DNA of 52,326 bases, taken from positions 1-52,326 of the forward strand of contig JAQVFR010000023.1 in the NCBI GenBank assembly GCA_028697145.1, in the 5' to 3' direction. How positions within the stretch are numbered: position 1 is the first letter of the stretch; each line of letters begins with the position of its first letter. The translations under genes and the position numbers were made by a program. Shown one piece after another: positions 1 to 52,326 of this stretch. The stretch comes from Actinomycetota bacterium. Lineage in GTDB: Bacteria; Actinomycetota; Geothermincolia; Geothermincolales; RBG-13-55-18. The notes beneath the pieces were generated by a model. That model ran no database searches. It saw only the letters and a list, made by a program, of their open reading frames with translations, and was not told the DNA's origin.

Positions 1-44
1 ACCACACTGAAGCGCTTGTGCATGTCCATACCCGCGTGTAGCAT
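1..44 (-). CDS. IS110-family transposase, N-terminus only (runs off window)
   Basis: Only the first 14 complete codons are present, reading MLHAGMDMHKRFSV on the minus strand. The small-Gly-x-Asp-x-His-Lys pattern is the usual opening of IS110-family DEDD transposases, where this Asp is the first catalytic acid. An AAGGAGG ribosome binding site lies at 54-60, nine bases before the ATG. The rest of the gene is outside the window, so completeness cannot be judged. It differs from the complete IS110-type transposase at 48379-49383, so it is a separate element. The family call rests on few residues plus the hairpin upstream. Confidence 0.65.
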   Translation of the reverse strand, partial: MLHAGMDMHKRFSV

Positions 45-62
45 TGTAACCAGCCTCCTTCC

Positions 63-98
63 TGCTACCGCCTACTGTTTCCCACAGTGATGGTAGCA
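63..98 (-). other. Hairpin upstream of IS110-type transposase (possible bridge-RNA part)
   Basis: TGCTACC (63-69) pairs perfectly with GGTAGCA (92-98), with an inner CTGT/ACAG stem. It lies just upstream of the transposase start at 44. In IS110-family elements the non-coding end next to the transposase gene encodes a structured bridge RNA. Assigning this hairpin to such an RNA is inference; it could also be a terminator or regulatory hairpin. Confidence 0.35.
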
Positions 99-138
99 CG
101 GGGGGCTGCTTTTTCATGAAGTCACCCGTGCTAGAATA

Positions 139-157
139 TATACCGACGGTCGGTATA
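139..157. promoter_or_regulatory. Perfect 19-bp palindromic operator, TetR type
   Basis: TATACCGACGGTCGGTATA is a perfect inverted repeat around one central G (148). It ends 23 bases before the probable TetR start at 181. It resembles well-known TetR-family operators with ACCGAC/GTCGGT half-sites. Its position and symmetry predict autoregulation by the adjacent regulator and probably control of the ABC exporter operon. Confidence 0.75.
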
Positions 158-180
158 ATATGCGAGAAGGAAGATCAGGC

Positions 181-918
181 ATGGCACGTCCCAGAAGATC
201 GCAGGCCAGAGAGGACGCAAAGGGAGAGTTCGTAGAGGCTGCCTGGGAGTTGTTCTCGCGCCGCGGATACGACGCTACGCCGGTCAGCGCCATCATCGAG
301 AAGGTGGGCCTCTCCAAGGGCTCCTTCTATTATTACTTCACTAGCAAGGAAGAGGTTCTCGACGCCGTCGTGAGTCGCATCGTCGACGAGATCTCCCGCG
401 CGGTGGAGCCCATACCCTCACATCCTGAGTTCACGACCCAGGAGAAAATGAGAAGTTTCTTCCGGGCCATAGGCGACTGGAAGGTGGCCAACATGGATAT
501 CATCCGCGAGGCGGCGGAGGTGATATACCGCGACGAAAACGTAATCATCCGTCACAAGATGAACAACATGGTTGTGGAAAGGCTGAGTCCCGCTCTTGCG
601 GAGATCGTCGCCCGGGGCATCGAGGAAGGCGCCATTGACGCCGAGGAAGCCGAGGGTACGGCGGAGATGATCCTTCGTTTCTTTAACGCCATGGCGGAGA
701 TGCAGGCGGCTTCCTTCGTTGCCGCCAAGGACGATCCCGCAGCCCTGATGAGAGTAATACGCAAGGCCGAACTATACATGGCTGCCATCGAGAAGATGTT
801 GGGCGTCAGCAGGGGCGTCCTTTCCCCGCTGGATGCAGACTTCGAGGAAAGACTGCAGGGAGCCGTAAGCGGGGAGGGGATGCCTCGAGAGCCGGGCCTG
901 TCGGGAGAGAGGGGTTGA
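181..918 (+). CDS. TetR/AcrR family transcriptional regulator
   Basis: The 245-residue protein has the canonical TetR N-terminal helix-turn-helix at about residues 15-60, including GLSKGSFYYYFTSKEE. The C-terminal region is the usual divergent helical ligand-binding domain. The start at 181 is preferred over the in-frame ATG at 160 because GAAGGAAG sits a proper distance upstream of 181. A perfect palindrome at 139-157 is the likely operator, so the gene should repress itself. It is followed 64 bases later by an ABC-2 exporter operon in the same direction, so its ligand is plausibly an exported compound. The substrate cannot be named from sequence. Confidence 0.9.
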   Translation: MARPRRSQAREDAKGEFVEAAWELFSRRGYDATPVSAIIEKVGLSKGSFYYYFTSKEEVLDAVVSRIVDEISRAVEPIPSHPEFTTQEKMRSFFRAIGDWKVANMDIIREAAEVIYRDENVIIRHKMNNMVVERLSPALAEIVARGIEEGAIDAEEAEGTAEMILRFFNAMAEMQAASFVAAKDDPAALMRVIRKAELYMAAIEKMLGVSRGVLSPLDADFEERLQGAVSGEGMPREPGLSGERG

Positions 919-982
919 ACGGGAAGCCCGGGCGCTCCAAGCGGAGCCGTGCCGGGCCGGCGAAGATGAAGGGGTGAACTTA

Positions 983-1846
983 ATGGTGGGTGATGAGCGT
1001 ATCTCGGCCGAGAACATCGCGTATTCATACGGCGACCTCCTGGCCGTCGACCATATCTCCTTCGGCGTAGGCGCGGGGCAGGTGCTCGGCTTTCTCGGCC
1101 CCAACGGTGCCGGTAAGACCACCACGCTGAAGATGCTCATCGGCCTGCTGGCGCCGCAGGGGGGCAAGGTCACCATCCTGGGCAGGGATATCACCAGGGA
1201 GCGGGAGGAGATCCAGGGCCAGATCGGGGTTTGCTTCGAGGAGAAGAGCCTCTACGAGGATATGTCGGCCGCTGCCAACCTGCGCTTCTTCGCCTCTCTT
1301 TTCGGCATAAAGAGGCCCGACACCGCCGCCCTGCTCGACCGGGTCGGCCTGCCGGGCGAGCGCAGGGACAAGGTGGCGAACTACTCCAAGGGCATGAAAC
1401 AGCGCCTGATGGTGGCCAGGGCCCTGGTGAACCGTCCCAAGGTGCTGTTCCTGGATGAGCCGACCGACGGCCTCGACCCCGTATCCTCAGAGGCCATACG
1501 CGACGTGATCATGGAGGAGAAGGCCGGGGGCGTCACGGTCTTTCTCACCACCCACGACATGATGGAAGCGGATAAGCTGTCAGACCACGTGGCCTTCATA
1601 AGCGACGGCCGCATCGCCGCCTTCGACACCCCGGAGAACCTCAAGCACGAGTACGGCAAGCGGGTGCTGAAGATACGCTATCACGAGGACGGCCGTCTAC
1701 GCGAACAGGAGCTGCCCCTCGAGGAGAAGGAGACGGGCCGGCGCATCCAGGAGATACTGGAAGGCGGTAACGTCCTCGACATGCACACCGAGGAGGCCAC
1801 CCTGGAGGACATCTTCATCCGGCTGACGGGGAAGAAACTGGGATGA
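983..1846 (+). CDS. ABC-2 type transporter, ATP-binding subunit
   Basis: A 287-residue ATPase with Walker A GPNGAGKTT (about residues 40-48), the signature region NYSKGMKQRL, Walker B VLFLDEPTDGLDP and the switch histidine in TTHDMME. It should power export by the two permeases downstream. The residue normally occupied by the Q-loop Gln appears as Glu in GVCFEEKSLY, which is unusual. ATG at 983 is chosen because AAGGGG at 969-974 is well placed for it; an in-frame GTG at 974 overlaps that site. The gene overlaps the first permease by four bases (ATGA). Confidence 0.92.
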   Translation: MVGDERISAENIAYSYGDLLAVDHISFGVGAGQVLGFLGPNGAGKTTTLKMLIGLLAPQGGKVTILGRDITREREEIQGQIGVCFEEKSLYEDMSAAANLRFFASLFGIKRPDTAALLDRVGLPGERRDKVANYSKGMKQRLMVARALVNRPKVLFLDEPTDGLDPVSSEAIRDVIMEEKAGGVTVFLTTHDMMEADKLSDHVAFISDGRIAAFDTPENLKHEYGKRVLKIRYHEDGRLREQELPLEEKETGRRIQEILEGGNVLDMHTEEATLEDIFIRLTGKKLG

Positions 1847-2934
1847 ACAGGGTTTTCGCCATCGTAAGGAAGGACGTCGCGCAGATCCTGCGCAACCGCT
1901 TCGTCGCGGTCATCTCGCTTTTGTTCATCGTCATCTACGCGTTGATGTATTATCTCCTGCCCTCGGACGTGGACGAGGTGTTCAGGATGGGATTCTATCT
2001 CGAGGTGAGCGAGGAAGCGGCCGGGGAACTGGGCGTCGAGGTCGGCGAGGACGAGATCGCGGAGAGGTTGAGCGGGGCGGGCAAGGGGGAGGCGGGGGAA
2101 GGGCTGGAGCTGGTGTGGGCGGAATCGGTGGAGGGCCTCAGGAGGTCGGTGGAGGAAGGCGAGGTCAGCGCCGGCCTGTCCTTCGTCGTCTCGGGGGCGG
2201 AACCCGAGCTCGTCCTCTATGTCTCATCCGATACCCCGGAGGAGGTGGCGGGAGCGGGCGAGGCCGTAGCCGCCGAGATCGGCTATGCCCTCTTGGGCTT
2301 CGAGTTACCGGCCGACTTCAGGGCGACGGTGATAGGCACGGACATGGCGGGCCGGCAGATCCCGATGAAGGACAGGCTGCGGGTCGTCCTCATCTCCTTC
2401 GTGCTCCTCCTCGAGTTGTTCAGCCTGGGGAACCTGCTCATGGAGGAGGTCCAGAAAAAGACGGCCATGGCCCTTCTGGTCACGCCCGTTACCCTGAGGG
2501 ATTTCATCTCGGCGAAGGCGGTCACGGGCATCCTGAACACGTTCTTCCTGGGATTCCTGCTGGCGCTGCTCCTGGGGGCGGTCTCGGCCGGGACCTGGCT
2601 TGCCGTCGTCGTCTTCCTCCTTCTCGGCGCCGCCATGATGGTGGGAGTGGCGTTTATCGTGGGCGCATCGAGCAGGGATTTCATCTCCATGGCGATGATA
2701 TCCGTGATCCCCATGGTGGTGCTGATAATTCCCGGCTTCCTGGTGATTTACCCCGGCTTCGAGTCGCCCGTCCTGAGGGCGATACCCACGTACTGGCTGG
2801 TCGCGCCCCTGAACGGTATCCTGAACTACGGCATGAGGCTTTCCGACTACACCACGTCCCTTATCTACATCGTCCTGTTCACCGTGGGCTTCTTCGCGCT
2901 GGGGTCGTTCATCTTGAGGAGGAGGCTGGCATGA
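1843..2934 (+). CDS. ABC-2 type transporter permease, first
   Basis: The 363-residue membrane protein has the ABC-2 permease layout. One helix lies near residues 20-42, followed by a large Glu/Gly-rich extracytoplasmic domain (about 43-185). A cluster of helices then runs to the C-terminus, with LLVTPVTLRDFISAKA between them. Its ATG overlaps the stop of the ATPase gene, indicating translational coupling, and its end overlaps the next permease start. The pairing of two different permeases with one ATPase suggests a heterodimeric exporter. Substrate unknown; the TetR-type regulator next door points to a drug, lipid or metabolite. Confidence 0.88.
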   Translation: MNRVFAIVRKDVAQILRNRFVAVISLLFIVIYALMYYLLPSDVDEVFRMGFYLEVSEEAAGELGVEVGEDEIAERLSGAGKGEAGEGLELVWAESVEGLRRSVEEGEVSAGLSFVVSGAEPELVLYVSSDTPEEVAGAGEAVAAEIGYALLGFELPADFRATVIGTDMAGRQIPMKDRLRVVLISFVLLLELFSLGNLLMEEVQKKTAMALLVTPVTLRDFISAKAVTGILNTFFLGFLLALLLGAVSAGTWLAVVVFLLLGAAMMVGVAFIVGASSRDFISMAMISVIPMVVLIIPGFLVIYPGFESPVLRAIPTYWLVAPLNGILNYGMRLSDYTTSLIYIVLFTVGFFALGSFILRRRLA

Positions 2935-3998
2935 GCGTACGCAGGGTCCTCGCCATAATGAAGAAGAGCCTTAATCCGAGGAACCCCTACATCATCTTCA
3001 CCATACTGGGCCCGCTGCTCTTCGCGGCCATATTCCAGCTCGTCTTCGGCATCTGGCAGACGAGGCCGAAGATCGCCGTCTACGAAGCCGGCGACGGGGC
3101 TATCACCCGGGAGCTCGAGGCCATGGAGGCCGTCGACCTGGTGGCGGCCGGTTCCGCGGACGAGGTCACCGCGCTGGTGGAGGACAAGAAGGCGGACGTG
3201 GGGGTGGTCTTCGGCGAGGAGACGAAGAAGAGGCTCGAGGCGGGAGAGAGAGCGCAGGTCGACATGTACATAAGCGGAGAGAGCCTGGCCAAGAACAGGG
3301 CCATAGCCCTGGCCGCGCTGACAGGCGCGGTGAGGTCCGTGTCTCCCGAAGTGCCCCGTGTCTACTTCGAACAGGTGAGGCTGGGGGAGGAAAAAGCGCT
3401 CTCCCTCATGGACATGTTCCTGCCCTTCATGGTCATTTACGTCATCCTTCTCGGCGGCTTGATGCTCACCTCCTCTTTCGTGGTGAACGAGAAGGAGAAG
3501 AGGACCTTCGCCGCGCTGCTGGTCACCCCGGTCACCCTCCCCGAGGTGCTCATCGCTTTCGGGTTGGTCGGGGTCATCGTCTCACTGGTCATGGGGATCA
3601 TCCTCATGCTGCTCACCGTCGGGTTCGCTCAACCCCTACTCATGTTCGCGATATTCGCGTTGGGGTCGCTGCTCGGGGTGGAATGGGGGCTGCTCCTCGG
3701 CATGATGTCCAGGGACCAGACCACGCTGGTGGCCTACATGAAGGCGTTCGGCGTCTTCCTCCTCGTACCGGCGCTCTTCATCGTCTTCCCAGACTGGCCG
3801 CAGTGGATAGCGAGGATCTTTCCCACCTACTATATCGCCAACCCCGTCTTCCGCATCGTCATCTACGGGGAGGGCTGGAGCGAGCTGGGCTGGCAGATCC
3901 TGGCGCTCGCGGGATTCGCCGTCCTCTTCCTCGTGCCGCTCCTGGCCGTGATGCTGCGGACGCGGAGCTCGGCCGCAAACAGGCTGTTCACCACGTAG
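2931..3998 (+). CDS. ABC-2 type transporter permease, second
   Basis: A 355-residue permease beginning MSVRRVLAIMKKSLNPRNPY, with the ABC-2 architecture: an N-terminal helix, a soluble extracytoplasmic domain to about residue 155, then about five further helices. It shares the LLVTPVTLPEVL motif with the preceding permease, so the two are distant paralogs. The ATG at 2931 overlaps the upstream stop by four bases. The operon appears to end here, as a new promoter region begins at about 4016. Confidence 0.88.
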   Translation: MSVRRVLAIMKKSLNPRNPYIIFTILGPLLFAAIFQLVFGIWQTRPKIAVYEAGDGAITRELEAMEAVDLVAAGSADEVTALVEDKKADVGVVFGEETKKRLEAGERAQVDMYISGESLAKNRAIALAALTGAVRSVSPEVPRVYFEQVRLGEEKALSLMDMFLPFMVIYVILLGGLMLTSSFVVNEKEKRTFAALLVTPVTLPEVLIAFGLVGVIVSLVMGIILMLLTVGFAQPLLMFAIFALGSLLGVEWGLLLGMMSRDQTTLVAYMKAFGVFLLVPALFIVFPDWPQWIARIFPTYYIANPVFRIVIYGEGWSELGWQILALAGFAVLFLVPLLAVMLRTRSSAANRLFTT

Positions 3999-4015
3999 AA
4001 AGCGGTCCGCCTTTG

Positions 4016-4043
4016 TTTACACACGCCGCGCGGCGTGAATAAT
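4016..4043 (+). promoter_or_regulatory. Promoter with a 16-bp palindrome filling its spacer
   Basis: TTTACA (4016-4021) and AATAAT (4038-4043) form a plausible -35/-10 pair with 16-bp spacing. The spacer 4022-4037 is exactly a perfect 16-bp palindrome, CACGCCGCGCGGCGTG. An operator in this position would block RNA polymerase. The hairpin could instead terminate the upstream ABC operon, but no T-run follows it. Confidence 0.5.
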
Positions 4044-4095
4044 AGTGTATGTAGCCGCCGTTTTGCCCTTCAGGATATCTTCGGAGGTGTTGAGC

Positions 4096-4407
4096 ATGGC
4101 TTTCATCGCGGCATTCGTAGCCCACGCACCAGACGCGGACCCCGAGAAGCACAGGTGCGTAATCGAGACCCCCAAGTACAAGCTCTACGTGAGCGTGGTG
4201 CAGGGCCAGGAGCAGGCGAAGGAGGTTTGCGGCAAACTCGCCGCGGAGGAGGGTGTCACCTCAATCGTGCTTTGCCCCGGCTTCACCAACCGCGACGTGG
4301 CCGAGATCGCGGAGGCCGTCGGGCCCGGATGCGGGGTCAACGTGGCGAGGGGGGACGGCCCCAGCACCAGGATCGCCGTCGAGACCATCGCCAGGGAGTG
4401 GTCCTGA
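4096..4407 (+). CDS. Small DUF6506-like protein
   Basis: A 103-residue soluble protein starting MAFIAAFVAHAPDADPEKHR, preceded by GGAGGT at 4083-4088. It resembles the DUF6506 family by the opening AAFVAHAPDADP segment and the later VLCPGFTNRDVAEIAEA and NVARGDGPS segments. No catalytic motif is known to me for this family. It sits 23 bases upstream of the kinase-dehydrogenase fusion and probably shares its promoter at 4016-4043, so a role with that enzyme is likely but unproven. Confidence 0.7.
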   Translation: MAFIAAFVAHAPDADPEKHRCVIETPKYKLYVSVVQGQEQAKEVCGKLAAEEGVTSIVLCPGFTNRDVAEIAEAVGPGCGVNVARGDGPSTRIAVETIAREWS

Positions 4408-4430
4408 CCGCCGGAACAAAAGGAGTCTTC

Positions 4431-7094
4431 ATGGGCAAGTCGTTCCTGATGGCGTTCGATCTCGGCGGCGGCTCGGGCAGATGCCTGCTCGCGGATGTGG
4501 ACACCGGCACCACCTTCAGCGCGAAAAGGAACTGGTCGCACCCCGTCGCGCCCGACACCGCGGGCCTCGGTTTTGACCTCGACCTCGGGGATATGTGGAA
4601 TAAACTGGGCGAGGCTTGCCGCCAGGTTATGCTTGAGGCCGGCGCGGAGGCGGAAGACGTCCGGGGAGTAGCCGCCTGCAGCATGCGCAACACAACCGTG
4701 CTCCTGGACGGCGATGGCAACCCGCTCTTCGCCGTGCCCAACCAGGACGCGCGCGCTCTGGGCAGCGCGCTCATGCTCGCGGGCGAGCGCGGCATGGAGG
4801 TCTACGAAGCCGGCGGACACTGGCCCAGCCCTCTCTTCACCGGCGCCAGGCTGCTGTGGCTGCGGGACAACGCGCCGCAGCTGCTGGAGCAGGCGGCGAG
4901 GGTGGCAAGCCTTTCGGACTGGGTGGGTCTGCGCCTGGGCGGCGTCCTTCTCGCGGAGAGGTCCCAGTCGAGCGAGACCCTCCTCTTCGACCAGCGCGCC
5001 GACGACTGGGACCGCGACCTCATCGCTTCCCTCGGCATGGATCCCGCCCTCTTCCCCGAGACGGTCGATGCCGGTACGCGCATAGGCGCCCTGACGGCGC
5101 CGGCGGCGGAACACCTGGGGCTGGCGCCGGGGACCCCGGTGGCGGCGGGAGGGGCGGACACGCAGTGCGGACTGCTGGGGATGGGATGCACGGGAGAGGG
5201 CATGGTGGGGATCAGCGCGGGGACCAGCATGCCGGTGCAGCAGGTGACCGCCTCGTACGTGCTGGATGGCGAGGGCCGCCTGTGGAGCGGACGGCACGTC
5301 GTGCCCGGCCTCTACCTGGTGGAGAGCAACGGCATGATCACGGGGACGGTGCTGGAGTGGTTCGCGCGCATACTCTACCCAGACAGCAGCGACCCGCTGG
5401 CGGCGCTCTTCACCGAGGCCGCGGCGTCCGAGCCCGGCGCCGCCGGGATATATTCCACCCTGGGCGCACGGGTATTCGACGCGCGCACCACCAGCGTATT
5501 GCTGGGTAATCTTACCATGTCGCACATGGTCACCCCGGATGTCTCCTCATTCCGCGCCCATGTGGGCCGCGCCCTGCTGGAGGGCATAGCCTACTCCGCC
5601 CGCGCCAACCTCGACCAGGTGCAGGCGGCGACGCGCCTGGAGCCCACGGGCGTCTGGGTGGGAGGCGGCATGTCGAAAAGCTCCGCGTGGACGGGCATGG
5701 TCGCTGACATCCTGGGCAGGAAGGTGGGTGTGCCCTCCAGCCCGGAGGTATCGGCACTGGGAACAGCCGTCTGCGCGGGCGTGGGCGCTGGTCTTTTCCG
5801 CGACCTGGGCGAGGGCGTGGGACGGCTCTCCCGCCTGGAGAGGGAACACGAGCCGGGCGCCCACTGCGAGAAATACCAGGGGCTCTACGCGGGATGGCGG
5901 CAGGCCGTGGAAATGCGCGCCGAATGCGACGCCCACATGGCCAACCTCATGGCCATGGCCATGATAAGCCGCGCTCCGGCCGCGAGCGAGGCCCCCGCCG
6001 CTTTCCGCCCCCGCATCCTGGTCACCGCATCCATGGACGAGGAGGCGCTGGACGAGCTGCGCGAGATGGGCGAGGTCAACTACAGTTCATGGCGGGAGAG
6101 CCGCAACGTGTTTGGGGGTGGAGATGACCTGGTGAAAGCGCTGCGGGACTTCGAGGTCTTCGTGACGGAGATGGACATCGTGGACTTCGAGGCGCTGAAG
6201 GGGCTTCCGGACCTGAAGATGATCATTTGCTGCCGCGTGAACGCGGTGAACGTGGACCTGGAGGCGGCCACCGCCTTCGGCGTCCCGGTGGCGAACACGC
6301 CCGGCAGGAACGCGGACGCCGTGGCGGACCTCACCGTGGCCCTCATGGTCATGCTGGCGCGCAATCTCGCGCAGGCCGCCTCCTTCCTCAAGGAGGGGGG
6401 CTTCGAGGCGGGCGACATGGCGAGGATGGGCGAGGCCTACCTTGCGTACCAGGGAAAGGAACTGTGGCGTAAGACGGTGGGCCTGGTGGGCCTGGGCAGC
6501 GTGGGTGAGCGTGTGGCGCGCAGGCTCGTGCCCTTCGGCGCGCGGGTGCTCTTCTACGACCCCGCTGTGGGGGCGGGGGAAGGGGCGCTCGCCGGGGCGG
6601 AGAAGGTCTCCTTCAATGAGCTGCTCGAGCGCAGCGACTTCGTGAGCCTCCACGCGCCCGCCATCGAGGCCACGGAGAACATGATGGACCGCGCAGCCTT
6701 CTCGCTGATGAAGGAGGGCGCCTTCTTCATAAACACCGCGCGGCCGTCCCTCGTGGATGACGGAGCCCTGGCGGAGGCGCTGGAATCGGGCAGGCTGGCC
6801 GGCGCAGCCCTGGACGTGTTCACGGTGGAGCCGCCCGGGTCGGACGACCGCCTGGTGGTGAGAGAAAACGTGATCGCGACGCCGCACGTCGGGGGGAACA
6901 CCGTGGAGATAGGCGCACACCAGGGGGAGATAGCCGCGCGGCAGCTGCGCATGCTGCTGAGGGGCGAGGCGCCCGAGCACGTCCTCAACCCGGAGGTGAT
7001 GGAGGGGTTCTCCTGGACCGGCTCCCGCCGCGAGCCTCCGCCCGGGGAGCTGGAGCGCCTGGCCGCCAACCCCAAGCCCTCCATGACCTCCTGA
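4431..7094 (+). CDS. FGGY-family carbohydrate kinase fused to D-2-hydroxyacid dehydrogenase
   Basis: An 887-residue two-domain enzyme. Residues 1 to about 515 are an FGGY sugar kinase: the phosphate-binding loop AFDLGGGSGR at the N-terminus, GGADTQCG in the middle, and GGGMSKSSAW before the C-terminal ATPase lobe. Residues about 525-860 form an NAD-dependent D-isomer 2-hydroxyacid dehydrogenase. That part has the dinucleotide motif GLGSVG (about 685) and catalytic Arg in NTARPSLVD, Glu in FTVEPPG and His in TPHVGGNT. Each half is about full length for its family. The start at 4431 follows AAAGGAG. LsrK-like AI-2 kinases are the nearest kinase type I recognise. The substrate is unknown. Confidence 0.88.
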   Translation: MGKSFLMAFDLGGGSGRCLLADVDTGTTFSAKRNWSHPVAPDTAGLGFDLDLGDMWNKLGEACRQVMLEAGAEAEDVRGVAACSMRNTTVLLDGDGNPLFAVPNQDARALGSALMLAGERGMEVYEAGGHWPSPLFTGARLLWLRDNAPQLLEQAARVASLSDWVGLRLGGVLLAERSQSSETLLFDQRADDWDRDLIASLGMDPALFPETVDAGTRIGALTAPAAEHLGLAPGTPVAAGGADTQCGLLGMGCTGEGMVGISAGTSMPVQQVTASYVLDGEGRLWSGRHVVPGLYLVESNGMITGTVLEWFARILYPDSSDPLAALFTEAAASEPGAAGIYSTLGARVFDARTTSVLLGNLTMSHMVTPDVSSFRAHVGRALLEGIAYSARANLDQVQAATRLEPTGVWVGGGMSKSSAWTGMVADILGRKVGVPSSPEVSALGTAVCAGVGAGLFRDLGEGVGRLSRLEREHEPGAHCEKYQGLYAGWRQAVEMRAECDAHMANLMAMAMISRAPAASEAPAAFRPRILVTASMDEEALDELREMGEVNYSSWRESRNVFGGGDDLVKALRDFEVFVTEMDIVDFEALKGLPDLKMIICCRVNAVNVDLEAATAFGVPVANTPGRNADAVADLTVALMVMLARNLAQAASFLKEGGFEAGDMARMGEAYLAYQGKELWRKTVGLVGLGSVGERVARRLVPFGARVLFYDPAVGAGEGALAGAEKVSFNELLERSDFVSLHAPAIEATENMMDRAAFSLMKEGAFFINTARPSLVDDGALAEALESGRLAGAALDVFTVEPPGSDDRLVVRENVIATPHVGGNTVEIGAHQGEIAARQLRMLLRGEAPEHVLNPEVMEGFSWTGSRREPPPGELERLAANPKPSMTS

Positions 7095-7144
7095 CGTCCC
7101 GTCGGCGCAGAGGTAAATACTACCAGCCCCCGCACCCCCCATTT

Positions 7145-7169
7145 GTTTGCCGCGCCCGTTAAGGGGCAT
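7145..7169 (+). promoter_or_regulatory. Candidate SigB/SigF-type promoter upstream of HEAT gene
   Basis: GTTTGC (7145-7150) and GGGCAT (7164-7169) are separated by 13 bp. This resembles the GTTT-N13/14-GGGTAT promoter of Gram-positive general stress sigma factors. Similar pairs occur at 14045 and 16349. No standard -35/-10 pair is as good here. The sigma factor gene is not in the window. Confidence 0.4.
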
Positions 7170-7239
7170 AATAACAATAAAGCTCTTCTACGAGCGGGAG
7201 TTCGAAATCGACGCCCCTTCACGAGGGGCATTGTTTACG

Positions 7240-8238
7240 ATGAGACCGGAAGGGAGAGACGCGACGGTGTTCGACATGAACCCATTCGACATCATGCATG
7301 ACGACAAGACGGCGGACCTCATAAAGGCGCTGGGCGACGAGGATCCAGGCGTACGCTTGAAGGCCGTGAAGGCACTGGGGAAGACCAGGACCCGCCGCTC
7401 CGCGGACGCGCTGATCGCGATCCTCTCGGACAAGAACGAGAGAGTGAGATGGGCCGCCGCTGATTCCCTGCTAGAGATGGGGGAGCTGGTGGTCGAATCC
7501 CTGCTCGATGCCCTGGACGCGGAGGACAAGTACACGCGGGCGGAGGCGGCGGGTGTCCTGGGAAAGATGAGGAACGAGAGGGCCATCGAGCCCCTGATAG
7601 AGTGCATGAAGGACGACGACATCAACGTGAGGTGGATCGCCTCGAAGGCCCTGGCGACCATGGGATATCCCGCGGTCAGGCCCCTCATAGACGCCATGGA
7701 CGACAAGAGCCTGCGTATCCGCAAGCGGGCGATGGACGCCCTGGTCAAGATGGGGCAGCCGGCGATACGTCCCCTGGTGGAATCCCTCGACGACCAGCGG
7801 CTGCGCGTGCGTTGGGGAGCGCTTGAAGCCTGCGAGCACATGGGGTCCCAGGCGGCGGGGCTGCTCATGTTCGCGCTGGATACCGGCACCCTGCGCGCCA
7901 AGTGGAGGGCGGCGACGGCACTGGGAAGGATAGGAGACCCCAAGGCGCTCGAGTCGCTCATCGCCGCCTTGCGCGACAAGCACCATTACGTGAGGTGGAA
8001 AGCGGCCGAGGCGCTCGGCGCCATCGGCGACAAGGGCGCGGTGGACGCGCTCATCGAGGCCCTGGGCGACGAGAACAGGTACGTGCGCCTTGGCGCTGCC
8101 AGGTCCCTGGGCATACTCAAGGACGAGAGGTCGCTGCCGGCTCTCGAGGAGGCAACAAAGGACGAGGACGTCCTCGTCCAGGAGGCCGCCGAAAGGGCGC
8201 TCAGAAACGTGAGGTTCGCCATCCGTTTCGGTGATTGA
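7240..8238 (+). CDS. HEAT-repeat (PBS-lyase type) scaffold protein
   Basis: The protein is built almost entirely of about nine to ten 31-residue HEAT/PBS-lyase repeats. Typical units are VRWAAADSLLEMGELVVESL and VRWKAAEALGAIGDKGAVDA. Such repeats form superhelical protein-binding scaffolds; no catalytic residues are visible. The start is uncertain: ATG 7240, GTG 7267 (AGGGAG 10 bases upstream) and ATG 7276 are all possible. A close paralog lies at 34827-35810, matching unit by unit, including the shared EDKYTRAEAAGVLGKM-type block. It is probably expressed alone from the promoter at 7145. Partner unknown. Confidence 0.85.
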   Translation: MRPEGRDATVFDMNPFDIMHDDKTADLIKALGDEDPGVRLKAVKALGKTRTRRSADALIAILSDKNERVRWAAADSLLEMGELVVESLLDALDAEDKYTRAEAAGVLGKMRNERAIEPLIECMKDDDINVRWIASKALATMGYPAVRPLIDAMDDKSLRIRKRAMDALVKMGQPAIRPLVESLDDQRLRVRWGALEACEHMGSQAAGLLMFALDTGTLRAKWRAATALGRIGDPKALESLIAALRDKHHYVRWKAAEALGAIGDKGAVDALIEALGDENRYVRLGAARSLGILKDERSLPALEEATKDEDVLVQEAAERALRNVRFAIRFGD

Positions 8239-8279
8239 ACCCCTCCGCGCGCGTGATGACTGTGCTCCCGTGCTTCCGC

Positions 8280-8380
8280 CATTGTCGTTGCGAGGCGGCA
8301 CGGCGGCCACGGCAATCTCCTTGAGACGAAACCCGGTTCGTGCCACGAGAGGATCACTTCGCTTGTGCTCGCTAAGATAA
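8280..8380. repeat. Degenerate interspersed intergenic repeat
   Basis: The segment opens with TTGTCGTTGCGAGG and has GGCAATCTCC in its first half and CTTCGCTTGTGCTCGC near its end. This resembles, from memory, a family of dispersed intergenic repeats with GTCATTGCGAGG and GCAATCTC boxes found in many bacterial genomes. The copy is degenerate and no other copy is visible in the window. It contains no credible ORF. Confidence 0.3.
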
Positions 8381-8385
8381 CACCA

Positions 8386-8463
8386 AGGCACGAGGCGAGG
8401 CTTGACCCCCGTGCCTCACCCCCGTGCCTCAGGCACGAGGCGAGGCTTGACCCCCGTGCCTCA
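8386..8463. repeat. Two 33-bp direct repeats forming hairpins, overlapping the msrA 3' end
   Basis: Identical 33-bp units occupy 8386-8418 and 8431-8463 at a 45-bp period. The 12-bp gap copies the unit's own end. Each unit has AGGCACG and CGTGCCT at its ends and can fold into a 7-bp stem, like a REP/palindromic unit. The right unit encodes the last residues of MsrA. Two units are too few, and the gap is repeat-derived, so this is not a CRISPR array. Confidence 0.7.
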
Positions 8464-8971
8464 ACTTCGCGATTTTGGGGGAGATGACGGCGCGGCAGTA
8501 GGGCTCGTTAGGGTTCCTGTCGTAGTATGCGCGATGGTATTCCTCGGCGGGATAGAACCTCTCCAGCTCCTTGACCTCGGTGACGATGGGCTTGTCGTAT
8601 TTCCCCGCCAGTTCGGAGATGAACTTCTCCACCTTCAACTTCTGCGTATAAGAGTCATAGAGGACGATCGAGCGGTACTGGGTGCCGACGTCACCGCCCT
8701 GGCGGTTGAGGGAGGTGGGGTCGTGGGTCGCGAAGAAAACCTCCAACAGATCCTCGAGGGAGATCACCTCGGGATCGAACTCCACCTCCACCACCTCGGC
8801 GTGCCCGGTGCCCTCACGGCACACCTGGCGGTACGTGGGATCCTCGGTCACGCCGCCGGCGTAACCCGGCGTCGCCCTGAGCACCCCGACCAGGGTCTTG
8901 AGCAGCGCCTCGGTACACCAGAAACATCCACCTCCCAGGACGATGGTCTCGTGGCTATCCTGCATCGTCAT
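8429..8971 (-). CDS. msrA: Peptide-methionine (S)-S-oxide reductase
   Basis: The 180-residue protein carries the MsrA catalytic motif GGCFWCTE (about residues 13-20), with the nucleophilic Cys, and further conserved segments [16 protein letters not shown] and [23 protein letters not shown]. It reduces methionine-S-sulfoxide in damaged proteins. The C-terminus is odd: after the conserved [10 protein letters not shown] it reads HGGQASPRA, encoded by a dispersed repeat unit, so the original tail was probably replaced. The start overlaps the end of msrB by 17 bases, so the two are cotranscribed and translationally coupled. Confidence 0.95.
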
Positions 8972-9326
8972 CGGGGATAAACCTCATGGAGATAGAATTG
9001 ACGCAGTGGCGGGTGTTCTTGGGGGTGAACCCCTCACCCTCGAATACGTGCCCCAGGTGGCCGCCGCAGGCGGCGCAGACGATCTCCGTCCTCCTGCCGT
9101 CCGCGTCGGGCTGCCTCTTCACCGCGCCCTCTATCTCGTCGTCGAAACTGGGCCAGCCGCAGCCGGAATGGAACTTGTCGTCCGAGCGGAAAAGCGGAGC
9201 GCCGCACCGCTTGCAGGAATAAGTACCGGGCTCGAAGAGATCGGTGTACTCTCCCTTGAACGGCAGCTCCGTCCCCTTGTGGATGATGACCCTCTCTTCC
9301 TCACGCGTAAGCTCTTTATCTTCCAT
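8955..9326 (-). CDS. msrB: Peptide-methionine (R)-S-oxide reductase
   Basis: A 123-residue MsrB with both zinc-binding CxxC pairs (CKRCG and [12 protein letters not shown]), the CGWPSF segment, and the catalytic Cys in [11 protein letters not shown] near the C-terminus. It repairs methionine-R-sulfoxide and complements MsrA. It is the first gene of the minus-strand msrB-msrA operon. Its length is normal for a stand-alone MsrB, with no signal peptide, so it acts in the cytoplasm. Confidence 0.95.
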
Positions 9327-9366
9327 GACAATAATATATGACCTTTCGCTGACACTTGGCTATGCT

Positions 9367-9410
9367 GCATGTCAGACAGCGCGGGCATGGTGTCCGCGGG
9401 GCTGACATGC
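9367..9410. promoter_or_regulatory. Inverted repeat between msrB and the flavoprotein operon
   Basis: GCATGTCAG (9367-9375) and CTGACATGC (9402-9410) are perfect 9-bp inverted arms separated by 26 bases in a divergent intergenic region. They could be paired operator half-sites or a hairpin. A TAGAAT -10-like box for the rightward operon lies at 9497-9502. No regulator can be assigned. Confidence 0.35.
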
Positions 9411-9543
9411 GGGACTACGCTCCACGGGCCGTCACCTGCCGCGCGGAATAGGCGTGCGCATCTGCCCGGAAGTCGAAATCTGGCGGCCCTTGCGGGTAGA
9501 ATGATATGAGCGAAGAAGGGACGATAACGGGAAAGCGTGAGTC

Positions 9544-11103
9544 ATGTCGGCAGAATACCAATCACTGCCGTCCCGGGCCGGGCTGGTTGTAGTGGGCGGC
9601 GGGGTCATCGGGTGCTCCATCGCCAGGGAGGCCGCCCGCTATATCTCCGGTATTGTCATCCTGGAGAAGGAGAGTGACGTCTCCTGCGGCACTTCCAAGG
9701 CCAACAACGCCGAGGTGCACTCGGGCATCGGCGAGGACGCCGGCACCCTGAAACAGAAGCTCAACGTGCGTGGAAACCAGCTCTACGACGAGTTCGTGCG
9801 AGGCCTCGGGGTCGAGCTCAAGCGCCAGGGGATGCTCCTCGTGGTCACCCAGCGCACCGTCCCCGTGGACGAGACGGGCGGCATGAGCGAGTCCGAGCGC
9901 GAGGATATCCTCACCCGCAAGATCCCCGATGCTATCGTCGCCTACGGCGAGAAGGCCGGGATCAAGGGGTTGCGAACGCTCACCCGGGACGAGGTCTTCG
10001 CCACGGAGCCCAACGTCACCCGCGAGGCGGTGGCCGGCGTGTTCGACGAGACCTACGGCCTCATCAGCCCCTACAAGCTGACCATAGCCCTGGCCGAACA
10101 TGCCGTGATCAACGGTGCGCGCGTCTTCCTAAACACCGAGGTCACCGGTTTCCGGGTGGAGGACGGCGAGGTCAAGGCGGTGATCACGGACCGCGGGGAG
10201 ATAGAGACACCCCTGGTGATAAACGCCGCGGGCGTGTTCGCCGACGAGGTGGCGGACATGGCCGGCGCGGGCGGGTTCGTCATCCATCCCCGCAAAGGCG
10301 CCTCCCTGCTATTCGACCGCCAGGTGACGGCGGAATACGTACGCTCCAGCGTGGCCGAGTTCCGCATGCCGGGGCAGAAGACCACCCAGAGCAAGGGCGG
10401 CGGCGCCATGCCCACCGCCGAGGGCAACCTGCAACTCGGACCCACCGCCATCGAGACCGGCGACAAGTACGACACATCCATCTCCGCCGAGGAGATAGAG
10501 GAGATCTTCGAGAGGTTTCACTACCTGCTGCCCGATTTTCCCAGGGATGCACTCATCTCCGCCTTCAGCGGCATCCGCGCCCCCACCCTGGAGGAGGACT
10601 TCGTCATCGGCGCCTCGGAGGCGGTGCGCGGCTTCGTCAACGTGGCGGGCATCCAGTCTCCCGGGCTGGCCTCCGCCCCCGCCATCGCGGAGATGGTCAT
10701 GGGCATACTGCACGACCTGGGCCTGCCGCGCGAACCGCGGCCGGATTTCGACCCGGTGAGGCCCGCGCCGCCCAAGTTCTCCGAGCTCCCGGTCGCGGAG
10801 CGCAACCGGCTCATCGCCGCGGATCCGCGCTGGGGCCACGTCATCTGCCGCTGCGAGACGGTAACGGAGATGGAGGTGGTGAACGCCATCCACGCCATCA
10901 TCCCCGCCACCAACATGGACGCGGTCAAGCGCCGCACCCGCACGGGCATGGGCCGCTGCCAGGGGGGTTTCTGCCACGGCCGTGTGGCGTCCATCCTGGC
11001 GCGGGAACTCGGGACTCCCATCACCGCGGTGACCAAGGACGGGGAGAGTTCTCCCGTCTTTCTGGGTATGGCCAAGGATTTCCTCGTGGAGGAAAAAAGA
11101 TGA
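9544..11103 (+). CDS. GlpA-like FAD-dependent oxidoreductase with BFD-type [2Fe-2S] domain
   Basis: The 519-residue flavoprotein begins with the dinucleotide-binding motif VVVGGGVIGCSIAREAAR (about residues 13-30) of the DAO/GlpA fold. It ends with a BFD-like iron-sulfur domain whose cysteines are in CRCETVTE (about 435) and GRCQGGFC (about 470-477). This matches anaerobic glycerol-3-phosphate dehydrogenase-like proteins. It is first in a tightly overlapping trio with a second flavoprotein and a DUF1667 protein, an arrangement known from glycerol-phosphate oxidation operons. No glycerol kinase or facilitator gene is nearby, so the substrate remains a family inference. Confidence 0.85.
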   Translation: MSAEYQSLPSRAGLVVVGGGVIGCSIAREAARYISGIVILEKESDVSCGTSKANNAEVHSGIGEDAGTLKQKLNVRGNQLYDEFVRGLGVELKRQGMLLVVTQRTVPVDETGGMSESEREDILTRKIPDAIVAYGEKAGIKGLRTLTRDEVFATEPNVTREAVAGVFDETYGLISPYKLTIALAEHAVINGARVFLNTEVTGFRVEDGEVKAVITDRGEIETPLVINAAGVFADEVADMAGAGGFVIHPRKGASLLFDRQVTAEYVRSSVAEFRMPGQKTTQSKGGGAMPTAEGNLQLGPTAIETGDKYDTSISAEEIEEIFERFHYLLPDFPRDALISAFSGIRAPTLEEDFVIGASEAVRGFVNVAGIQSPGLASAPAIAEMVMGILHDLGLPREPRPDFDPVRPAPPKFSELPVAERNRLIAADPRWGHVICRCETVTEMEVVNAIHAIIPATNMDAVKRRTRTGMGRCQGGFCHGRVASILARELGTPITAVTKDGESSPVFLGMAKDFLVEEKR

Positions 11104-12380
11104 AAGCGGCGGAAAGGCCCGATTGCGTGGTCATAGGCGCGGGACCGGCCGGGCTGGGAGCGGCCCTGGCGGCCCGCGAGGCGGGCTTGCGCCACGTCAT
11201 GCTGGTGGAGAGGGACTTCGAGCTCGGGGGCATCCTGCCCCAGTGCATACACGACGGCTTCGGCTCCATCGTCTTCGACCAGGTGCTCACCGGGCCCCAG
11301 TACGCCCAGCGCTTTATCGACCGCGTGGAGAAGTCGGGCATCGACATCAGGCTGAACACCATGGTGCTGGAGATGCGGCCCGACCGGCGCATCACGGCCG
11401 TGAACCCCGGCGACGGCGTCTTCGAACTGGAGCCGGCGGCCATCGTCCTGGCCATGGGCTGCCGCGAGAGGACGCGCCACCAGGTGATGATACCCGGCTA
11501 CCGCCCCGCGGGCGTCATCTGCGCCGGCGCCGCCCAGAGGGACATAAACATCGATGGCGTCATGCCGGGCAGGCGCGTGGTCATCCTCGGCTCGGGCGAC
11601 ATCGGCCTGATCATGGCACGCCGTTTCACGCTGGAGGGCGCGGAGGTGGAAGGGGTCTACGAGATCATGCCCCACGCCGGCGGGCTCACCCGCAACGTGG
11701 TGCAGTGCCTGCACGACTACGACATCCCCCTGCATCTGTCCCACACCGTCACCTTCATCCACGGCCGCAAAAGGGTGAAGGCGGTGACGGTGGCCGCGGT
11801 CGATGAAAACCTCAAACCGATAAAGGACAGCGAGCGCCGGGTCCCCTGCGATTCCCTGGTCCTCTCGGTGGGCCTCATCCCCGAGAACGAGCTCTCCAAG
11901 CAGGCTGGCGTGGAGCTGGACGCGGTGACGGCGGGGCCGGTGGTGGATGAGACCATGCACACCTCCGTGGACGGCATATTCGCCTGCGGGAACGTGGTCG
12001 GCGTCTTCGACCTCGTGGACTGGGTGACGCGCACGGCCGAGACGGCGGGGAGGGCCGCGGCCGAATACGTGCTGGAGGAGATGAGGAAAGAGCCCCCCAT
12101 ACGCGTGAACCCCGGGAGGAACGTCAAGTTCGTCATACCGCAGCTGGTGAGGCGGCCGGAGCGCGGTGTCGATTTCTTCTTCCGCGTGGAGCATGCGGAG
12201 AAGGCGGTGAGGACCAGGGTGCTGGCGGGAAACGAGGAGGTCTATTCCCGCAAGGCTAAGTTCGTGCGGCCGCCGGAGATGGTGCACGCGGAGGTAGGCG
12301 CGCAGGCGGCCCGCCCGCGCGAGGTCACCATCGCCGTGGAGACGGGCGGAAAGAAAGATATCTCGAGCGATGAAGAGTAA
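11100..12380 (+). CDS. NAD(P)/FAD-dependent oxidoreductase (second subunit of trio)
   Basis: A 426-residue pyridine nucleotide-disulfide-type flavoprotein. An FAD motif VIGAGPAGLGAALAAREAG lies at about residues 11-29, a second nucleotide-binding motif VVILGSGDIGLIMARR lies at about 159-174, and FACGNVVGVFDLVDWV near 299 is the FAD-contact region. It probably passes electrons between the GlpA-like subunit and the small DUF1667 protein or a further acceptor. Its ATG overlaps the upstream stop (ATGA), and its end overlaps the next gene by 11 bases. Confidence 0.88.
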   Translation: MKAAERPDCVVIGAGPAGLGAALAAREAGLRHVMLVERDFELGGILPQCIHDGFGSIVFDQVLTGPQYAQRFIDRVEKSGIDIRLNTMVLEMRPDRRITAVNPGDGVFELEPAAIVLAMGCRERTRHQVMIPGYRPAGVICAGAAQRDINIDGVMPGRRVVILGSGDIGLIMARRFTLEGAEVEGVYEIMPHAGGLTRNVVQCLHDYDIPLHLSHTVTFIHGRKRVKAVTVAAVDENLKPIKDSERRVPCDSLVLSVGLIPENELSKQAGVELDAVTAGPVVDETMHTSVDGIFACGNVVGVFDLVDWVTRTAETAGRAAAEYVLEEMRKEPPIRVNPGRNVKFVIPQLVRRPERGVDFFFRVEHAEKAVRTRVLAGNEEVYSRKAKFVRPPEMVHAEVGAQAARPREVTIAVETGGKKDISSDEE

Positions 12381-12747
12381 ACACGAGTTCACGTGCATCA
12401 ACTGCCCTTTGAGCTGCAGCCTCGTGCTCAGCGAGGAAGACGGCGAGGTGCTGGAGGTAAGCGGCGCCGACTGCAAGGTCGGCGAGAAGTACGCCGTGGA
12501 GGAGTTCAAAGACCCGCGGCGCACGCTGAGCACCACGGTCAAGGTGAAGGGCGGCGCATTGCCCCTGCTGCCGGTGGTGAGCGCCTCTCCCATACCGAAG
12601 CGCCTGGTCAGGGATGCGGTCAGGGCGCTGGCGGAGGTCGTGCTCGAGGCCCCGGTCGCGGACGGCCAGGTTATATACGAAGACATCATGGGCACCGGCG
12701 TCAACGTGGTGGCTTCCCGCACGCTCGGCTGTGAGCACGATGGCTGA
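12370..12747 (+). CDS. DUF1667 family protein (small subunit of flavoprotein trio)
   Basis: The 125-residue protein starts MKSKHEFTCINCPLSCSLVL. Its CxxCPxxC motif at residues 9-16, followed by Cys in GADCKVG (about 36), could bind an iron-sulfur cluster. The family is annotated DUF1667 and commonly follows GlpA-like and NAD/FAD flavoprotein genes, as here. The C-terminal half, including PVVSASPIPK and EDIMGTGVNVVASR, also fits. It likely serves as the electron-transfer subunit; this is inference from context. Confidence 0.82.
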   Translation: MKSKHEFTCINCPLSCSLVLSEEDGEVLEVSGADCKVGEKYAVEEFKDPRRTLSTTVKVKGGALPLLPVVSASPIPKRLVRDAVRALAEVVLEAPVADGQVIYEDIMGTGVNVVASRTLGCEHDG

Positions 12748-13762
12748 CGTCGACGGCCTGCCCGGGAAAGCGAGGGAGAGGGCGCGCAGGAGCGAGCAGC
12801 CTTCCTGGACACCGCCCATGCTCGCCACCCTTACCAGCGGCCGCTTCTCCAGCGAGGACTGGATCTACGAGCGCAAACTGGACGGCGAGCGCTGCCTGGC
12901 CTTCAAGCAGGGAGGTCGGGTGAAGCTCTATTCCAGGAACAGGAAACCGCTCAACGCCGCATACCCGGAGCTGGTTGAGGCCCTGGAGGGCCAGGGGGCT
13001 GACGGTTTCGTCGTGGACGGCGAGGTGGTGGCCTTCGAGGGGAACAAGACCAGCTTCTCCCGCCTGCAGAGGCGCATTCACGTCGAGGACCCGGAGAGGG
13101 CGCGCCGCAGCGGCGTCCCCGTCTATTACTACCTGTTCGACCTCCTCTACGCATACGGCTACGACGTCACCAGGGTACCCTTGAGACACCGCAAGGCATT
13201 GCTGAAGAGGCTCCTGGACTACGAAGACCCTCTGCGCTTTCTGCCCCACCGCAACAGGGATGGAGAGAGGTATTACGAGGAGGCATGCCGCAGGGGCTGG
13301 GAAGGGGTCATCGCCAAGAGGGCGGACGGTCCATACGCGCACAGGCGTTCCCCGGACTGGCTCAAGTTCAAGTGCGCGCGCGAACAGGAGCTGGTGATCG
13401 GCGGCTTCACGGAACCGCGGGGGAGCAGGAGGGGTTTAGGGGCGCTCCTGGTGGGATACTACGAGGGGGAGGAGCTGCGTTACGCGGGCAAGGTCGGCAC
13501 GGGTTTCGATGACCGTACCCTGGAGAAGCTCGTGGGAATACTCATGGAGATAGAGGTGGATGAAAACCCCTTCGGCGCCGCGGACATCAGCGAGAAAGGG
13601 GTTCACTGGGTCGAGCCGTTACTGGTGGCCCAGGTGGGATTCACGGAGTGGACGCCCGATAACAGGCTGCGCCATCCCCGCTACCTGGGGCTGCGCCGCG
13701 ACAAGAGGCCTCGAGAGGTGCGCAGGGAAGTCGCAGAGGGGCGCAGGGACCGTCCGGGGTGA
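12740..13762 (+). CDS. ATP-dependent DNA ligase, LigD ligase-domain type
   Basis: A 340-residue stand-alone ligase. The adenylation lysine lies in ERKLDGER (about residue 46), motif III is DGEVVAFEG, motif IV is EGVIAKRADG and motif V is DWLKFKC. An OB-fold with GALLVGYYEGEELRYAGKVGTGF follows. It matches the ligase module of LigD and would seal ends in NHEJ. The other LigD modules are in a separate gene at 16905 and Ku is at 18441. The start overlaps the DUF1667 gene by 8 bases although the functions look unrelated. An in-frame GTG at 12731 is an alternative start. Confidence 0.9.
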   Translation: MADVDGLPGKARERARRSEQPSWTPPMLATLTSGRFSSEDWIYERKLDGERCLAFKQGGRVKLYSRNRKPLNAAYPELVEALEGQGADGFVVDGEVVAFEGNKTSFSRLQRRIHVEDPERARRSGVPVYYYLFDLLYAYGYDVTRVPLRHRKALLKRLLDYEDPLRFLPHRNRDGERYYEEACRRGWEGVIAKRADGPYAHRRSPDWLKFKCAREQELVIGGFTEPRGSRRGLGALLVGYYEGEELRYAGKVGTGFDDRTLEKLVGILMEIEVDENPFGAADISEKGVHWVEPLLVAQVGFTEWTPDNRLRHPRYLGLRRDKRPREVRREVAEGRRDRPG

Positions 13763-14162
13763 AAGAGAGACTCGGCGCAACAGCCCGCGGAGGAGGATGA
13801 TGTGGCGATGGAGGGTAGCCGATGACCTCGTTGCAGCTCCTGAGGTGGGGATTGCTCTCATCGGGCTCACCGCGGTCGAGCGGGAAGGTGACCGGCGGAG
13901 CAGGAATGGGCGAGGGCTCCGGCCCCCACGACGCCGGCCAGCCATAGCAATCGTTCAACCACTGCTGGTTTTCAAGTGAAACCGGTCTGTCCAGGTCCAT
14001 GTCCGGGCTCGTCTCTATCTGCTAGCTGTCGAGGGGCGGGAATGGTTTTATCCCCACCCGTTCAGGGGAATAATCGCAACAGCGGGTACACTCGGGGCCG
14101 GGAGTTTCGAGCCGCGCTGACGTGTTGGACCGCATTTGGGATGCGGCGTACGAGGAAGGAAA
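13763..14162. other. 400-bp intergenic region with one candidate promoter
   Basis: No convincing gene is seen. Open frames on both strands lack recognisable motifs or ribosome binding sites. The right end holds a stress-type promoter candidate (14045-14071) and the leader of the hydrolase gene. A Pro-rich minus-strand frame at 13641-14000 was judged chance. Confidence 0.5.
14045..14071 (+). promoter_or_regulatory. Candidate SigB/SigF-type promoter upstream of hydrolase
   Basis: GTTTTA (14045-14050) and GGGAAT (14066-14071) are separated by 15 bp, or 14 bp if GGGGAA is taken. The block CCCGTTCAGGGGAATAAT closely matches CCCGTTAAGGGGCATAAT upstream of the HEAT gene at 7156, including bases outside the two boxes. 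Shared control of the two genes is likely. Confidence 0.42.
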
Positions 14163-15017
14163 ATGGAGGATATCGTTGACACCCCAGGCACCAGGAGGCA
14201 TGCCGATGACATCCTGGTCGCCGAATACGAGGTGAATACGGAGCCCTGCCGCGCTAAGACCCTGGACGGGGTCGAACTGGACGCCCTCCGCATGGGGAAG
14301 GAGCCCGATAAGGCGGTGATAATCTGCCATGGTTACGCGGGCAACAAGAACGCCGTCAACCTGGTGGCTCTGGCCGAGGACATGTCGAGGTTCTATACGG
14401 TATATACCTTCGATTTCCGGGGCCACGGGCTCTCCGGGGGGAAGTCCACCTTCTATTTCATGGAGGTGCTGGATATCCTCGCCGTTGTCGGCCTGGCGAG
14501 GGGTGACGGCAACCGCCGTATAGGCGTCATAGGATTCTCCATGGGCGGTATGGCTGCCCTGCGTTATGCCGGCATCTTCGGGGGGTTGGACTCCGTCATC
14601 GCCGTGGGCGTCGCGGGGGATATAAGGAAGAGCTACAAGCCCTGGGCGCTTTTCCTCCGCTTTCTCCTGGGGAGCTCGACGGGGCGGGCTCTCGCGAAAG
14701 CGATATACAACGTAAAGGTGGACAAGGCCTGGAAGAAGGCCGCTCCGCCCTCCGCCCTTGTCGGACGGATATACCCCCAACCCATGACCATAATCCAGGG
14801 GAAGGACGACCGCATTTTCCCGCTGCGGGAAGCGAAATCCCTGTACAGGTTGGCGCGTGGAAACGCCCGCTTCAGGAGCTTCGAGGATTTCGGGCATGCC
14901 GAGGAGGGGTACGATCGTGAGCTCTTCGCATATCTCAAGTCCGTGCTGGACGAGGACTTCGCGTCCGCCGGTGACGAGGAAAGGAGGTCATATCGCAGGC
15001 TTGCTCGCAAGCACTGA
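14163..15017 (+). CDS. Alpha/beta hydrolase
   Basis: The 284-residue protein has the alpha/beta-hydrolase fold: the oxyanion region CHGYAGNKN (about 60), FDFRGHGLSGG, the nucleophile elbow GFSMGG with Ser near residue 125, and the late Asp in QGKDDRIFPL and His in DFGHAEEGYD. No signal peptide is evident, although VIAVG-containing and LFLRFLLGS segments are moderately hydrophobic. The ATG at 14163 follows GAGGAAGGA. It is followed by an encapsulated-type ferritin gene 66 bases later. Substrate not predictable. Confidence 0.85.
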   Translation: MEDIVDTPGTRRHADDILVAEYEVNTEPCRAKTLDGVELDALRMGKEPDKAVIICHGYAGNKNAVNLVALAEDMSRFYTVYTFDFRGHGLSGGKSTFYFMEVLDILAVVGLARGDGNRRIGVIGFSMGGMAALRYAGIFGGLDSVIAVGVAGDIRKSYKPWALFLRFLLGSSTGRALAKAIYNVKVDKAWKKAAPPSALVGRIYPQPMTIIQGKDDRIFPLREAKSLYRLARGNARFRSFEDFGHAEEGYDRELFAYLKSVLDEDFASAGDEERRSYRRLARKH

Positions 15018-15083
15018 AAGCGATATCGACAGTGCTGCTTCGCAGGGTGTCGAACCAGCAGGAAGGTAAAGGGGTGATTTGCC

Positions 15084-15377
15084 GTGGCGGAACCATATCA
15101 CGAACCGGTCGAGCTGATTCCCGAGAAGGCAAGGGATTACCACCGGGCCATCGTGTCCCTCATCGAGGAGCTGCAGGCGGTCGACTGGTACGACCAGAGG
15201 ATCAAGGCCACCAAGAACAAGGAGCTGAAGGAGGTCCTCTCTCACAACAGGGACGAGGAGAAGGAACACGCGGCGATGCTGCTCGAGTGGTTGCGCAGGC
15301 GGGACGACGAGCTGTCCAGCGAATTGAAGGACTACCTGTTCACGAAGGGGAAGCTGACCGAGATAGAGGAAGGCTGA
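15084..15377 (+). CDS. Encapsulated ferritin-like protein (EncFtn family), short form
   Basis: A 97-residue two-helix ferritin-like protein. SLIEELQAVDWYDQR and HNRDEEKEHAAMLLEWLRR match EncFtn. By alignment from memory with Rhodospirillum rubrum EncFtn, the ferroxidase residues Glu32, Tyr39, Glu62 and His65 correspond to Glu29, Tyr36, Glu59 and His62 and are kept. The secondary-site Glu34 is Gln31 here. The protein ends at TEIEEG, without the C-terminal extension that usually carries an encapsulin cargo-loading peptide, and no encapsulin shell gene is in the window. GTG start at 15084 follows AAAGGGG. Predicted to oxidise Fe(II) and limit Fenton chemistry. Confidence 0.88.
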   Translation: MAEPYHEPVELIPEKARDYHRAIVSLIEELQAVDWYDQRIKATKNKELKEVLSHNRDEEKEHAAMLLEWLRRRDDELSSELKDYLFTKGKLTEIEEG

Positions 15378-15393
15378 GGACCCGGTGAACGCG

Positions 15394-15414
15394 GCGCCGG
15401 GATGATCCCGGCGC
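15394..15414. terminator. Hairpin between convergent genes
   Basis: GCGCCGGGA (15394-15402) and TCCCGGCGC (15406-15414) form a perfect 9-bp stem with a 3-base loop. It lies between the ends of the ferritin gene and the minus-strand reductase gene. There is no T-run, so termination may be weak or protein-assisted. Confidence 0.55.
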
Positions 15415-15450
15415 TCCCCTTGATCGAACGGGGATACGCGGGCGCCTCTT

Positions 15451-16161
15451 TCAGTAGCCCGCGAAATCGGAGGCCATTATGAACTCTTTATCCACCCCGA
15501 GCTTCTCCACTTCCGCGGAGACGGCCTTGTTCATCTCCGGTGGCCCCGCGACGTAAAAGGTGTAGGACGCCGGGTCCTGCAGGTGGGCTTCGAGGAACTC
15601 CCCGTCTATCCTCCCGGTCTCGCCTTCCCAGGAGGGGTCGTCGGTCATGGTGATCACGAGCTCGAGGCGGTCGTTGCCGGAGGCGCGCTCACCGAGTTCT
15701 TCCAGGAAGGGAGCCGCCTGCCGTTTGCGGTTGGAATAGAACAGGACGATGCGGAAGCCGAGACCCTCCTCCATTTCGTACCTGATCATGCTCATGAAGG
15801 GCGCGATGCCTATACCACCGGCGATAAAGGCCAGCGGCCTTGCGGTGTCTTCGGGAAGGGTGAAATCATCCCCGCCTATCTTGCCGATCTCCACCTCGCT
15901 GCCTGTGGGCATCTCCCTGAGCGACCTCTTGAAGGCACTGTCCCTCAGGCGGGTGACCATGGTTATGGTCTCCTTCTCGTTCGGGGAGTTGACGATGGAG
16001 AAATGGCGACGGGAGCCCCTCTCGTCTTCGTAGGGGGGATCGATGAGATCGACGACGAAAAACTGGCCCGGCTTGAACTCTATGAGTTCCCCGCGCAGGT
16101 CGTAATCCACCTGCAGGGTGTTCTCCGCCACCTCGACCTTGTTCTTTATCTCCGCTCTCAC
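15451..16161 (-). CDS. FAD/NAD(P)H-dependent ferredoxin reductase-family protein
   Basis: A 236-residue FNR-superfamily reductase. The FAD-binding RHFSIVNSP motif is at about residues 53-61, the NAD(P)-binding segment FIAGGIGIAPFMSMIR at about 112-127, and YVAGPPEMNKAV near residue 205. There is no iron-sulfur domain, so it is a soluble single-component electron donor. It lies between encapsulated ferritin and superoxide reductase genes. It could donate electrons to superoxide reductase, directly or through rubredoxin, or reduce ferric iron; this is inference. GTG start at 16161 follows GGGAGGAGG on the minus strand. Confidence 0.88.
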   Translation of the reverse strand: MRAEIKNKVEVAENTLQVDYDLRGELIEFKPGQFFVVDLIDPPYEDERGSRRHFSIVNSPNEKETITMVTRLRDSAFKRSLREMPTGSEVEIGKIGGDDFTLPEDTARPLAFIAGGIGIAPFMSMIRYEMEEGLGFRIVLFYSNRKRQAAPFLEELGERASGNDRLELVITMTDDPSWEGETGRIDGEFLEAHLQDPASYTFYVAGPPEMNKAVSAEVEKLGVDKEFIMASDFAGY

Positions 16162-16348
16162 GGCCGTGCCTCCTCCCGTCTCTCGAGCCTTTCGCCCTGA
16201 TCCCGTGCGTGGTGCGGATACTGCGGCATGAAGCAGATGGGAGCACGGGCGTCTTCGTCGCCGCCGACCGGATCAGGCCCCTTTCCCCCGATGCGGTCCA
16301 CTCTACATTGATTCCCCCGGCCGTGGCGCGGTAAACAAGCTTTTCGCG

Positions 16349-16373
16349 GTTATTTTGTGGTCTCGGCGGGAAT
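16349..16373 (+). promoter_or_regulatory. Candidate SigB/SigF-type promoter upstream of superoxide reductase
   Basis: GTTATT (16349-16354) and GGGAAT (16368-16373) are 13 bp apart, resembling the stress-sigma pattern at 7145 and 14045. It would leave a leader of about 70 bases before the superoxide reductase GTG. The -35 half is the weakest of the three. Confidence 0.33.
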
Positions 16374-16453
16374 ACCAATAGATATATAGACATGAACAGA
16401 GCGTGGGCACGTGGGGACCCGCGCGGAGCGGGTGACGAAAAAGGAGGTATGCC

Positions 16454-16846
16454 GTGAAACTGGGAGATCAGGTCCAGAGCGCCGACTGGAAGACCGAAAA
16501 GCACGTCCCGGTGATCGAATGCGCGGACGAGGTCAAGGCGGGCGAGGTCTTCGAGGTAAAAGTCGGCCTGGGTAAGGAAGTGGCGCATCCCAACACCACC
16601 GAGCACCACATCCGCTGGATACAGCTCTTCTTCCATCCCGAGGGCGACAAGTTCAGCTACCAGGTGGGTAACTACGAGTTCACCGCGCACGGAGAGTCGG
16701 TGGACGGTGCGAACGAGGGCCCGGCCTACACCCACCACTCCGTGACCGCCCACCTCATCGTTAAAAAGCCCGGGACGCTTTATGCCCTGGCGCTGTGCAA
16801 CATCCACGGCCTGTGGGAATCGTCCAAGGACATCGGATTGGCCTGA
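16454..16846 (+). CDS. Superoxide reductase (neelaredoxin / class II desulfoferrodoxin type)
   Basis: A 130-residue single-domain superoxide reductase. Ligand-type residues are visible: His in KHVPVIE, His residues in the PNTTEHHIRWIQ segment, and the Cys and His of LCNIHGLW near the C-terminus. These would form the square-pyramidal Fe(His)4Cys centre that reduces superoxide to peroxide. The N-terminal desulforedoxin domain of class I is absent. GTG start at 16454 follows a perfect AAGGAGGT. It suits an anaerobe facing transient oxygen. Confidence 0.92.
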   Translation: MKLGDQVQSADWKTEKHVPVIECADEVKAGEVFEVKVGLGKEVAHPNTTEHHIRWIQLFFHPEGDKFSYQVGNYEFTAHGESVDGANEGPAYTHHSVTAHLIVKKPGTLYALALCNIHGLWESSKDIGLA

Positions 16847-16904
16847 GCGGACTCCACGCGGCGGGGCGGCTCGGGAGCGTGGCCGCTCGAAGGGCGGGAT
16901 GACG

Positions 16905-18425
16905 ATGCCACATTCTCTGGACGAGTATCGCGGCAGGAGGGATTTCAGCAGGACGCCCGAGCCGCGAGCGAAGGCGGGGGAACCGGGCAGCGACACCCTT
17001 TTCGTCGTGCAGAAACACGCCGCGCGCCGCCTGCATTACGACCTCCGTCTTGAATCGGAGGGAGTCCTCATGTCCTGGGCGGTGCCCAAGGGGCCTTCCC
17101 TCGACCCCGGCGACAAGCGGCTGGCTGTCCCCACCGAGGACCACCCCCTGTCCTACGCCGACTTCGAGGGGGTGATCCCTAAGGGCGAATACGGCGCCGG
17201 CACGGTGGAGGTGTGGGACCGGGGCATCTTCGTCAACCTCAAGCCCAAGGGAGAGGGCAACTCCATCTCCGCCAACCGGGAGGAGGGCCTCATCGAGGTA
17301 TGGCTCGAGGGCGAGAAGCTGAAAGGCGGGTTCGCGCTGGTGCGCACCAGGGGAGGCAAGAACGAGACGTGGCTGCTGGTGAAGATGAAGGACGACATGG
17401 CCGACCGGGATGCCGACCCCCTGGATGAACTGCCCGCCTCGGTGCTGACCGGCCGTACCATCGAGGAGATAGCCTCGGGGAAGGGATACCTCACCGGCCA
17501 GCCGCCGAACCTGAGGGTAAGCGTAAACGGCAGGACGCTCGCGCTGACCAACCTGGACAAGACCATGTACCCAGAGGCGGGCTTCAGCAAGGCGGGCGTG
17601 CTCGACTACTACATGGCGATATCTCCGTTCATCCTTCCCCACCTTGAGAGGCGCCTGCTCACCATGAAGCGCTACCCGGACGGGGTAGAGGCGGAGTTCT
17701 TCTACGAGAAGAGCTGCCCCGGATACAGGCCGGAATGGCTCGCCGTGACCGAGGCCGGCGGCACCAGGAAGGTGGCCTACTGCACCATCGAGGACCGGGC
17801 CGGGCTGGTCTGGGTGGCCAACCTGGCCTCCCTGGAGCTCCACACCATGCTCAGCCGCTCCGAGGACGTCACAACGCCCACCATGGCCGTCTTCGACCTC
17901 GATCCCGGGGAGGGGATGGACATACTGGACTGCGCGGAGGCGGGCGTGCAGCTGCGGGCTATCCTCGCCGGTCTCGGGTTGAAGAGCTACGCGAAGACGT
18001 CTGGCGGAAAGGGCCTACACGTCTACATACCGCTGAACACCCCCGTTTCCTTTCAGGAGACCAAGGACTTCGCCCACGCCCTGGCCCTCATGATGCAGGA
18101 GCGCTATCCGGGCGCGATCGTATCCAACATGCGCAAGGCGCTGCGCAAGCGGAAGATATTCGTCGATTGGAGCCAGAACGACGCGCACAAGACCACGGTC
18201 TGCGCCTACTCGCTTCGCGCCCGGCCCAGGCCCGCGGTATCGACGCCCGTCACCTGGGAGGAAGTGGTAAGAGCCGTCGAGGAGAAGGACGCGGGGCTGC
18301 TGTATTTCGAGGCCGGCGACGTGCTGGAGCGGGTGTTCTCGCTGGGCGACCCCTTCAAGCCGGTGACGGAACTGCAGCAGGAACTGCCCGAACAGGCGCG
18401 CGCGAAACGGAGAAAAAGAGGATGA
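16905..18425 (+). CDS. ligD: LigD 3'-phosphoesterase plus primase/polymerase (NHEJ)
   Basis: A 506-residue protein with two LigD modules. The 3'-phosphoesterase (about residues 10-165) has KHAARRLHYDLRLE and TEDHPLSY, which supply the metal-binding His/Asp/His set. The polymerase module (about 205-490) has MAVFDLDPG with the catalytic Asp pair, KTSGGKGLHVYIP and RKIFVDWSQND. There is no ligase domain; that activity is in the gene at 12740. ATG 16905 is preferred over 16899 by spacing from AAGGGCGGG. Ku starts 16 bases after its stop, so the two form an operon. Confidence 0.93.
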   Translation: MPHSLDEYRGRRDFSRTPEPRAKAGEPGSDTLFVVQKHAARRLHYDLRLESEGVLMSWAVPKGPSLDPGDKRLAVPTEDHPLSYADFEGVIPKGEYGAGTVEVWDRGIFVNLKPKGEGNSISANREEGLIEVWLEGEKLKGGFALVRTRGGKNETWLLVKMKDDMADRDADPLDELPASVLTGRTIEEIASGKGYLTGQPPNLRVSVNGRTLALTNLDKTMYPEAGFSKAGVLDYYMAISPFILPHLERRLLTMKRYPDGVEAEFFYEKSCPGYRPEWLAVTEAGGTRKVAYCTIEDRAGLVWVANLASLELHTMLSRSEDVTTPTMAVFDLDPGEGMDILDCAEAGVQLRAILAGLGLKSYAKTSGGKGLHVYIPLNTPVSFQETKDFAHALALMMQERYPGAIVSNMRKALRKRKIFVDWSQNDAHKTTVCAYSLRARPRPAVSTPVTWEEVVRAVEEKDAGLLYFEAGDVLERVFSLGDPFKPVTELQQELPEQARAKRRKRG

Positions 18426-18440
18426 AAGGATGTGGGTGAT

Positions 18441-19289
18441 ATGCCGAAGGCCCTGTGGAGCGGTTATATAAGCTTCGGGCTGGTGACCATACCGGTGTCG
18501 CTGGTGACGGCGGTGCGGGACAAGTCCATCCGCTTTCACCTCCTCCACCCCGAGGACGGGGCCAGGCTGCGCCAGAAACTGGTATGCCCCTTCGACGCGA
18601 AGGAGGTGGGACGGACGCAGGCCGCCAGGGGATTCGAGGTCGCCCCCGGCGAGTACGTCATCATCGAGGACGAGGAACTGCGCGCGCTGGCGCCCGAGAA
18701 GAGCAGGACCATCGAGATAACCGACTTCGTCGCCATGGCGGAGATAGACCCCATCTACTACGAGAGGCCTTATTACCTCGTCCCGCGCGAGGGAGGAGAG
18801 AACGCTTACTCGCTCCTGCTGCAGGCCATGGTGGAGAAGGACCGTATAGGCGTCGGCAAGTTCGTCTTCCACGAACGCGAGCACGTGGTGGCCCTGCGGC
18901 CGCTGGACGGCGTCCTGTGCGTGGAGATCATGCGCTTCGCCGACGAGATCGTGAGCAGGGAGGGGTTGCTGGATGTCCCCGCCGCGGCGAAGAGCGCGGA
19001 CAGGAAGCAGATGGAGCTGGCCAGGCAGCTCATCGACGCGCTGGCGACGGATTTCGAGCCGGCGAAATACAGGGACGAATACCGCGAGGCCGTGCTGGAC
19101 CTCATAGAGAGAAAGGCGAAGGGCGAGAAGGTCGTGAGCGCGCCGGTGGAGCCCGAGGAAGGCGAGGTCATCGATCTCATGGCGGCCCTGGAGAAAAGCC
19201 TCGAGAAGGTAAAGGGAAAGGGAAAGCGAAAAAAGGAAGCGGGCAAGGCGGACAAGCCTGCCCGCAAAGCCGGGTCGGGCGCTACTTAG
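18441..19289 (+). CDS. ku: Ku protein (bacterial NHEJ)
   Basis: A 282-residue bacterial Ku starting MPKALWSGYISFGLVTIPVS, the typical Ku opening. The core includes YVIIEDEELRALAPEKSRTIEI and YYERPYYLVP. A Lys-rich tail after about residue 255 (KGKGKRKKEAGKADK) is the kind of extension that contacts DNA or LigD in other bacteria. Ku homodimers encircle DNA ends and recruit LigD. It follows LigD PE-Pol directly, with AAAGGA upstream of ATG 18441. The 3' end overlaps the convergent pfkA by 8 bases. Confidence 0.95.
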   Translation: MPKALWSGYISFGLVTIPVSLVTAVRDKSIRFHLLHPEDGARLRQKLVCPFDAKEVGRTQAARGFEVAPGEYVIIEDEELRALAPEKSRTIEITDFVAMAEIDPIYYERPYYLVPREGGENAYSLLLQAMVEKDRIGVGKFVFHEREHVVALRPLDGVLCVEIMRFADEIVSREGLLDVPAAAKSADRKQMELARQLIDALATDFEPAKYRDEYREAVLDLIERKAKGEKVVSAPVEPEEGEVIDLMAALEKSLEKVKGKGKRKKEAGKADKPARKAGSGAT

Positions 19290-20253
19290 AGAGCATCAAG
19301 GCCAGCCTCCACAAGGATACGTTGAGGTCCTTGCGACCAGAGACCACCTCCCGCAGGGGCACGTAAGCTACGCCGGAATCCCTCCAGCCGGCAAGCACGC
19401 CTCTTTTTCCGTCACGCAGCGCCTGCACCGCCGCGGATCCCAGGCGGGTCGCCAGGTAGCGGTCGAAGACGGTGGGGGAGCCTCCCCTCTGCACGTGGCC
19501 GAGGATGGTCATCCTCAGCTCGAAGTCGAACTCCTGCGGATGCTTCTCGATGTAGTCCGCTATCTTCTCCACGCCGTTCTTCGCGCCGTCGGTGACGACG
19601 GCGATGGCGTACCGCTTTCCCTGGTCGTGGGCGAGGCGCAGCTCCCTGGCCACCTCCTCGGGCTCCATCTCGAACTCCGGCGTGACGATGACCTCGGCCC
19701 CGCTGGCGATGCCGGACATGAGGGCGAGGTAACCGTAGTCCCTCCCCATCACCTCCACGAGAAAAGCGCGGTGGTGTGAATCGGCGGTGGTCCCTATGCG
19801 GTCGAGGGAATCGATGATGGTGTTGAGCGCGGTATCCACGCCGATGGATACGTCCGAGCCGTAGAGGTCGTTGTCAACGGTGGAGGCGATGCCCACCACG
19901 GGAAAACCGTGGGTGTGGATGGTGAGGGAACCCCGCTGGGAGCCGTTGCCTCCTATCACGATGAGGCCCTCCATGTCCCCGTCTGCCAGGTGGCGTATGG
20001 CCTGCTGTTGGATTTCCTCCGTGATAAACGCCTCGTACCTGGCGGTGCCGAGGATGGTCCCTCCACGGTTCATGCTCTCCCTCAGTTCGAGGGGATCAAA
20101 GGGCACGAAGTCTCCTTCCGACAACCCCTCGTATCCCCTGCGCACCCCGACGAGCTCGATGCCCAGGTCCCTACCCATCTGGTAGGCGGCGTTGAGAGCC
20201 GTGTTCATGCCGGGTGCGTCCCCGCCGCTGGTCACGATGGCTATGCGTCGCAA
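19282..20253 (-). CDS. pfkA: 6-phosphofructokinase family protein with Asn in place of catalytic-loop Asp
   Basis: The 323-residue protein has the PFK fold: TSGGDAPGMN (residues 8-17), STVDNDL (125 region), VMGRDYGYLALMSG and GHVQRGGSPTVFDR. In the nucleotide-binding loop the normal GGDGS reads GGNGS, with Asn103 where the E. coli enzyme has the Mg-binding Asp103. The position that separates ATP from pyrophosphate enzymes is Gly, as in ATP-dependent enzymes. The gene starts with TTG at 20253 behind GGAAGGGAG and lies 32 bases after the aldolase gene, forming a glycolytic operon. Activity with ATP is likely but the Asn needs testing. Confidence 0.88.
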   Translation of the reverse strand: MRRIAIVTSGGDAPGMNTALNAAYQMGRDLGIELVGVRRGYEGLSEGDFVPFDPLELRESMNRGGTILGTARYEAFITEEIQQQAIRHLADGDMEGLIVIGGNGSQRGSLTIHTHGFPVVGIASTVDNDLYGSDVSIGVDTALNTIIDSLDRIGTTADSHHRAFLVEVMGRDYGYLALMSGIASGAEVIVTPEFEMEPEEVARELRLAHDQGKRYAIAVVTDGAKNGVEKIADYIEKHPQEFDFELRMTILGHVQRGGSPTVFDRYLATRLGSAAVQALRDGKRGVLAGWRDSGVAYVPLREVVSGRKDLNVSLWRLALMLSK

Positions 20254-20285
20254 GGTTCTCCCTTCCGGTAGAATGAGGCCGAGCC

Positions 20286-21356
20286 TCAGGCAACGGTTAT
20301 CTCGTCGCAGAGATAGACGTCCTGGATGGCGTGGAAGATCTCGATCCCCTCCGCCATGGGCCTCTGGAAGGTCTTCCTCCCACTGATCAAGCCCATGCCC
20401 CCGGCCCGCTTGTTTATCACCGCCGTGCGCACGGCATCCCTGAGGTCGTCCTCACCCGAGCCCCCCCCGGAGTTGATCAGGCCGATCCGCCCCATGTAGT
20501 TGTTGATCACCTGGTAGCGCGTGAGGTCTATGGGGTGATCGGAGCAGAGGTCGCCGTACATCCTCTCGTCGTACTTGCCGAAGGAGGTGCCGGACTCGTT
20601 CAGCACCACGTAACCGCCGTTCTTGTCCGGCTGTTTCTGCTTGATGATGTCGGCCTCGATGGTGGCGCCGATATGGTTCGCCTGCCCGGTGAGGTCGGCC
20701 GCCGTGGTGTAATCCCTGCCGGCCTTCTTGAAGGCCTCGTTGCGCAGGTAGCACCAGAGGACGGTGGCCATGCCCAGCTCGTGCGCCGCCCTGAAGGCCT
20801 CGCTTACCTCCACTATCTGCCGGGTGCTTTCCGTCGAGCCGAAATAGATGGTCGCCCCCACAGCCGCGGCGCCCAGGTCGAATCCCTGCTTCACGGCGGC
20901 GAACATGGTCTGATCGTACTTGTTGGGGTAGGCCAGCAGCTCGTTGTGGTTTATCTTGAGGATCATGGGTATCCTGTGCGCATACCTGCGCGCCACGCTC
21001 CCCAGCACCCCCAGCGTGGTCGCCACCGCGTTGCAGCCGGCCTCCATGGCCAGCTTCAGCACGTTCTCGGGGTCGAAGTAGATGGGATTGGGCGCGAAGG
21101 AAGCCCCGGCCGAATGCTCTACGCCCTGGTCCACGGGGAGGATAGAGAGGTAGCCGGTCCCGGCCAGCCTTCCGTGGTTGAAGATGGCTCCCAGGCTCCT
21201 CAATACCGCCGGTGAGCGGTCGGAGGGTACGAATATCCTCTCTATCCAGTCCGGGCCGGGCACGTGAAGGTTTTCCCGTGATATCTTGGGCGAGGCAAAG
21301 GCGAGGAGGTCGTTGGCCTCCTCTCCCAGCAGGTTCTGGAAATCGGCGTAATCCAA
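20286..21356 (-). CDS. fbaB: Class I fructose-bisphosphate aldolase (DhnA/FbaB type)
   Basis: The roughly 356-residue protein matches class I aldolases of the FbaB type. It has [16 protein letters not shown] near residue 80, [16 protein letters not shown] with Lys in a beta-strand, [12 protein letters not shown] and [13 protein letters not shown] for phosphate binding. The Schiff-base Lys is expected in the KINHNELL or later segment. The TTG at 21356 is preferred because GGGAGGTG is correctly spaced for it; a GTG at 21365 overlaps that site. It is the first gene of the fba-pfkA operon, pairing consecutive glycolytic steps. Confidence 0.9.
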
Positions 21357-21383
21357 CGTGAACACCTCCCGCTATAGAAGGGC

Positions 21384-21411
21384 TATCTATCCTTTTCAAG
21401 GATAACGTCAA
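21384..21411 (-). promoter_or_regulatory. fba-pfkA promoter with operator-like inverted repeat in the spacer
   Basis: On the minus strand TTGACG (21411-21406) is followed by TAGATA (21389-21384), 16 bp apart. Most of the spacer is a perfect inverted repeat, TATCCTT-3 bases-AAGGATA (21388-21404). A repressor bound there would block transcription of the glycolytic operon. Confidence 0.5.
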
Positions 21412-21533
21412 ATTTCGGGATATGCACGGCCTTCTTTCGTGGTCTGTTCAGAAGGGCGCGGTGCTTCCCGGACCTCCAGGAAGATGAAGGGATGGAGGTA
21501 CGCCGCTGCTTCGACGGACGGCCCTTCCGCGTA

Positions 21534-22268
21534 TCATTCACGCAGCATCCGCAGCAGGCTCGACGCGTTGCGGACCGCGTATCCCCCCTGGTCGTTGTCG
21601 AAATAACAGTAGATCTCCAGGCCCTTCCTTGTCCACGTGGAGAAAGCTCCAGCCCAGCCCGCGAGGGTCCGCTGATCGTAAAATCCCTCGTATGCGTCTC
21701 CGGGTCCGTGCAGGCGTACGTAAACGAAGTCCGCGGTGACTTTTCTGGGAGACAGACGCCCCGCGAGATCGTAAATACAGAACGCCGCATCGTGCCCGGA
21801 GAGCGCATCGTAGACGTCTTTCTCGAACCAGCTCGGATCGCGGAACTCGAATGCATACCTGTGGTCGGCCGGGAGCAGGGCGAGGAACGACCGCAGCCTC
21901 TCCGGGTCGAGCCTCCAGCGCGGGGGGAGCTGGAAGAGGACGGGCCCGAGCTTGTCTCCCAGGACCTCCATGCGCTCGATGAAGGTCGCCACCGCTTCCC
22001 GCGCATCCTTGAGCTTCTTCATGTGCGTTATGTACCTGCTGGCCTTGGCGGCGAAAACGAAATCGTCCGGCACCGTGTCCCTCCACTCCGCCAGCGCCTT
22101 CTCCGACGGCAGCTGGTAGAAGGAGTTGTTTATCTCCACCGTTTCGAAGTGGTCCGCGTAGAAAGCCAGCATCGCGCCGGTGCCCGTCCCCCGCGGGTAG
22201 AAAGGGCCTTTCCAGTGGTCATAGTGCCAGCCCGAAGTCCCGACGTGCAGCCCCTTCGCCTTTTTCAA
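21534..22268 (-). CDS. DUF72 family protein
   Basis: A 244-residue protein of the DUF72 TIM-barrel-like family: HVGTSGWHYDHWKGPFYP at the start, VEINNSFYQLP, FAAKASRYITHMKKL, LGPVLFQLPPRW, AFEFRDPSW and YVRLHGP follow the family order. The biochemical role of DUF72 is not established. The start is uncertain; TTG 22268 gives a normal family length, while the frame is open to 22391 with no homologous-looking residues. It reads away from the zinc-ribbon cluster and has no operon partner. Confidence 0.82.
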   Translation of the reverse strand: MKKAKGLHVGTSGWHYDHWKGPFYPRGTGTGAMLAFYADHFETVEINNSFYQLPSEKALAEWRDTVPDDFVFAAKASRYITHMKKLKDAREAVATFIERMEVLGDKLGPVLFQLPPRWRLDPERLRSFLALLPADHRYAFEFRDPSWFEKDVYDALSGHDAAFCIYDLAGRLSPRKVTADFVYVRLHGPGDAYEGFYDQRTLAGWAGAFSTWTRKGLEIYCYFDNDQGGYAVRNASSLLRMLRE

Positions 22269-22636
22269 CTTCCCCCCATCTTCCCCCGGCCGACCTGAAC
22301 GGGGCAGGGTCGCTTCCTCGCGCCGCCCTTCACAAGAATTGTAACGTATCACCGGGGCTTGAATCGTAGTGAATACATGGCAGAAGATCAAGCGCCGTTC
22401 ATGCGGCCATTACGCGGATTGCACGTTTCATGCCTTCTCACCAGAGGCGGCCGCAGACGGTTCTTCTCCGCATTGGGTGGAAACGTGAGTTAGATCCAGG
22501 GATTTGAGGCACCATCCCGTTCATTGTCCGTCGCCCCTTTGGGGGGCATTAACGCCATATGGTAGGATGAGAGACAAGGCGCCCGGCGCCCTTTGCCTTA
22601 ATGGGGCCGGTGCGGAGACATAGGAAAGGACGGAGA
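22269..22636. other. Divergent intergenic region without a gene
   Basis: No RNA gene or credible ORF is seen. A TAGGAT box at about 22563 could be the -10 of the rightward three-gene cluster. CCCC-TTT-GGGG at 22535-22544 is a short hairpin just upstream. No operator can be assigned. Confidence 0.4.
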
Positions 22637-23971
22637 ATGGAGACCAGGTCGAGCTACGAGCTCAAGGACGGGAGCGGGAACCTCGTCGCCAGCGGTGATG
22701 CCAGGGCCAGGCTGGAGGAGGACAATATATCCATAATGCCCGAGGCGGCCGCAGCCCTGCACGTCTCATACCGCGACATCGTCGAGCTTGCCCCGAAAGA
22801 CTATGCGCTCGGCCTGCGGCTGGTGTCCGGAGAGGAGATAACCCTCTCCCGCCTGGGGAGGGATTACGAGGATTTCGTGCGCGAAATCGGCCGCATGCGC
22901 AACGAGCTCATCCTCGGGGATATGCTCATGCAGGAAAAGCTGGTGAAGCCGGGCATCAAGGCCAGGTACTCTCCCTATGGAAGAGGCTCAGACGATATCC
23001 GCGGAAACGCAGAGGTCAGGTTGTACGAGACGGCGCTGGTCCTGCTTCCGGAAAAGGGCGACCCCGTGAGGCTGCCTTTCGGGAATATCGCGGAGGTGCG
23101 CGAGGCGGACTACGCCGTCGAGATAATCGACCTGGCGGGAGGCGGGCTCACCCTGTCCATGATGGGAAGGGAACACGACCCCTTAGTCAAAGCCTTGAGG
23201 GAGCGCATGAACGAGATGGACCTCAAGGTACAGGCCCTGCTCAAGGACCTCGCGCCGCAGGCGGACATCTCGACCCTGGTGAGGGCATCCAGGCTGATGC
23301 GCGAGGGGAGAGCGGCCTCCACGAGCGACCTGGAGCGCGAGGCGCCCGGGCTGTGGGAGGAGCTGGAAAGAAAGCTCGAAGTGGTCGGGGTCAAAGGGGA
23401 ATACGATTATCTGAAGGACATGGCCCGCGAGGGCAAGATGCATATCGGCATAAAACGCGGCCTCATGGGCGAGCTTACCGGGGAATACGTGTGGTTCCTG
23501 GCTCCCATATACTCGACCGACCCGCAACGGCCCGGCAACGCGCTGGCCATGGAGGCGGCGTCCTCGCGCGGCGGCGGCAGGGCCACGTATTTCTTCAGAA
23601 TGATGGGCCGCGGCGAATACCGCAGTGCCGGCGACATGAGCGCGCTGGACCGCCGAGCGGACGAGCTGGCAGCGGCGGTAAACCGCTGCCTGCAGGCGAT
23701 CAATTTCCGGCGCGAACCCATATACCTGCCGGAAGAAAGATTGTACGAGCCAAGGTACGCGCGCTACCGCTTCTCGGTGGCGCGGCTGCCGGAACTCAGG
23801 ATGCTTAGGGACCTCTACATAGGCAGGGTCATCCATTCGTCCCCCGAGCAGTGGAAACGGGACGTCGAGGACCTGCTTCGTTTCAACGTCACAGCGGCCG
23901 GTGACGACGAGAGGTGCCGCGGGGGAGAGGTCTTGGCGGACGGGGAAGAGGAAGAAGCGCTGCCAGGTTAG
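22637..23971 (+). CDS. Uncharacterised protein with two PH-like domains
   Basis: A 444-residue protein I do not recognise by name. Residues about 20-95 and 125-205 are similar to each other. Both follow the pattern of a DI-E/AEV turn, an acidic-Tyr-Ala strand, a glycine and then TLS-x-x-GR and an amphipathic helix (ITLSRLGRDYEDFVREI against LTLSMMGREHDPLVKAL). This looks like a duplicated bacterial PH-like domain. A helical linker follows, then a beta-rich domain with YVWFLAPIYS and ATYFFRMMGRGEYRS. There are no membrane helices. It heads a same-strand cluster with two zinc-ribbon proteins. Function unknown; a protein- or lipid-binding scaffold is plausible. Confidence 0.7.
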   Translation: METRSSYELKDGSGNLVASGDARARLEEDNISIMPEAAAALHVSYRDIVELAPKDYALGLRLVSGEEITLSRLGRDYEDFVREIGRMRNELILGDMLMQEKLVKPGIKARYSPYGRGSDDIRGNAEVRLYETALVLLPEKGDPVRLPFGNIAEVREADYAVEIIDLAGGGLTLSMMGREHDPLVKALRERMNEMDLKVQALLKDLAPQADISTLVRASRLMREGRAASTSDLEREAPGLWEELERKLEVVGVKGEYDYLKDMAREGKMHIGIKRGLMGELTGEYVWFLAPIYSTDPQRPGNALAMEAASSRGGGRATYFFRMMGRGEYRSAGDMSALDRRADELAAAVNRCLQAINFRREPIYLPEERLYEPRYARYRFSVARLPELRMLRDLYIGRVIHSSPEQWKRDVEDLLRFNVTAAGDDERCRGGEVLADGEEEEALPG

Positions 23972-24137
23972 CTAAACGCCCGCCTCCATACGTGCCGAGG
24001 ATAATAGTCGGGGACGGGGCTGGGAGCCGCGGTCGTGCGCGGCAGGCAGGCGGAGGGCGCAGGTTCCGCGAAAGAGCGGGGCGGAGGGACCGCCCGCGCC
24101 GGCGGATTGAACGGGAAAGCGAAGGAGGAGAGAGACG

Positions 24138-24467
24138 ATGCCGGGATACAAGCAGCCGTGCCGCTACTGCGGCGGATTGATCTCCCAGGGCTCTAACGTC
24201 TGCCCGCTTTGCGGGAGGGTGAACCCGCTCGGTTCGCCGCGCTGCCCCAGGTGCAGGAACCCCGTGCAGGAGGGATGGGTGGCGTGCAGCAACTGCGGCC
24301 TCGGTCTGAAGATAACCTGCCCGCATTGCGGCAGGGAGACTTTTTTCGGGGACTACTGCCAGGAGTGCGACGCCCGACTGGTGGTCGTCTGCCCCCACCG
24401 CAAGTGCGGGGCTGAACAGCCGCCACTGGGGGACACCTGCATAAAGTGCGGCAAAGCGATGAGATGA
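24138..24467 (+). CDS. Multi-zinc-ribbon protein
   Basis: A 109-residue protein made of successive CxxC knuckles: CRYC, CPLC, CPRC, CSNC, CPHC, CQEC, a CPHRKC variant and CIKC. This gives about four treble-clef or zinc-ribbon units. It probably binds several zinc ions and serves as a protein- or nucleic-acid-binding adaptor. ATG 24138 follows GAAGGAGGAGAG. It sits between a PH-like repeat protein and a second zinc-ribbon protein in one orientation, suggesting a shared complex. No catalytic domain is present. Confidence 0.8.
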   Translation: MPGYKQPCRYCGGLISQGSNVCPLCGRVNPLGSPRCPRCRNPVQEGWVACSNCGLGLKITCPHCGRETFFGDYCQECDARLVVVCPHRKCGAEQPPLGDTCIKCGKAMR

Positions 24468-24484
24468 GACGGGAGGGAGCAGAA

Positions 24485-25153
24485 ATGGCCTTACAGCCTT
24501 TTACCGACAACTTCGACGACAGCAGCACGGAGGCGGGTTTCCAGTTCGTCTTCTACTGCGACATCTGCCAGGAGGGGTACAAGACCAGGTTCATAGAGTC
24601 CAAGACCTACAAGAAAGGGAGCTTTTTCCGCAAGATCGGAGGGGTTATCGACGCGGCTTCCTCCATGACCGGAAGGGGTTATCGCGTGGGTTACGGCGCG
24701 AGCAGGGGGCTCGACGCCATAACCGAGCGTTACCAGGGGATGTCCCCGGAGTGGCAGAAGGAGCATGACGCCGCCTTCGAGGTGGCCATGAACGAGAGCA
24801 AGGAGCACTTCAAGCGCTGCCCCAGGTGCACGAAGTGGGTCTGCTTCAACGACTGGAACGAGCAGGAGGGACTGTGCACGGAGTGCTCCCCGCGCATGGC
24901 CTCCGAGGTGGCGGCAGCGCGCTCGGAGAAAATGGTGGCCGATATCAAGGCGAAGGCGGAGAGCACCCAGGTCTTCAGCGGCGAGATAGAGAGCAAGCAG
25001 ACCCTGTGCCCCAGGTGCGAGAAGCCGGTCGGAGACGAGAAGTTCTGTAACAACTGCGGCGCCCCCTTGAAACTCGTCATCTGCGAGAAATGCGGGACGG
25101 GATCACAGGCGGGGTCCCGTTTCTGCGGCGAATGCGGAGCGCCCCTCTCGTGA
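24485..25153 (+). CDS. Zinc-ribbon domain protein with Gly-rich central region
   Basis: The 222-residue protein starts MALQPFTDNFDDSSTEAGFQ. CDICQEGYKTRF forms an N-terminal knuckle and CPRCTKWVC-15-CTEC a middle zinc site. The C-terminus has two double ribbons (CPRC-8-CNNC and CEKC-9-CGEC). Between the first two sites is a Gly/Ser-rich stretch (GGVIDAASSMTGRGYRVGYG), and a helix precedes the C-terminal ribbons. Zinc-ribbon tails of this kind often mediate protein contacts. It lies 17 bases after the preceding zinc-ribbon gene, so cotranscription is very likely. Function unknown. Confidence 0.78.
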   Translation: MALQPFTDNFDDSSTEAGFQFVFYCDICQEGYKTRFIESKTYKKGSFFRKIGGVIDAASSMTGRGYRVGYGASRGLDAITERYQGMSPEWQKEHDAAFEVAMNESKEHFKRCPRCTKWVCFNDWNEQEGLCTECSPRMASEVAAARSEKMVADIKAKAESTQVFSGEIESKQTLCPRCEKPVGDEKFCNNCGAPLKLVICEKCGTGSQAGSRFCGECGAPLS

Positions 25154-25330
25154 CCGCGTAAAAGAGCTTCCGCATTCCGTCGCGGCAGATCGAGCCGCTC
25201 TGGCGCGTGATATTCGGTTAGAGCGCCGGCCTGCCTTCTTGCCACTCATAAGAGAGAGGGATACGGAGCTACATTTATTCGCGCTGTGTAGACCGCAAAC
25301 ACTCCGCGCGAAGCGGCGAAGGCAGGAGAT

Positions 25331-25363
25331 GGGCGCTTCCCCCCCGTAGGGGATGAAGCGCCC
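25331..25363 (-). terminator. Strong hairpin after SHOCT-like fragment
   Basis: GGGCGCTTC (25331-25339) pairs perfectly with GAAGCGCCC (25355-25363), with an inner CCCC/GGGG stem. It lies just downstream of the minus-strand SHOCT-like reading frame and upstream of nothing on the plus strand. There is no clear T-run. Confidence 0.5.
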
Positions 25364-25370
25364 CACTATC

Positions 25371-25490
25371 TCAGCCGCCCAGTTCTTTCCTTATCCCGTC
25401 GAACTCTTCCTTGCTTATCTCACCCTTAATGCATCCATCTCGGGTCACTTCCTTACCCGGTCCGAGGGTCTGTTCTCCTCCCCCCGGCAC
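25371..25490 (-). pseudogene. SHOCT-domain C-terminal remnant or tiny SHOCT protein
   Basis: A minus-strand frame encodes GCIKGEISKEEFDGIRKELGG followed by a stop. This is a good match to the C-terminal SHOCT helix-turn motif (GEIS-x-EEF). Only about 39 residues are open, from a possible GTG at 25490, without a clear ribosome binding site. The upstream residues look uncoded. SHOCT motifs usually end longer membrane or PH-domain proteins, so this is probably a decayed gene end. The hairpin at 25331-25363 fits its original terminator. Confidence 0.45.
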
Positions 25491-25572
25491 GATACCTGGT
25501 CTTATCTCTCATCTTGGACCTTCCCGTCGTTCCCGTTTATGAGATGCGGCAATCCGGGACACGCCGCGAGGA

Positions 25573-25617
25573 TTGACAAGATCATAAAGTCATATTACAG
25601 TTATCTGTATAAATACA
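25573..25617 (+). promoter_or_regulatory. padR promoter and candidate operator
   Basis: A consensus -35 TTGACA lies at 25573-25578, followed by AT-rich DNA unlike the surrounding GC-rich sequence. TGTAT-AA-ATACA (25606-25617) is a perfect inverted repeat just upstream of the padR start, a likely autoregulatory site. The -10 is not certain; 25593-25601 holds weak candidates. Confidence 0.5.
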
Positions 25618-25645
25618 TATAGATGAAGATTACAGGGGTGAGAAC

Positions 25646-26053
25646 ATGTCGGAGGCGGCACGAGGTACGAAGAGGAAAAAGGGCGTGGAGCCGGACCCGT
25701 TCGACCACGAGAGGTTCGTGCGCGAGGGGCCGCAGAAGCGGTTCATCGAGCCGCGCCTTCTCTACCTCATCCGCAAGAAACCCAGCTATGGCTATCAGCT
25801 CACGGAGGACATTGGCAGGCTCCCTTTTCCCGGCCCGCCGCCCGATTCGGCGGCGGTATATCGCATGCTGCGAGAGCTGGAGAGAAGCGGGCTGGTGGGT
25901 TCGCGGTGGGAGCACGGCGAGGCGGGCCCCTCCAAGCGCGTCTACCATCTCACCCCGGTGGGTGAAGCCAGGCTGGAGGCGTGGGTGGATGCTTTCAAGG
26001 AGCGGGTGAGGATGCTCAACGGCTTCATCGCCATGTGCGAGAAGGCGAGGTGA
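25646..26053 (+). CDS. PadR family transcriptional regulator
   Basis: A 135-residue winged-helix regulator: FIEPRLLYLIRKKPSYGYQLTED opens the PadR domain, followed by AVYRMLRELERSGLV and the wing region SKRVYHLTPVGEARL. PadR proteins usually repress efflux or stress genes and respond to small molecules. It starts a tight operon with two permease halves and an ABC-2 exporter, so it probably controls them. A TGTATAAATACA inverted repeat upstream is the likely operator. Confidence 0.9.
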   Translation: MSEAARGTKRKKGVEPDPFDHERFVREGPQKRFIEPRLLYLIRKKPSYGYQLTEDIGRLPFPGPPPDSAAVYRMLRELERSGLVGSRWEHGEAGPSKRVYHLTPVGEARLEAWVDAFKERVRMLNGFIAMCEKAR

Positions 26054-26059
26054 TGGGCG

Positions 26060-26545
26060 ATGTCGATCACCGCCATCGTGATCAACGCGTTTGTCGTGTT
26101 CTGTCTCACCCTGTCGCTTATCAAGGACAGGGAAAAGACGAAGGCCGCGCTGCTCATCGCCTGGAACGCAACGAAGAGGCTGGCGCCCAGCGTTCTGGCC
26201 GTGGTGGCCGTGATAGGCCTCATCGTCGGGTTCATCCCCCCGCGATGGATTGCCACGAGCATCGGGGGCGATAGCGGCGTCATCGGCCTGCTCATCGCGG
26301 CATTGCTCGGTTCCATCCTCTTCATACCGGCCCTCATCGCCTTCCCGCTGGCGAAATCCCTGCTGGACATGGGGGCGGGGGTCATGGCCATGGCGGCCTT
26401 CATCACTACCCTGACCATGATCGGATTCATCTTCCTCCCCATCGAGATAAAGGAACTGGGCAAACGCTTCGCCTTTCTCCGTAACGGGCTCAGCTTAGTC
26501 GCGGCTCTCATCATCGCCGTCGTCATGGGCCTGGTGCTGGGTTGA
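26060..26545 (+). CDS. Permease half, DUF318/UPF0718-like (N-terminal type)
   Basis: A 161-residue membrane protein with about four helices. IGLIVGFIPPRWIATSIGGDSGVIG and LFIPALIAFPLAKSLLDMG resemble the permease (DUF318, YraQ) family, whose usual form is one polypeptide of about eight helices. It begins 6 bases after padR. The matching second half is the next gene. Transport of arsenic-, metal- or thiol-related substrates has been suggested for some family members, but nothing here fixes the substrate. Confidence 0.75.
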   Translation: MSITAIVINAFVVFCLTLSLIKDREKTKAALLIAWNATKRLAPSVLAVVAVIGLIVGFIPPRWIATSIGGDSGVIGLLIAALLGSILFIPALIAFPLAKSLLDMGAGVMAMAAFITTLTMIGFIFLPIEIKELGKRFAFLRNGLSLVAALIIAVVMGLVLG

Positions 26546-26570
26546 TGGAAGAGGACGGAGGTGATCGAGG

Positions 26571-27221
26571 ATGAGTAAAAACAAGGAAGAAGGAACCGGG
26601 GCCGCGGCGAAGACCCCGCTGCGCAAGAGGATCAAGTGGGACCTGGTCGCCCTCGCCGCCTCCGCGGTGGCGCTCTATGGCCTCTCTCTCGCCTTCCCCG
26701 ACAAGGGCGAGAGGGCCATGGTCGCATCCTGGGAGTTTTTTAAGGAGATGGCTTTCGTCCTGCCCGCTCTGATGATCCTCATGGGCCTCTTCGCCGTCTG
26801 GGTCGACCGCAGGATAGTGGTGAAATACCTGGGCAAGGGCTCGGGCACCGGGGGCCTCTTCCTGGCGATAGTCCTGGGAGCGCTGCCCACCGGTCCCCTG
26901 TACATCGCCTTTCCCCTGGCGGCCATGCTGCTGAAGAAGGGAGCAAGGGTAGCGAACGTCGTGCTCTTCCTCTCCGCCTGGGCGTGCATCAAGCTGCCCC
27001 AGGAACTCATGGAGCTGCAGTTCCTGGGCTGGAAGTTCATGCTGCTGCGGCTGGGGCTGACGATAGCCGTCCTCATCCCCATGGCGCTGCTTGCAGAGGT
27101 CCTCTACCATCGCGGGGAGCGGGGCCGTATCGAGCCCTTCGCGGAGGAAGAGGTAGAGATGGTCGAGGAATCGCTTGGCATCAAGGCGCCCCGCACGGGG
27201 CCGGCGGAAACGGAGGCATGA
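26571..27221 (+). CDS. Permease half, DUF318/UPF0718-like (C-terminal type)
   Basis: A 216-residue membrane protein with about five helices and the family's GALPTGPLYIAFPLAAMLLKKG segment, followed by SAWACIKLPQELMELQFLGWKF. The last 40 residues are acidic and cytoplasmic. Both ends are well formed and it has its own ribosome binding site (ACGGAGG), so this is a two-gene permease rather than a frameshifted one. It lies between its partner half and an ABC ATPase gene that starts 4 bases later. Confidence 0.75.
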   Translation: MSKNKEEGTGAAAKTPLRKRIKWDLVALAASAVALYGLSLAFPDKGERAMVASWEFFKEMAFVLPALMILMGLFAVWVDRRIVVKYLGKGSGTGGLFLAIVLGALPTGPLYIAFPLAAMLLKKGARVANVVLFLSAWACIKLPQELMELQFLGWKFMLLRLGLTIAVLIPMALLAEVLYHRGERGRIEPFAEEEVEMVEESLGIKAPRTGPAETEA

Positions 27222-27225
27222 TCCC

Positions 27226-27978
27226 ATGGTCGATGACGGCACTGGCCTCATGGTCGAGACGCGCGGCCTGGTCAAGCGCTACGGCAAGTTCACCGCCGTG
27301 GACCACCTTGACCTGCGGGTGAGAAAAGGCGAGATCTACGGCCTGCTGGGCCCGAACGGGGCCGGCAAGACCACCACCATAAAGATGCTGTGCGGGCTGC
27401 TCAAGATAAGCGGCGGCGAGGCGCACATAAACGGCAAACAGGTGCCCGACGGCCGCATAGCCGCGGAGGTGGGTTACATGCCCCAGGAGACCGCGCTCTA
27501 CCCGGGCCTCAGCGTGCATCAGAACCTGGCGTTTTTCGGGAGCATATTCGGGCTCACCAGGCGCGAGATCGAGGTGAGGGAAAAAACCCTGCTCGAGTTC
27601 ATCGGCCTTCCGGAGTGGCGCAACGAGATGGTCGGGAACCTCAGCGGCGGCATGAAACACCGCGTATCCCTGGCCTGCGCCCTCGTGCACATGCCTCCCC
27701 TGCTGCTCCTCGACGAGCCCACGGTGGGTGTGGACCCCGAGCTGAGGGTATCGTTCTGGGATTACTTCAACGAGATCAAGAACCGGGGCAGGACCATCGT
27801 CATCACCACCCATTACATGGACGAGGCGAACCGTTGCGACCGCATCGGGTTCATGCACGATGGCCACCTCATCGCCGAGGGGAAGCCGGACGAACTCCTC
27901 TCCTTGACCGGGTGCGCTTGCCTGGAGGACGCCTTCATGAGCTTCTCCGCCGGTGGCCGGGAGGAGGCGGAAAGATGA
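27226..27978 (+). CDS. ABC-2 type transporter, ATP-binding subunit
   Basis: A 250-residue ATPase with Walker A GPNGAGKTT, Q-loop MPQETALYPGLS, signature LSGGMKHRVSLA, Walker B LLLLDEPTVGVDP and switch His in TTHYMDE. ATG 27226 follows CGGAGGC. Membership in the PadR-permease operon suggests coordinated export. It overlaps the permease gene by four bases (ATGA). It is distinct from the ATPase at 983, having a normal Q-loop. Confidence 0.93.
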   Translation: MVDDGTGLMVETRGLVKRYGKFTAVDHLDLRVRKGEIYGLLGPNGAGKTTTIKMLCGLLKISGGEAHINGKQVPDGRIAAEVGYMPQETALYPGLSVHQNLAFFGSIFGLTRREIEVREKTLLEFIGLPEWRNEMVGNLSGGMKHRVSLACALVHMPPLLLLDEPTVGVDPELRVSFWDYFNEIKNRGRTIVITTHYMDEANRCDRIGFMHDGHLIAEGKPDELLSLTGCACLEDAFMSFSAGGREEAER

Positions 27979-29108
27979 AAATGCCTCGCTTCCTCACCGT
28001 CACCAAGAGGGTTTTCATGGACCTCAAGAACGACAAGCGTTCCCTGGCCCTCATCGTCATCGCCCCCATATTCGTGATGTTCGTATTCGGCCTGGCCTTC
28101 AGCGGCGAGGTGAAGAACATAAAAGTGGTCGTGGTGGACCTGGACGAGGGCGCCGCGGGGGTAAGCTCCGCGCCGCTGCCCGAGAAGATAATCTCCAACC
28201 TGGACGAGGAGGTACTGGAGCTGGAGTACGCGGACGGACGTGAAGCCGCGCTGGAGATGGTGGAGAACGGGGAGGCGTACGCCGCCGTCATCTTCCCGCC
28301 GGACCTCACCTCCAGCGCGCTCTCGGGCATGGCGGACGGTTCGCCCGCCTCACCCGTCTCCATCGAACTCCTGCTGGACAGGAGCAATATCAACGTGGCC
28401 AACGCCGTAACCAAGGAGTTCAATGACGCCTTGCTCGCGACCGTGGAGGAAGCGGGCATGGGCATGCCGGTAAAGGTCGATGCCACGGCGGTGTTCGGCG
28501 AGAACGCCAAGTTCATGGACTTCTTCGTGCCCGGCATCATGGCCTTCGCGGTCTACATGATCACCACCCTGCTCACCCTGGTCACCTTCGTGGGCGAGAG
28601 GACCTCCGGCACCCTGCAGCGCATGCTCGCCACCACCCTGAAGGAGCGGGATATCGTGCTGGGCTACGCCGCCGCCTTTAGCCTCATAGGAATAGGGCAG
28701 GCCATTCTCCTGCTCCTCGTGGGCATCCTGGTCTTCGACGTCACCGTGGTGGGGAACGTGCTCCTCGCCTTCCTGGTCATCGCCCTGCTGGCCATCGTCT
28801 CCCAGGCACTGGGGATACTCCTCTCCAGCACGGCCAGGCGCGAGGCGCAGGCGATACAGGTGCTGCCCTTCGTCATCCTTCCGGCCTTCCTCCTTGCCGG
28901 GATCTTCTGGCCCATCGAAGCCATCCCGGCGTGGCTGCGGCCGCTCTCCTACCTCGTCCCCCCCACCTACGCGGTGGACGCCTCGCGCGCGGTCATGCTC
29001 AAGGGCTGGGGCATGGGCAAGATATGGATCGACATCGTGGCGCTGGTGGCCATGGCGGCCTTCTTTCTCTTCCTCGCCGTCCTGTCCTTGAGGACGAGAA
29101 AAGACTGA
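27975..29108 (+). CDS. ABC-2 type transporter permease
   Basis: A 377-residue permease with the YhgE/ABC-2 layout. The N-terminal helix is SLALIVIAPIFVMFVFGLAF, an extracytoplasmic domain extends to about residue 180, and a C-terminal helix cluster contains TFVGERTSGTLQRMLATTLKERD and GIFWPIEAIPAWLRPLSYLVPPTYAVDA split across turns. These are hallmarks of drug- or polysaccharide-type ABC-2 exporters. It is coupled to the ATPase gene by an ATGA overlap and ends the operon. Confidence 0.9.
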   Translation: MKMPRFLTVTKRVFMDLKNDKRSLALIVIAPIFVMFVFGLAFSGEVKNIKVVVVDLDEGAAGVSSAPLPEKIISNLDEEVLELEYADGREAALEMVENGEAYAAVIFPPDLTSSALSGMADGSPASPVSIELLLDRSNINVANAVTKEFNDALLATVEEAGMGMPVKVDATAVFGENAKFMDFFVPGIMAFAVYMITTLLTLVTFVGERTSGTLQRMLATTLKERDIVLGYAAAFSLIGIGQAILLLLVGILVFDVTVVGNVLLAFLVIALLAIVSQALGILLSSTARREAQAIQVLPFVILPAFLLAGIFWPIEAIPAWLRPLSYLVPPTYAVDASRAVMLKGWGMGKIWIDIVALVAMAAFFLFLAVLSLRTRKD

Positions 29109-29184
29109 CCTTGCGCGCGAACGTTGACAGGCGCGGCGGGAGATGAGCATCGGATGCGCAAAGAGTGCAAAGAGATCGTGGACC

Positions 29185-29200
29185 CGGCCGGCAACGGCCG
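29185..29200. terminator. Short GC hairpin between convergent genes
   Basis: CGGCCG (29185-29190) and CGGCCG (29195-29200) pair around a GCAA tetraloop, between the permease end and the ROK gene end. The loop is GNRA type. There is no T-run, so this is only a possible terminator. Confidence 0.3.
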
Positions 29201-29220
29201 CAGCGGCTGATCCCCTCGGG

Positions 29221-30180
29221 CTAGCGACCGGCGTTCAGACCTTCGCGGGCCAGCAGGGCGGCGCCCAGCATGCCGCCGTCTTCCCCGAGCGTACCGGTGA
29301 GGATGCGCACGTGATCGCGGCTGATGGCGATGGCGTTTTCCTCGCAGGAGCGGCGCATGGCGCCCTCCATGTGATGCAGGCAGCCGAGCAGCCCGCCGCT
29401 TAAGGTGACGGCGTCCGGGTTGAAGATGTTCACCAGCGAAGCTATCCCGATACCCAGGTGCCATCCCGACTGCTCGAGCAGGTCTCTCGCGACCCCTTCC
29501 CCCGCGTCGGCGTGGCGGCACACGGCCTCGGCGGAGAAGGCCTCGGGATCGGCGAGGAATTCCTCCACCATGGGAGATGCCTGTCCGACCGCCGCCATCT
29601 CCTCCACGCGGCGGCAGATGGCCACCCCGGAGACCATGGCCTCCAGGCACCCGTGGGCGCCGCAGTTGCAGGGAGGCCCGTTCTCGCACACGATCATGTG
29701 ACCCAGCTCCGCGGCCGCGCCCAGGGCCCCCCGGTACACCTGGCCGTCGATGATGATGCCCCCGCCGATGCCCGTCCCCAAGGTGAGGTGGACCAGGTAG
29801 CGCAGGCCTTTGCCGGCCCCCATGCGGGCTTCGGCCAGCGCGGCCACGTTGGCGTCGTTGTCCACGAAGACGGGGAGGCCGCTGCTCCCCATGAGGATAT
29901 CCCGAACGTGGGCGTCGCGCAGGGGATGATTGGGGGCTTCGGTCACCACCCCCCGCTCGTAGTCGACGAAACCGGCTATCCCCAGCCCCACCGCCTCGAC
30001 GGCTACTCCCCTGGAGGCGGCGTCCTCCCGCAGGCGGGAGCAGACCACGAGCAGGCCCCGCATCACCCCGTCCTGAGAACTCGCGTCCGTGTCTATGCGG
30101 CATCTCTCCACGATGCCGCCGCCGTCGAGCACCAGCCCCGCCGTCTTGGTCCCGCCCAGGTCGATGCCGATTACCGCCAT
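29221..30180 (-). CDS. ROK family sugar kinase (glucokinase-like)
   Basis: A 319-residue ROK kinase. The N-terminal phosphate loop is GIDLGGTKTAGLVLDGG, the mid-domain has DNDANVAALAEARMGAG with the catalytic Asp, LGTGIGGGIIIDG follows, and the zinc motif is CNCGAHGCLE (about residues 160-170). It phosphorylates glucose or a related hexose in the cytoplasm. ATG 30180 follows GAGGGCGG; upstream in-frame codons lack family similarity. There is no helix-turn-helix, so it is an enzyme rather than a ROK repressor. Confidence 0.9.
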   Translation of the reverse strand: MAVIGIDLGGTKTAGLVLDGGGIVERCRIDTDASSQDGVMRGLLVVCSRLREDAASRGVAVEAVGLGIAGFVDYERGVVTEAPNHPLRDAHVRDILMGSSGLPVFVDNDANVAALAEARMGAGKGLRYLVHLTLGTGIGGGIIIDGQVYRGALGAAAELGHMIVCENGPPCNCGAHGCLEAMVSGVAICRRVEEMAAVGQASPMVEEFLADPEAFSAEAVCRHADAGEGVARDLLEQSGWHLGIGIASLVNIFNPDAVTLSGGLLGCLHHMEGAMRRSCEENAIAISRDHVRILTGTLGEDGGMLGAALLAREGLNAGR

Positions 30181-30214
30181 GCCGCCCTCGCTTTCAAAAG
30201 TCAGGTCCACACCA

Positions 30215-30244
30215 TTTATATCATCGCCTCTCGAAGGCGAACAA
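30215..30244 (-). promoter_or_regulatory. ROK kinase promoter
   Basis: On the minus strand TTGTTC (30244-30239) and TATAAA (30220-30215) are 18 bp apart, about 35 bases upstream of the ATG. A small CGCCT/AGGCG inverted repeat lies in the spacer. Confidence 0.5.
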
Positions 30245-30272
30245 CCGCGCAAGGGGAACACCCGTAGCGGCC

Positions 30273-30304
30273 TTGATGACCGCCCGGTAGAGTGAGTATA
30301 GAAT
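30273..30304 (+). promoter_or_regulatory. Promoter for C_GCAxxG_C_C protein
   Basis: TTGATG (30273-30278) and TATAGA (30297-30302) are 18 bp apart. The box sits in TATAGAAT, a form also seen upstream of the ferredoxin gene at 44018. The gene's ATG is 37 bases downstream. Confidence 0.45.
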
Positions 30305-30341
30305 AGCTCTTGAACGAGGCCTGCGAAGAAGGGGGAGAGAC

Positions 30342-30860
30342 ATGGCGGAAAACGATCGTGATGCGCTGGCGGAAAAGGCGGGCATGATGGCCGAGGATTA
30401 CGAGCGCAGGTGCACCGGCTGCGCGCAGTCGGTGGTGGCGGGACTGCTGGACGCCCTGGGCATCGCGGACACGGACGAGGGCGTGTTCAAGGCAGCCAGC
30501 GGGCTCGCCGACGGCATAGGACTCACCGGCGACGGTTCCTGCGGAGCCCTGACCGGGGGATGCATGGTCTTCGGCCGCCTCTTCGGGCGGGAGCGCAAGG
30601 ACCACGGGGACATGATGAAACCCATGCGCTCCTATCTCATGTGCAAGGAGCTGCACTCGGATTTCGTGGAGCGGTACGGGAGCTGCCGCTGCTACGACAT
30701 CCAGGAGAAGCTCATGGGGCGCACCTATAACATGTATGATCCCGAGCAGCTCCAGGAGGCCTTCAAGACGGGCATGATCGACCACTGCTCGAAGGTGGTG
30801 GGGAACGCGGCGAAAAAGGCGGCGGAGATCATCCTCTGCGAACGCGACAAGGATGACTGA
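30342..30860 (+). CDS. C_GCAxxG_C_C family redox-like protein
   Basis: A 172-residue cytoplasmic protein with the family's spaced cysteines: CTGCAQSVV near residue 23, GDGSCGALTGGCMVFG near 65-80, YGSCRCYD near 110 and a C-terminal Cys in LCERD. Proteins of this family are small, Cys-rich and presumed to bind metal or take part in redox chemistry; no enzyme activity is agreed. It starts behind GGGGGAG and appears monocistronic, just upstream of tRNA-Ser. Confidence 0.85.
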   Translation: MAENDRDALAEKAGMMAEDYERRCTGCAQSVVAGLLDALGIADTDEGVFKAASGLADGIGLTGDGSCGALTGGCMVFGRLFGRERKDHGDMMKPMRSYLMCKELHSDFVERYGSCRCYDIQEKLMGRTYNMYDPEQLQEAFKTGMIDHCSKVVGNAAKKAAEIILCERDKDD

Positions 30861-30912
30861 CCGAGGCGGCAGGGGCGACGCGTGAGTGCTGGAATGCGCC
30901 CGTTCGCCCATC

Positions 30913-30918
30913 TATAAT
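30913..30918 (+). promoter_or_regulatory. tRNA-Ser(GGA) promoter -10
   Basis: A perfect TATAAT lies 37 bases upstream of the tRNA. No clear -35 is seen at the matching distance. Confidence 0.5.
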
Positions 30919-30954
30919 ATGTAGGCGCCCGCGGCAGGCGGGATGTCTTGATGA

Positions 30955-31049
30955 GGAAGGGTGTCCGAGTTTGGCCTAAGGAGCACGACTGGAAATCGTG
31001 TAGGCGGCCACAAGCCGCCTCGAGGGTTCGAATCCCTCCCCTTCCGCCA
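30955..31049 (+). tRNA. tRNA-Ser (anticodon GGA)
   Basis: The cloverleaf has a 7-bp acceptor stem, GGAAGGG with CCCTTCC, and an anticodon stem-loop CACGACTGGAAATCGTG with anticodon GGA. It has a long class II variable arm (GGCGGCC...) and a T-arm GAGGGTTCGAATCCCTC. The CCA end is encoded (31047-31049). It reads UCC/UCU serine codons. Confidence 0.95.
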
Positions 31050-31174
31050 CAAAAAACCGCATAGCGAGGCAGATATGGTGGAGGGGAGTGATAATCCGCT
31101 CGACTGGGGAATCAAGGTAAGGCGGCCACAAGCCGCCTCGAGGGTTCGAATCCCTCCCCTTCCGCCACAAAAAA
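31002..31174 (+). repeat. 55-bp direct repeats of the tRNA-Ser 3' half
   Basis: An identical 55-bp segment occurs at 31002-31056, inside and just past tRNA-Ser(GGA), and again at 31120-31174. It covers the variable arm, T-arm, acceptor 3' strand, CCA and an A-run. The 118-bp period suggests either a tandem duplication of a tRNA gene that then decayed or an attachment-site scar. Confidence 0.85.
31081..31167 (+). pseudogene. Degenerate tRNA-Ser copy
   Basis: The 3' half is identical to that of tRNA-Ser(GGA). A possible 5' acceptor strand, GGAGGGG-like, starts near 31080 and could pair with one G-U. The D-arm and anticodon region are about 7 bases short, and CGACTGGGGAATC looks like a broken version of the real anticodon arm. 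No valid cloverleaf is formed. Confidence 0.65.
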
Positions 31175-31192
31175 AGCAGCCATCTGCTGTGA

Positions 31193-31198
31193 TAAAAT
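31193..31198 (+). promoter_or_regulatory. tRNA-Arg promoter -10
   Basis: TGTGATAAAAT (31188-31198) gives an extended -10 box 11 bases upstream of tRNA-Arg. It lies right after the duplicated tRNA segment. Confidence 0.4.
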
Positions 31199-31209
31199 GA
31201 TACATGCAT

Positions 31210-31286
31210 GCGCCCGTAGCTCAACTGGATAGAGCGACAGACTACGGATCTGTAGGTTGGGGGTTCGACTCCCTCCGGGCGTGCCA
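31210..31286 (+). tRNA. tRNA-Arg (anticodon ACG)
   Basis: A 77-base class I tRNA. The acceptor GCGCCCG pairs with CGGGCGT (one G-U), the anticodon stem ACAGA/TCTGT encloses CTACGGA with anticodon ACG, and the T-arm contains GGTTCGACT. The CCA end is encoded. The first anticodon base is probably modified to inosine by TadA, whose gene is at 46151. Confidence 0.95.
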
Positions 31287-31413
31287 CCCGAAAAAGCAGG
31301 TCAGGGATTTATTTCCTGGCCTGTTTCTCTTTGCTCCGCCTGCACAGGCGGGGGATGGCAACACGGCCTGGCCTAATGGCGGCTATGGGAACCGCATATC
31401 GACGGCTCGGATG

Positions 31414-31419
31414 TATAAT
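31414..31419 (+). promoter_or_regulatory. FAD oxidase gene promoter -10
   Basis: A perfect TATAAT lies 52 bases upstream of the chosen ATG at 31471. Transcription from it would start near 31426, which argues against the upstream in-frame starts. Confidence 0.45.
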
Positions 31420-31470
31420 CGGAAGGGGAAGATGGCGCGGCGGCTGAATTCGGACGGGGGGAGCATACGC

Positions 31471-33027
31471 ATGGACGATATCCTCGGGGCACTGGCGGAG
31501 GCGGTGGGCGAGGAGAACGTCTCGTGCGAACCGGCTGTGCTCGACGGCTACGCCTTCCAGAGCTTCGGCAACATCGATGATTCAACCCCCTGGGTCCACC
31601 GCCCCGTGGCCGTCGCCCTTCCCTCCACCGTCGAGGAGGTCCAGGCGGTGGTCAGGACCTGCGTCCGCGGCGGCCTCAAGTTCAAGGCCTTCTCGACCGG
31701 TTGGGGCGCCCATGGCGGTCCGGGTGAGGGGGGCGTCGTCCAGATCGACCTGCGCCGCATGGACCGCATCCTCGACATCGACGAGAAGAACATGATCGCA
31801 CTGGTCGAACCGTTCGTGATCTGCGCCCAGGTGCAGGCGGAGGCGATGAAGCGTGGCCTCAACCTGCACATCATCGGGGCGGGATGCGGCACCTCCCCCC
31901 TGGCCAGCTGCACCTCGATGGACGGCACTGGCTGGACGGGGCTGAGCACCGGCTACAACTGCCGCAACATCCTCGGGGTGGAATGGGTGCTCCCAGGCGG
32001 CGATCTCCTGAGGCTGGGGAGTCCCGGAAGCGATGCGGGATGGTTCTGCGGGGACGGACCCGGCCCCTCTCTGCGCGGGGTCATGCGCGGCCTTTTCGGA
32101 GCCCGCAGCGGCCTGGGTGTGTTCACCAGGTGCGCCATCAAGCTCTATGCGTGGAACGGGTCGCCGCAGCCGGAGGTCAGTGGGACCCTGGCGGACCTGG
32201 CGGCCGAGCCCCCCGCGAACTTCAAGACGTACATGTGCCTTTTCCCCTCCTTCGAGGCATACGCCGATTTCGCCTACGCCGTCGCCGACGCGGAGATAGG
32301 CTTCATGTTGTGCAAGAACTCCATCGGCCTCATCCTTTCTATATACATGCCCCGCCTCCTGAAGAAGATGGCGTCCGCCACCGCCCTCAAGAGCGCCCTG
32401 AACGCGGCCGAGCACATGTTCCAGTTCATGATCGCGGCGAGTTCCCGCGGGGAGCTGGAATACCAGCAGGAGGTCCTGCAGCGCATAGCGGAGGCATGCG
32501 GCGCCGTCCTCATCGACCTCGACCTGGCGCCGGGCTTCGGCGGGGCGGTGTGGTGGGGACTGGTGCGCGGGGCCCTTCCTCCCCTGTCCTTCCGCATGGG
32601 AGGGATGATGGGCACCTCCTTTGGCACCTGCGCCGCCTTCGACAACTGCGTCAACCAGTCGCGCACCGGGGCCGCGCTGAAGCGAAAATACATAGAAGAG
32701 GGGAGACTCTACGACGACCTCGCGGACAATGCCTGGGGCGGGATCTACGAGAGCACCGGGCTCTACGGGCACCAGGAGGAGCTCATCCTCTTCGACCACC
32801 GCGACCCCCGCCACCGCGAGGGGGTGGCCGCATACGGCATCGAGGCGGCCGAGATCATGCGGGACGAGCATTACGGAGTCGGCCTGGGGGCTTTCATGCT
32901 GGACGCCGCCGCGAGGGACCGCGTTTTCGGTCCCGGGGCGGGCGATTATCCGGCATGGCAGAAAAAGATCAAGGACATCCTGGACCCGAACGCCGCCGCC
33001 GACGGCCGTTTCTACTCCGCGGATTGA
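31471..33027 (+). CDS. FAD-binding (PCMH-type) oxidoreductase, GlcD-like
   Basis: A 518-residue flavoprotein. The PCMH-type FAD domain spans about residues 25-215 (VAVALPSTVEEVQAVVRTC, FSTGWGAHGG, TGLSTGYNCRNILGVEW). A substrate domain follows with a C-terminal arm ending AWQKKIKDILDPN, as in GlcD and lactate or vanillyl-alcohol oxidases. It oxidises an unknown hydroxy compound. ATG 31471 follows GGGGGAG and fits the TATAAT at 31414; the frame stays open upstream without homologous-looking residues. No partner subunit is adjacent. Confidence 0.85.
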   Translation: MDDILGALAEAVGEENVSCEPAVLDGYAFQSFGNIDDSTPWVHRPVAVALPSTVEEVQAVVRTCVRGGLKFKAFSTGWGAHGGPGEGGVVQIDLRRMDRILDIDEKNMIALVEPFVICAQVQAEAMKRGLNLHIIGAGCGTSPLASCTSMDGTGWTGLSTGYNCRNILGVEWVLPGGDLLRLGSPGSDAGWFCGDGPGPSLRGVMRGLFGARSGLGVFTRCAIKLYAWNGSPQPEVSGTLADLAAEPPANFKTYMCLFPSFEAYADFAYAVADAEIGFMLCKNSIGLILSIYMPRLLKKMASATALKSALNAAEHMFQFMIAASSRGELEYQQEVLQRIAEACGAVLIDLDLAPGFGGAVWWGLVRGALPPLSFRMGGMMGTSFGTCAAFDNCVNQSRTGAALKRKYIEEGRLYDDLADNAWGGIYESTGLYGHQEELILFDHRDPRHREGVAAYGIEAAEIMRDEHYGVGLGAFMLDAAARDRVFGPGAGDYPAWQKKIKDILDPNAAADGRFYSAD

Positions 33028-33051
33028 AGCCGCGGAGCCGGCGCCCGTATG

Positions 33052-33501
33052 TCAGCGCCGGTCGTAGTGCTTTCTCCAGGGCTCCTTTAGGCGGCTAAGG
33101 TAATCGCTTATAGCGAGCTTCAGGGTCGTGGCCGCCAGCAGGGCGCAGTGCTCGCTCTCCTCGGGGAGGCCGTCCAGGGCGGCCAGGACATCGTTCTGGC
33201 TTATTTCCAGTGCTTTATCCAGCTCCTTGTCGGTAGCCAGTTCCGTGACCATGCTCCCGGAAGCGATGCTGGTACCGCATCCATCGGTAAAGAAACCGGC
33301 CTGCTCTATCTTATCTCCGCTCAACTTGATCCATATCTCCATGGTGTCGCCGCAGGGACCGGTATATCTCGCCCATCCGTCGGCGTCCTTCAGGCGGCCC
33401 ATGTTGCGCGGGTTCATGGCATGGTCGATGACCGTCTTCGAGTATATACTGCGCATATCCTCCTCGATCATCTGCTGCAGGCTGTCCAGTTCGTCGTCCA
33501 T
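33052..33501 (-). CDS. NifU/IscU-like iron-sulfur cluster scaffold
   Basis: The 149-residue protein carries an IscU/NifU-N domain. Cluster-binding cysteines lie in GPCGDTMEIW (about 49), DGCGTSIASGSMVTE (about 75) and HCALLAATTLK (about 118), with the NPRNMG element near residue 30. It assembles Fe-S clusters for transfer to apoproteins. No cysteine desulfurase gene is adjacent. ATG 33501 follows AAGGAG. It shares a divergent promoter region with a radical SAM gene, a possible Fe-S client. Confidence 0.9.
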   Translation of the reverse strand: MDDELDSLQQMIEEDMRSIYSKTVIDHAMNPRNMGRLKDADGWARYTGPCGDTMEIWIKLSGDKIEQAGFFTDGCGTSIASGSMVTELATDKELDKALEISQNDVLAALDGLPEESEHCALLAATTLKLAISDYLSRLKEPWRKHYDRR

Positions 33502-33595
33502 CTTCCATCTCCTTGTTCTGCGACTGGTTCTATCCCCAGTGACGTCCTCCTTCGTCCGAGAACGGAAGCTCCTCTTGCCACGACCCTTAGTATAG

Positions 33596-33620
33596 AGTTA
33601 TTGGCATATATATAATAACT
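33596..33620. promoter_or_regulatory. AT-rich divergent promoter region with inverted repeats
   Basis: AGTTATT (33596-33602) and AATAACT (33614-33620) are perfect inverted arms around an AT-rich 11-base centre. AATTG/CAATT is a second smaller pair at 33621-33635. The region stands between an Fe-S scaffold gene and a radical SAM gene and contains TATAAT-like boxes for both directions. An Fe-S-responsive regulator would make sense but is not shown. Confidence 0.45.
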
Positions 33621-33679
33621 AATTGGTAGTACAATTAAAAGCATTGCATCGATGGAGTGCGAGCCGAAAGAGGAGAGCG

Positions 33680-34612
33680 GTGAAAAGAGGAGACGTCTTT
33701 ATCTACGGCCCGGTGGCTTCCAGGCGGCTGGGCAGCTCGCTGGGGGTGGACCTCGTCCCCCGTAAGGTCTGCGACTACGACTGCGTCTATTGCCAACTGG
33801 GGAAGACGAGCGTGAAGACGATGCGCAGGGAACCATACGTAGCGGTGGAAGCCGTGCTCGAACAACTGGAACGCAGGCTCGGGGAAGAGGCCGGGATCGA
33901 TTACATAACCCTCGCGGGCTCAGGCGAGCCCACCCTGCATTCGCAACTGGACGAGGTGATCGCCGGCATCAGGCGCCTGAGCGAGATTCCCATCGCCGTC
34001 ATCACCAACGGTTCGCTGCTCGGCGACGGCGAAGTGGCGGCCGCTTGCGCCCGGGCCGACCTCGTCGTCCCGTCCCTCGACGCCGCTGACGAGGAGACTT
34101 TCCAGGCCGTGAACCGCCCCTGCGAGGGCATCAACCTGGAGGGCGTGGTCGAAGGGATCGCGTCTTTCCGCCGGGCCTTCCGCGGGGAGGTCTGGCTCGA
34201 GGTCATGCTCGTCGAAGGCCTGAACGCGCGGGAAGACCAGGTAAGGGAGATGAGCGCGGTCATCGCGAAGATATCGCCCCACAGGGTCCAGTTGAATACC
34301 GTGGTCAGGCCGGGAGCGGAACCGGGTGCCCGGGCCGTAGGGGAGGCAGAACTCGCGAAGCTCGCCGTCATGCTCGGGGAGGGCGCGGATGCAGTCCCCC
34401 CGCTTCCCCGCGGCATAGCCGTAACTTCGCTCGGCGCGAGAGCGCAGAAGGCGTTGCACATCATGAGGAGAAGGCCCTGCACCGCCGAAGACGTCGCAAA
34501 GGCGTTGCGCATGAACTACACGGAAGCCATGAAACTCCTGGTGGAGATGGAGGGTAAAGGCCTGCTCAGCTCGAAGGCCAGCGGCGGTAAGACCTTCTAC
34601 GTCGTTCCCTGA
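33680..34612 (+). CDS. Radical SAM protein with C-terminal winged-helix-like domain
   Basis: A 310-residue enzyme. The radical SAM motif is CDYDCVYCQ (CxxxCxxC, residues about 28-35), followed by LAGSGEPTLH (the GGE-like SAM motif) and AVITNGSLL. This resembles the wyosine-biosynthesis-like radical SAM group often annotated from genomes. Residues about 255-310 (RRPCTAEDVAKALRMNYTEAMKLLVEMEGKGLL) form a winged-helix-like tail, which is an extra over the core enzyme. GTG 33680 follows AGGAGAG. Substrate unknown. Confidence 0.87.
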   Translation: MKRGDVFIYGPVASRRLGSSLGVDLVPRKVCDYDCVYCQLGKTSVKTMRREPYVAVEAVLEQLERRLGEEAGIDYITLAGSGEPTLHSQLDEVIAGIRRLSEIPIAVITNGSLLGDGEVAAACARADLVVPSLDAADEETFQAVNRPCEGINLEGVVEGIASFRRAFRGEVWLEVMLVEGLNAREDQVREMSAVIAKISPHRVQLNTVVRPGAEPGARAVGEAELAKLAVMLGEGADAVPPLPRGIAVTSLGARAQKALHIMRRRPCTAEDVAKALRMNYTEAMKLLVEMEGKGLLSSKASGGKTFYVVP

Positions 34613-34620
34613 ATACCGGG

Positions 34621-34845
34621 TCAGCGCATGCGCGGCATCATTCCATATGACATCCTCGTGAGTTTCTTGCGGTCGTAACCCCTCACCTTTATGTGGTTGA
34701 CGATGGGGGTACGGACGTTCCCCGCTTCCTCCGCATCGAGGCCTTTGGACGATATGTTATACTTATCGACCGGCAAGTGGTTGAACAGCAGTGGTGCGGG
34801 AAGAATAGTACCGGGAGGCGGTAGGATTGGATTATCCGGGTTCAT
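34621..34845 (-). other. Short unassigned minus-strand frame
   Basis: The last 50 residues (from DKYNISSKGLDAEEAGNVRT to the end MSYGMMPRMR) have protein-like composition, but no family is recognised. The N-terminal part is Pro-rich and overlaps the HEAT gene start. There is no convincing start signal, though a TTG near 34785 is possible. It may be a tiny gene or chance. Confidence 0.2.
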
Positions 34846-35810
34846 CAGACGGGGCCCGAGACGAGAGGCTCGCCCAGATAAGGCAAAGGCTGGAGAGCGA
34901 GGACCCCGGGATGAGGCAGGTGGCGGTGAGGTCCCTGAAGAATATCGCGGACAGAGAGGCCATAGAGCTGCTTATCGCGTGCCTGCGGGACGATTATGAC
35001 CGCGTGAGATGGGACGCTGCGGACGCCCTTCTGGCCATAGGCGGACCCGTGGTGGGACCGCTTCTGCGCCTGCTCGAGGAGGAAGAGAACAAGTACGCGA
35101 GGGCAGAGGCGGCCGGCGTGCTGGGGAGGATGAAGGACGAGCGGGCCATAGATTCCCTCATAGAGTGTTTCAAGGACGATGACGGTAACGTGCGCTGGAT
35201 CGCGAGGAAAGCACTGGTGGAGATGGGCAAGCCGGCGGCGGTGCACCTTATCGATGCCCTGGACGACCCGCATCTTCGCATCCGCCAGCGCGCGCTGAAG
35301 GCGCTCATGCAGATGGGGAGGCCGGCGGTAGAAGCTCTGGCGGAGGCCCTTGACGACGACCGCCTGCGCGTGCGGCAGGGAGTTCTGGAAGCCCTGGAGA
35401 TGATCGGAGAGCCCGCGGTGCTCCCCCTGTTGAAGGTGCTGGAGGCGGGAAACCCGCGTGCCCGCTGGAGGGCCGCGGAAGCCCTGGGGAGGCTGGGGGA
35501 CGTGAGGTCGGTCCCATACCTGGTAAGGGCGCTGCAGGATTATACGCTCGACGTGAGGTGGAAGGCGGCGGAATCCCTGGGCATGATAGGCGACAGAAGG
35601 TGCATGGAGGCGCTTATAGAAGCCCTGGGCGACAGGGAGAGATTCGTCCGGCAGGGCGCCGCGAGGTCACTGGGAAGGATCGGAGACGAGAGGGCGGTCG
35701 CGTCCCTGTCCCGGGTTGCGAGGGAAGACGAAGACAAGAGCGTGCGCGAGGCCGCGGCGCGCTCGCTGAGGAAGATCAAGTCCTCCAGCGATCTCCTCTC
35801 GAACAGGTAG
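34827..35810 (+). CDS. HEAT-repeat (PBS-lyase type) scaffold protein, second paralog
   Basis: The 327-residue protein is composed of about ten HEAT/PBS-lyase repeats, such as VRWDAADALLAIGGPVVGPL and RARWRAAEALGRLGDVRSVP. It aligns repeat for repeat with the protein at 7240, sharing KYARAEAAGVLGRMKDERAID against KYTRAEAAGVLGKMRNERAIE-type blocks. It should form an alpha-solenoid for protein binding. TTG 34827 follows GGGAGGCGG. No catalytic motif and no membrane segment are visible. It is not in an operon. Confidence 0.85.
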   Translation: MDYPGSSDGARDERLAQIRQRLESEDPGMRQVAVRSLKNIADREAIELLIACLRDDYDRVRWDAADALLAIGGPVVGPLLRLLEEEENKYARAEAAGVLGRMKDERAIDSLIECFKDDDGNVRWIARKALVEMGKPAAVHLIDALDDPHLRIRQRALKALMQMGRPAVEALAEALDDDRLRVRQGVLEALEMIGEPAVLPLLKVLEAGNPRARWRAAEALGRLGDVRSVPYLVRALQDYTLDVRWKAAESLGMIGDRRCMEALIEALGDRERFVRQGAARSLGRIGDERAVASLSRVAREDEDKSVREAAARSLRKIKSSSDLLSNR

Positions 35811-35871
35811 GCCGCTCCCGCTCCCGCGCACACGCGCGGAGACAGCTGCGCAGCAATCCCCATAAACGGCT

Positions 35872-36207
35872 TCAGGATTGTGCGTGAAAGGACCCGGCCG
35901 CGGCGTCTTCGCATATCTCAGCCGCGGCGGCTTTGTCGACACCGGCCAAGATAATATTCATACTCAGGACCGAAAAGGAGCCCGGCCGCAGGGGTCCGCC
36001 CCTGTACCTCGGGGCGGAGTCCAGTGAGGTCAGGCTGAAGAAAAGAGGCTTCTGCGCCTCGCTCTCGACCATTCCCTTGATATGCCCGACCATGGCACAT
36101 CCCGCTTCCCGCAGCCCCCGCAGGAGCGTCGCGAGGAAATCGTCCAGGACGTCCTGTGGTGGGCGCGGGGATGCAAACGTTATCTCCCGTCGCAGGGAAA
36201 ACGTCAC
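35872..36207 (-). CDS. Small protein coupled to CobW-like GTPase
   Basis: An approximately 111-residue protein I do not recognise. It reads MTFSLRREITFASPRPPQDV at the start and has AMVGHIKGMVESEA, LFFSLTSL and FSVLSMNIILAGVD strands, giving an alternating alpha/beta pattern without cysteines beyond two. The GTG at 36207 overlaps the stop of the GTPase gene by four bases (GTGA), so translation is coupled; an upstream GTG at 36225 is also possible. It probably works with the GTPase as partner or target. Confidence 0.65.
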   Translation of the reverse strand: MTFSLRREITFASPRPPQDVLDDFLATLLRGLREAGCAMVGHIKGMVESEAQKPLFFSLTSLDSAPRYRGGPLRPGSFSVLSMNIILAGVDKAAAAEICEDAAAGSFHAQS

Positions 36208-36815
36208 GAAGTCGTGCGCATCCACGCCTTCACCTTGTCCGTCACGAGGTCGAGGTTCACACCCCGCAGGGCCGAGGCTTTCACCACCTCGGCCTCCGGG
36301 TTCAGCTCGGCAAGCCTACTCTCCAGCGCTGCGATGAGGCCGTCCTCGCCGCTGTCGGTCTTGTTGAGCACCACCAGGTCGGCGTGCTTCACCTGGTTGA
36401 CGACGAAGGGCATGGCCTCCTCGAGATAGAGCTCGTGTCTCTCGAGGTCGGCAAGGGTGATGACCATCACGGCGTCGAGCTCGCGGCAGTACTTGTCCAG
36501 GGTCTCGAGGATGCTCTCCACCCGGGCGAGCCCCGACGCCTCCAGGATGACGCAGTCGGGGTTGAGGGCGGTCCCGATCTCCCGCAGGGTGACCACCAGG
36601 TCGCCCGCGAGCTGGCAGCACACGCACCCGGAGTAGAGCTCCCTCACCTGCAGACCTTCTCTCTCCAGGAGGACGCCGTCCACGCCTATCTCTCCCACTT
36701 CGTTCTCCAGGATGACGAACTCCCGCCCGCTGGCGGACGTAAGCCTTCCCACCAGGCCGAGCAGGAAAGTGGTCTTGCCGGAGCCGAGAAAACCGGAGAC
36801 GATCATCAGTCTCAT
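36204..36815 (-). CDS. CobW/HypB/UreG-type metallochaperone GTPase
   Basis: A 203-residue G3E GTPase: P-loop GFLGSGKTT (residues 7-15), ENEVGEIGVDG, the metal motif GCVCCQ (CxCC, about 62-66) and the guanine-specificity NKTD near residue 155. Such proteins insert or deliver metals with GTP hydrolysis. The C-terminal CobW domain is absent, so the protein is short. ATG 36815 follows GGAAGGA. It lies divergent from the GntR-corrinoid operon, so cobalt or zinc delivery for methyltransferases is an attractive inference. Confidence 0.88.
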   Translation of the reverse strand: MRLMIVSGFLGSGKTTFLLGLVGRLTSASGREFVILENEVGEIGVDGVLLEREGLQVRELYSGCVCCQLAGDLVVTLREIGTALNPDCVILEASGLARVESILETLDKYCRELDAVMVITLADLERHELYLEEAMPFVVNQVKHADLVVLNKTDSGEDGLIAALESRLAELNPEAEVVKASALRGVNLDLVTDKVKAWMRTTS

Positions 36816-36907
36816 GGGTGTCCTTCCTCGCATCGCCCCAGGGACAAGTATAACCTGAGCCCATACCGGGCGGCGCAGGCTCACGTCCTTGCCCCCCGTC
36901 CTCCTAT

Positions 36908-36929
36908 CTTGTATGATTGTATATACAAG
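36908..36929. promoter_or_regulatory. GntR-type operator upstream of the corrinoid operon
   Basis: CTTGTAT (36908-36914) and ATACAAG (36923-36929) are inverted repeats, and TTGTATATACAA (36917-36928) is a perfect 12-bp palindrome within them. It lies about 30 bases upstream of the GntR gene. HutC/UTRA-type regulators bind AT-rich palindromes of this sort, so autoregulation is likely. Confidence 0.6.
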
Positions 36930-36957
36930 TTCTTTACAATGCAAGGGGGATGCGGGA

Positions 36958-37707
36958 ATGTCCCTGGAGAAGAGAGAGCAGATCGACGGGGATTCGTTCG
37001 TGCCCGCCTATTTTCAGCTGGCCCAGGTCCTGCACGGGGAGATACTCAACGGCAGCCTGCGTCCCGGTGACCGCGTGCCCAGCGAGAACGAGCTCAGCGA
37101 GGAGTACGGCCTCAGCCGCATGACCGCGCGCAAGGCCATCTCCCTGCTCACGGAGAAAGGCCTGGTGCGGCGGGAGAAGGGCAGGGGCACCTTCGTCAGC
37201 CGCCCCCGCGTGGAAGGCGGCCTCTTCCTCATCCCCGATCTTCACGATGAGATGAGGATGCAGGGCCTCTCGTCGGACGTGAGGCTGCTGGGGGTGAAGA
37301 TGGTGCCCGCGGGCAGGGTGCCCGCGGGCAAGCTGGGGATAAAGAACGGCGAGAAGGTCATATTCCTGGAGAGGGTGCTGGAGGGTGGCGGCGAGCCCCT
37401 GGTGCTCGACCGCAAGTACGTGCTGCTCGACCGCTCGCAGCCCCTGCTGGAGTCCGAGCTCGGTCACGGCTCTACGGAGGAGCTATTTGCGGGCAACGCG
37501 GAGATGGCCCCGGTGAGGGCGGACCTCAAGCTCTCGGCGACCGTCCTCTCCGCGCGCGAGGCGCAGCTCCTGGGGGGGAAGAAAGGGGCGCCGGCTTTCT
37601 GCATGGAGCAGCTCATCTTCGCGGCCAACGACAAGCGGGTCATATGGGGATGGCTGCTGTACCGGGGCGACAGGTTCAGCTTCGAGTCCGTGAGCCGACT
37701 GTTGTGA
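36958..37707 (+). CDS. GntR family regulator with UTRA domain
   Basis: A 249-residue regulator. The winged helix spans about residues 15-80, with PSENELSEEYGLSRMTARKA and KGLVRREKGRGTFVS. A UTRA ligand-binding domain fills about residues 95-245. ATG 36958 follows AAGGGGGA. It directly precedes two corrinoid proteins and two UROD-type methyltransferases on the same strand with a gap of only 9 bases, so it should sense their methyl-donor substrate or a product. The operator candidate is at 36908-36929. Confidence 0.92.
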   Translation: MSLEKREQIDGDSFVPAYFQLAQVLHGEILNGSLRPGDRVPSENELSEEYGLSRMTARKAISLLTEKGLVRREKGRGTFVSRPRVEGGLFLIPDLHDEMRMQGLSSDVRLLGVKMVPAGRVPAGKLGIKNGEKVIFLERVLEGGGEPLVLDRKYVLLDRSQPLLESELGHGSTEELFAGNAEMAPVRADLKLSATVLSAREAQLLGGKKGAPAFCMEQLIFAANDKRVIWGWLLYRGDRFSFESVSRLL

Positions 37708-37716
37708 GGTGATCAA

Positions 37717-38355
37717 GTGGATGACGAGAGACTCGTGAAAGCCATGGGAGACCTGGACGAGGAGGGCGTGATCGCCTGCGTCAAGGGCATGCTCTCCGCG
37801 GGCGTCGAGCCCCTGCGTATCGTGGAACTCTGCCGCGAGGGTTTCGAGATCGTCGGCAGGCGCTACGAGACGCGGGAATATTTCCTCTCCGGGCTGATCA
37901 TCTCGGACGATATATTCTCGAACGTGCTGGACATGCTGGACCGCTCGGGTTGCTTCCGCCCCAGCGATGAAGGGAGGATGGGCAAGGTGGTGTTGGGCGC
38001 CCCCCTCGGCGACGTGCACGACATCGGCAAGGCAATAGTCGCCCAGTTGCTGCGCTTCTCCGGCTTCGAGGTGATCGACCTCGGGGTCAACGTCCGCCCG
38101 GCGGGCTTCCTGGAGGCAGTGATGGAGAGCGGCGCGGCCGTGGTGGGGATAAGCACCTTGATCACCGTGGCCTACGAGTCCCTGCGGGAGACCGTGCTGG
38201 ACTTCGAGCGCGAGGGCCTGCGCGGCAACGTGAAGATAATGCTGGGCGGCGGCGCCGTCTCGCAAAGGGTATGCGATTACGCCGGTGCGGACGCCTGGAG
38301 CCGCGACGCCGGGGATGCAGTCAAGTTCGCGAAGATGTTCACGGAAAAGGAGTGA
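37717..38355 (+). CDS. Corrinoid (B12-binding) protein, first copy
   Basis: A 212-residue methyltransferase-type corrinoid protein. The N-terminal helical cap (about 1-85) contains REYFLSGLIISDDIF. The Rossmann B12 domain has GDVHDIGKAIV (DxHxxG, the His being the lower cobalt ligand, about residue 105), VGISTLITVAYE and MLGGGAVS. It carries the methyl group between a substrate methyltransferase and a second enzyme. GTG 37717 follows GAGGTGAT. Its stop overlaps the start region of the second copy, so expression is coupled. Confidence 0.92.
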   Translation: MDDERLVKAMGDLDEEGVIACVKGMLSAGVEPLRIVELCREGFEIVGRRYETREYFLSGLIISDDIFSNVLDMLDRSGCFRPSDEGRMGKVVLGAPLGDVHDIGKAIVAQLLRFSGFEVIDLGVNVRPAGFLEAVMESGAAVVGISTLITVAYESLRETVLDFEREGLRGNVKIMLGGGAVSQRVCDYAGADAWSRDAGDAVKFAKMFTEKE

Positions 38356-38360
38356 TGGGC

Positions 38361-38984
38361 ATGAGCGAGAGGATCGCGGCATTGATAGCCGAGGTGGAGG
38401 AGGACAAGACCCTGGAGGAGGTGCGCAGGGCACTGGACGACGGCGCCGACCCCCTCTCCCTGGTGGAGGCGCTGCGCGAGGGGATGTCCGTAGTGGGCGA
38501 GAAATACGAGGCGAAGGAGTACTTCCTGCCCGACCTCATCCTCTCGGCGGAGATCTTCAAGGAGGCCATCGCGCTCATCGAGCCTCGTCTCAAGAGCGAT
38601 TCCATCTCCGCCCGGGGCACGGTGGTCATCGGCACCGCCCAGGGCGATATCCACGATATCGGCAAGAACATCGTGGCCACCATGCTCAGGTGCAACGGGT
38701 ATGAGGTGCACGACCTCGGTGTCGATGTCCCCCCCGGGGCTTTCGTGGAGAAAGCCGCGCAGACCGGGGCCGGCATGGTCGCCATTTCCGGCCTGCTCAC
38801 CCTGGCCTTCGATGCCATGAGGGACACCGTGGATGCCCTGGCCGAGGCGGGCTTGCGGGACAGGCTCAAGATAATCATCGGGGGCGGCCCGGTGAACGAG
38901 AAGGTGCTCGATTACTGCGGGGCGGACGCGTACGGCAAGGACCCGTCGGAGGCGGTGAGGCTGGCCGAAAAGCACCTGGGATAG
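38361..38984 (+). CDS. Corrinoid (B12-binding) protein, second copy
   Basis: A 207-residue paralog of the preceding protein with the same two-domain layout: KEYFLPDLILSAEIFKEAI in the cap, GDIHDIGKNIVATML with the cobalt-ligand His, and IIIGGGPVNEKVLDYCGADAY at the end. ATG 38361 is favoured by its spacing from AAAAGGAG, although ATG 38355 overlaps the previous stop. Two distinct corrinoid carriers in one operon match the two methyltransferases that follow and suggest either a heteromeric complex or two substrates. Confidence 0.92.
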   Translation: MSERIAALIAEVEEDKTLEEVRRALDDGADPLSLVEALREGMSVVGEKYEAKEYFLPDLILSAEIFKEAIALIEPRLKSDSISARGTVVIGTAQGDIHDIGKNIVATMLRCNGYEVHDLGVDVPPGAFVEKAAQTGAGMVAISGLLTLAFDAMRDTVDALAEAGLRDRLKIIIGGGPVNEKVLDYCGADAYGKDPSEAVRLAEKHLG

Positions 38985-39028
38985 ACGGGAGAAGACCCGG
39001 AGAGTGATCGCCGAGGAGGCGTACTATC

Positions 39029-40318
39029 ATGAAAGTGACGAAGCTGCTTTATCCCAAGGACACCATGACCGCCGAGGAGCGGCTGCAGGCAGCCATCAAC
39101 CTGCAGGTGCCCGACCGCGTGCCGTCTTGCCCGTTCATCTACTACTACGCCGCTTTTCATGCGGGGATCACCGTGCACGAGCTGTGGTCCGAGCCGAAGA
39201 AGTACCGCCAGGCCATCGACGGATGCTACCGTGACCTGGGCCCCTGGGACGTCTATTATCCTGTGAACCCCCTCCGCCCGGAGCTTTATACCTTCATCAT
39301 GCCCATGAAGGCGAGGTGGCCGGGCATCGACCTCCCCCCGGACAGCATCTGCCAGCTGCTGGAAGAGGAGATCATGAAGGCGGAGGACTACGAGTGGATC
39401 GGCGAGCTGGCGCGGAAGATCCCTAGACTCACCTACATCCCCTTTTTCATGCGCATGATCTCGCGTGCCTGGGATGATGTGGACGAGGACGCGAGAGGAT
39501 ATGTGTTGATGCTCTCCCGGTTGGTCTGGAACTTCGCCAACTGGAGGTACGATTTCGAGCAGATGAAGAAGCGGGGCACGACGGTCCTTTACGGTTTCCT
39601 CCCCGAGGCGGCCTTCGACACCTTCTCCCTTGCTCGCGGATTCCTCGAGTTCAGCCGCGACCTCAAGAAACGGCCGCGGGATATCGCCAGGGCCGCGGAT
39701 GACCTCACCGAGGGATACCTGTTTGCCTGCAGGCTCATCTGCGCCATTATGGGGGTCAAGCGGGTGGAGGTGTTCGTGCACCGCTCGTCCACGGATTTCA
39801 TCTCGCCGCAGGCCTTCCGCGAGCTCTCCTTCCCCTCCCTGAAGGCATTGGTGGAGAAGCTGGTGGCGGCGGGCATCAACCCCATACTGCACTGCGACGG
39901 CAACTGGGACATGAACCTGGAGGCCTTGCGGGAGCTGCCGGCGGGGAACTGCGTCGTACAGTTCGATGGCCCCACCGATATCTTCCTGGCCAAGGAGATA
40001 ATCGGGGACCGCATGTGCATCATGGGCGACGTCCCCGCGGACCTGCTTGCCCTTGGTTCGCCCACGGAGGTGGACGAGTACTGCCACCGTCTCATCGAGG
40101 AGGTCGGCAGGGGCGGCGGATATATCATGGGGGCCGGCTGCGAGATACCGCCCAACGCCAGGTCCGAGAACGTTAAGGCGATGATCGAATCGGTGGTGAA
40201 ATACAGCTATTACCACGAGCGGCGGGAAACCGGGCCGCCGGCAGGTGTGGCCGCCGCTTCGAGGAAACCGTACGGTGAAAAGAACGGTCCGTTTGCGAGA
40301 GAGGCAGGTTGCTCATGA
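39029..40318 (+). CDS. UROD/MtaA-family corrinoid methyltransferase, first copy
   Basis: The 429-residue protein has the uroporphyrinogen decarboxylase-like TIM barrel used by MtaA/MtbA-type methyltransferases. Near residue 287 it reads ILHCDGNWDMNLEAL, where MtaA-like enzymes have HxC zinc ligands. A later Cys in GAGCEIPPNARSENVKAM could be a further ligand. TPRL-type decarboxylase residues are not obvious, so heme biosynthesis is unlikely. ATG 39029 follows GAGGAGG. It overlaps the next gene by four bases. It should move methyl groups to or from one of the adjacent corrinoid proteins. Confidence 0.87.
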   Translation: MKVTKLLYPKDTMTAEERLQAAINLQVPDRVPSCPFIYYYAAFHAGITVHELWSEPKKYRQAIDGCYRDLGPWDVYYPVNPLRPELYTFIMPMKARWPGIDLPPDSICQLLEEEIMKAEDYEWIGELARKIPRLTYIPFFMRMISRAWDDVDEDARGYVLMLSRLVWNFANWRYDFEQMKKRGTTVLYGFLPEAAFDTFSLARGFLEFSRDLKKRPRDIARAADDLTEGYLFACRLICAIMGVKRVEVFVHRSSTDFISPQAFRELSFPSLKALVEKLVAAGINPILHCDGNWDMNLEALRELPAGNCVVQFDGPTDIFLAKEIIGDRMCIMGDVPADLLALGSPTEVDEYCHRLIEEVGRGGGYIMGAGCEIPPNARSENVKAMIESVVKYSYYHERRETGPPAGVAAASRKPYGEKNGPFAREAGCS

Positions 40319-41517
40319 AAGAAAAGTTAATGCTCCGGCCCGGGGACACCATGACCTCGGAAGAGCGCATGAAGGCGGCCATACGCCTGCAGGTCCCCGA
40401 CCGCGTGCCTGCGGTACCCTGCGTTTACTATTATTTCGCCACCTACTCGGGGCTCTCGTACGCCGACCTTTTCGAGCCCAAGCTGTACCGGCGGGCGACC
40501 ATGAAGCTTTTCGACGAACTCGGGCCCTGGGATGCATATAACTTTTTCCATACCTACTACCGGGAGCTGGCCTCCTTCTTCATACCCATGGTAACCATGG
40601 AGCCCGGCTTCGAGCTTCCCCGGGACATCATTCGTCAGTTCAAGGAAGAGGAGATAATGCAGCCGGAGGATTATGCCCACATCGTGGAGATGAGCAAGCG
40701 TACGCCCCGGCTCTCCTTCTATCGCGTCATGATGGATTTCATGCCCAGGATCTACGACTATATCCAGGCGGGCTGGCGCTCCTACGCCTTCGTGCTCCCC
40801 CGCTTCGCGGCCCAGCTCGCCTACTACCGTTACGAGTTCCGGGACTGGTTCGACCGCGGGGCCACCCTTTTCTATTCCATCGGGCCCGTGGAGGTACCCT
40901 TCGATACCTTCTCGCTCGCGCGTGGGCTGATCCCCTTCGTCAAGGACCTCTCCAGGTTTCCCGGGGAGATCATGAAGGCGGCGGAAGCCCTGGTGCCCGG
41001 CTACATCTTCCTTATCAAGGCGACCGTCAACCTTTTCGGGATAAAGCGCGCGATGATCGACCTCCACCGCTCCTCCAACGACTTCCTCTCTCCCGATCAG
41101 TTCAGGAGATACGCCCTGCCCTCGCTCAAGCTGCTCGTAGACGGGCTGCATGACGAGGGCATCTCCGTCATCATGCACTGCGACGGCAACTGGGACATGA
41201 ACCTGGAGGCCTTGCGGGAACTGCCGGCGGGCCAGTGCGTCATCCAGCTCGACGGGGCCACGGACATCTTCAAGGCCAAGGAGGTCATCGGGGACCGCAT
41301 GTGCATATACGGGGACGTCCCGGCGAGTATGCTGGCGCTGGGGGCTCCGGCGGAGGTGGACGAGTACTGCCACCGGCTTATCGAGGAGGTCGGCAGGGGC
41401 GGGGGCTTCATGCTGGGCACCGGATGCGAACTGGCCCCCAACGCCCGAGCGGAGAACGTCAAGGCCATGCTGGACTCCGTTTTAAAATACGGCTATTACG
41501 ACCGGCCCGAGAAATAG
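40315..41517 (+). CDS. UROD/MtaA-family corrinoid methyltransferase, second copy
   Basis: A 400-residue paralog of the preceding gene. Both open with a PGDTMT/PKDTMT segment followed by ERM/ERL-KAAI-x-LQVPDRVP. Both also share HCDGNWDMNLEALRELPAG and GxGCE-PNAR-ENVKAM. The first half diverges more, as expected if the substrate differs. The ATG overlaps the upstream stop (ATGA). It ends the operon, with a strong terminator 9 bases later. The donor compound is not evident; methoxylated, methylated-amine or thiol substrates are all possible. Confidence 0.87.
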   Translation: MKEKLMLRPGDTMTSEERMKAAIRLQVPDRVPAVPCVYYYFATYSGLSYADLFEPKLYRRATMKLFDELGPWDAYNFFHTYYRELASFFIPMVTMEPGFELPRDIIRQFKEEEIMQPEDYAHIVEMSKRTPRLSFYRVMMDFMPRIYDYIQAGWRSYAFVLPRFAAQLAYYRYEFRDWFDRGATLFYSIGPVEVPFDTFSLARGLIPFVKDLSRFPGEIMKAAEALVPGYIFLIKATVNLFGIKRAMIDLHRSSNDFLSPDQFRRYALPSLKLLVDGLHDEGISVIMHCDGNWDMNLEALRELPAGQCVIQLDGATDIFKAKEVIGDRMCIYGDVPASMLALGAPAEVDEYCHRLIEEVGRGGGFMLGTGCELAPNARAENVKAMLDSVLKYGYYDRPEK

Positions 41518-41526
41518 CGCGCAAAA

Positions 41527-41557
41527 AGAGACCGGCGGCGTGGGGCCGCCGGTCTCT
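41527..41557. terminator. Bidirectional intrinsic terminator
   Basis: AGAGACCGGCGGC (41527-41539) and GCCGCCGGTCTCT (41545-41557) form a perfect 13-bp stem with a 5-base loop. TTTAT follows on the plus strand, and a TTTTT run follows on the minus strand. It terminates both the methyltransferase operon and the convergent small gene. Confidence 0.85.
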
Positions 41558-41569
41558 TTATGTATATGC

Positions 41570-41803
41570 TCACGCTTTGATCGCCCTGATCTTTTCCGCC
41601 AGCGCGCTGCCCACGTCCTTGCCGGAGAAGAAGGAGACGGATTTATCTATCTTATCGGCCAGCTCAGGCAGCTTGTCCACGGTGACCGCGTCTGGAGTCG
41701 TGCCGATGAGTTCGCAGTTCTTCTTGACCGTGGCCCTGGCGATGAAATCGCCCACCGCGTCGGAGAGGATCTTCTCTATCTCCTGCGCAAGTTTATTGGC
41801 CAA
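41570..41803 (-). CDS. Small uncharacterised protein
   Basis: A 77-residue mostly helical protein, MANKLAQEIEKILSDAVGDF..., with one Cys in KKNCELIGTTPDAV. It starts with TTG at 41803, behind GGAGGAAGGA, and ends just before a strong terminator, so it is probably a real gene. No family is recognised. The pattern of an amphipathic helix, a loop with Asp-Lys-Leu-Pro-Glu-Leu and further helices could fit a small regulatory or scaffold protein. Confidence 0.65.
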   Translation of the reverse strand: MANKLAQEIEKILSDAVGDFIARATVKKNCELIGTTPDAVTVDKLPELADKIDKSVSFFSGKDVGSALAEKIRAIKA

Positions 41804-41961
41804 AGTCCTTCCTCCTATCCTCTCTGCTCGATCCCTGGATGTGGGGGCTTACCGGCCATCCCACGCGGTTGCCGCCCCACCTTTCCATCGGCGACCCCTT
41901 AAGATATATCGTTTCGGGGCATGAGAAACTTTATCCCCACGCGCGCATTGGCGCCTTGGTA

Positions 41962-42825
41962 TTATTCCCGTATCTCCTCGTCCATGCGGCTCAACACCTT
42001 CTGTCCGCTGCGCAGCAGACCCTGCAGGGCCGAGTAGGCGCTGTCCTCGTCCACCTGCACCTCGCCCGCATAGGTGCCGTCAGCTATCTCCTCCGCCGTG
42101 CGGTTCAGCTCCTCGATGGGATCGACCACGTACTTGCGGGTGAAGTAACGCAGGCCGATGGTGGTGAGCAGCAGCGTCAGGATGACGGCGATGACCGAGA
42201 CGATGGAGAGCCTCAGGATGAGGTCGTTCCTCTGGTCCATGAAATATTCATTGACCGCGTTGTACTCCTCCGTGCGGTCCATGATCATGTTGATGTAGAC
42301 TGTCTCGTCGACGCCCAGGATGGACAGGTCCACGAGGAAGAATGCGGAAACGTAGAAGCCTCCCTCGTCGCCAAGTGAGTCCAGGATCTCATACTCGCCC
42401 TCGTAAGGATCGACGGGCATCCCGGAGGGATCGACGTCCAGCCCGGCCCTCGTGTTGTAGTACACCAGCTTGCCATCGCGTATCAAGCCGATGTAGTCGA
42501 TGGGATAGAAGCCGAGGGCGATCTTTCCCGCCAGTTCGTTGAAAAGATCGTAGTCCTTCTCCTTTAAGAAGGCATTGACGAAGTCCTGGTTAAAGATCTC
42601 CACGGTTGCAGGGCTCGAGAGCAGGGAGTTGATGTTCTCGGATATCTCGGTCAGGTTCATGGCGGTCTGTTCGATGACCAGTTCCTTGTTCTTCTCGATG
42701 TTGCTGTTGGTGGTGACGGTGACGTCGATAAGAAAATACGCGATCACCGCCAGGACCAGCAGCAGGGTGGTGACGGATACCGCAACTATGAGTCCACGCA
42801 TCTCCTTGCCGGATTTCTTCCTCAT
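41962..42825 (-). CDS. Membrane sensor with HAMP domain but no output domain (copy B)
   Basis: A 287-residue protein: helix GLIVAVSVTTLLLVLAVIAY (about 10-30), extracytoplasmic sensor region (about 35-200), second helix SIVSVIAVILTLLLTTIGL (about 206-225), then HAMP (YFTRKYVVDPIEELNRTAEE) and a short tail ending SRMDEEIRE. There is no methyl-accepting, kinase or cyclase domain. It may transmit signal by pairing with another HAMP protein. ATG 42825 follows GAGGAGG; the frame stays open upstream without motif. It is a tandem paralog of the gene at 42999. Confidence 0.82.
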   Translation of the reverse strand: MRKKSGKEMRGLIVAVSVTTLLLVLAVIAYFLIDVTVTTNSNIEKNKELVIEQTAMNLTEISENINSLLSSPATVEIFNQDFVNAFLKEKDYDLFNELAGKIALGFYPIDYIGLIRDGKLVYYNTRAGLDVDPSGMPVDPYEGEYEILDSLGDEGGFYVSAFFLVDLSILGVDETVYINMIMDRTEEYNAVNEYFMDQRNDLILRLSIVSVIAVILTLLLTTIGLRYFTRKYVVDPIEELNRTAEEIADGTYAGEVQVDEDSAYSALQGLLRSGQKVLSRMDEEIRE

Positions 42826-42949
42826 TCTCAACCTCCTCGATTTGCTGCCCTGGCCCATGGGGGGACCGTTAGACTTTAAGTGTAATCGGAAGAACCACGC
42901 ATTCACTTGACAGTAAATACCAGCTTGCTATGGTTGGTTGCGCACGAGA

Positions 42950-42979
42950 AATCGCCCGGGACTCACATCCCGGGCGATT
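42950..42979 (-). terminator. Intrinsic terminator between the two HAMP genes
   Basis: AATCGCCCGGG (42950-42960) and CCCGGGCGATT (42969-42979) form a perfect 11-bp stem with an 8-base loop downstream of the copy A stop. The minus strand then reads TTCTCG, a modest T-run. Copy B must therefore have its own promoter in 42826-42948, or depend on readthrough. Confidence 0.75.
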
Positions 42980-42998
42980 CTGGCTCTAGACGCTAAGG

Positions 42999-43856
42999 TC
43001 AATCCTGCATCTCCTGGTCCATGCGGCTCAATACCTTCTGGCCGCTGTGCAGCAAACCCTGCAGGGCCGAGTATGCGCTGTTCTCATCCACCTTGACCTC
43101 GCCCTGGTAAGTGCCGTCAGCTATCTCCTCCGCGGTGCGGTTGAGTTCCTCGATGGGATTCACCACGTACTTACGGGTGAAATAGCGCAGGCCCAGGGTA
43201 GTGAGCAGCAGGGAGAGGACGATGGCGATGACCGAGACGATGGACATCCTCAGGATAAGGTCGTTCCTCTGCTCCTCGAAATAGTCAGTGACCACCGCCA
43301 GCTCTTCGCTGCGGTCGACGATCATGTTGACGTAGAAGGGTTCCAGGCCCGGGTATTTGAGATCCACCAGGTAGAAGACGGAGACGTACACCCCTTCCTC
43401 CCCCCCCATGGAATCGAGGGTCTCGTAGTCTCCCGCCGGGGGCTCGGTGGGCATCTCCCGCGCATCGGCCTCCACACCCGGTTTGGTCGCCAGGGAGACG
43501 ACCTCGCCGTCCCGGACCATGCCGACGTATTCGATGGGATAGAACAGTATGGCGAAACGGCCTATCAGATCGTAGAAGGCCTGCATATCGCCGCTGATTA
43601 TTTTGTCGACCTCCTCCCGGTTGAAGAGATCGATCACGGCCGGGCTCTCGGACAGCTCGGTGATCTTCTCGCCGATCTGGACCAGGGAGAGCACGGACTG
43701 CTCTATCACCAGGTCCTTGTTTTTCTCGATGTTGCTGTTGGTGGTGACGATGACGTCGATCAGGAAATACGCGATCACCGCCAGCACCAGCAGAAGGGTG
43801 GTTGCGGATACCGCGACCATGAGCCCGCGCATCTCTTTGCCCGTCTTGCGCTCCAT
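42999..43856 (-). CDS. Membrane sensor with HAMP domain but no output domain (copy A)
   Basis: The 285-residue paralog of copy B has the same order: helix (residues 9-30), sensor region with FYPIEYVGMVRDGEVV and EPFYVNMIVDR, helix SIVSVIAIVLSLLLTTLGL, HAMP (YFTRKYVVNPIEELNRTAEE) and a short tail ending SRMDQEMQD. The transmembrane and HAMP parts are nearly identical between copies, while the sensor domains differ. This suggests selection for different ligands with the same output partner. ATG 43856 follows AGGAGG. Confidence 0.82.
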   Translation of the reverse strand: MERKTGKEMRGLMVAVSATTLLLVLAVIAYFLIDVIVTTNSNIEKNKDLVIEQSVLSLVQIGEKITELSESPAVIDLFNREEVDKIISGDMQAFYDLIGRFAILFYPIEYVGMVRDGEVVSLATKPGVEADAREMPTEPPAGDYETLDSMGGEEGVYVSVFYLVDLKYPGLEPFYVNMIVDRSEELAVVTDYFEEQRNDLILRMSIVSVIAIVLSLLLTTLGLRYFTRKYVVNPIEELNRTAEEIADGTYQGEVKVDENSAYSALQGLLHSGQKVLSRMDQEMQD

Positions 43857-44019
43857 CTTATCCTCCTAGCGAACCCCGACCATGGCCTGTTTTCCGCCCC
43901 ACAACGGCTTATCGGGGCATTGATGGCGTCCCTTGAAAAAAAGCGGTGAAGGGGTCGCATGGTCTATTAAAAGGTCTGCTCGGCAGGATAAGCGGATGAA
44001 CGCAAGGTGGAAGTAAGTA

Positions 44020-44025
44020 TAGAAT
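44020..44025 (+). promoter_or_regulatory. Ferredoxin-AOR operon promoter -10
   Basis: TAGAAT lies within TATAGAAT (44018-44025), the same form as at 30297. It is 43 bases upstream of the ferredoxin start. The -35 is not clear. Confidence 0.35.
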
Positions 44026-44067
44026 GGGTATATGTGTGTGAGCAACGTCGCGCGGGAGGGAGCCGGA

Positions 44068-44277
44068 ATGATCCACGTGAGCGAGAAATGCACCGGGTGC
44101 CTCACCTGCGCTTTGGTGTGTTCGCTCTCCCACCACGAACAGTGCAGCCCCTCGCTCGCATACGTCCGCCTGCATGCGGACGGCTCGCGCTGGCGGGCCG
44201 AGTTCACGCCGGATTGCGACGAATGCGGGAGATGTGCGAGGTATTGCCCGTATGGAGCGCTGGAGAAGGAGAATTGA
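44068..44277 (+). CDS. 2[4Fe-4S] ferredoxin, partner of AOR-family protein
   Basis: A 69-residue ferredoxin with two clusters of cysteines, CTGCLTCALVC (residues 8-18) and CDECGRCARYCP (about 51-62), spaced as for two [4Fe-4S] clusters but with a longer middle region than clostridial ferredoxins. ATG 44068 follows GGGAGGG; upstream in-frame codons do not look coding. It ends 1 base before the AOR-family start, so the two are cotranscribed and probably form an electron-transfer pair. Confidence 0.88.
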   Translation: MIHVSEKCTGCLTCALVCSLSHHEQCSPSLAYVRLHADGSRWRAEFTPDCDECGRCARYCPYGALEKEN

Positions 44278-44278
44278 T

Positions 44279-46123
44279 ATGCGGGGTGGATACACGGGCC
44301 GCCTCATGGTCGTTGACCTGACCCGAGGCGAGGCATCCGTGGAGGATTACCGTGAGGATTTCGCGGCGGATTACCTCGGTGGTTTCGGCGTGAACAACCG
44401 CCTCTTCCTCGAGTACTCATCCCCCGGCACGGATGCGCTGTCGCCGCAAAACCCGGTCATATTCGGAGCGGGACCCCTGGTTGGTACGCTGGTCCCCGGC
44501 GCCTCCCGGGTCATGGCCAACGCGAGGCTGCCTCTTACCGGGGCTGTGGCCTCGGCGAGCGGGAGCATGGGGCTGGGGGCGAACATGAAATGGTCCGGCC
44601 TCGACCACGTCGTACTTGTGGGGAGGGCGCCCGCGCCCACCCTTCTATATATAGAGGACGGCCGCGTGGACCTGCTCCCCGCCGCGTCCCTGTGGGGCAC
44701 GGGGATCCTGGAGACCACTCGGTCGCTCCGGGCCGCGTATCCCGGCGCCTCGGTCATGGCCATCGGTCCGGCGGGCGAGAGCGGAGCCCATTCTTCTCTG
44801 GCCATGATCGACGCCTGCGCCACCCTGGGCAGGGGCGGGCTGGCGGCGGTCCTGGGGTCGAAAAACCTCAAGGCCCTGGTGGTGAAGGGCGGCGGCGGGG
44901 TTGCCATCGCGGACCCGGGCCGCGTGCAGGAGCTGGTCAAGGGACTGCACCAGCGCCTGGAGAACTTCGATATGCGCGAGGCGGCGGCGGAGCTGGGCAT
45001 GATAGGAGCCTGGCCGATGTACGCGAGCCAGCTCCTCCCCTACGGCGCCAGCGAGGAGGACCTGAGGGAACTGACAGAGCGCTTCGGCCCCAGGGCCTAC
45101 CTCGAGCTGAAGAAATGCCGCATATCCTGCCCCTCCTGTTTCCTCGCGGACAAGGACGAACTCCTCCTGCCGTCCACGGGGGAGAGCGTCTATTCCACCT
45201 CCTTCCTCAATGCCGCCATCATCGGCTGCGCCCTGCTCATGCGCGACGCGGAGGAGGCCGCTTCCACCTTGGCGCTCTTGGACGACCTGGGCCTGGATTT
45301 CATGACCCTCAGCTGGCAGGCGGCCTTCCTGCTGGAGCTGCGCGAGCACGGGTTCATCACCGAGGAGGACGCCGAGGGTATCCCCCTGGCCAGGGGGGCC
45401 GCCATCCTGCGCGAACTGGCGCTGCGGGTGACGGAGCGCAGGGGCGAGATCGGCGAGGCATTTGCGCGGGGCTGGCGCGGCGCCCTGGAGCTGTTCGGCG
45501 AGGACAAACGCCGCTACACCATGCTGGTGAGGGACCAGGACTGCCTTTACGACCCCCGCGTGAGCGGCCTGGGCACCATGGAGTTCGAGCAGGTGGTATC
45601 GCCGCGCGGGCCCACCTCGGCCAGCGCCGGCTCGGCCACCTACGTCCCCGGGCTCCCCGAGGAGCGGCTGTGCCGCCTCACCGCGCGCATGGGCGTGGGC
45701 GAGCAGGCGCTGGGGCGCATCTTCTCCCCGCCCTGGGGCATGAACGTGGGCAGGCTCACCCGCTACTCCGAGGACTGGTTCAGCCTTTTCAGCTCGCTGG
45801 GCATCTGCAACCGCTACCAGATCAACCGTTTCTACCACGCCGAGCTCGTCCGCGACCTCTACGCCGCGGTTACCGGGGTGGAGCTCGAGGTCGGCGAGAT
45901 GATGGACAAGGCGGCGGCGGCCTGGGGGCTTTACCGGGAACTGAACGCCCGCGAGGGGCTGGGGAGCGAGGCCGATGTACCGCCCGAGGCCTGGTTCGAC
46001 GAACAACCGCTGTGGGGAAGGGGAGGACACCTCAGGGATTATCTCGGAAATGAACTAACGCGCGAAGATATTCTAACGCTTATCGGGGATTATCACGATG
46101 AAAGAGGCAGGAAACACGGTTAA
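44279..46123 (+). CDS. Aldehyde:ferredoxin oxidoreductase (AOR) family protein
   Basis: A 614-residue AOR-family tungsto- or molybdopterin enzyme. The N-terminal domain includes YTGRLMVVDLTRGEASVED, LGGFGVNNR, GPLVGTLVPGASR and GRGGLAAVLGSKNLKALVVKG, all family hallmarks. The Fe-S cysteines fall in KKCRISCPSCF (about residue 280), with a later Cys in SLGICNRYQ (about 508). The Cys pattern differs from the classic CxxCxxxC order, so the aldehyde substrate may differ. Low-potential electrons would pass to the adjacent ferredoxin. The ATG follows GAGAAGGAGA, one base after the ferredoxin stop. Confidence 0.87.
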   Translation: MRGGYTGRLMVVDLTRGEASVEDYREDFAADYLGGFGVNNRLFLEYSSPGTDALSPQNPVIFGAGPLVGTLVPGASRVMANARLPLTGAVASASGSMGLGANMKWSGLDHVVLVGRAPAPTLLYIEDGRVDLLPAASLWGTGILETTRSLRAAYPGASVMAIGPAGESGAHSSLAMIDACATLGRGGLAAVLGSKNLKALVVKGGGGVAIADPGRVQELVKGLHQRLENFDMREAAAELGMIGAWPMYASQLLPYGASEEDLRELTERFGPRAYLELKKCRISCPSCFLADKDELLLPSTGESVYSTSFLNAAIIGCALLMRDAEEAASTLALLDDLGLDFMTLSWQAAFLLELREHGFITEEDAEGIPLARGAAILRELALRVTERRGEIGEAFARGWRGALELFGEDKRRYTMLVRDQDCLYDPRVSGLGTMEFEQVVSPRGPTSASAGSATYVPGLPEERLCRLTARMGVGEQALGRIFSPPWGMNVGRLTRYSEDWFSLFSSLGICNRYQINRFYHAELVRDLYAAVTGVELEVGEMMDKAAAAWGLYRELNAREGLGSEADVPPEAWFDEQPLWGRGGHLRDYLGNELTREDILTLIGDYHDERGRKHG

Positions 46124-46150
46124 CGCATACAAAAGAAGATCGGAGCCGGC

Positions 46151-46618
46151 TTGAATGACAGGGAGTACATGCTGGCGGCGCTGGAGCAGGCCCGCGCCGC
46201 GGCCGAGGAGGGAGAGGCCCCGGTAGGGGCGGTACTGGTAAAGGACGGCAGGATACTCGCCTGCACCCATAACCGCAGGGAATCGACGGGCAACCCCATG
46301 GACCATGCCGAGGTCCTTGCCCTGCAGGAGGGAGCGGCCCACCTGGGCAGCTGGAGGCTGGAGGGCTCCACCCTCTACGTGACCCTGGAGCCCTGTCCCA
46401 TGTGCGCCGGGGCCCTGGTGCAGGCCCGCGTGAGCAGGCTGGTCTTCGGGGCGAGGGACCTCAAGCTCGGGGCCGCGGGCAGCCGCTACAACCTGGTGAG
46501 CGACGAGACCACCCATCACCGCATGGACATTACCGACGGCATCCTCGAGGGAGAATGCGCCGCGCTCCTGCGGGAGTTCTTCGAGGCCCGGCGCAACGGG
46601 GATAAACCTTCACGCTGA
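46151..46618 (+). CDS. tadA: tRNA adenosine(34) deaminase
   Basis: A 155-residue cytidine deaminase-fold enzyme. The zinc-binding HAE motif is DHAEVLAL (about residues 51-58) and PCPMCAGAL follows (about 81-89), with the catalytic Glu in HAE. It converts adenosine to inosine at the wobble base of tRNA-Arg(ACG), a tRNA encoded at 31210. TTG start at 46151 follows GGAG. It lies 27 bases after the AOR-family gene. The length is normal for TadA; other nucleoside deaminases are less likely. Confidence 0.85.
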   Translation: MNDREYMLAALEQARAAAEEGEAPVGAVLVKDGRILACTHNRRESTGNPMDHAEVLALQEGAAHLGSWRLEGSTLYVTLEPCPMCAGALVQARVSRLVFGARDLKLGAAGSRYNLVSDETTHHRMDITDGILEGECAALLREFFEARRNGDKPSR

Positions 46619-46860
46619 CGCCTGCTTATGTCAGGGCTTGAAAATCCCCGGCGAACCTCGGCGGATACAGCCAGATATTCAGCATGAACGCGATGCGCAA
46701 AATCCTCATGAAGGACAAGAGCAACGGCTGATTCTATGGCCGCATCACTCGTTTAGGATGCCCCGTTTAGCCCACGCAGGGTCTAACCGGGGTTCAGAAT
46801 ATGGGTGCGTCGGAGCAAGGATAAATCCTATGTTGTCCATGATATCATCGCGTGAGGCTC
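46619..46860. other. Intergenic region with a possible short coding remnant
   Basis: A 29-codon plus-strand frame ends ...YSQIFSMNAMRKILMKDKSNG at about 46732. It has a protein-like look but no start, no ribosome binding site and no recognised family. Nothing else in the region suggests a gene or RNA. GCCCCGTTTAGCCC near 46760 is a short hairpin at best. Confidence 0.25.
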
Positions 46861-48132
46861 TTAGAGCCAGGCGAGCCGAAGGTCGAGCTTCATGTCGTAT
46901 TCCGGAAGCGCCCCCTTCAGCTCGTCCAGGTAACGGCGCGGATCAACGCACGCCTCGGGAGCCGTGACTCCCTTGCCGGCGACCTGCCCCTCCAGCATCA
47001 ACGACGCGAAGGCCGCCAGGCAAGTCCCGGTGACGACGTCGATGTCCATGCTGCCCTCGCCGGTTCCCTGTACGGACGATTCAGACACGCTGATGCATGC
47101 GCGCCGCCCGTCCTTCGCCCCGCTCACCGAGACGTGGATGCCGCCGAGCGTCTCCGCCTGCAGCCTCCCCGCGGCGGCCTGGTTCAGGCCCCGCAGGTCG
47201 CCGAGGTCGATCTCGCCACTCGAGAGCTGGCCCATCATGCCCGAGAGCAGGCCCAGGAAAGGCCGCAGGCCCGACGGCCTGTCCCCCTTGTCCAGGGCGG
47301 CGATGAAATCGACGGCCTCCTGCATGCCCACCGAGCCCCTGGTCACCTGCCCGGATATGCCCCGAAAGAGCCCGTTGAGAAAAGGCGGGTAGATAGCCCC
47401 CATTGTGCGCATGTTGCGCAAACCGGGCATGAACCTGGGGAAGGTGGCCGGCTCGGCGTGCCCCAGCTCGAACACCCTGTAGGGGCCGAGGGGCGGGGGA
47501 AAGTCGATCACTCTGCCCAGCTTGAAGGCCGGGATGTAGGTCCTGGACCCGTTGCGGACCGTGGCACACATGCCGACACAGCAGTGCAGCATGTGCTCGA
47601 TCACCCCGGCGCTCCCCGCCGGCCGGTCTTCGCCGGGCGGCGCCTGGCCGCTCACCCATGCCAGCTCGATGTCCTCGAACTCGTCCAGCTCGTCGGCGGC
47701 CGCACGCGCCAGGACGTTGACCAGGCCGGGCGCTATGCCGCAGCAGATGAGGGCGGTTATGCCGCGTTCGTGTGCCTCGCGGTCCAGCGCCAGCATGGAC
47801 AGTGCCGAGTCCTCGTCGTCACACATGTCCACGTAATCGATGCCGGCGGCGATGCAGGCCTCCAACACCGGCTTCGCGGTGCGGTAATATGGACCGGTGC
47901 AGTTCACGACCAGGTCTGCGCCGGAGATAACCTCCACGAGCAACGGCCGGTCGAAGATATCCACGTATCCCGGCACGAGTCGCTTACTCCCCAGGGCGCT
48001 CGCCAGGTGCCGAACCCCTTCCAGGTCCCGGTCCACGAGAGTCAGCCGACAGTCACCGCGCAGCGCCAGGAGCCTGGCGACCGCCACCCTGGCCATGCCG
48101 CCGCCGGCACCGATAACCACTACCCCCTTCAC
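46861..48132 (-). CDS. Saccharopine dehydrogenase-family NAD(P)-dependent oxidoreductase
   Basis: A 423-residue protein. The N-terminal Rossmann motif VVVIGAGGGMARVAVARLL starts at residue 3, followed by ADLVVNCTGPYYRTAKPVLEACI, typical of saccharopine dehydrogenase NADP-binding domains, and YVDMCDDEDSALSML. The rest resembles the substrate domain, with GIAPGLVNVLA. It probably acts on an amino acid-like or ketoacid substrate, which is not identifiable. GTG 48132 with AAAAGGAG upstream gives the natural start; the frame stays open to 48225 without homologous-looking residues. Monocistronic. Confidence 0.85.
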   Translation of the reverse strand: MKGVVVIGAGGGMARVAVARLLALRGDCRLTLVDRDLEGVRHLASALGSKRLVPGYVDIFDRPLLVEVISGADLVVNCTGPYYRTAKPVLEACIAAGIDYVDMCDDEDSALSMLALDREAHERGITALICCGIAPGLVNVLARAAADELDEFEDIELAWVSGQAPPGEDRPAGSAGVIEHMLHCCVGMCATVRNGSRTYIPAFKLGRVIDFPPPLGPYRVFELGHAEPATFPRFMPGLRNMRTMGAIYPPFLNGLFRGISGQVTRGSVGMQEAVDFIAALDKGDRPSGLRPFLGLLSGMMGQLSSGEIDLGDLRGLNQAAAGRLQAETLGGIHVSVSGAKDGRRACISVSESSVQGTGEGSMDIDVVTGTCLAAFASLMLEGQVAGKGVTAPEACVDPRRYLDELKGALPEYDMKLDLRLAWL

Positions 48133-48300
48133 GATCACTCCTTTTCCATCCGGACTTACAGCCCGCGCCCTCGAGGCCATTTTGACCGGTACTTCCTCCA
48201 TGAAAGCGCCTGTCAAGCATACCAAATCAAGTCCTTTCCTAGGACTCCGCGGTCATTCTTCCATCCGTGCCCGGCATTACGCCGGCACACACCATAAGGT

Positions 48301-48369
48301 GGGACCCTGGCTCCCTATTCTCATATAAGGGGCCTATAGCCCAGGAAATTCAGAGGGCAGCCGGGTCCC
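48301..48369. other. Imperfect long hairpin at the 3' side of the IS110 element
   Basis: GGGACCCTGGCTCCCT (48301-48316) pairs imperfectly with AGAGGGCAGCCGGGTCCC (48352-48369), with an inner GGGGC/GCCC stem (48329-48342). It sits just downstream of the transposase stop at 48379. Some IS110 relatives (IS1111 group) encode their RNA on this side, so it could be part of the element's functional end. A terminator role is the alternative. Confidence 0.4.
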
Positions 48370-48378
48370 GGAAATATC

Positions 48379-49383
48379 TTACCGTACTTCATAGAGCCTC
48401 TGCTCCGTCCACACGTGCCAAGTGAGGCAGGCGAGCTTTCTGGCCGTGGCCACCCTGGCGTCCCCGGCTCCTTTCCTCCGCTTGATGCGCTCGTGGTAGA
48501 AGCGCAGCTCTGAAGAGGCCATAACTGCCGGCCTCGCCGCCTCGATGAAGGCCCATCTTAGGTACTTGTTCCCCTGCTTGGTTAACCTGCCGTGGAAGGT
48601 CTTCTCCCCCGAGGAATAGGTGGAGGGGACAAGCCCGGTGAAGCAGGCGAACTTCTCGGGCGAACGGAAGCGGGCCATGTCCCCCACCTCGTAGCGGATG
48701 AGCACCGAGAAGAAGTCGCCGATTCCGGGGATGCTGCGGAGCAGCTTCACCGCATGATCGCCACGGGAGAGATCCCTTATCAAGCCCTCGGTGGACTTTA
48801 TCCTCTTCCTCACCTCGGAGAGGAACTCGAGGTCCTCGGCCAGGATCAGGTTGTCGGGGTAGGGGAGGTCCAGGCCCCTGAGCCAACTCATGCCCGCGAC
48901 GCCAAACAGGTCACTCAACTTTGGCTTCTCAAGATCGTGCTGGCTTACGGTGGCATGGATGCGGTTCTTGAACATGGTCTGCACCCGGACCAGGAACATC
49001 CTCTGGCGGAGGACCCTCTTTATCGCCCTCGTCTCCTGAGAGCAGGCATAGGCCTCGGGGATGAGGTCCGCGCGCAGAAGATGGGCCAGGGTAGCGGAGT
49101 CTATGGTGTCGGTCTTTATCCTCGCATCCGCTATCGCCCTTACCTTCTGGGGATGGGCGAGGATCACCTCGTCTGCAATCTCCACCAGCCAGTCGTACAT
49201 CTTCCCCCAGTTGTAGCCGGCCTCCAGGACGGCCTTGATCGGTTGGTCAGTGAATTCCCCCAAGACCGCGATCAAATCCTCCTCCCTTGTAACTATTCCT
49301 TTTCTCTTCAGGATTTTGCCGCGTTCGTCGGTTAACGTAAGGTGTGAGGTTTTCGTGTGGTGGTCTACCCCCAGATAGAGCAT
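48379..49383 (-). CDS. IS110-family transposase (DEDD recombinase)
   Basis: The 334-residue protein has the IS110 layout. The N-terminal RuvC-like domain has Asp in LGVDHHTKTSHL (residue 7), Glu in AVLEAGYNW (about 54) and an Asp pair in RIKTDTIDSATLA (about 92). A helical middle follows, then the Transposase_20 domain with LLRSIPGIGDFFSVL, FTGLVPSTYSSGEK and KQGNKYLRWAFIEAA, containing the reactive Ser region. ATG 49383 is favoured by AGGAGG spacing. All expected parts are present, so the element is probably intact. It cuts and pastes DNA guided by an RNA in characterised relatives. Confidence 0.93.
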   Translation of the reverse strand: MLYLGVDHHTKTSHLTLTDERGKILKRKGIVTREEDLIAVLGEFTDQPIKAVLEAGYNWGKMYDWLVEIADEVILAHPQKVRAIADARIKTDTIDSATLAHLLRADLIPEAYACSQETRAIKRVLRQRMFLVRVQTMFKNRIHATVSQHDLEKPKLSDLFGVAGMSWLRGLDLPYPDNLILAEDLEFLSEVRKRIKSTEGLIRDLSRGDHAVKLLRSIPGIGDFFSVLIRYEVGDMARFRSPEKFACFTGLVPSTYSSGEKTFHGRLTKQGNKYLRWAFIEAARPAVMASSELRFYHERIKRRKGAGDARVATARKLACLTWHVWTEQRLYEVR

Positions 49384-49514
49384 CCCGTGCACCTCCTATC
49401 TTTAGCAGAAACTCCGACCCCTTCCGATAAAGAATAGCCGGTCGCACAGGCGCTTTCATCCTATCTCATATGCACCTCCGATAGCATGTTACAAACCAAA
49501 TTGAGACAGGTCAA
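49384..49514 (-). ncRNA. Candidate IS110 bridge-RNA leader and promoter
   Basis: On the minus strand TTGACC (49514-49509) and TAACAT (49491-49486) form a good promoter with 17-bp spacing. Transcription would begin near 49479 and leave about 95 untranslated bases before the transposase ATG. The leader contains CTATC/GATAG and other short pairs. In IS110-group elements this region encodes the bridge RNA. The call is from position and promoter, not from a matched structure. Confidence 0.4.
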
Positions 49515-49607
49515 AATGTCAAAGCCCGAGCATTCTTCGTTGATACATATACGTTGACGCCTCGAGCAATGAAATCGCCTCAGGTTCATCGCCGGTCCCA
49601 ACCCCGC

Positions 49608-49613
49608 TATAAT
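49608..49613 (+). promoter_or_regulatory. tRNA-Ser(CGA) promoter -10
   Basis: A perfect TATAAT lies 9 bases upstream of the tRNA, with TTCATC (49585-49590) at 17-bp spacing as a weak -35. Confidence 0.55.
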
Positions 49614-49621
49614 GGTGGGGC

Positions 49622-49713
49622 GGAGAGGTGGCAGAGTGGACGAATGCGGCGGTCTCGAAAACCGTTGGGCCTCGCGAGGGGTCTCGTGGGTTCGAATCCC
49701 ACCCTCTCCGCCA
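49622..49713 (+). tRNA. tRNA-Ser (anticodon CGA)
   Basis: A 92-base class II tRNA. The acceptor GGAGAGG pairs with CCTCTCC, the anticodon loop CTCGAAA has anticodon CGA, and a long variable arm is followed by a T-arm GTGGGTTCGAATCCCAC. The CCA end is encoded. GC content drops sharply just after it, so it may be the integration site of the following island. Confidence 0.95.
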
Positions 49714-49781
49714 ATCTATGTTTGAACTGGTGTTTTATGGACACGTCTCCCGCATCAAAAGTTTGCAGAAACCGGCCGAAA

Positions 49782-49824
49782 ACGGATTGTGACAAATTTT
49801 GTGACAAATCCGTACCGATTTTTT
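49782..49824 (+). terminator. Intrinsic terminator after tRNA-Ser(CGA)
   Basis: ACGGATT (49782-49788) pairs with AATCCGT (49807-49813), followed by TTTTTT (49819-49824). The loop contains the direct repeat TTGTGACAAAT twice (49788-49798 and 49799-49809 approximately), which may be part of an attachment region. Confidence 0.55.
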
Positions 49825-49878
49825 AGTACGATGGCTAAGAGACTCCTATAAAGAGTAGATAGCAAGTCGACCTATATT

Positions 49879-50613
49879 TCATATAGCCGCATTGCGTAGA
49901 GCAGGGATTTCTGCTGGCATCTCGTCCCATGTTCTGCCATCCAGGACACGTCCGTTCCTTTTCTTGTTGACGCCACCCCATTGCTTGAAAAAGAAAGGCA
50001 CCCCTTCCAACAGACATTGATTCCTTATTTCTCTGACCCAATCAGGGCTAATTGGCCTAGCTCTAGGTCCCGACTCACCTCCAGCGATAACCCAATCAAT
50101 GCCCCTAAGATTCAGGTTGTGAATCGGTCCTAACAATGGCTCGAACGATACGAACTTCATATATGCATCCGTTTGTCTTAAATGGTCTATGCGGTATAGG
50201 TGAGCAGAATCCTCCACACTAACCCCCATCCATACATTAGTCGGCCAAGGAAGCTTCGGAGCTAGATTATAAAGCCTTTTCGAGCGTTTTGTGAGGACCT
50301 GGAACCTGTGCTGTGATGCTTCGACCATTACTTCGAAGACCTTTGCAATTAATTCAAGGGGCACGCCTTGGTGAAATAGGTCGCTCATCGAATTAACAAA
50401 GATTACTTGGGGGCGCTTCCAGCGTAAAGGCATCTCGAGTACATGCTCATGCATGGTCAACTTGAACCCATTGGCATAGTTTGGTTGACCCATCGCTTTC
50501 AACCGTTTAGACATACGCTCGGCATAACAGTTCTGGCAGCCTGGGCTGATTTTCGTGCAGCCTGTGATCGGATTCCATGTTGACTCTGTCCACTCTATGG
50601 TTGACCTAGCCAC
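49879..50613 (-). CDS. DUF5131 (phage Gp37/Gp68) three-Cys-motif protein
   Basis: A 244-residue protein of the Gp37/Gp68 (DUF5131) family: [16 protein letters not shown], the three-Cys motif [17 protein letters not shown] (about residues 17-33), [34 protein letters not shown] and [13 protein letters not shown]. The Cys layout recalls radical SAM enzymes, but no activity is proven as far as I know. GTG 50613 (after AGGTGA) overlaps the TcmP stop by 8 bases and gives the family's normal N-terminus. TcmP is its usual genetic partner. Confidence 0.87.
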
Positions 50614-51445
50614 TATGTTCACCTCGGTTCCCATATTTCGAAAAGATATCTTTGATAATCTTCTCCGCAACTGGCTTGTGGCTGGCGAAGTACAAGTAAT
50701 ATACCACCGCCCCGACCGAATTGCGCATAGGCATGGGAGAAGGTACGTGCTCGAATCCAGCCTCTTCACGGAGTCTTGTACGGAAAGCCTCCGTAACGAC
50801 TTCGTTGCTCAACTTAACGTCCTGATCGCCAAATAGCGTCATCTCTTTGCCATATGCGACCTCACGCCACGATTCGTCACCCCAGAAAGCGGTCATGCGA
50901 GCTATTCCGCTTGCAGGTACCTTATCAGGATTAGTCCATAAAGCATTCCGGTTCATGTCCATAATCGGAAAGTTCAGAAAAAGGTCGATCGTGGCCAGCT
51001 TACCTGCTGTCTCCATTACCTCCCAGTTGAGATGTAACCCATATGGGTCTAGCATGCAGAGACCGCGCCGGAAGTCCTTATAACGTACACAGGGGAAGAT
51101 TTCGTTGAGAAGAATTTCATTGCAATCACCTTGAAATATGTGAACGTTTGAGTGTTCCCCAACGAGCCTCCGTAAGTGCTCTGTTTTATCTCCATTGAGG
51201 TCAACAAGAAAATAATCATCAAATTCAGGCGTAATACCCAATGCATTAAGCGGGCTGCCGGGAACGAACTTGCCTGAATTTCTAGCTATATGGACCCCCG
51301 ACCCCGCAAAGCCATCTATGTAGACATGCGACAACTCTGTTTTCGCCATAATGTTGGAGTATGCTTGTGCATACTTACTCACAATGGCGAGCTTAACTTC
51401 CGACCAGTATCCTATCTCGTCAAATCGCACACCCATGTGTACCAT
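50606..51445 (-). CDS. tcmP: Three-Cys-motif partner protein TcmP
   Basis: A 279-residue TcmP. The family opening is [30 protein letters not shown] (about 43-51) looks like a methyltransferase SAM-binding loop, and [16 protein letters not shown] (about 129-144) resembles a motif IV region. The family is defined by co-occurrence with three-Cys-motif proteins such as the next gene. A SAM-dependent modification is inferred from motifs only. ATG 51445 follows GGGAAGG. Codon use is AT-rich, unlike the chromosome to the left. It overlaps DUF5131, so the pair is translationally coupled. Confidence 0.87.
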
Positions 51446-51551
51446 CAGCTACCTTCCCGATTAGCGATTGTAGGACTGCCAGGTGGCCTAAATATCCTTC
51501 CATGCCAATAATCTAAACCTGGATCTCTGCAGGGTTACAACTCTGCAGATT

Positions 51552-52307
51552 CTAATCGTTACCACCATCGTACGTTACTTTGATAATCTCTTTATTAGTC
51601 TTTCGCAGAATCCTGATGACTGCGATTGGCCAAGCCGATGGTACCTCAGTGCCTCCTTCGATTACTCGGATTTCTCTTCCACCAAAAACCAGAAAACCGG
51701 CATCTTCAAGTTCTTTGAGCGTTTCGGTTAAATCAAAGGCGATACGAACCCTGTCATATGATTCCATTGGAGAAAGATCACCCCAGTCTTGGGCGATCTG
51801 CAGGAAGCCACCAACAAGGTCTACCTCCTCTTCGTTCAATAGTTCATCATGATCGAAGGAAAAGCCATTTGCATTTTCAACCACGTTCAACACTTCCTTG
51901 CCGGATGTCAGCCTAGTAAGAAATTCTGGTGTGCCATTTTTTGTTCGTCTCAACCTTACGGGTTTGAGTTCTTCCGTATCTTTCAGTTTCTCTGACACCC
52001 ATTTCTCGTGATTCATTTTCATCTGTCTGAGGATATCTGCTGTATAAGTTTCGGATTGGTCATCTACTGCTTTGTGGTGAACCCTACAGAGAAGAATCAG
52101 ATTTTCGTAAGCATCTATTTGTTCGAGTGGAAAGCCAGAATCATACCTAGGTCCTCCAACCTTGCCGGATATTATATGGCACTCTTCCCCTACAACGGAC
52201 TCCTCATCAGAAGAGGACGCGGCAAGTACAAGCTCGTGCTTACATATTGCACAGCGATTGCCTGAGCGCCCCCAAAGAACTTTTCTGGTCTTATCGCTAA
52301 TTCCCAT
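51552..52307 (-). CDS. HNH endonuclease domain protein
   Basis: A 251-residue protein with an N-terminal HNH nuclease domain (about residues 15-95): zinc pair CAIC (19-22), catalytic region EECHIISG, and ENLILLCRVHHKAVD with the second zinc Cys/His and active-site His. The remaining 150 residues form an unrecognised acidic domain containing FSFDHDELLNEEEVDLVGGF, which could sense a target or inhibitor. It is the first gene of a probable HNH-TcmP-DUF5131 unit, 106 bases upstream of tcmP. A defence or phage-growth role is plausible but not shown. Confidence 0.85.
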   Translation of the reverse strand: MGISDKTRKVLWGRSGNRCAICKHELVLAASSSDEESVVGEECHIISGKVGGPRYDSGFPLEQIDAYENLILLCRVHHKAVDDQSETYTADILRQMKMNHEKWVSEKLKDTEELKPVRLRRTKNGTPEFLTRLTSGKEVLNVVENANGFSFDHDELLNEEEVDLVGGFLQIAQDWGDLSPMESYDRVRIAFDLTETLKELEDAGFLVFGGREIRVIEGGTEVPSAWPIAVIRILRKTNKEIIKVTYDGGND

Positions 52308-52326
52308 AATGCCAACCTACCGAAGG

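Follow-up and report, generated by a model that had tools for sequence, protein, structure and literature searches.

The 52,326-nucleotide stretch of DNA analysed here (the window) encodes an operon in which a GntR/UTRA regulator is followed by two corrinoid proteins (CP1 and CP2) and two methyltransferases with a predicted UroD fold (UROD1 and UROD2). With moderate confidence we interpret this operon as an O-demethylase module, in which two substrate methyltransferases (MTIs), each with a substrate of its own, use one constant pair of carriers; most likely it serves to demethylate methoxy compounds of plant origin. Enzymes of this type are already known, and the constant presence of two different carriers is unusual. 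New here is an obligate pair of anciently diverged carriers that comes with its own regulator and a conserved palindromic operator.

Operon Structure

The five genes form one tight operon on the plus strand, with intergenic spacings of +9, -1, +44 and -4 nt in operon order. The operon and its upstream neighbours are as follows:

35872..36225, minus strand: 117-aa protein of a family without Pfam match, travelling with the CobW-like gene
36204..36836, minus strand: CobW-like GTPase, divergent from GntR (Pfam cobW 1.3e-35)
36917..36928, strand not applicable: palindrome TTGTATATACAA in the gap separating the divergently oriented CobW-like and GntR genes, a candidate operator for GntR
36958..37707, plus strand: GntR/UTRA (HutC-type) regulator (Pfam GntR 3.8e-20, UTRA 1.9e-22)
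37717..38355, plus strand: CP1, corrinoid protein of a distinct clade (Pfam B12-binding and B12-binding_2; GDVHDIGK motif intact)
38355..38984, plus strand: CP2, canonical methyltransferase corrinoid protein (Pfam B12-binding and B12-binding_2)
39029..40318, plus strand: UROD1, UroD-fold methyltransferase, predicted substrate MTI (Pfam URO-D 2.1e-30)
40315..41517, plus strand: UROD2, UroD-fold methyltransferase, predicted substrate MTI of another subfamily (Pfam URO-D 7.5e-28)

Plausible candidate ribosome-binding sites precede CP1, CP2 and UROD1. The true start of CP2 may be 38361 instead of 38355, and UROD2 starts at 40315 with an ATG that overlaps the UROD1 stop. An earlier note on this DNA had described an operon in which corrinoid and UROD genes are both doubled behind a single GntR regulator, and the unambiguous Pfam assignments, the spacing and the recurrence in relatives bear this out. 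Since the architecture recurs in related genomes, it is not due to chance. The palindrome and the divergent CobW-like GTPase gene were not mentioned in that note. An RNA search of the window yielded three tRNAs only and no cobalamin riboswitch.

Divergence of the Paralogues

UROD1 and UROD2 are 54% identical to each other, while each is 83-89% identical to its orthologue in genome G008, and their clades are supported at 100/97 each. They are thus ancient paralogues, and a recent redundant duplication was rejected. The same holds for CP1 and CP2, ancient paralogues that fall into separate clades (support for the CP1 clade 99/97). The duplication is therefore old, in keeping with the earlier note. 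The GD-x-HD-x-GK motif is intact in 12/12 CP1 sequences, so that CP1 as a degenerate carrier was also rejected. The best solved relative of CP2 is 4jgi (E 1.2e-48), which we take to be the corrinoid protein of a putative O-demethylase of D. hafniense. As a guess, CP1 might serve a partner or acceptor other than that of CP2.

Divergence between the methyltransferases is uneven. The C-terminal third is conserved (~80% identity between paralogues), whereas residues ~60-260 share 30-50% between paralogues and about 70-100% between orthologues. The C-terminal likeness is common to all relatives and is therefore mostly due to constraint; large-scale gene conversion between the tandem genes was rejected on this ground. 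Such conversion had been suspected from near-identical DNA of the two at the HCDGNWDMNLEALRELPAG stretch, and one 30-residue window has a raised synonymous match (0.88 vs 0.74 and 0.81 for orthologues).

Predicted Fold and Metal Site

AlphaFold2 models of UROD1 (pLDDT 92.0, final ~25 aa predicted disordered) and UROD2 (pLDDT 95.4) have the UroD/MtaA TIM-barrel fold, with Foldseek matches to UroD and MtaA at E about 1e-11 to 1e-14. This predicted fold, with CP1 and CP2 encoded in the same operon, is what is expected of UroD-superfamily MTIs. In known O-demethylase and chloromethane systems the substrate MTI belongs to this superfamily (PMC13222342, PMC8630106). The earlier note had remarked on the absence of an MttB/MtaB-type substrate enzyme. 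There is indeed no MttB gene in the operon (the sole match in the genome is on contig C10), but such an enzyme is not missing, because in Mtv, Odm, Vdm, Mto and Cdm a UroD-fold protein itself serves as the substrate MTI.

Both URODs are only distantly related to any characterised enzyme. Alignment to MtaA places His288-x-Asp290 and Cys371 of both at the columns of the MtaA HxC...C motif, and we predict that His-Asp-Cys forms the metal site in each. According to one preprint, whose metal-ligand rule is here applied by alignment, His-Cys-Cys goes with S/Se-methyl substrates and a carboxylate substitution with O-methyl substrates (PMC10418091). Under this rule O-demethylases have a carboxylate replacing Cys, or no ligands, and both URODs would belong with them.

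The predicted site also bears on methyl-sulfur or methyl-selenium metabolism, as in type 1 mlp gene clusters, which we consider very unlikely for this operon. Those clusters likewise combine several UROD methyltransferases with a corrinoid protein and lack an MTII (PMC10418091). However, they have a His-Cys-Cys site and a RACE activase and are nearer to the MtaA family, whereas the operon here has, by alignment, His-Asp-Cys and contains no activase, RACE or other. Its URODs score only 63.9 and 62.7 bits against the MtaA/CmuA family (TIGR01463), for which the cut-off is 235.4 bits.

CdmB is the closest solved MTI by sequence for both URODs, which would point to dehalogenation of haloalkanes of the chloromethane type. 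The CdmBCA system of Acetobacterium dehalogenans also pairs a UroD-superfamily MTI with a corrinoid protein, but it has no metal site, a haloalkane substrate, one corrinoid protein and the MTII within the cluster (PMC13222342). The His and Cys positions kept by UROD1 and UROD2 are absent from CdmB. A further UROD of this genome (L030, contig C32, 6150-7490) also lacks them and groups with CdmB, although long branches make this grouping unsure, and it clusters with its own corrinoid protein and MTII. Haloalkane use by the operon studied here is therefore improbable.

Conserved Core and Variable Methyltransferases

In relatives, CP2 lies adjacent to CP1 or one gene off in 12/12 CP1 loci, and a GntR orthologue heads the module, preceding CP1, in all 11 readable loci. 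The number of URODs per module varies from 0 to 3. GntR, CP1 and CP2 are thus the constant core, and the URODs are variable. VAO/PCMH-superfamily flavoprotein genes recur nearby; their match to solved enzymes is limited to the FAD domain.

The variation argues against two substrate-specific pairs, UROD1 acting with CP1 only and UROD2 with CP2 only, as the earlier note had suggested. Such pairing would fit the gene order CP1-UROD1-CP2-UROD in G071, as well as G017-C19, where CP2 and the UROD2-type gene are joined and lie on the strand opposite CP1. However, CP1 is kept without a UROD1-type gene in 7/12 modules, CP2 is kept where the sole UROD is UROD1-type (G278-C166), G008 has three URODs for two corrinoid proteins, and one module (G278-C37) has both carriers and no UROD. 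Since CP1 and CP2 both persist with 0, 1, 2 or 3 URODs, fixed pairs are unlikely.

It was also proposed that one UROD demethylates the substrate while the other hands the methyl on, for example to a thiol, in the manner of MtaA. The superfamily does include MtaA-type enzymes and the operon has no MTII. Against this, the predicted site is His-Asp-Cys in both URODs and His-Cys-Cys in neither, and some modules have one UROD only, which may be of either type (UROD1-type alone in G278-C166, UROD2-type alone in G017-C19). Furthermore, pterin-binding MTIIs are encoded in the genome on contigs other than that of the operon, and a relative takes the place of the URODs in a sister module: G278-C37 reads GntR-CP1-CP2-MTII, and its pterin-type MTII is 55% identical to the MTII on C7. 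A second 55% relative of the C7 MTII lies downstream of the G001 module. We therefore see little chance for such a division of labour. Judged from gene content, modules with a single UROD cannot depend on a heteromeric UROD1-UROD2 complex.

A further reading of the constant core is an obligate two-carrier system: CP1 and CP2 would function together, whether as a relay, a hetero-oligomer or two branches leading to separate acceptors, and MTIs would be exchanged around this fixed pair. We regard this as possible but doubtful. No comparable system was found in the literature searched, nor anything specific on Geothermincolia methyltransferases or on two corrinoid proteins.

Regulation

The palindrome TTGTATATACAA occurs exactly once in the 2.98 Mb genome, has no further occurrence at 1 mismatch, and its 2-mismatch matches are as numerous as those of the control. 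A wider regulon containing a substrate methyltransferase, which the earlier note had raised, was therefore rejected. In 9/11 modules TGTATATACA is present upstream of GntR. The regulator would repress the operon through TTGTATATACAA until an inducer binds, and repression may extend to the divergent CobW-like gene. In five genomes the CobW-like gene is linked to genes of the UROD1 type; its orthologues adjoin them in G008, G009-C151 and G001 and lie near a UROD1 fragment in G017-C5. The 117-aa gene is conserved beside CobW in G008, G009 and G001.

Proposed Methyl Transfer and Known Systems

The Mtv, Odm and Vdm systems of acetogens have, as far as is known, one MTI and one corrinoid protein per system and the MTII within the cluster, unlike the operon here. 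Compared by description, they are alike in that a UroD-superfamily MTI acts with a corrinoid protein and the methyl group goes to H4folate (PMC13222342). The Mto system of Methermicoccus shengliensis (MtoB1, MtoB2, MtoC, MtoA, MtoD) also has two tandem MTIs, a corrinoid protein and a regulator in one operon (PMC8630106); it is archaeal, however, with one corrinoid protein vs two here, and has MTII and activase inside the operon. Its tandem MtoB1 and MtoB2, served by one MtoC, are believed to act on different substrates (PMC8630106). The mec cassette for dichloromethane shares several UROD-superfamily MTIs, a corrinoid protein and regulators (PMC9768040), but the regulators are two-component, one corrinoid protein is listed, and MTII and a transporter are included.

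In the mechanism that we infer, the operon would supply the substrate-side proteins of a corrinoid-dependent O-demethylase system, with UROD1 and UROD2 as alternative MTIs, each for a different methoxy compound. A UROD would transfer the substrate methyl to Co(I) in a corrinoid protein, and CP1 and CP2, always kept together, would be shared by the MTIs without one-to-one pairing. The genome encodes the predicted MTIs and the corrinoid proteins in the operon and MTII on other contigs, and it has CODH/ACS genes. RACo-type activase genes are found on C7, where one adjoins the MTII, and on C26. The methyl group would then pass to tetrahydrofolate via the pterin-binding MTII encoded on C7, away from the operon, and enter the Wood-Ljungdahl pathway.

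If this is correct, a class of uncultured subsurface Actinomycetota would use methoxy compounds and feed their methyl groups into the Wood-Ljungdahl pathway, and UroD-type methyltransferases would be interchangeable parts around a carrier core that stays fixed. Should CP1 and CP2 do separate jobs, which a few soluble proteins would suffice to test directly, this would break the picture of corrinoid methyl transfer in which one system has one carrier.

Gene Content of the Operon

All five genes lie in series on the plus strand and their Pfam families bear out the doubled corrinoid/UROD operon under one GntR regulator that the earlier note had described:

36958-37707, +, GntR/UTRA regulator (GntR and UTRA)
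37717-38355, +, corrinoid protein CP1 (B12-binding and B12-binding_2)
38355-38984, +, corrinoid protein CP2 (B12-binding and B12-binding_2)
39029-40318, +, UroD-fold methyltransferase UROD1 (URO-D)
40315-41517, +, UroD-fold methyltransferase UROD2 (URO-D)

Consecutive spacings are +9, -1, +44 and -4 nt. CP1 and CP2 retain the cobalt-ligand motif GD-x-HD-x-GK and are closest to the NCBIfam group of methyltransferase cognate corrinoid proteins. UROD1 and UROD2 are near the MtaA/CmuA family in NCBIfam, yet score far under its cut-off.

A Constant Core With Varying Methyltransferases

The main result is a constant GntR-CP1-CP2 core with varying UROD content. CP1 orthologues, which score 222 bits or more where other corrinoid proteins reach about 180 at most, occurred at 12 loci in 9 of the 396 genomes drawn from the phylum, all within one class, probably Geothermincolia to judge by the named relatives in the collection; these are the Actinomycetota MAGs SURF_21, Zod_Metabat.1188, Ca. 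Geothermincola primus and Ca. Geothermincola secundus. CP2 directly adjoins CP1 in 10 of the 12 loci, and one UROD gene separates them in two (G071, with the order CP1-UROD-CP2-UROD, and G017-C19; G numbers denote relatives' genomes and -C a contig). A GntR orthologue precedes CP1 in 11 of 11 loci, leaving out the one whose contig ends before that position. There are three URODs in G008, two in the window, G001, G009-C13, G009-C56 and G071, one in G002, G017-C19, G017-C10, G016-C57 and G278-C166, and none in G278-C37, which has a pterin-type methyltransferase (MTII) instead. CP1 without CP2 was not seen among these 12 loci in the 396 genomes. Contig C32 of the window's own genome encodes a CP2-clade protein with a UROD and without CP1, thus CP2 is able to exist without CP1. 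The earlier note had proposed either two substrate-specific pairs or a heteromeric complex, and a possible division of labour, with one UROD demethylating and the other passing the methyl group on; neither the pairs nor the division of labour predicts that CP2 always accompanies CP1 while the UROD count varies from 0 to 3.

In the sequence trees, CP1 (12 rows, support 99/97) and CP2 (13 rows, 90/95) are separate clades, and their split predates the spread of the modules. CP1, CP2 and GntR distances rise and fall together from module to module (r 0.79-0.88; Mantel p 0.0005); species history accounts for part of this, and it does not prove contact. Both the UROD1 clade (7 rows, 100/97) and the one containing UROD2 (12 rows, 100/97) are old. 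Second-type modules (G009-C56, G017-C10, G016-C57) combine the same core with URODs of a further clade.

Regulation

The perfect palindrome TTGTATATACAA sits some 30 nt ahead of the GntR start, between GntR and a divergent gene pair:

35872-36836, -, CobW-like GTPase and 117-aa protein of unknown family

In 9/11 modules GntR has the motif TGTATATACA upstream of it; the remaining 2/11 have near variants. The palindrome 12-mer occurs once in the window's genome, which has no 1-mismatch copies and matches the control in its number of 2-mismatch copies; therefore, the motif-defined regulon is local. The earlier note had raised a substrate methyltransferase (MTI) elsewhere in the same regulon; the whole-genome motif search gave no sign of another one under this candidate operator.

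The divergent pair travels with UROD1-type genes, adjoining them in G008, G009-C151 and G001. In G017-C5 the pair is some 1.7 kb away from a stretch of 179 residues that matches UROD1 in its C-terminal half. It is possibly a metal chaperone for the MTI. An IS110-type transposase is encoded at 48379-49392 (-).

Features of the UROD Enzymes

AlphaFold2 confidently predicted UroD folds for UROD1 and UROD2, and Foldseek matched them to UroD and MtaA. In the alignment, His288, Asp290 and Cys371 (UROD2 numbering) occupy the MtaA HxC...C columns in both and in nearly all relatives. By a published rule for the UroD superfamily, His-Cys-Cys marks S/Se methyltransferases and carboxylate replacement O-methyltransferases (PMC10418091). 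CdmB and the C32 UROD (6150-7490 of the extracted stretch L030) lack the residues that UROD1 and UROD2 carry. This C32 enzyme, without metal ligands, groups with CdmB, although long branches among distant rows make positions next to CdmB or other remote relatives uncertain. Its cluster (L030 5487-9121) encodes CP, UROD, a 233-aa protein (7525-8226) with no match in Pfam or NCBIfam, and MTII.

Paralogues share about 80% identity in the C-terminal third and 30-50% over residues ~60-260, where orthologues share about 70-100%. The conserved half would be common and carrier-facing, and the diverging half substrate-facing. Two tandem MTIs with one carrier are already known from Methermicoccus (MtoB1 and MtoB2; PMC8630106), whereas the window operon has two carriers with its tandem URODs. 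A named isolate, Sporomusa silvacetica, also has a UROD duplication, as tandem genes with an MFS transporter after them (L085 1528-4243). A 608-aa fusion on C29 (L033 5269-7095) matches both UROD and corrinoid protein, and a 650-aa UROD-containing ORF in G002 (L061 4676-6628) may be similar. In unrelated MAGs, a molybdopterin oxidoreductase gene directly adjoins UROD genes (L083 5760-10233, L086 7848-11261).

Substrate and Proposed Route

Near the module lies a flavoprotein gene:

31204-33027, +, FAD_binding_4 (VAO/PCMH superfamily) ORF

Its true start is further downstream, since the called start overlaps a tRNA (31210-31283). FAD_binding_4 flavoproteins also neighbour the G002 module and, as two genes, that of G278-C37; in the deltaproteobacterial MAG L082 one sits immediately upstream of a related UROD. 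Among the best solved relatives of the window copy are vanillyl-alcohol, eugenol and 4-allylsyringol oxidases and p-cresol methylhydroxylase; matches to solved enzymes cover the FAD domain only, and the score of D-lactate dehydrogenase is almost as high, so these neighbours are only suggestive of the substrate class. The best solved relative of CP2 is 4jgi, which we take to be the corrinoid protein of the putative O-demethylase of PMC3727330. At 44032-46123 (+), a gene for a 4Fe-4S ferredoxin-like protein precedes one for an aldehyde:ferredoxin oxidoreductase, and a related oxidoreductase gene lies near the G008 module.

The window's genome (2.98 Mb, 97.6% complete, with the window as contig C2) has 12 URO-D and 10 B12-binding_2 matches, one MttB (C10), two RACo-type activases (C7 and C26), four pterin-binding genes, one being the MTII adjoining the C7 activase, and CODH/ACS genes on C26. 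MTII and activase are therefore outside the operon, yet encoded by the genome. A link of CP1/CP2 to the C7-type MTII is supported by gene arrangement, because G278-C37 joins GntR-CP1-CP2 directly to an MTII 55% identical to it.

We consider most likely, with moderate confidence, a route in which UROD1 and UROD2 would each act as MTI on a different methoxy compound, both would use the CP1/CP2 carrier pair, and the methyl groups would pass to H4folate via the MTII encoded elsewhere.
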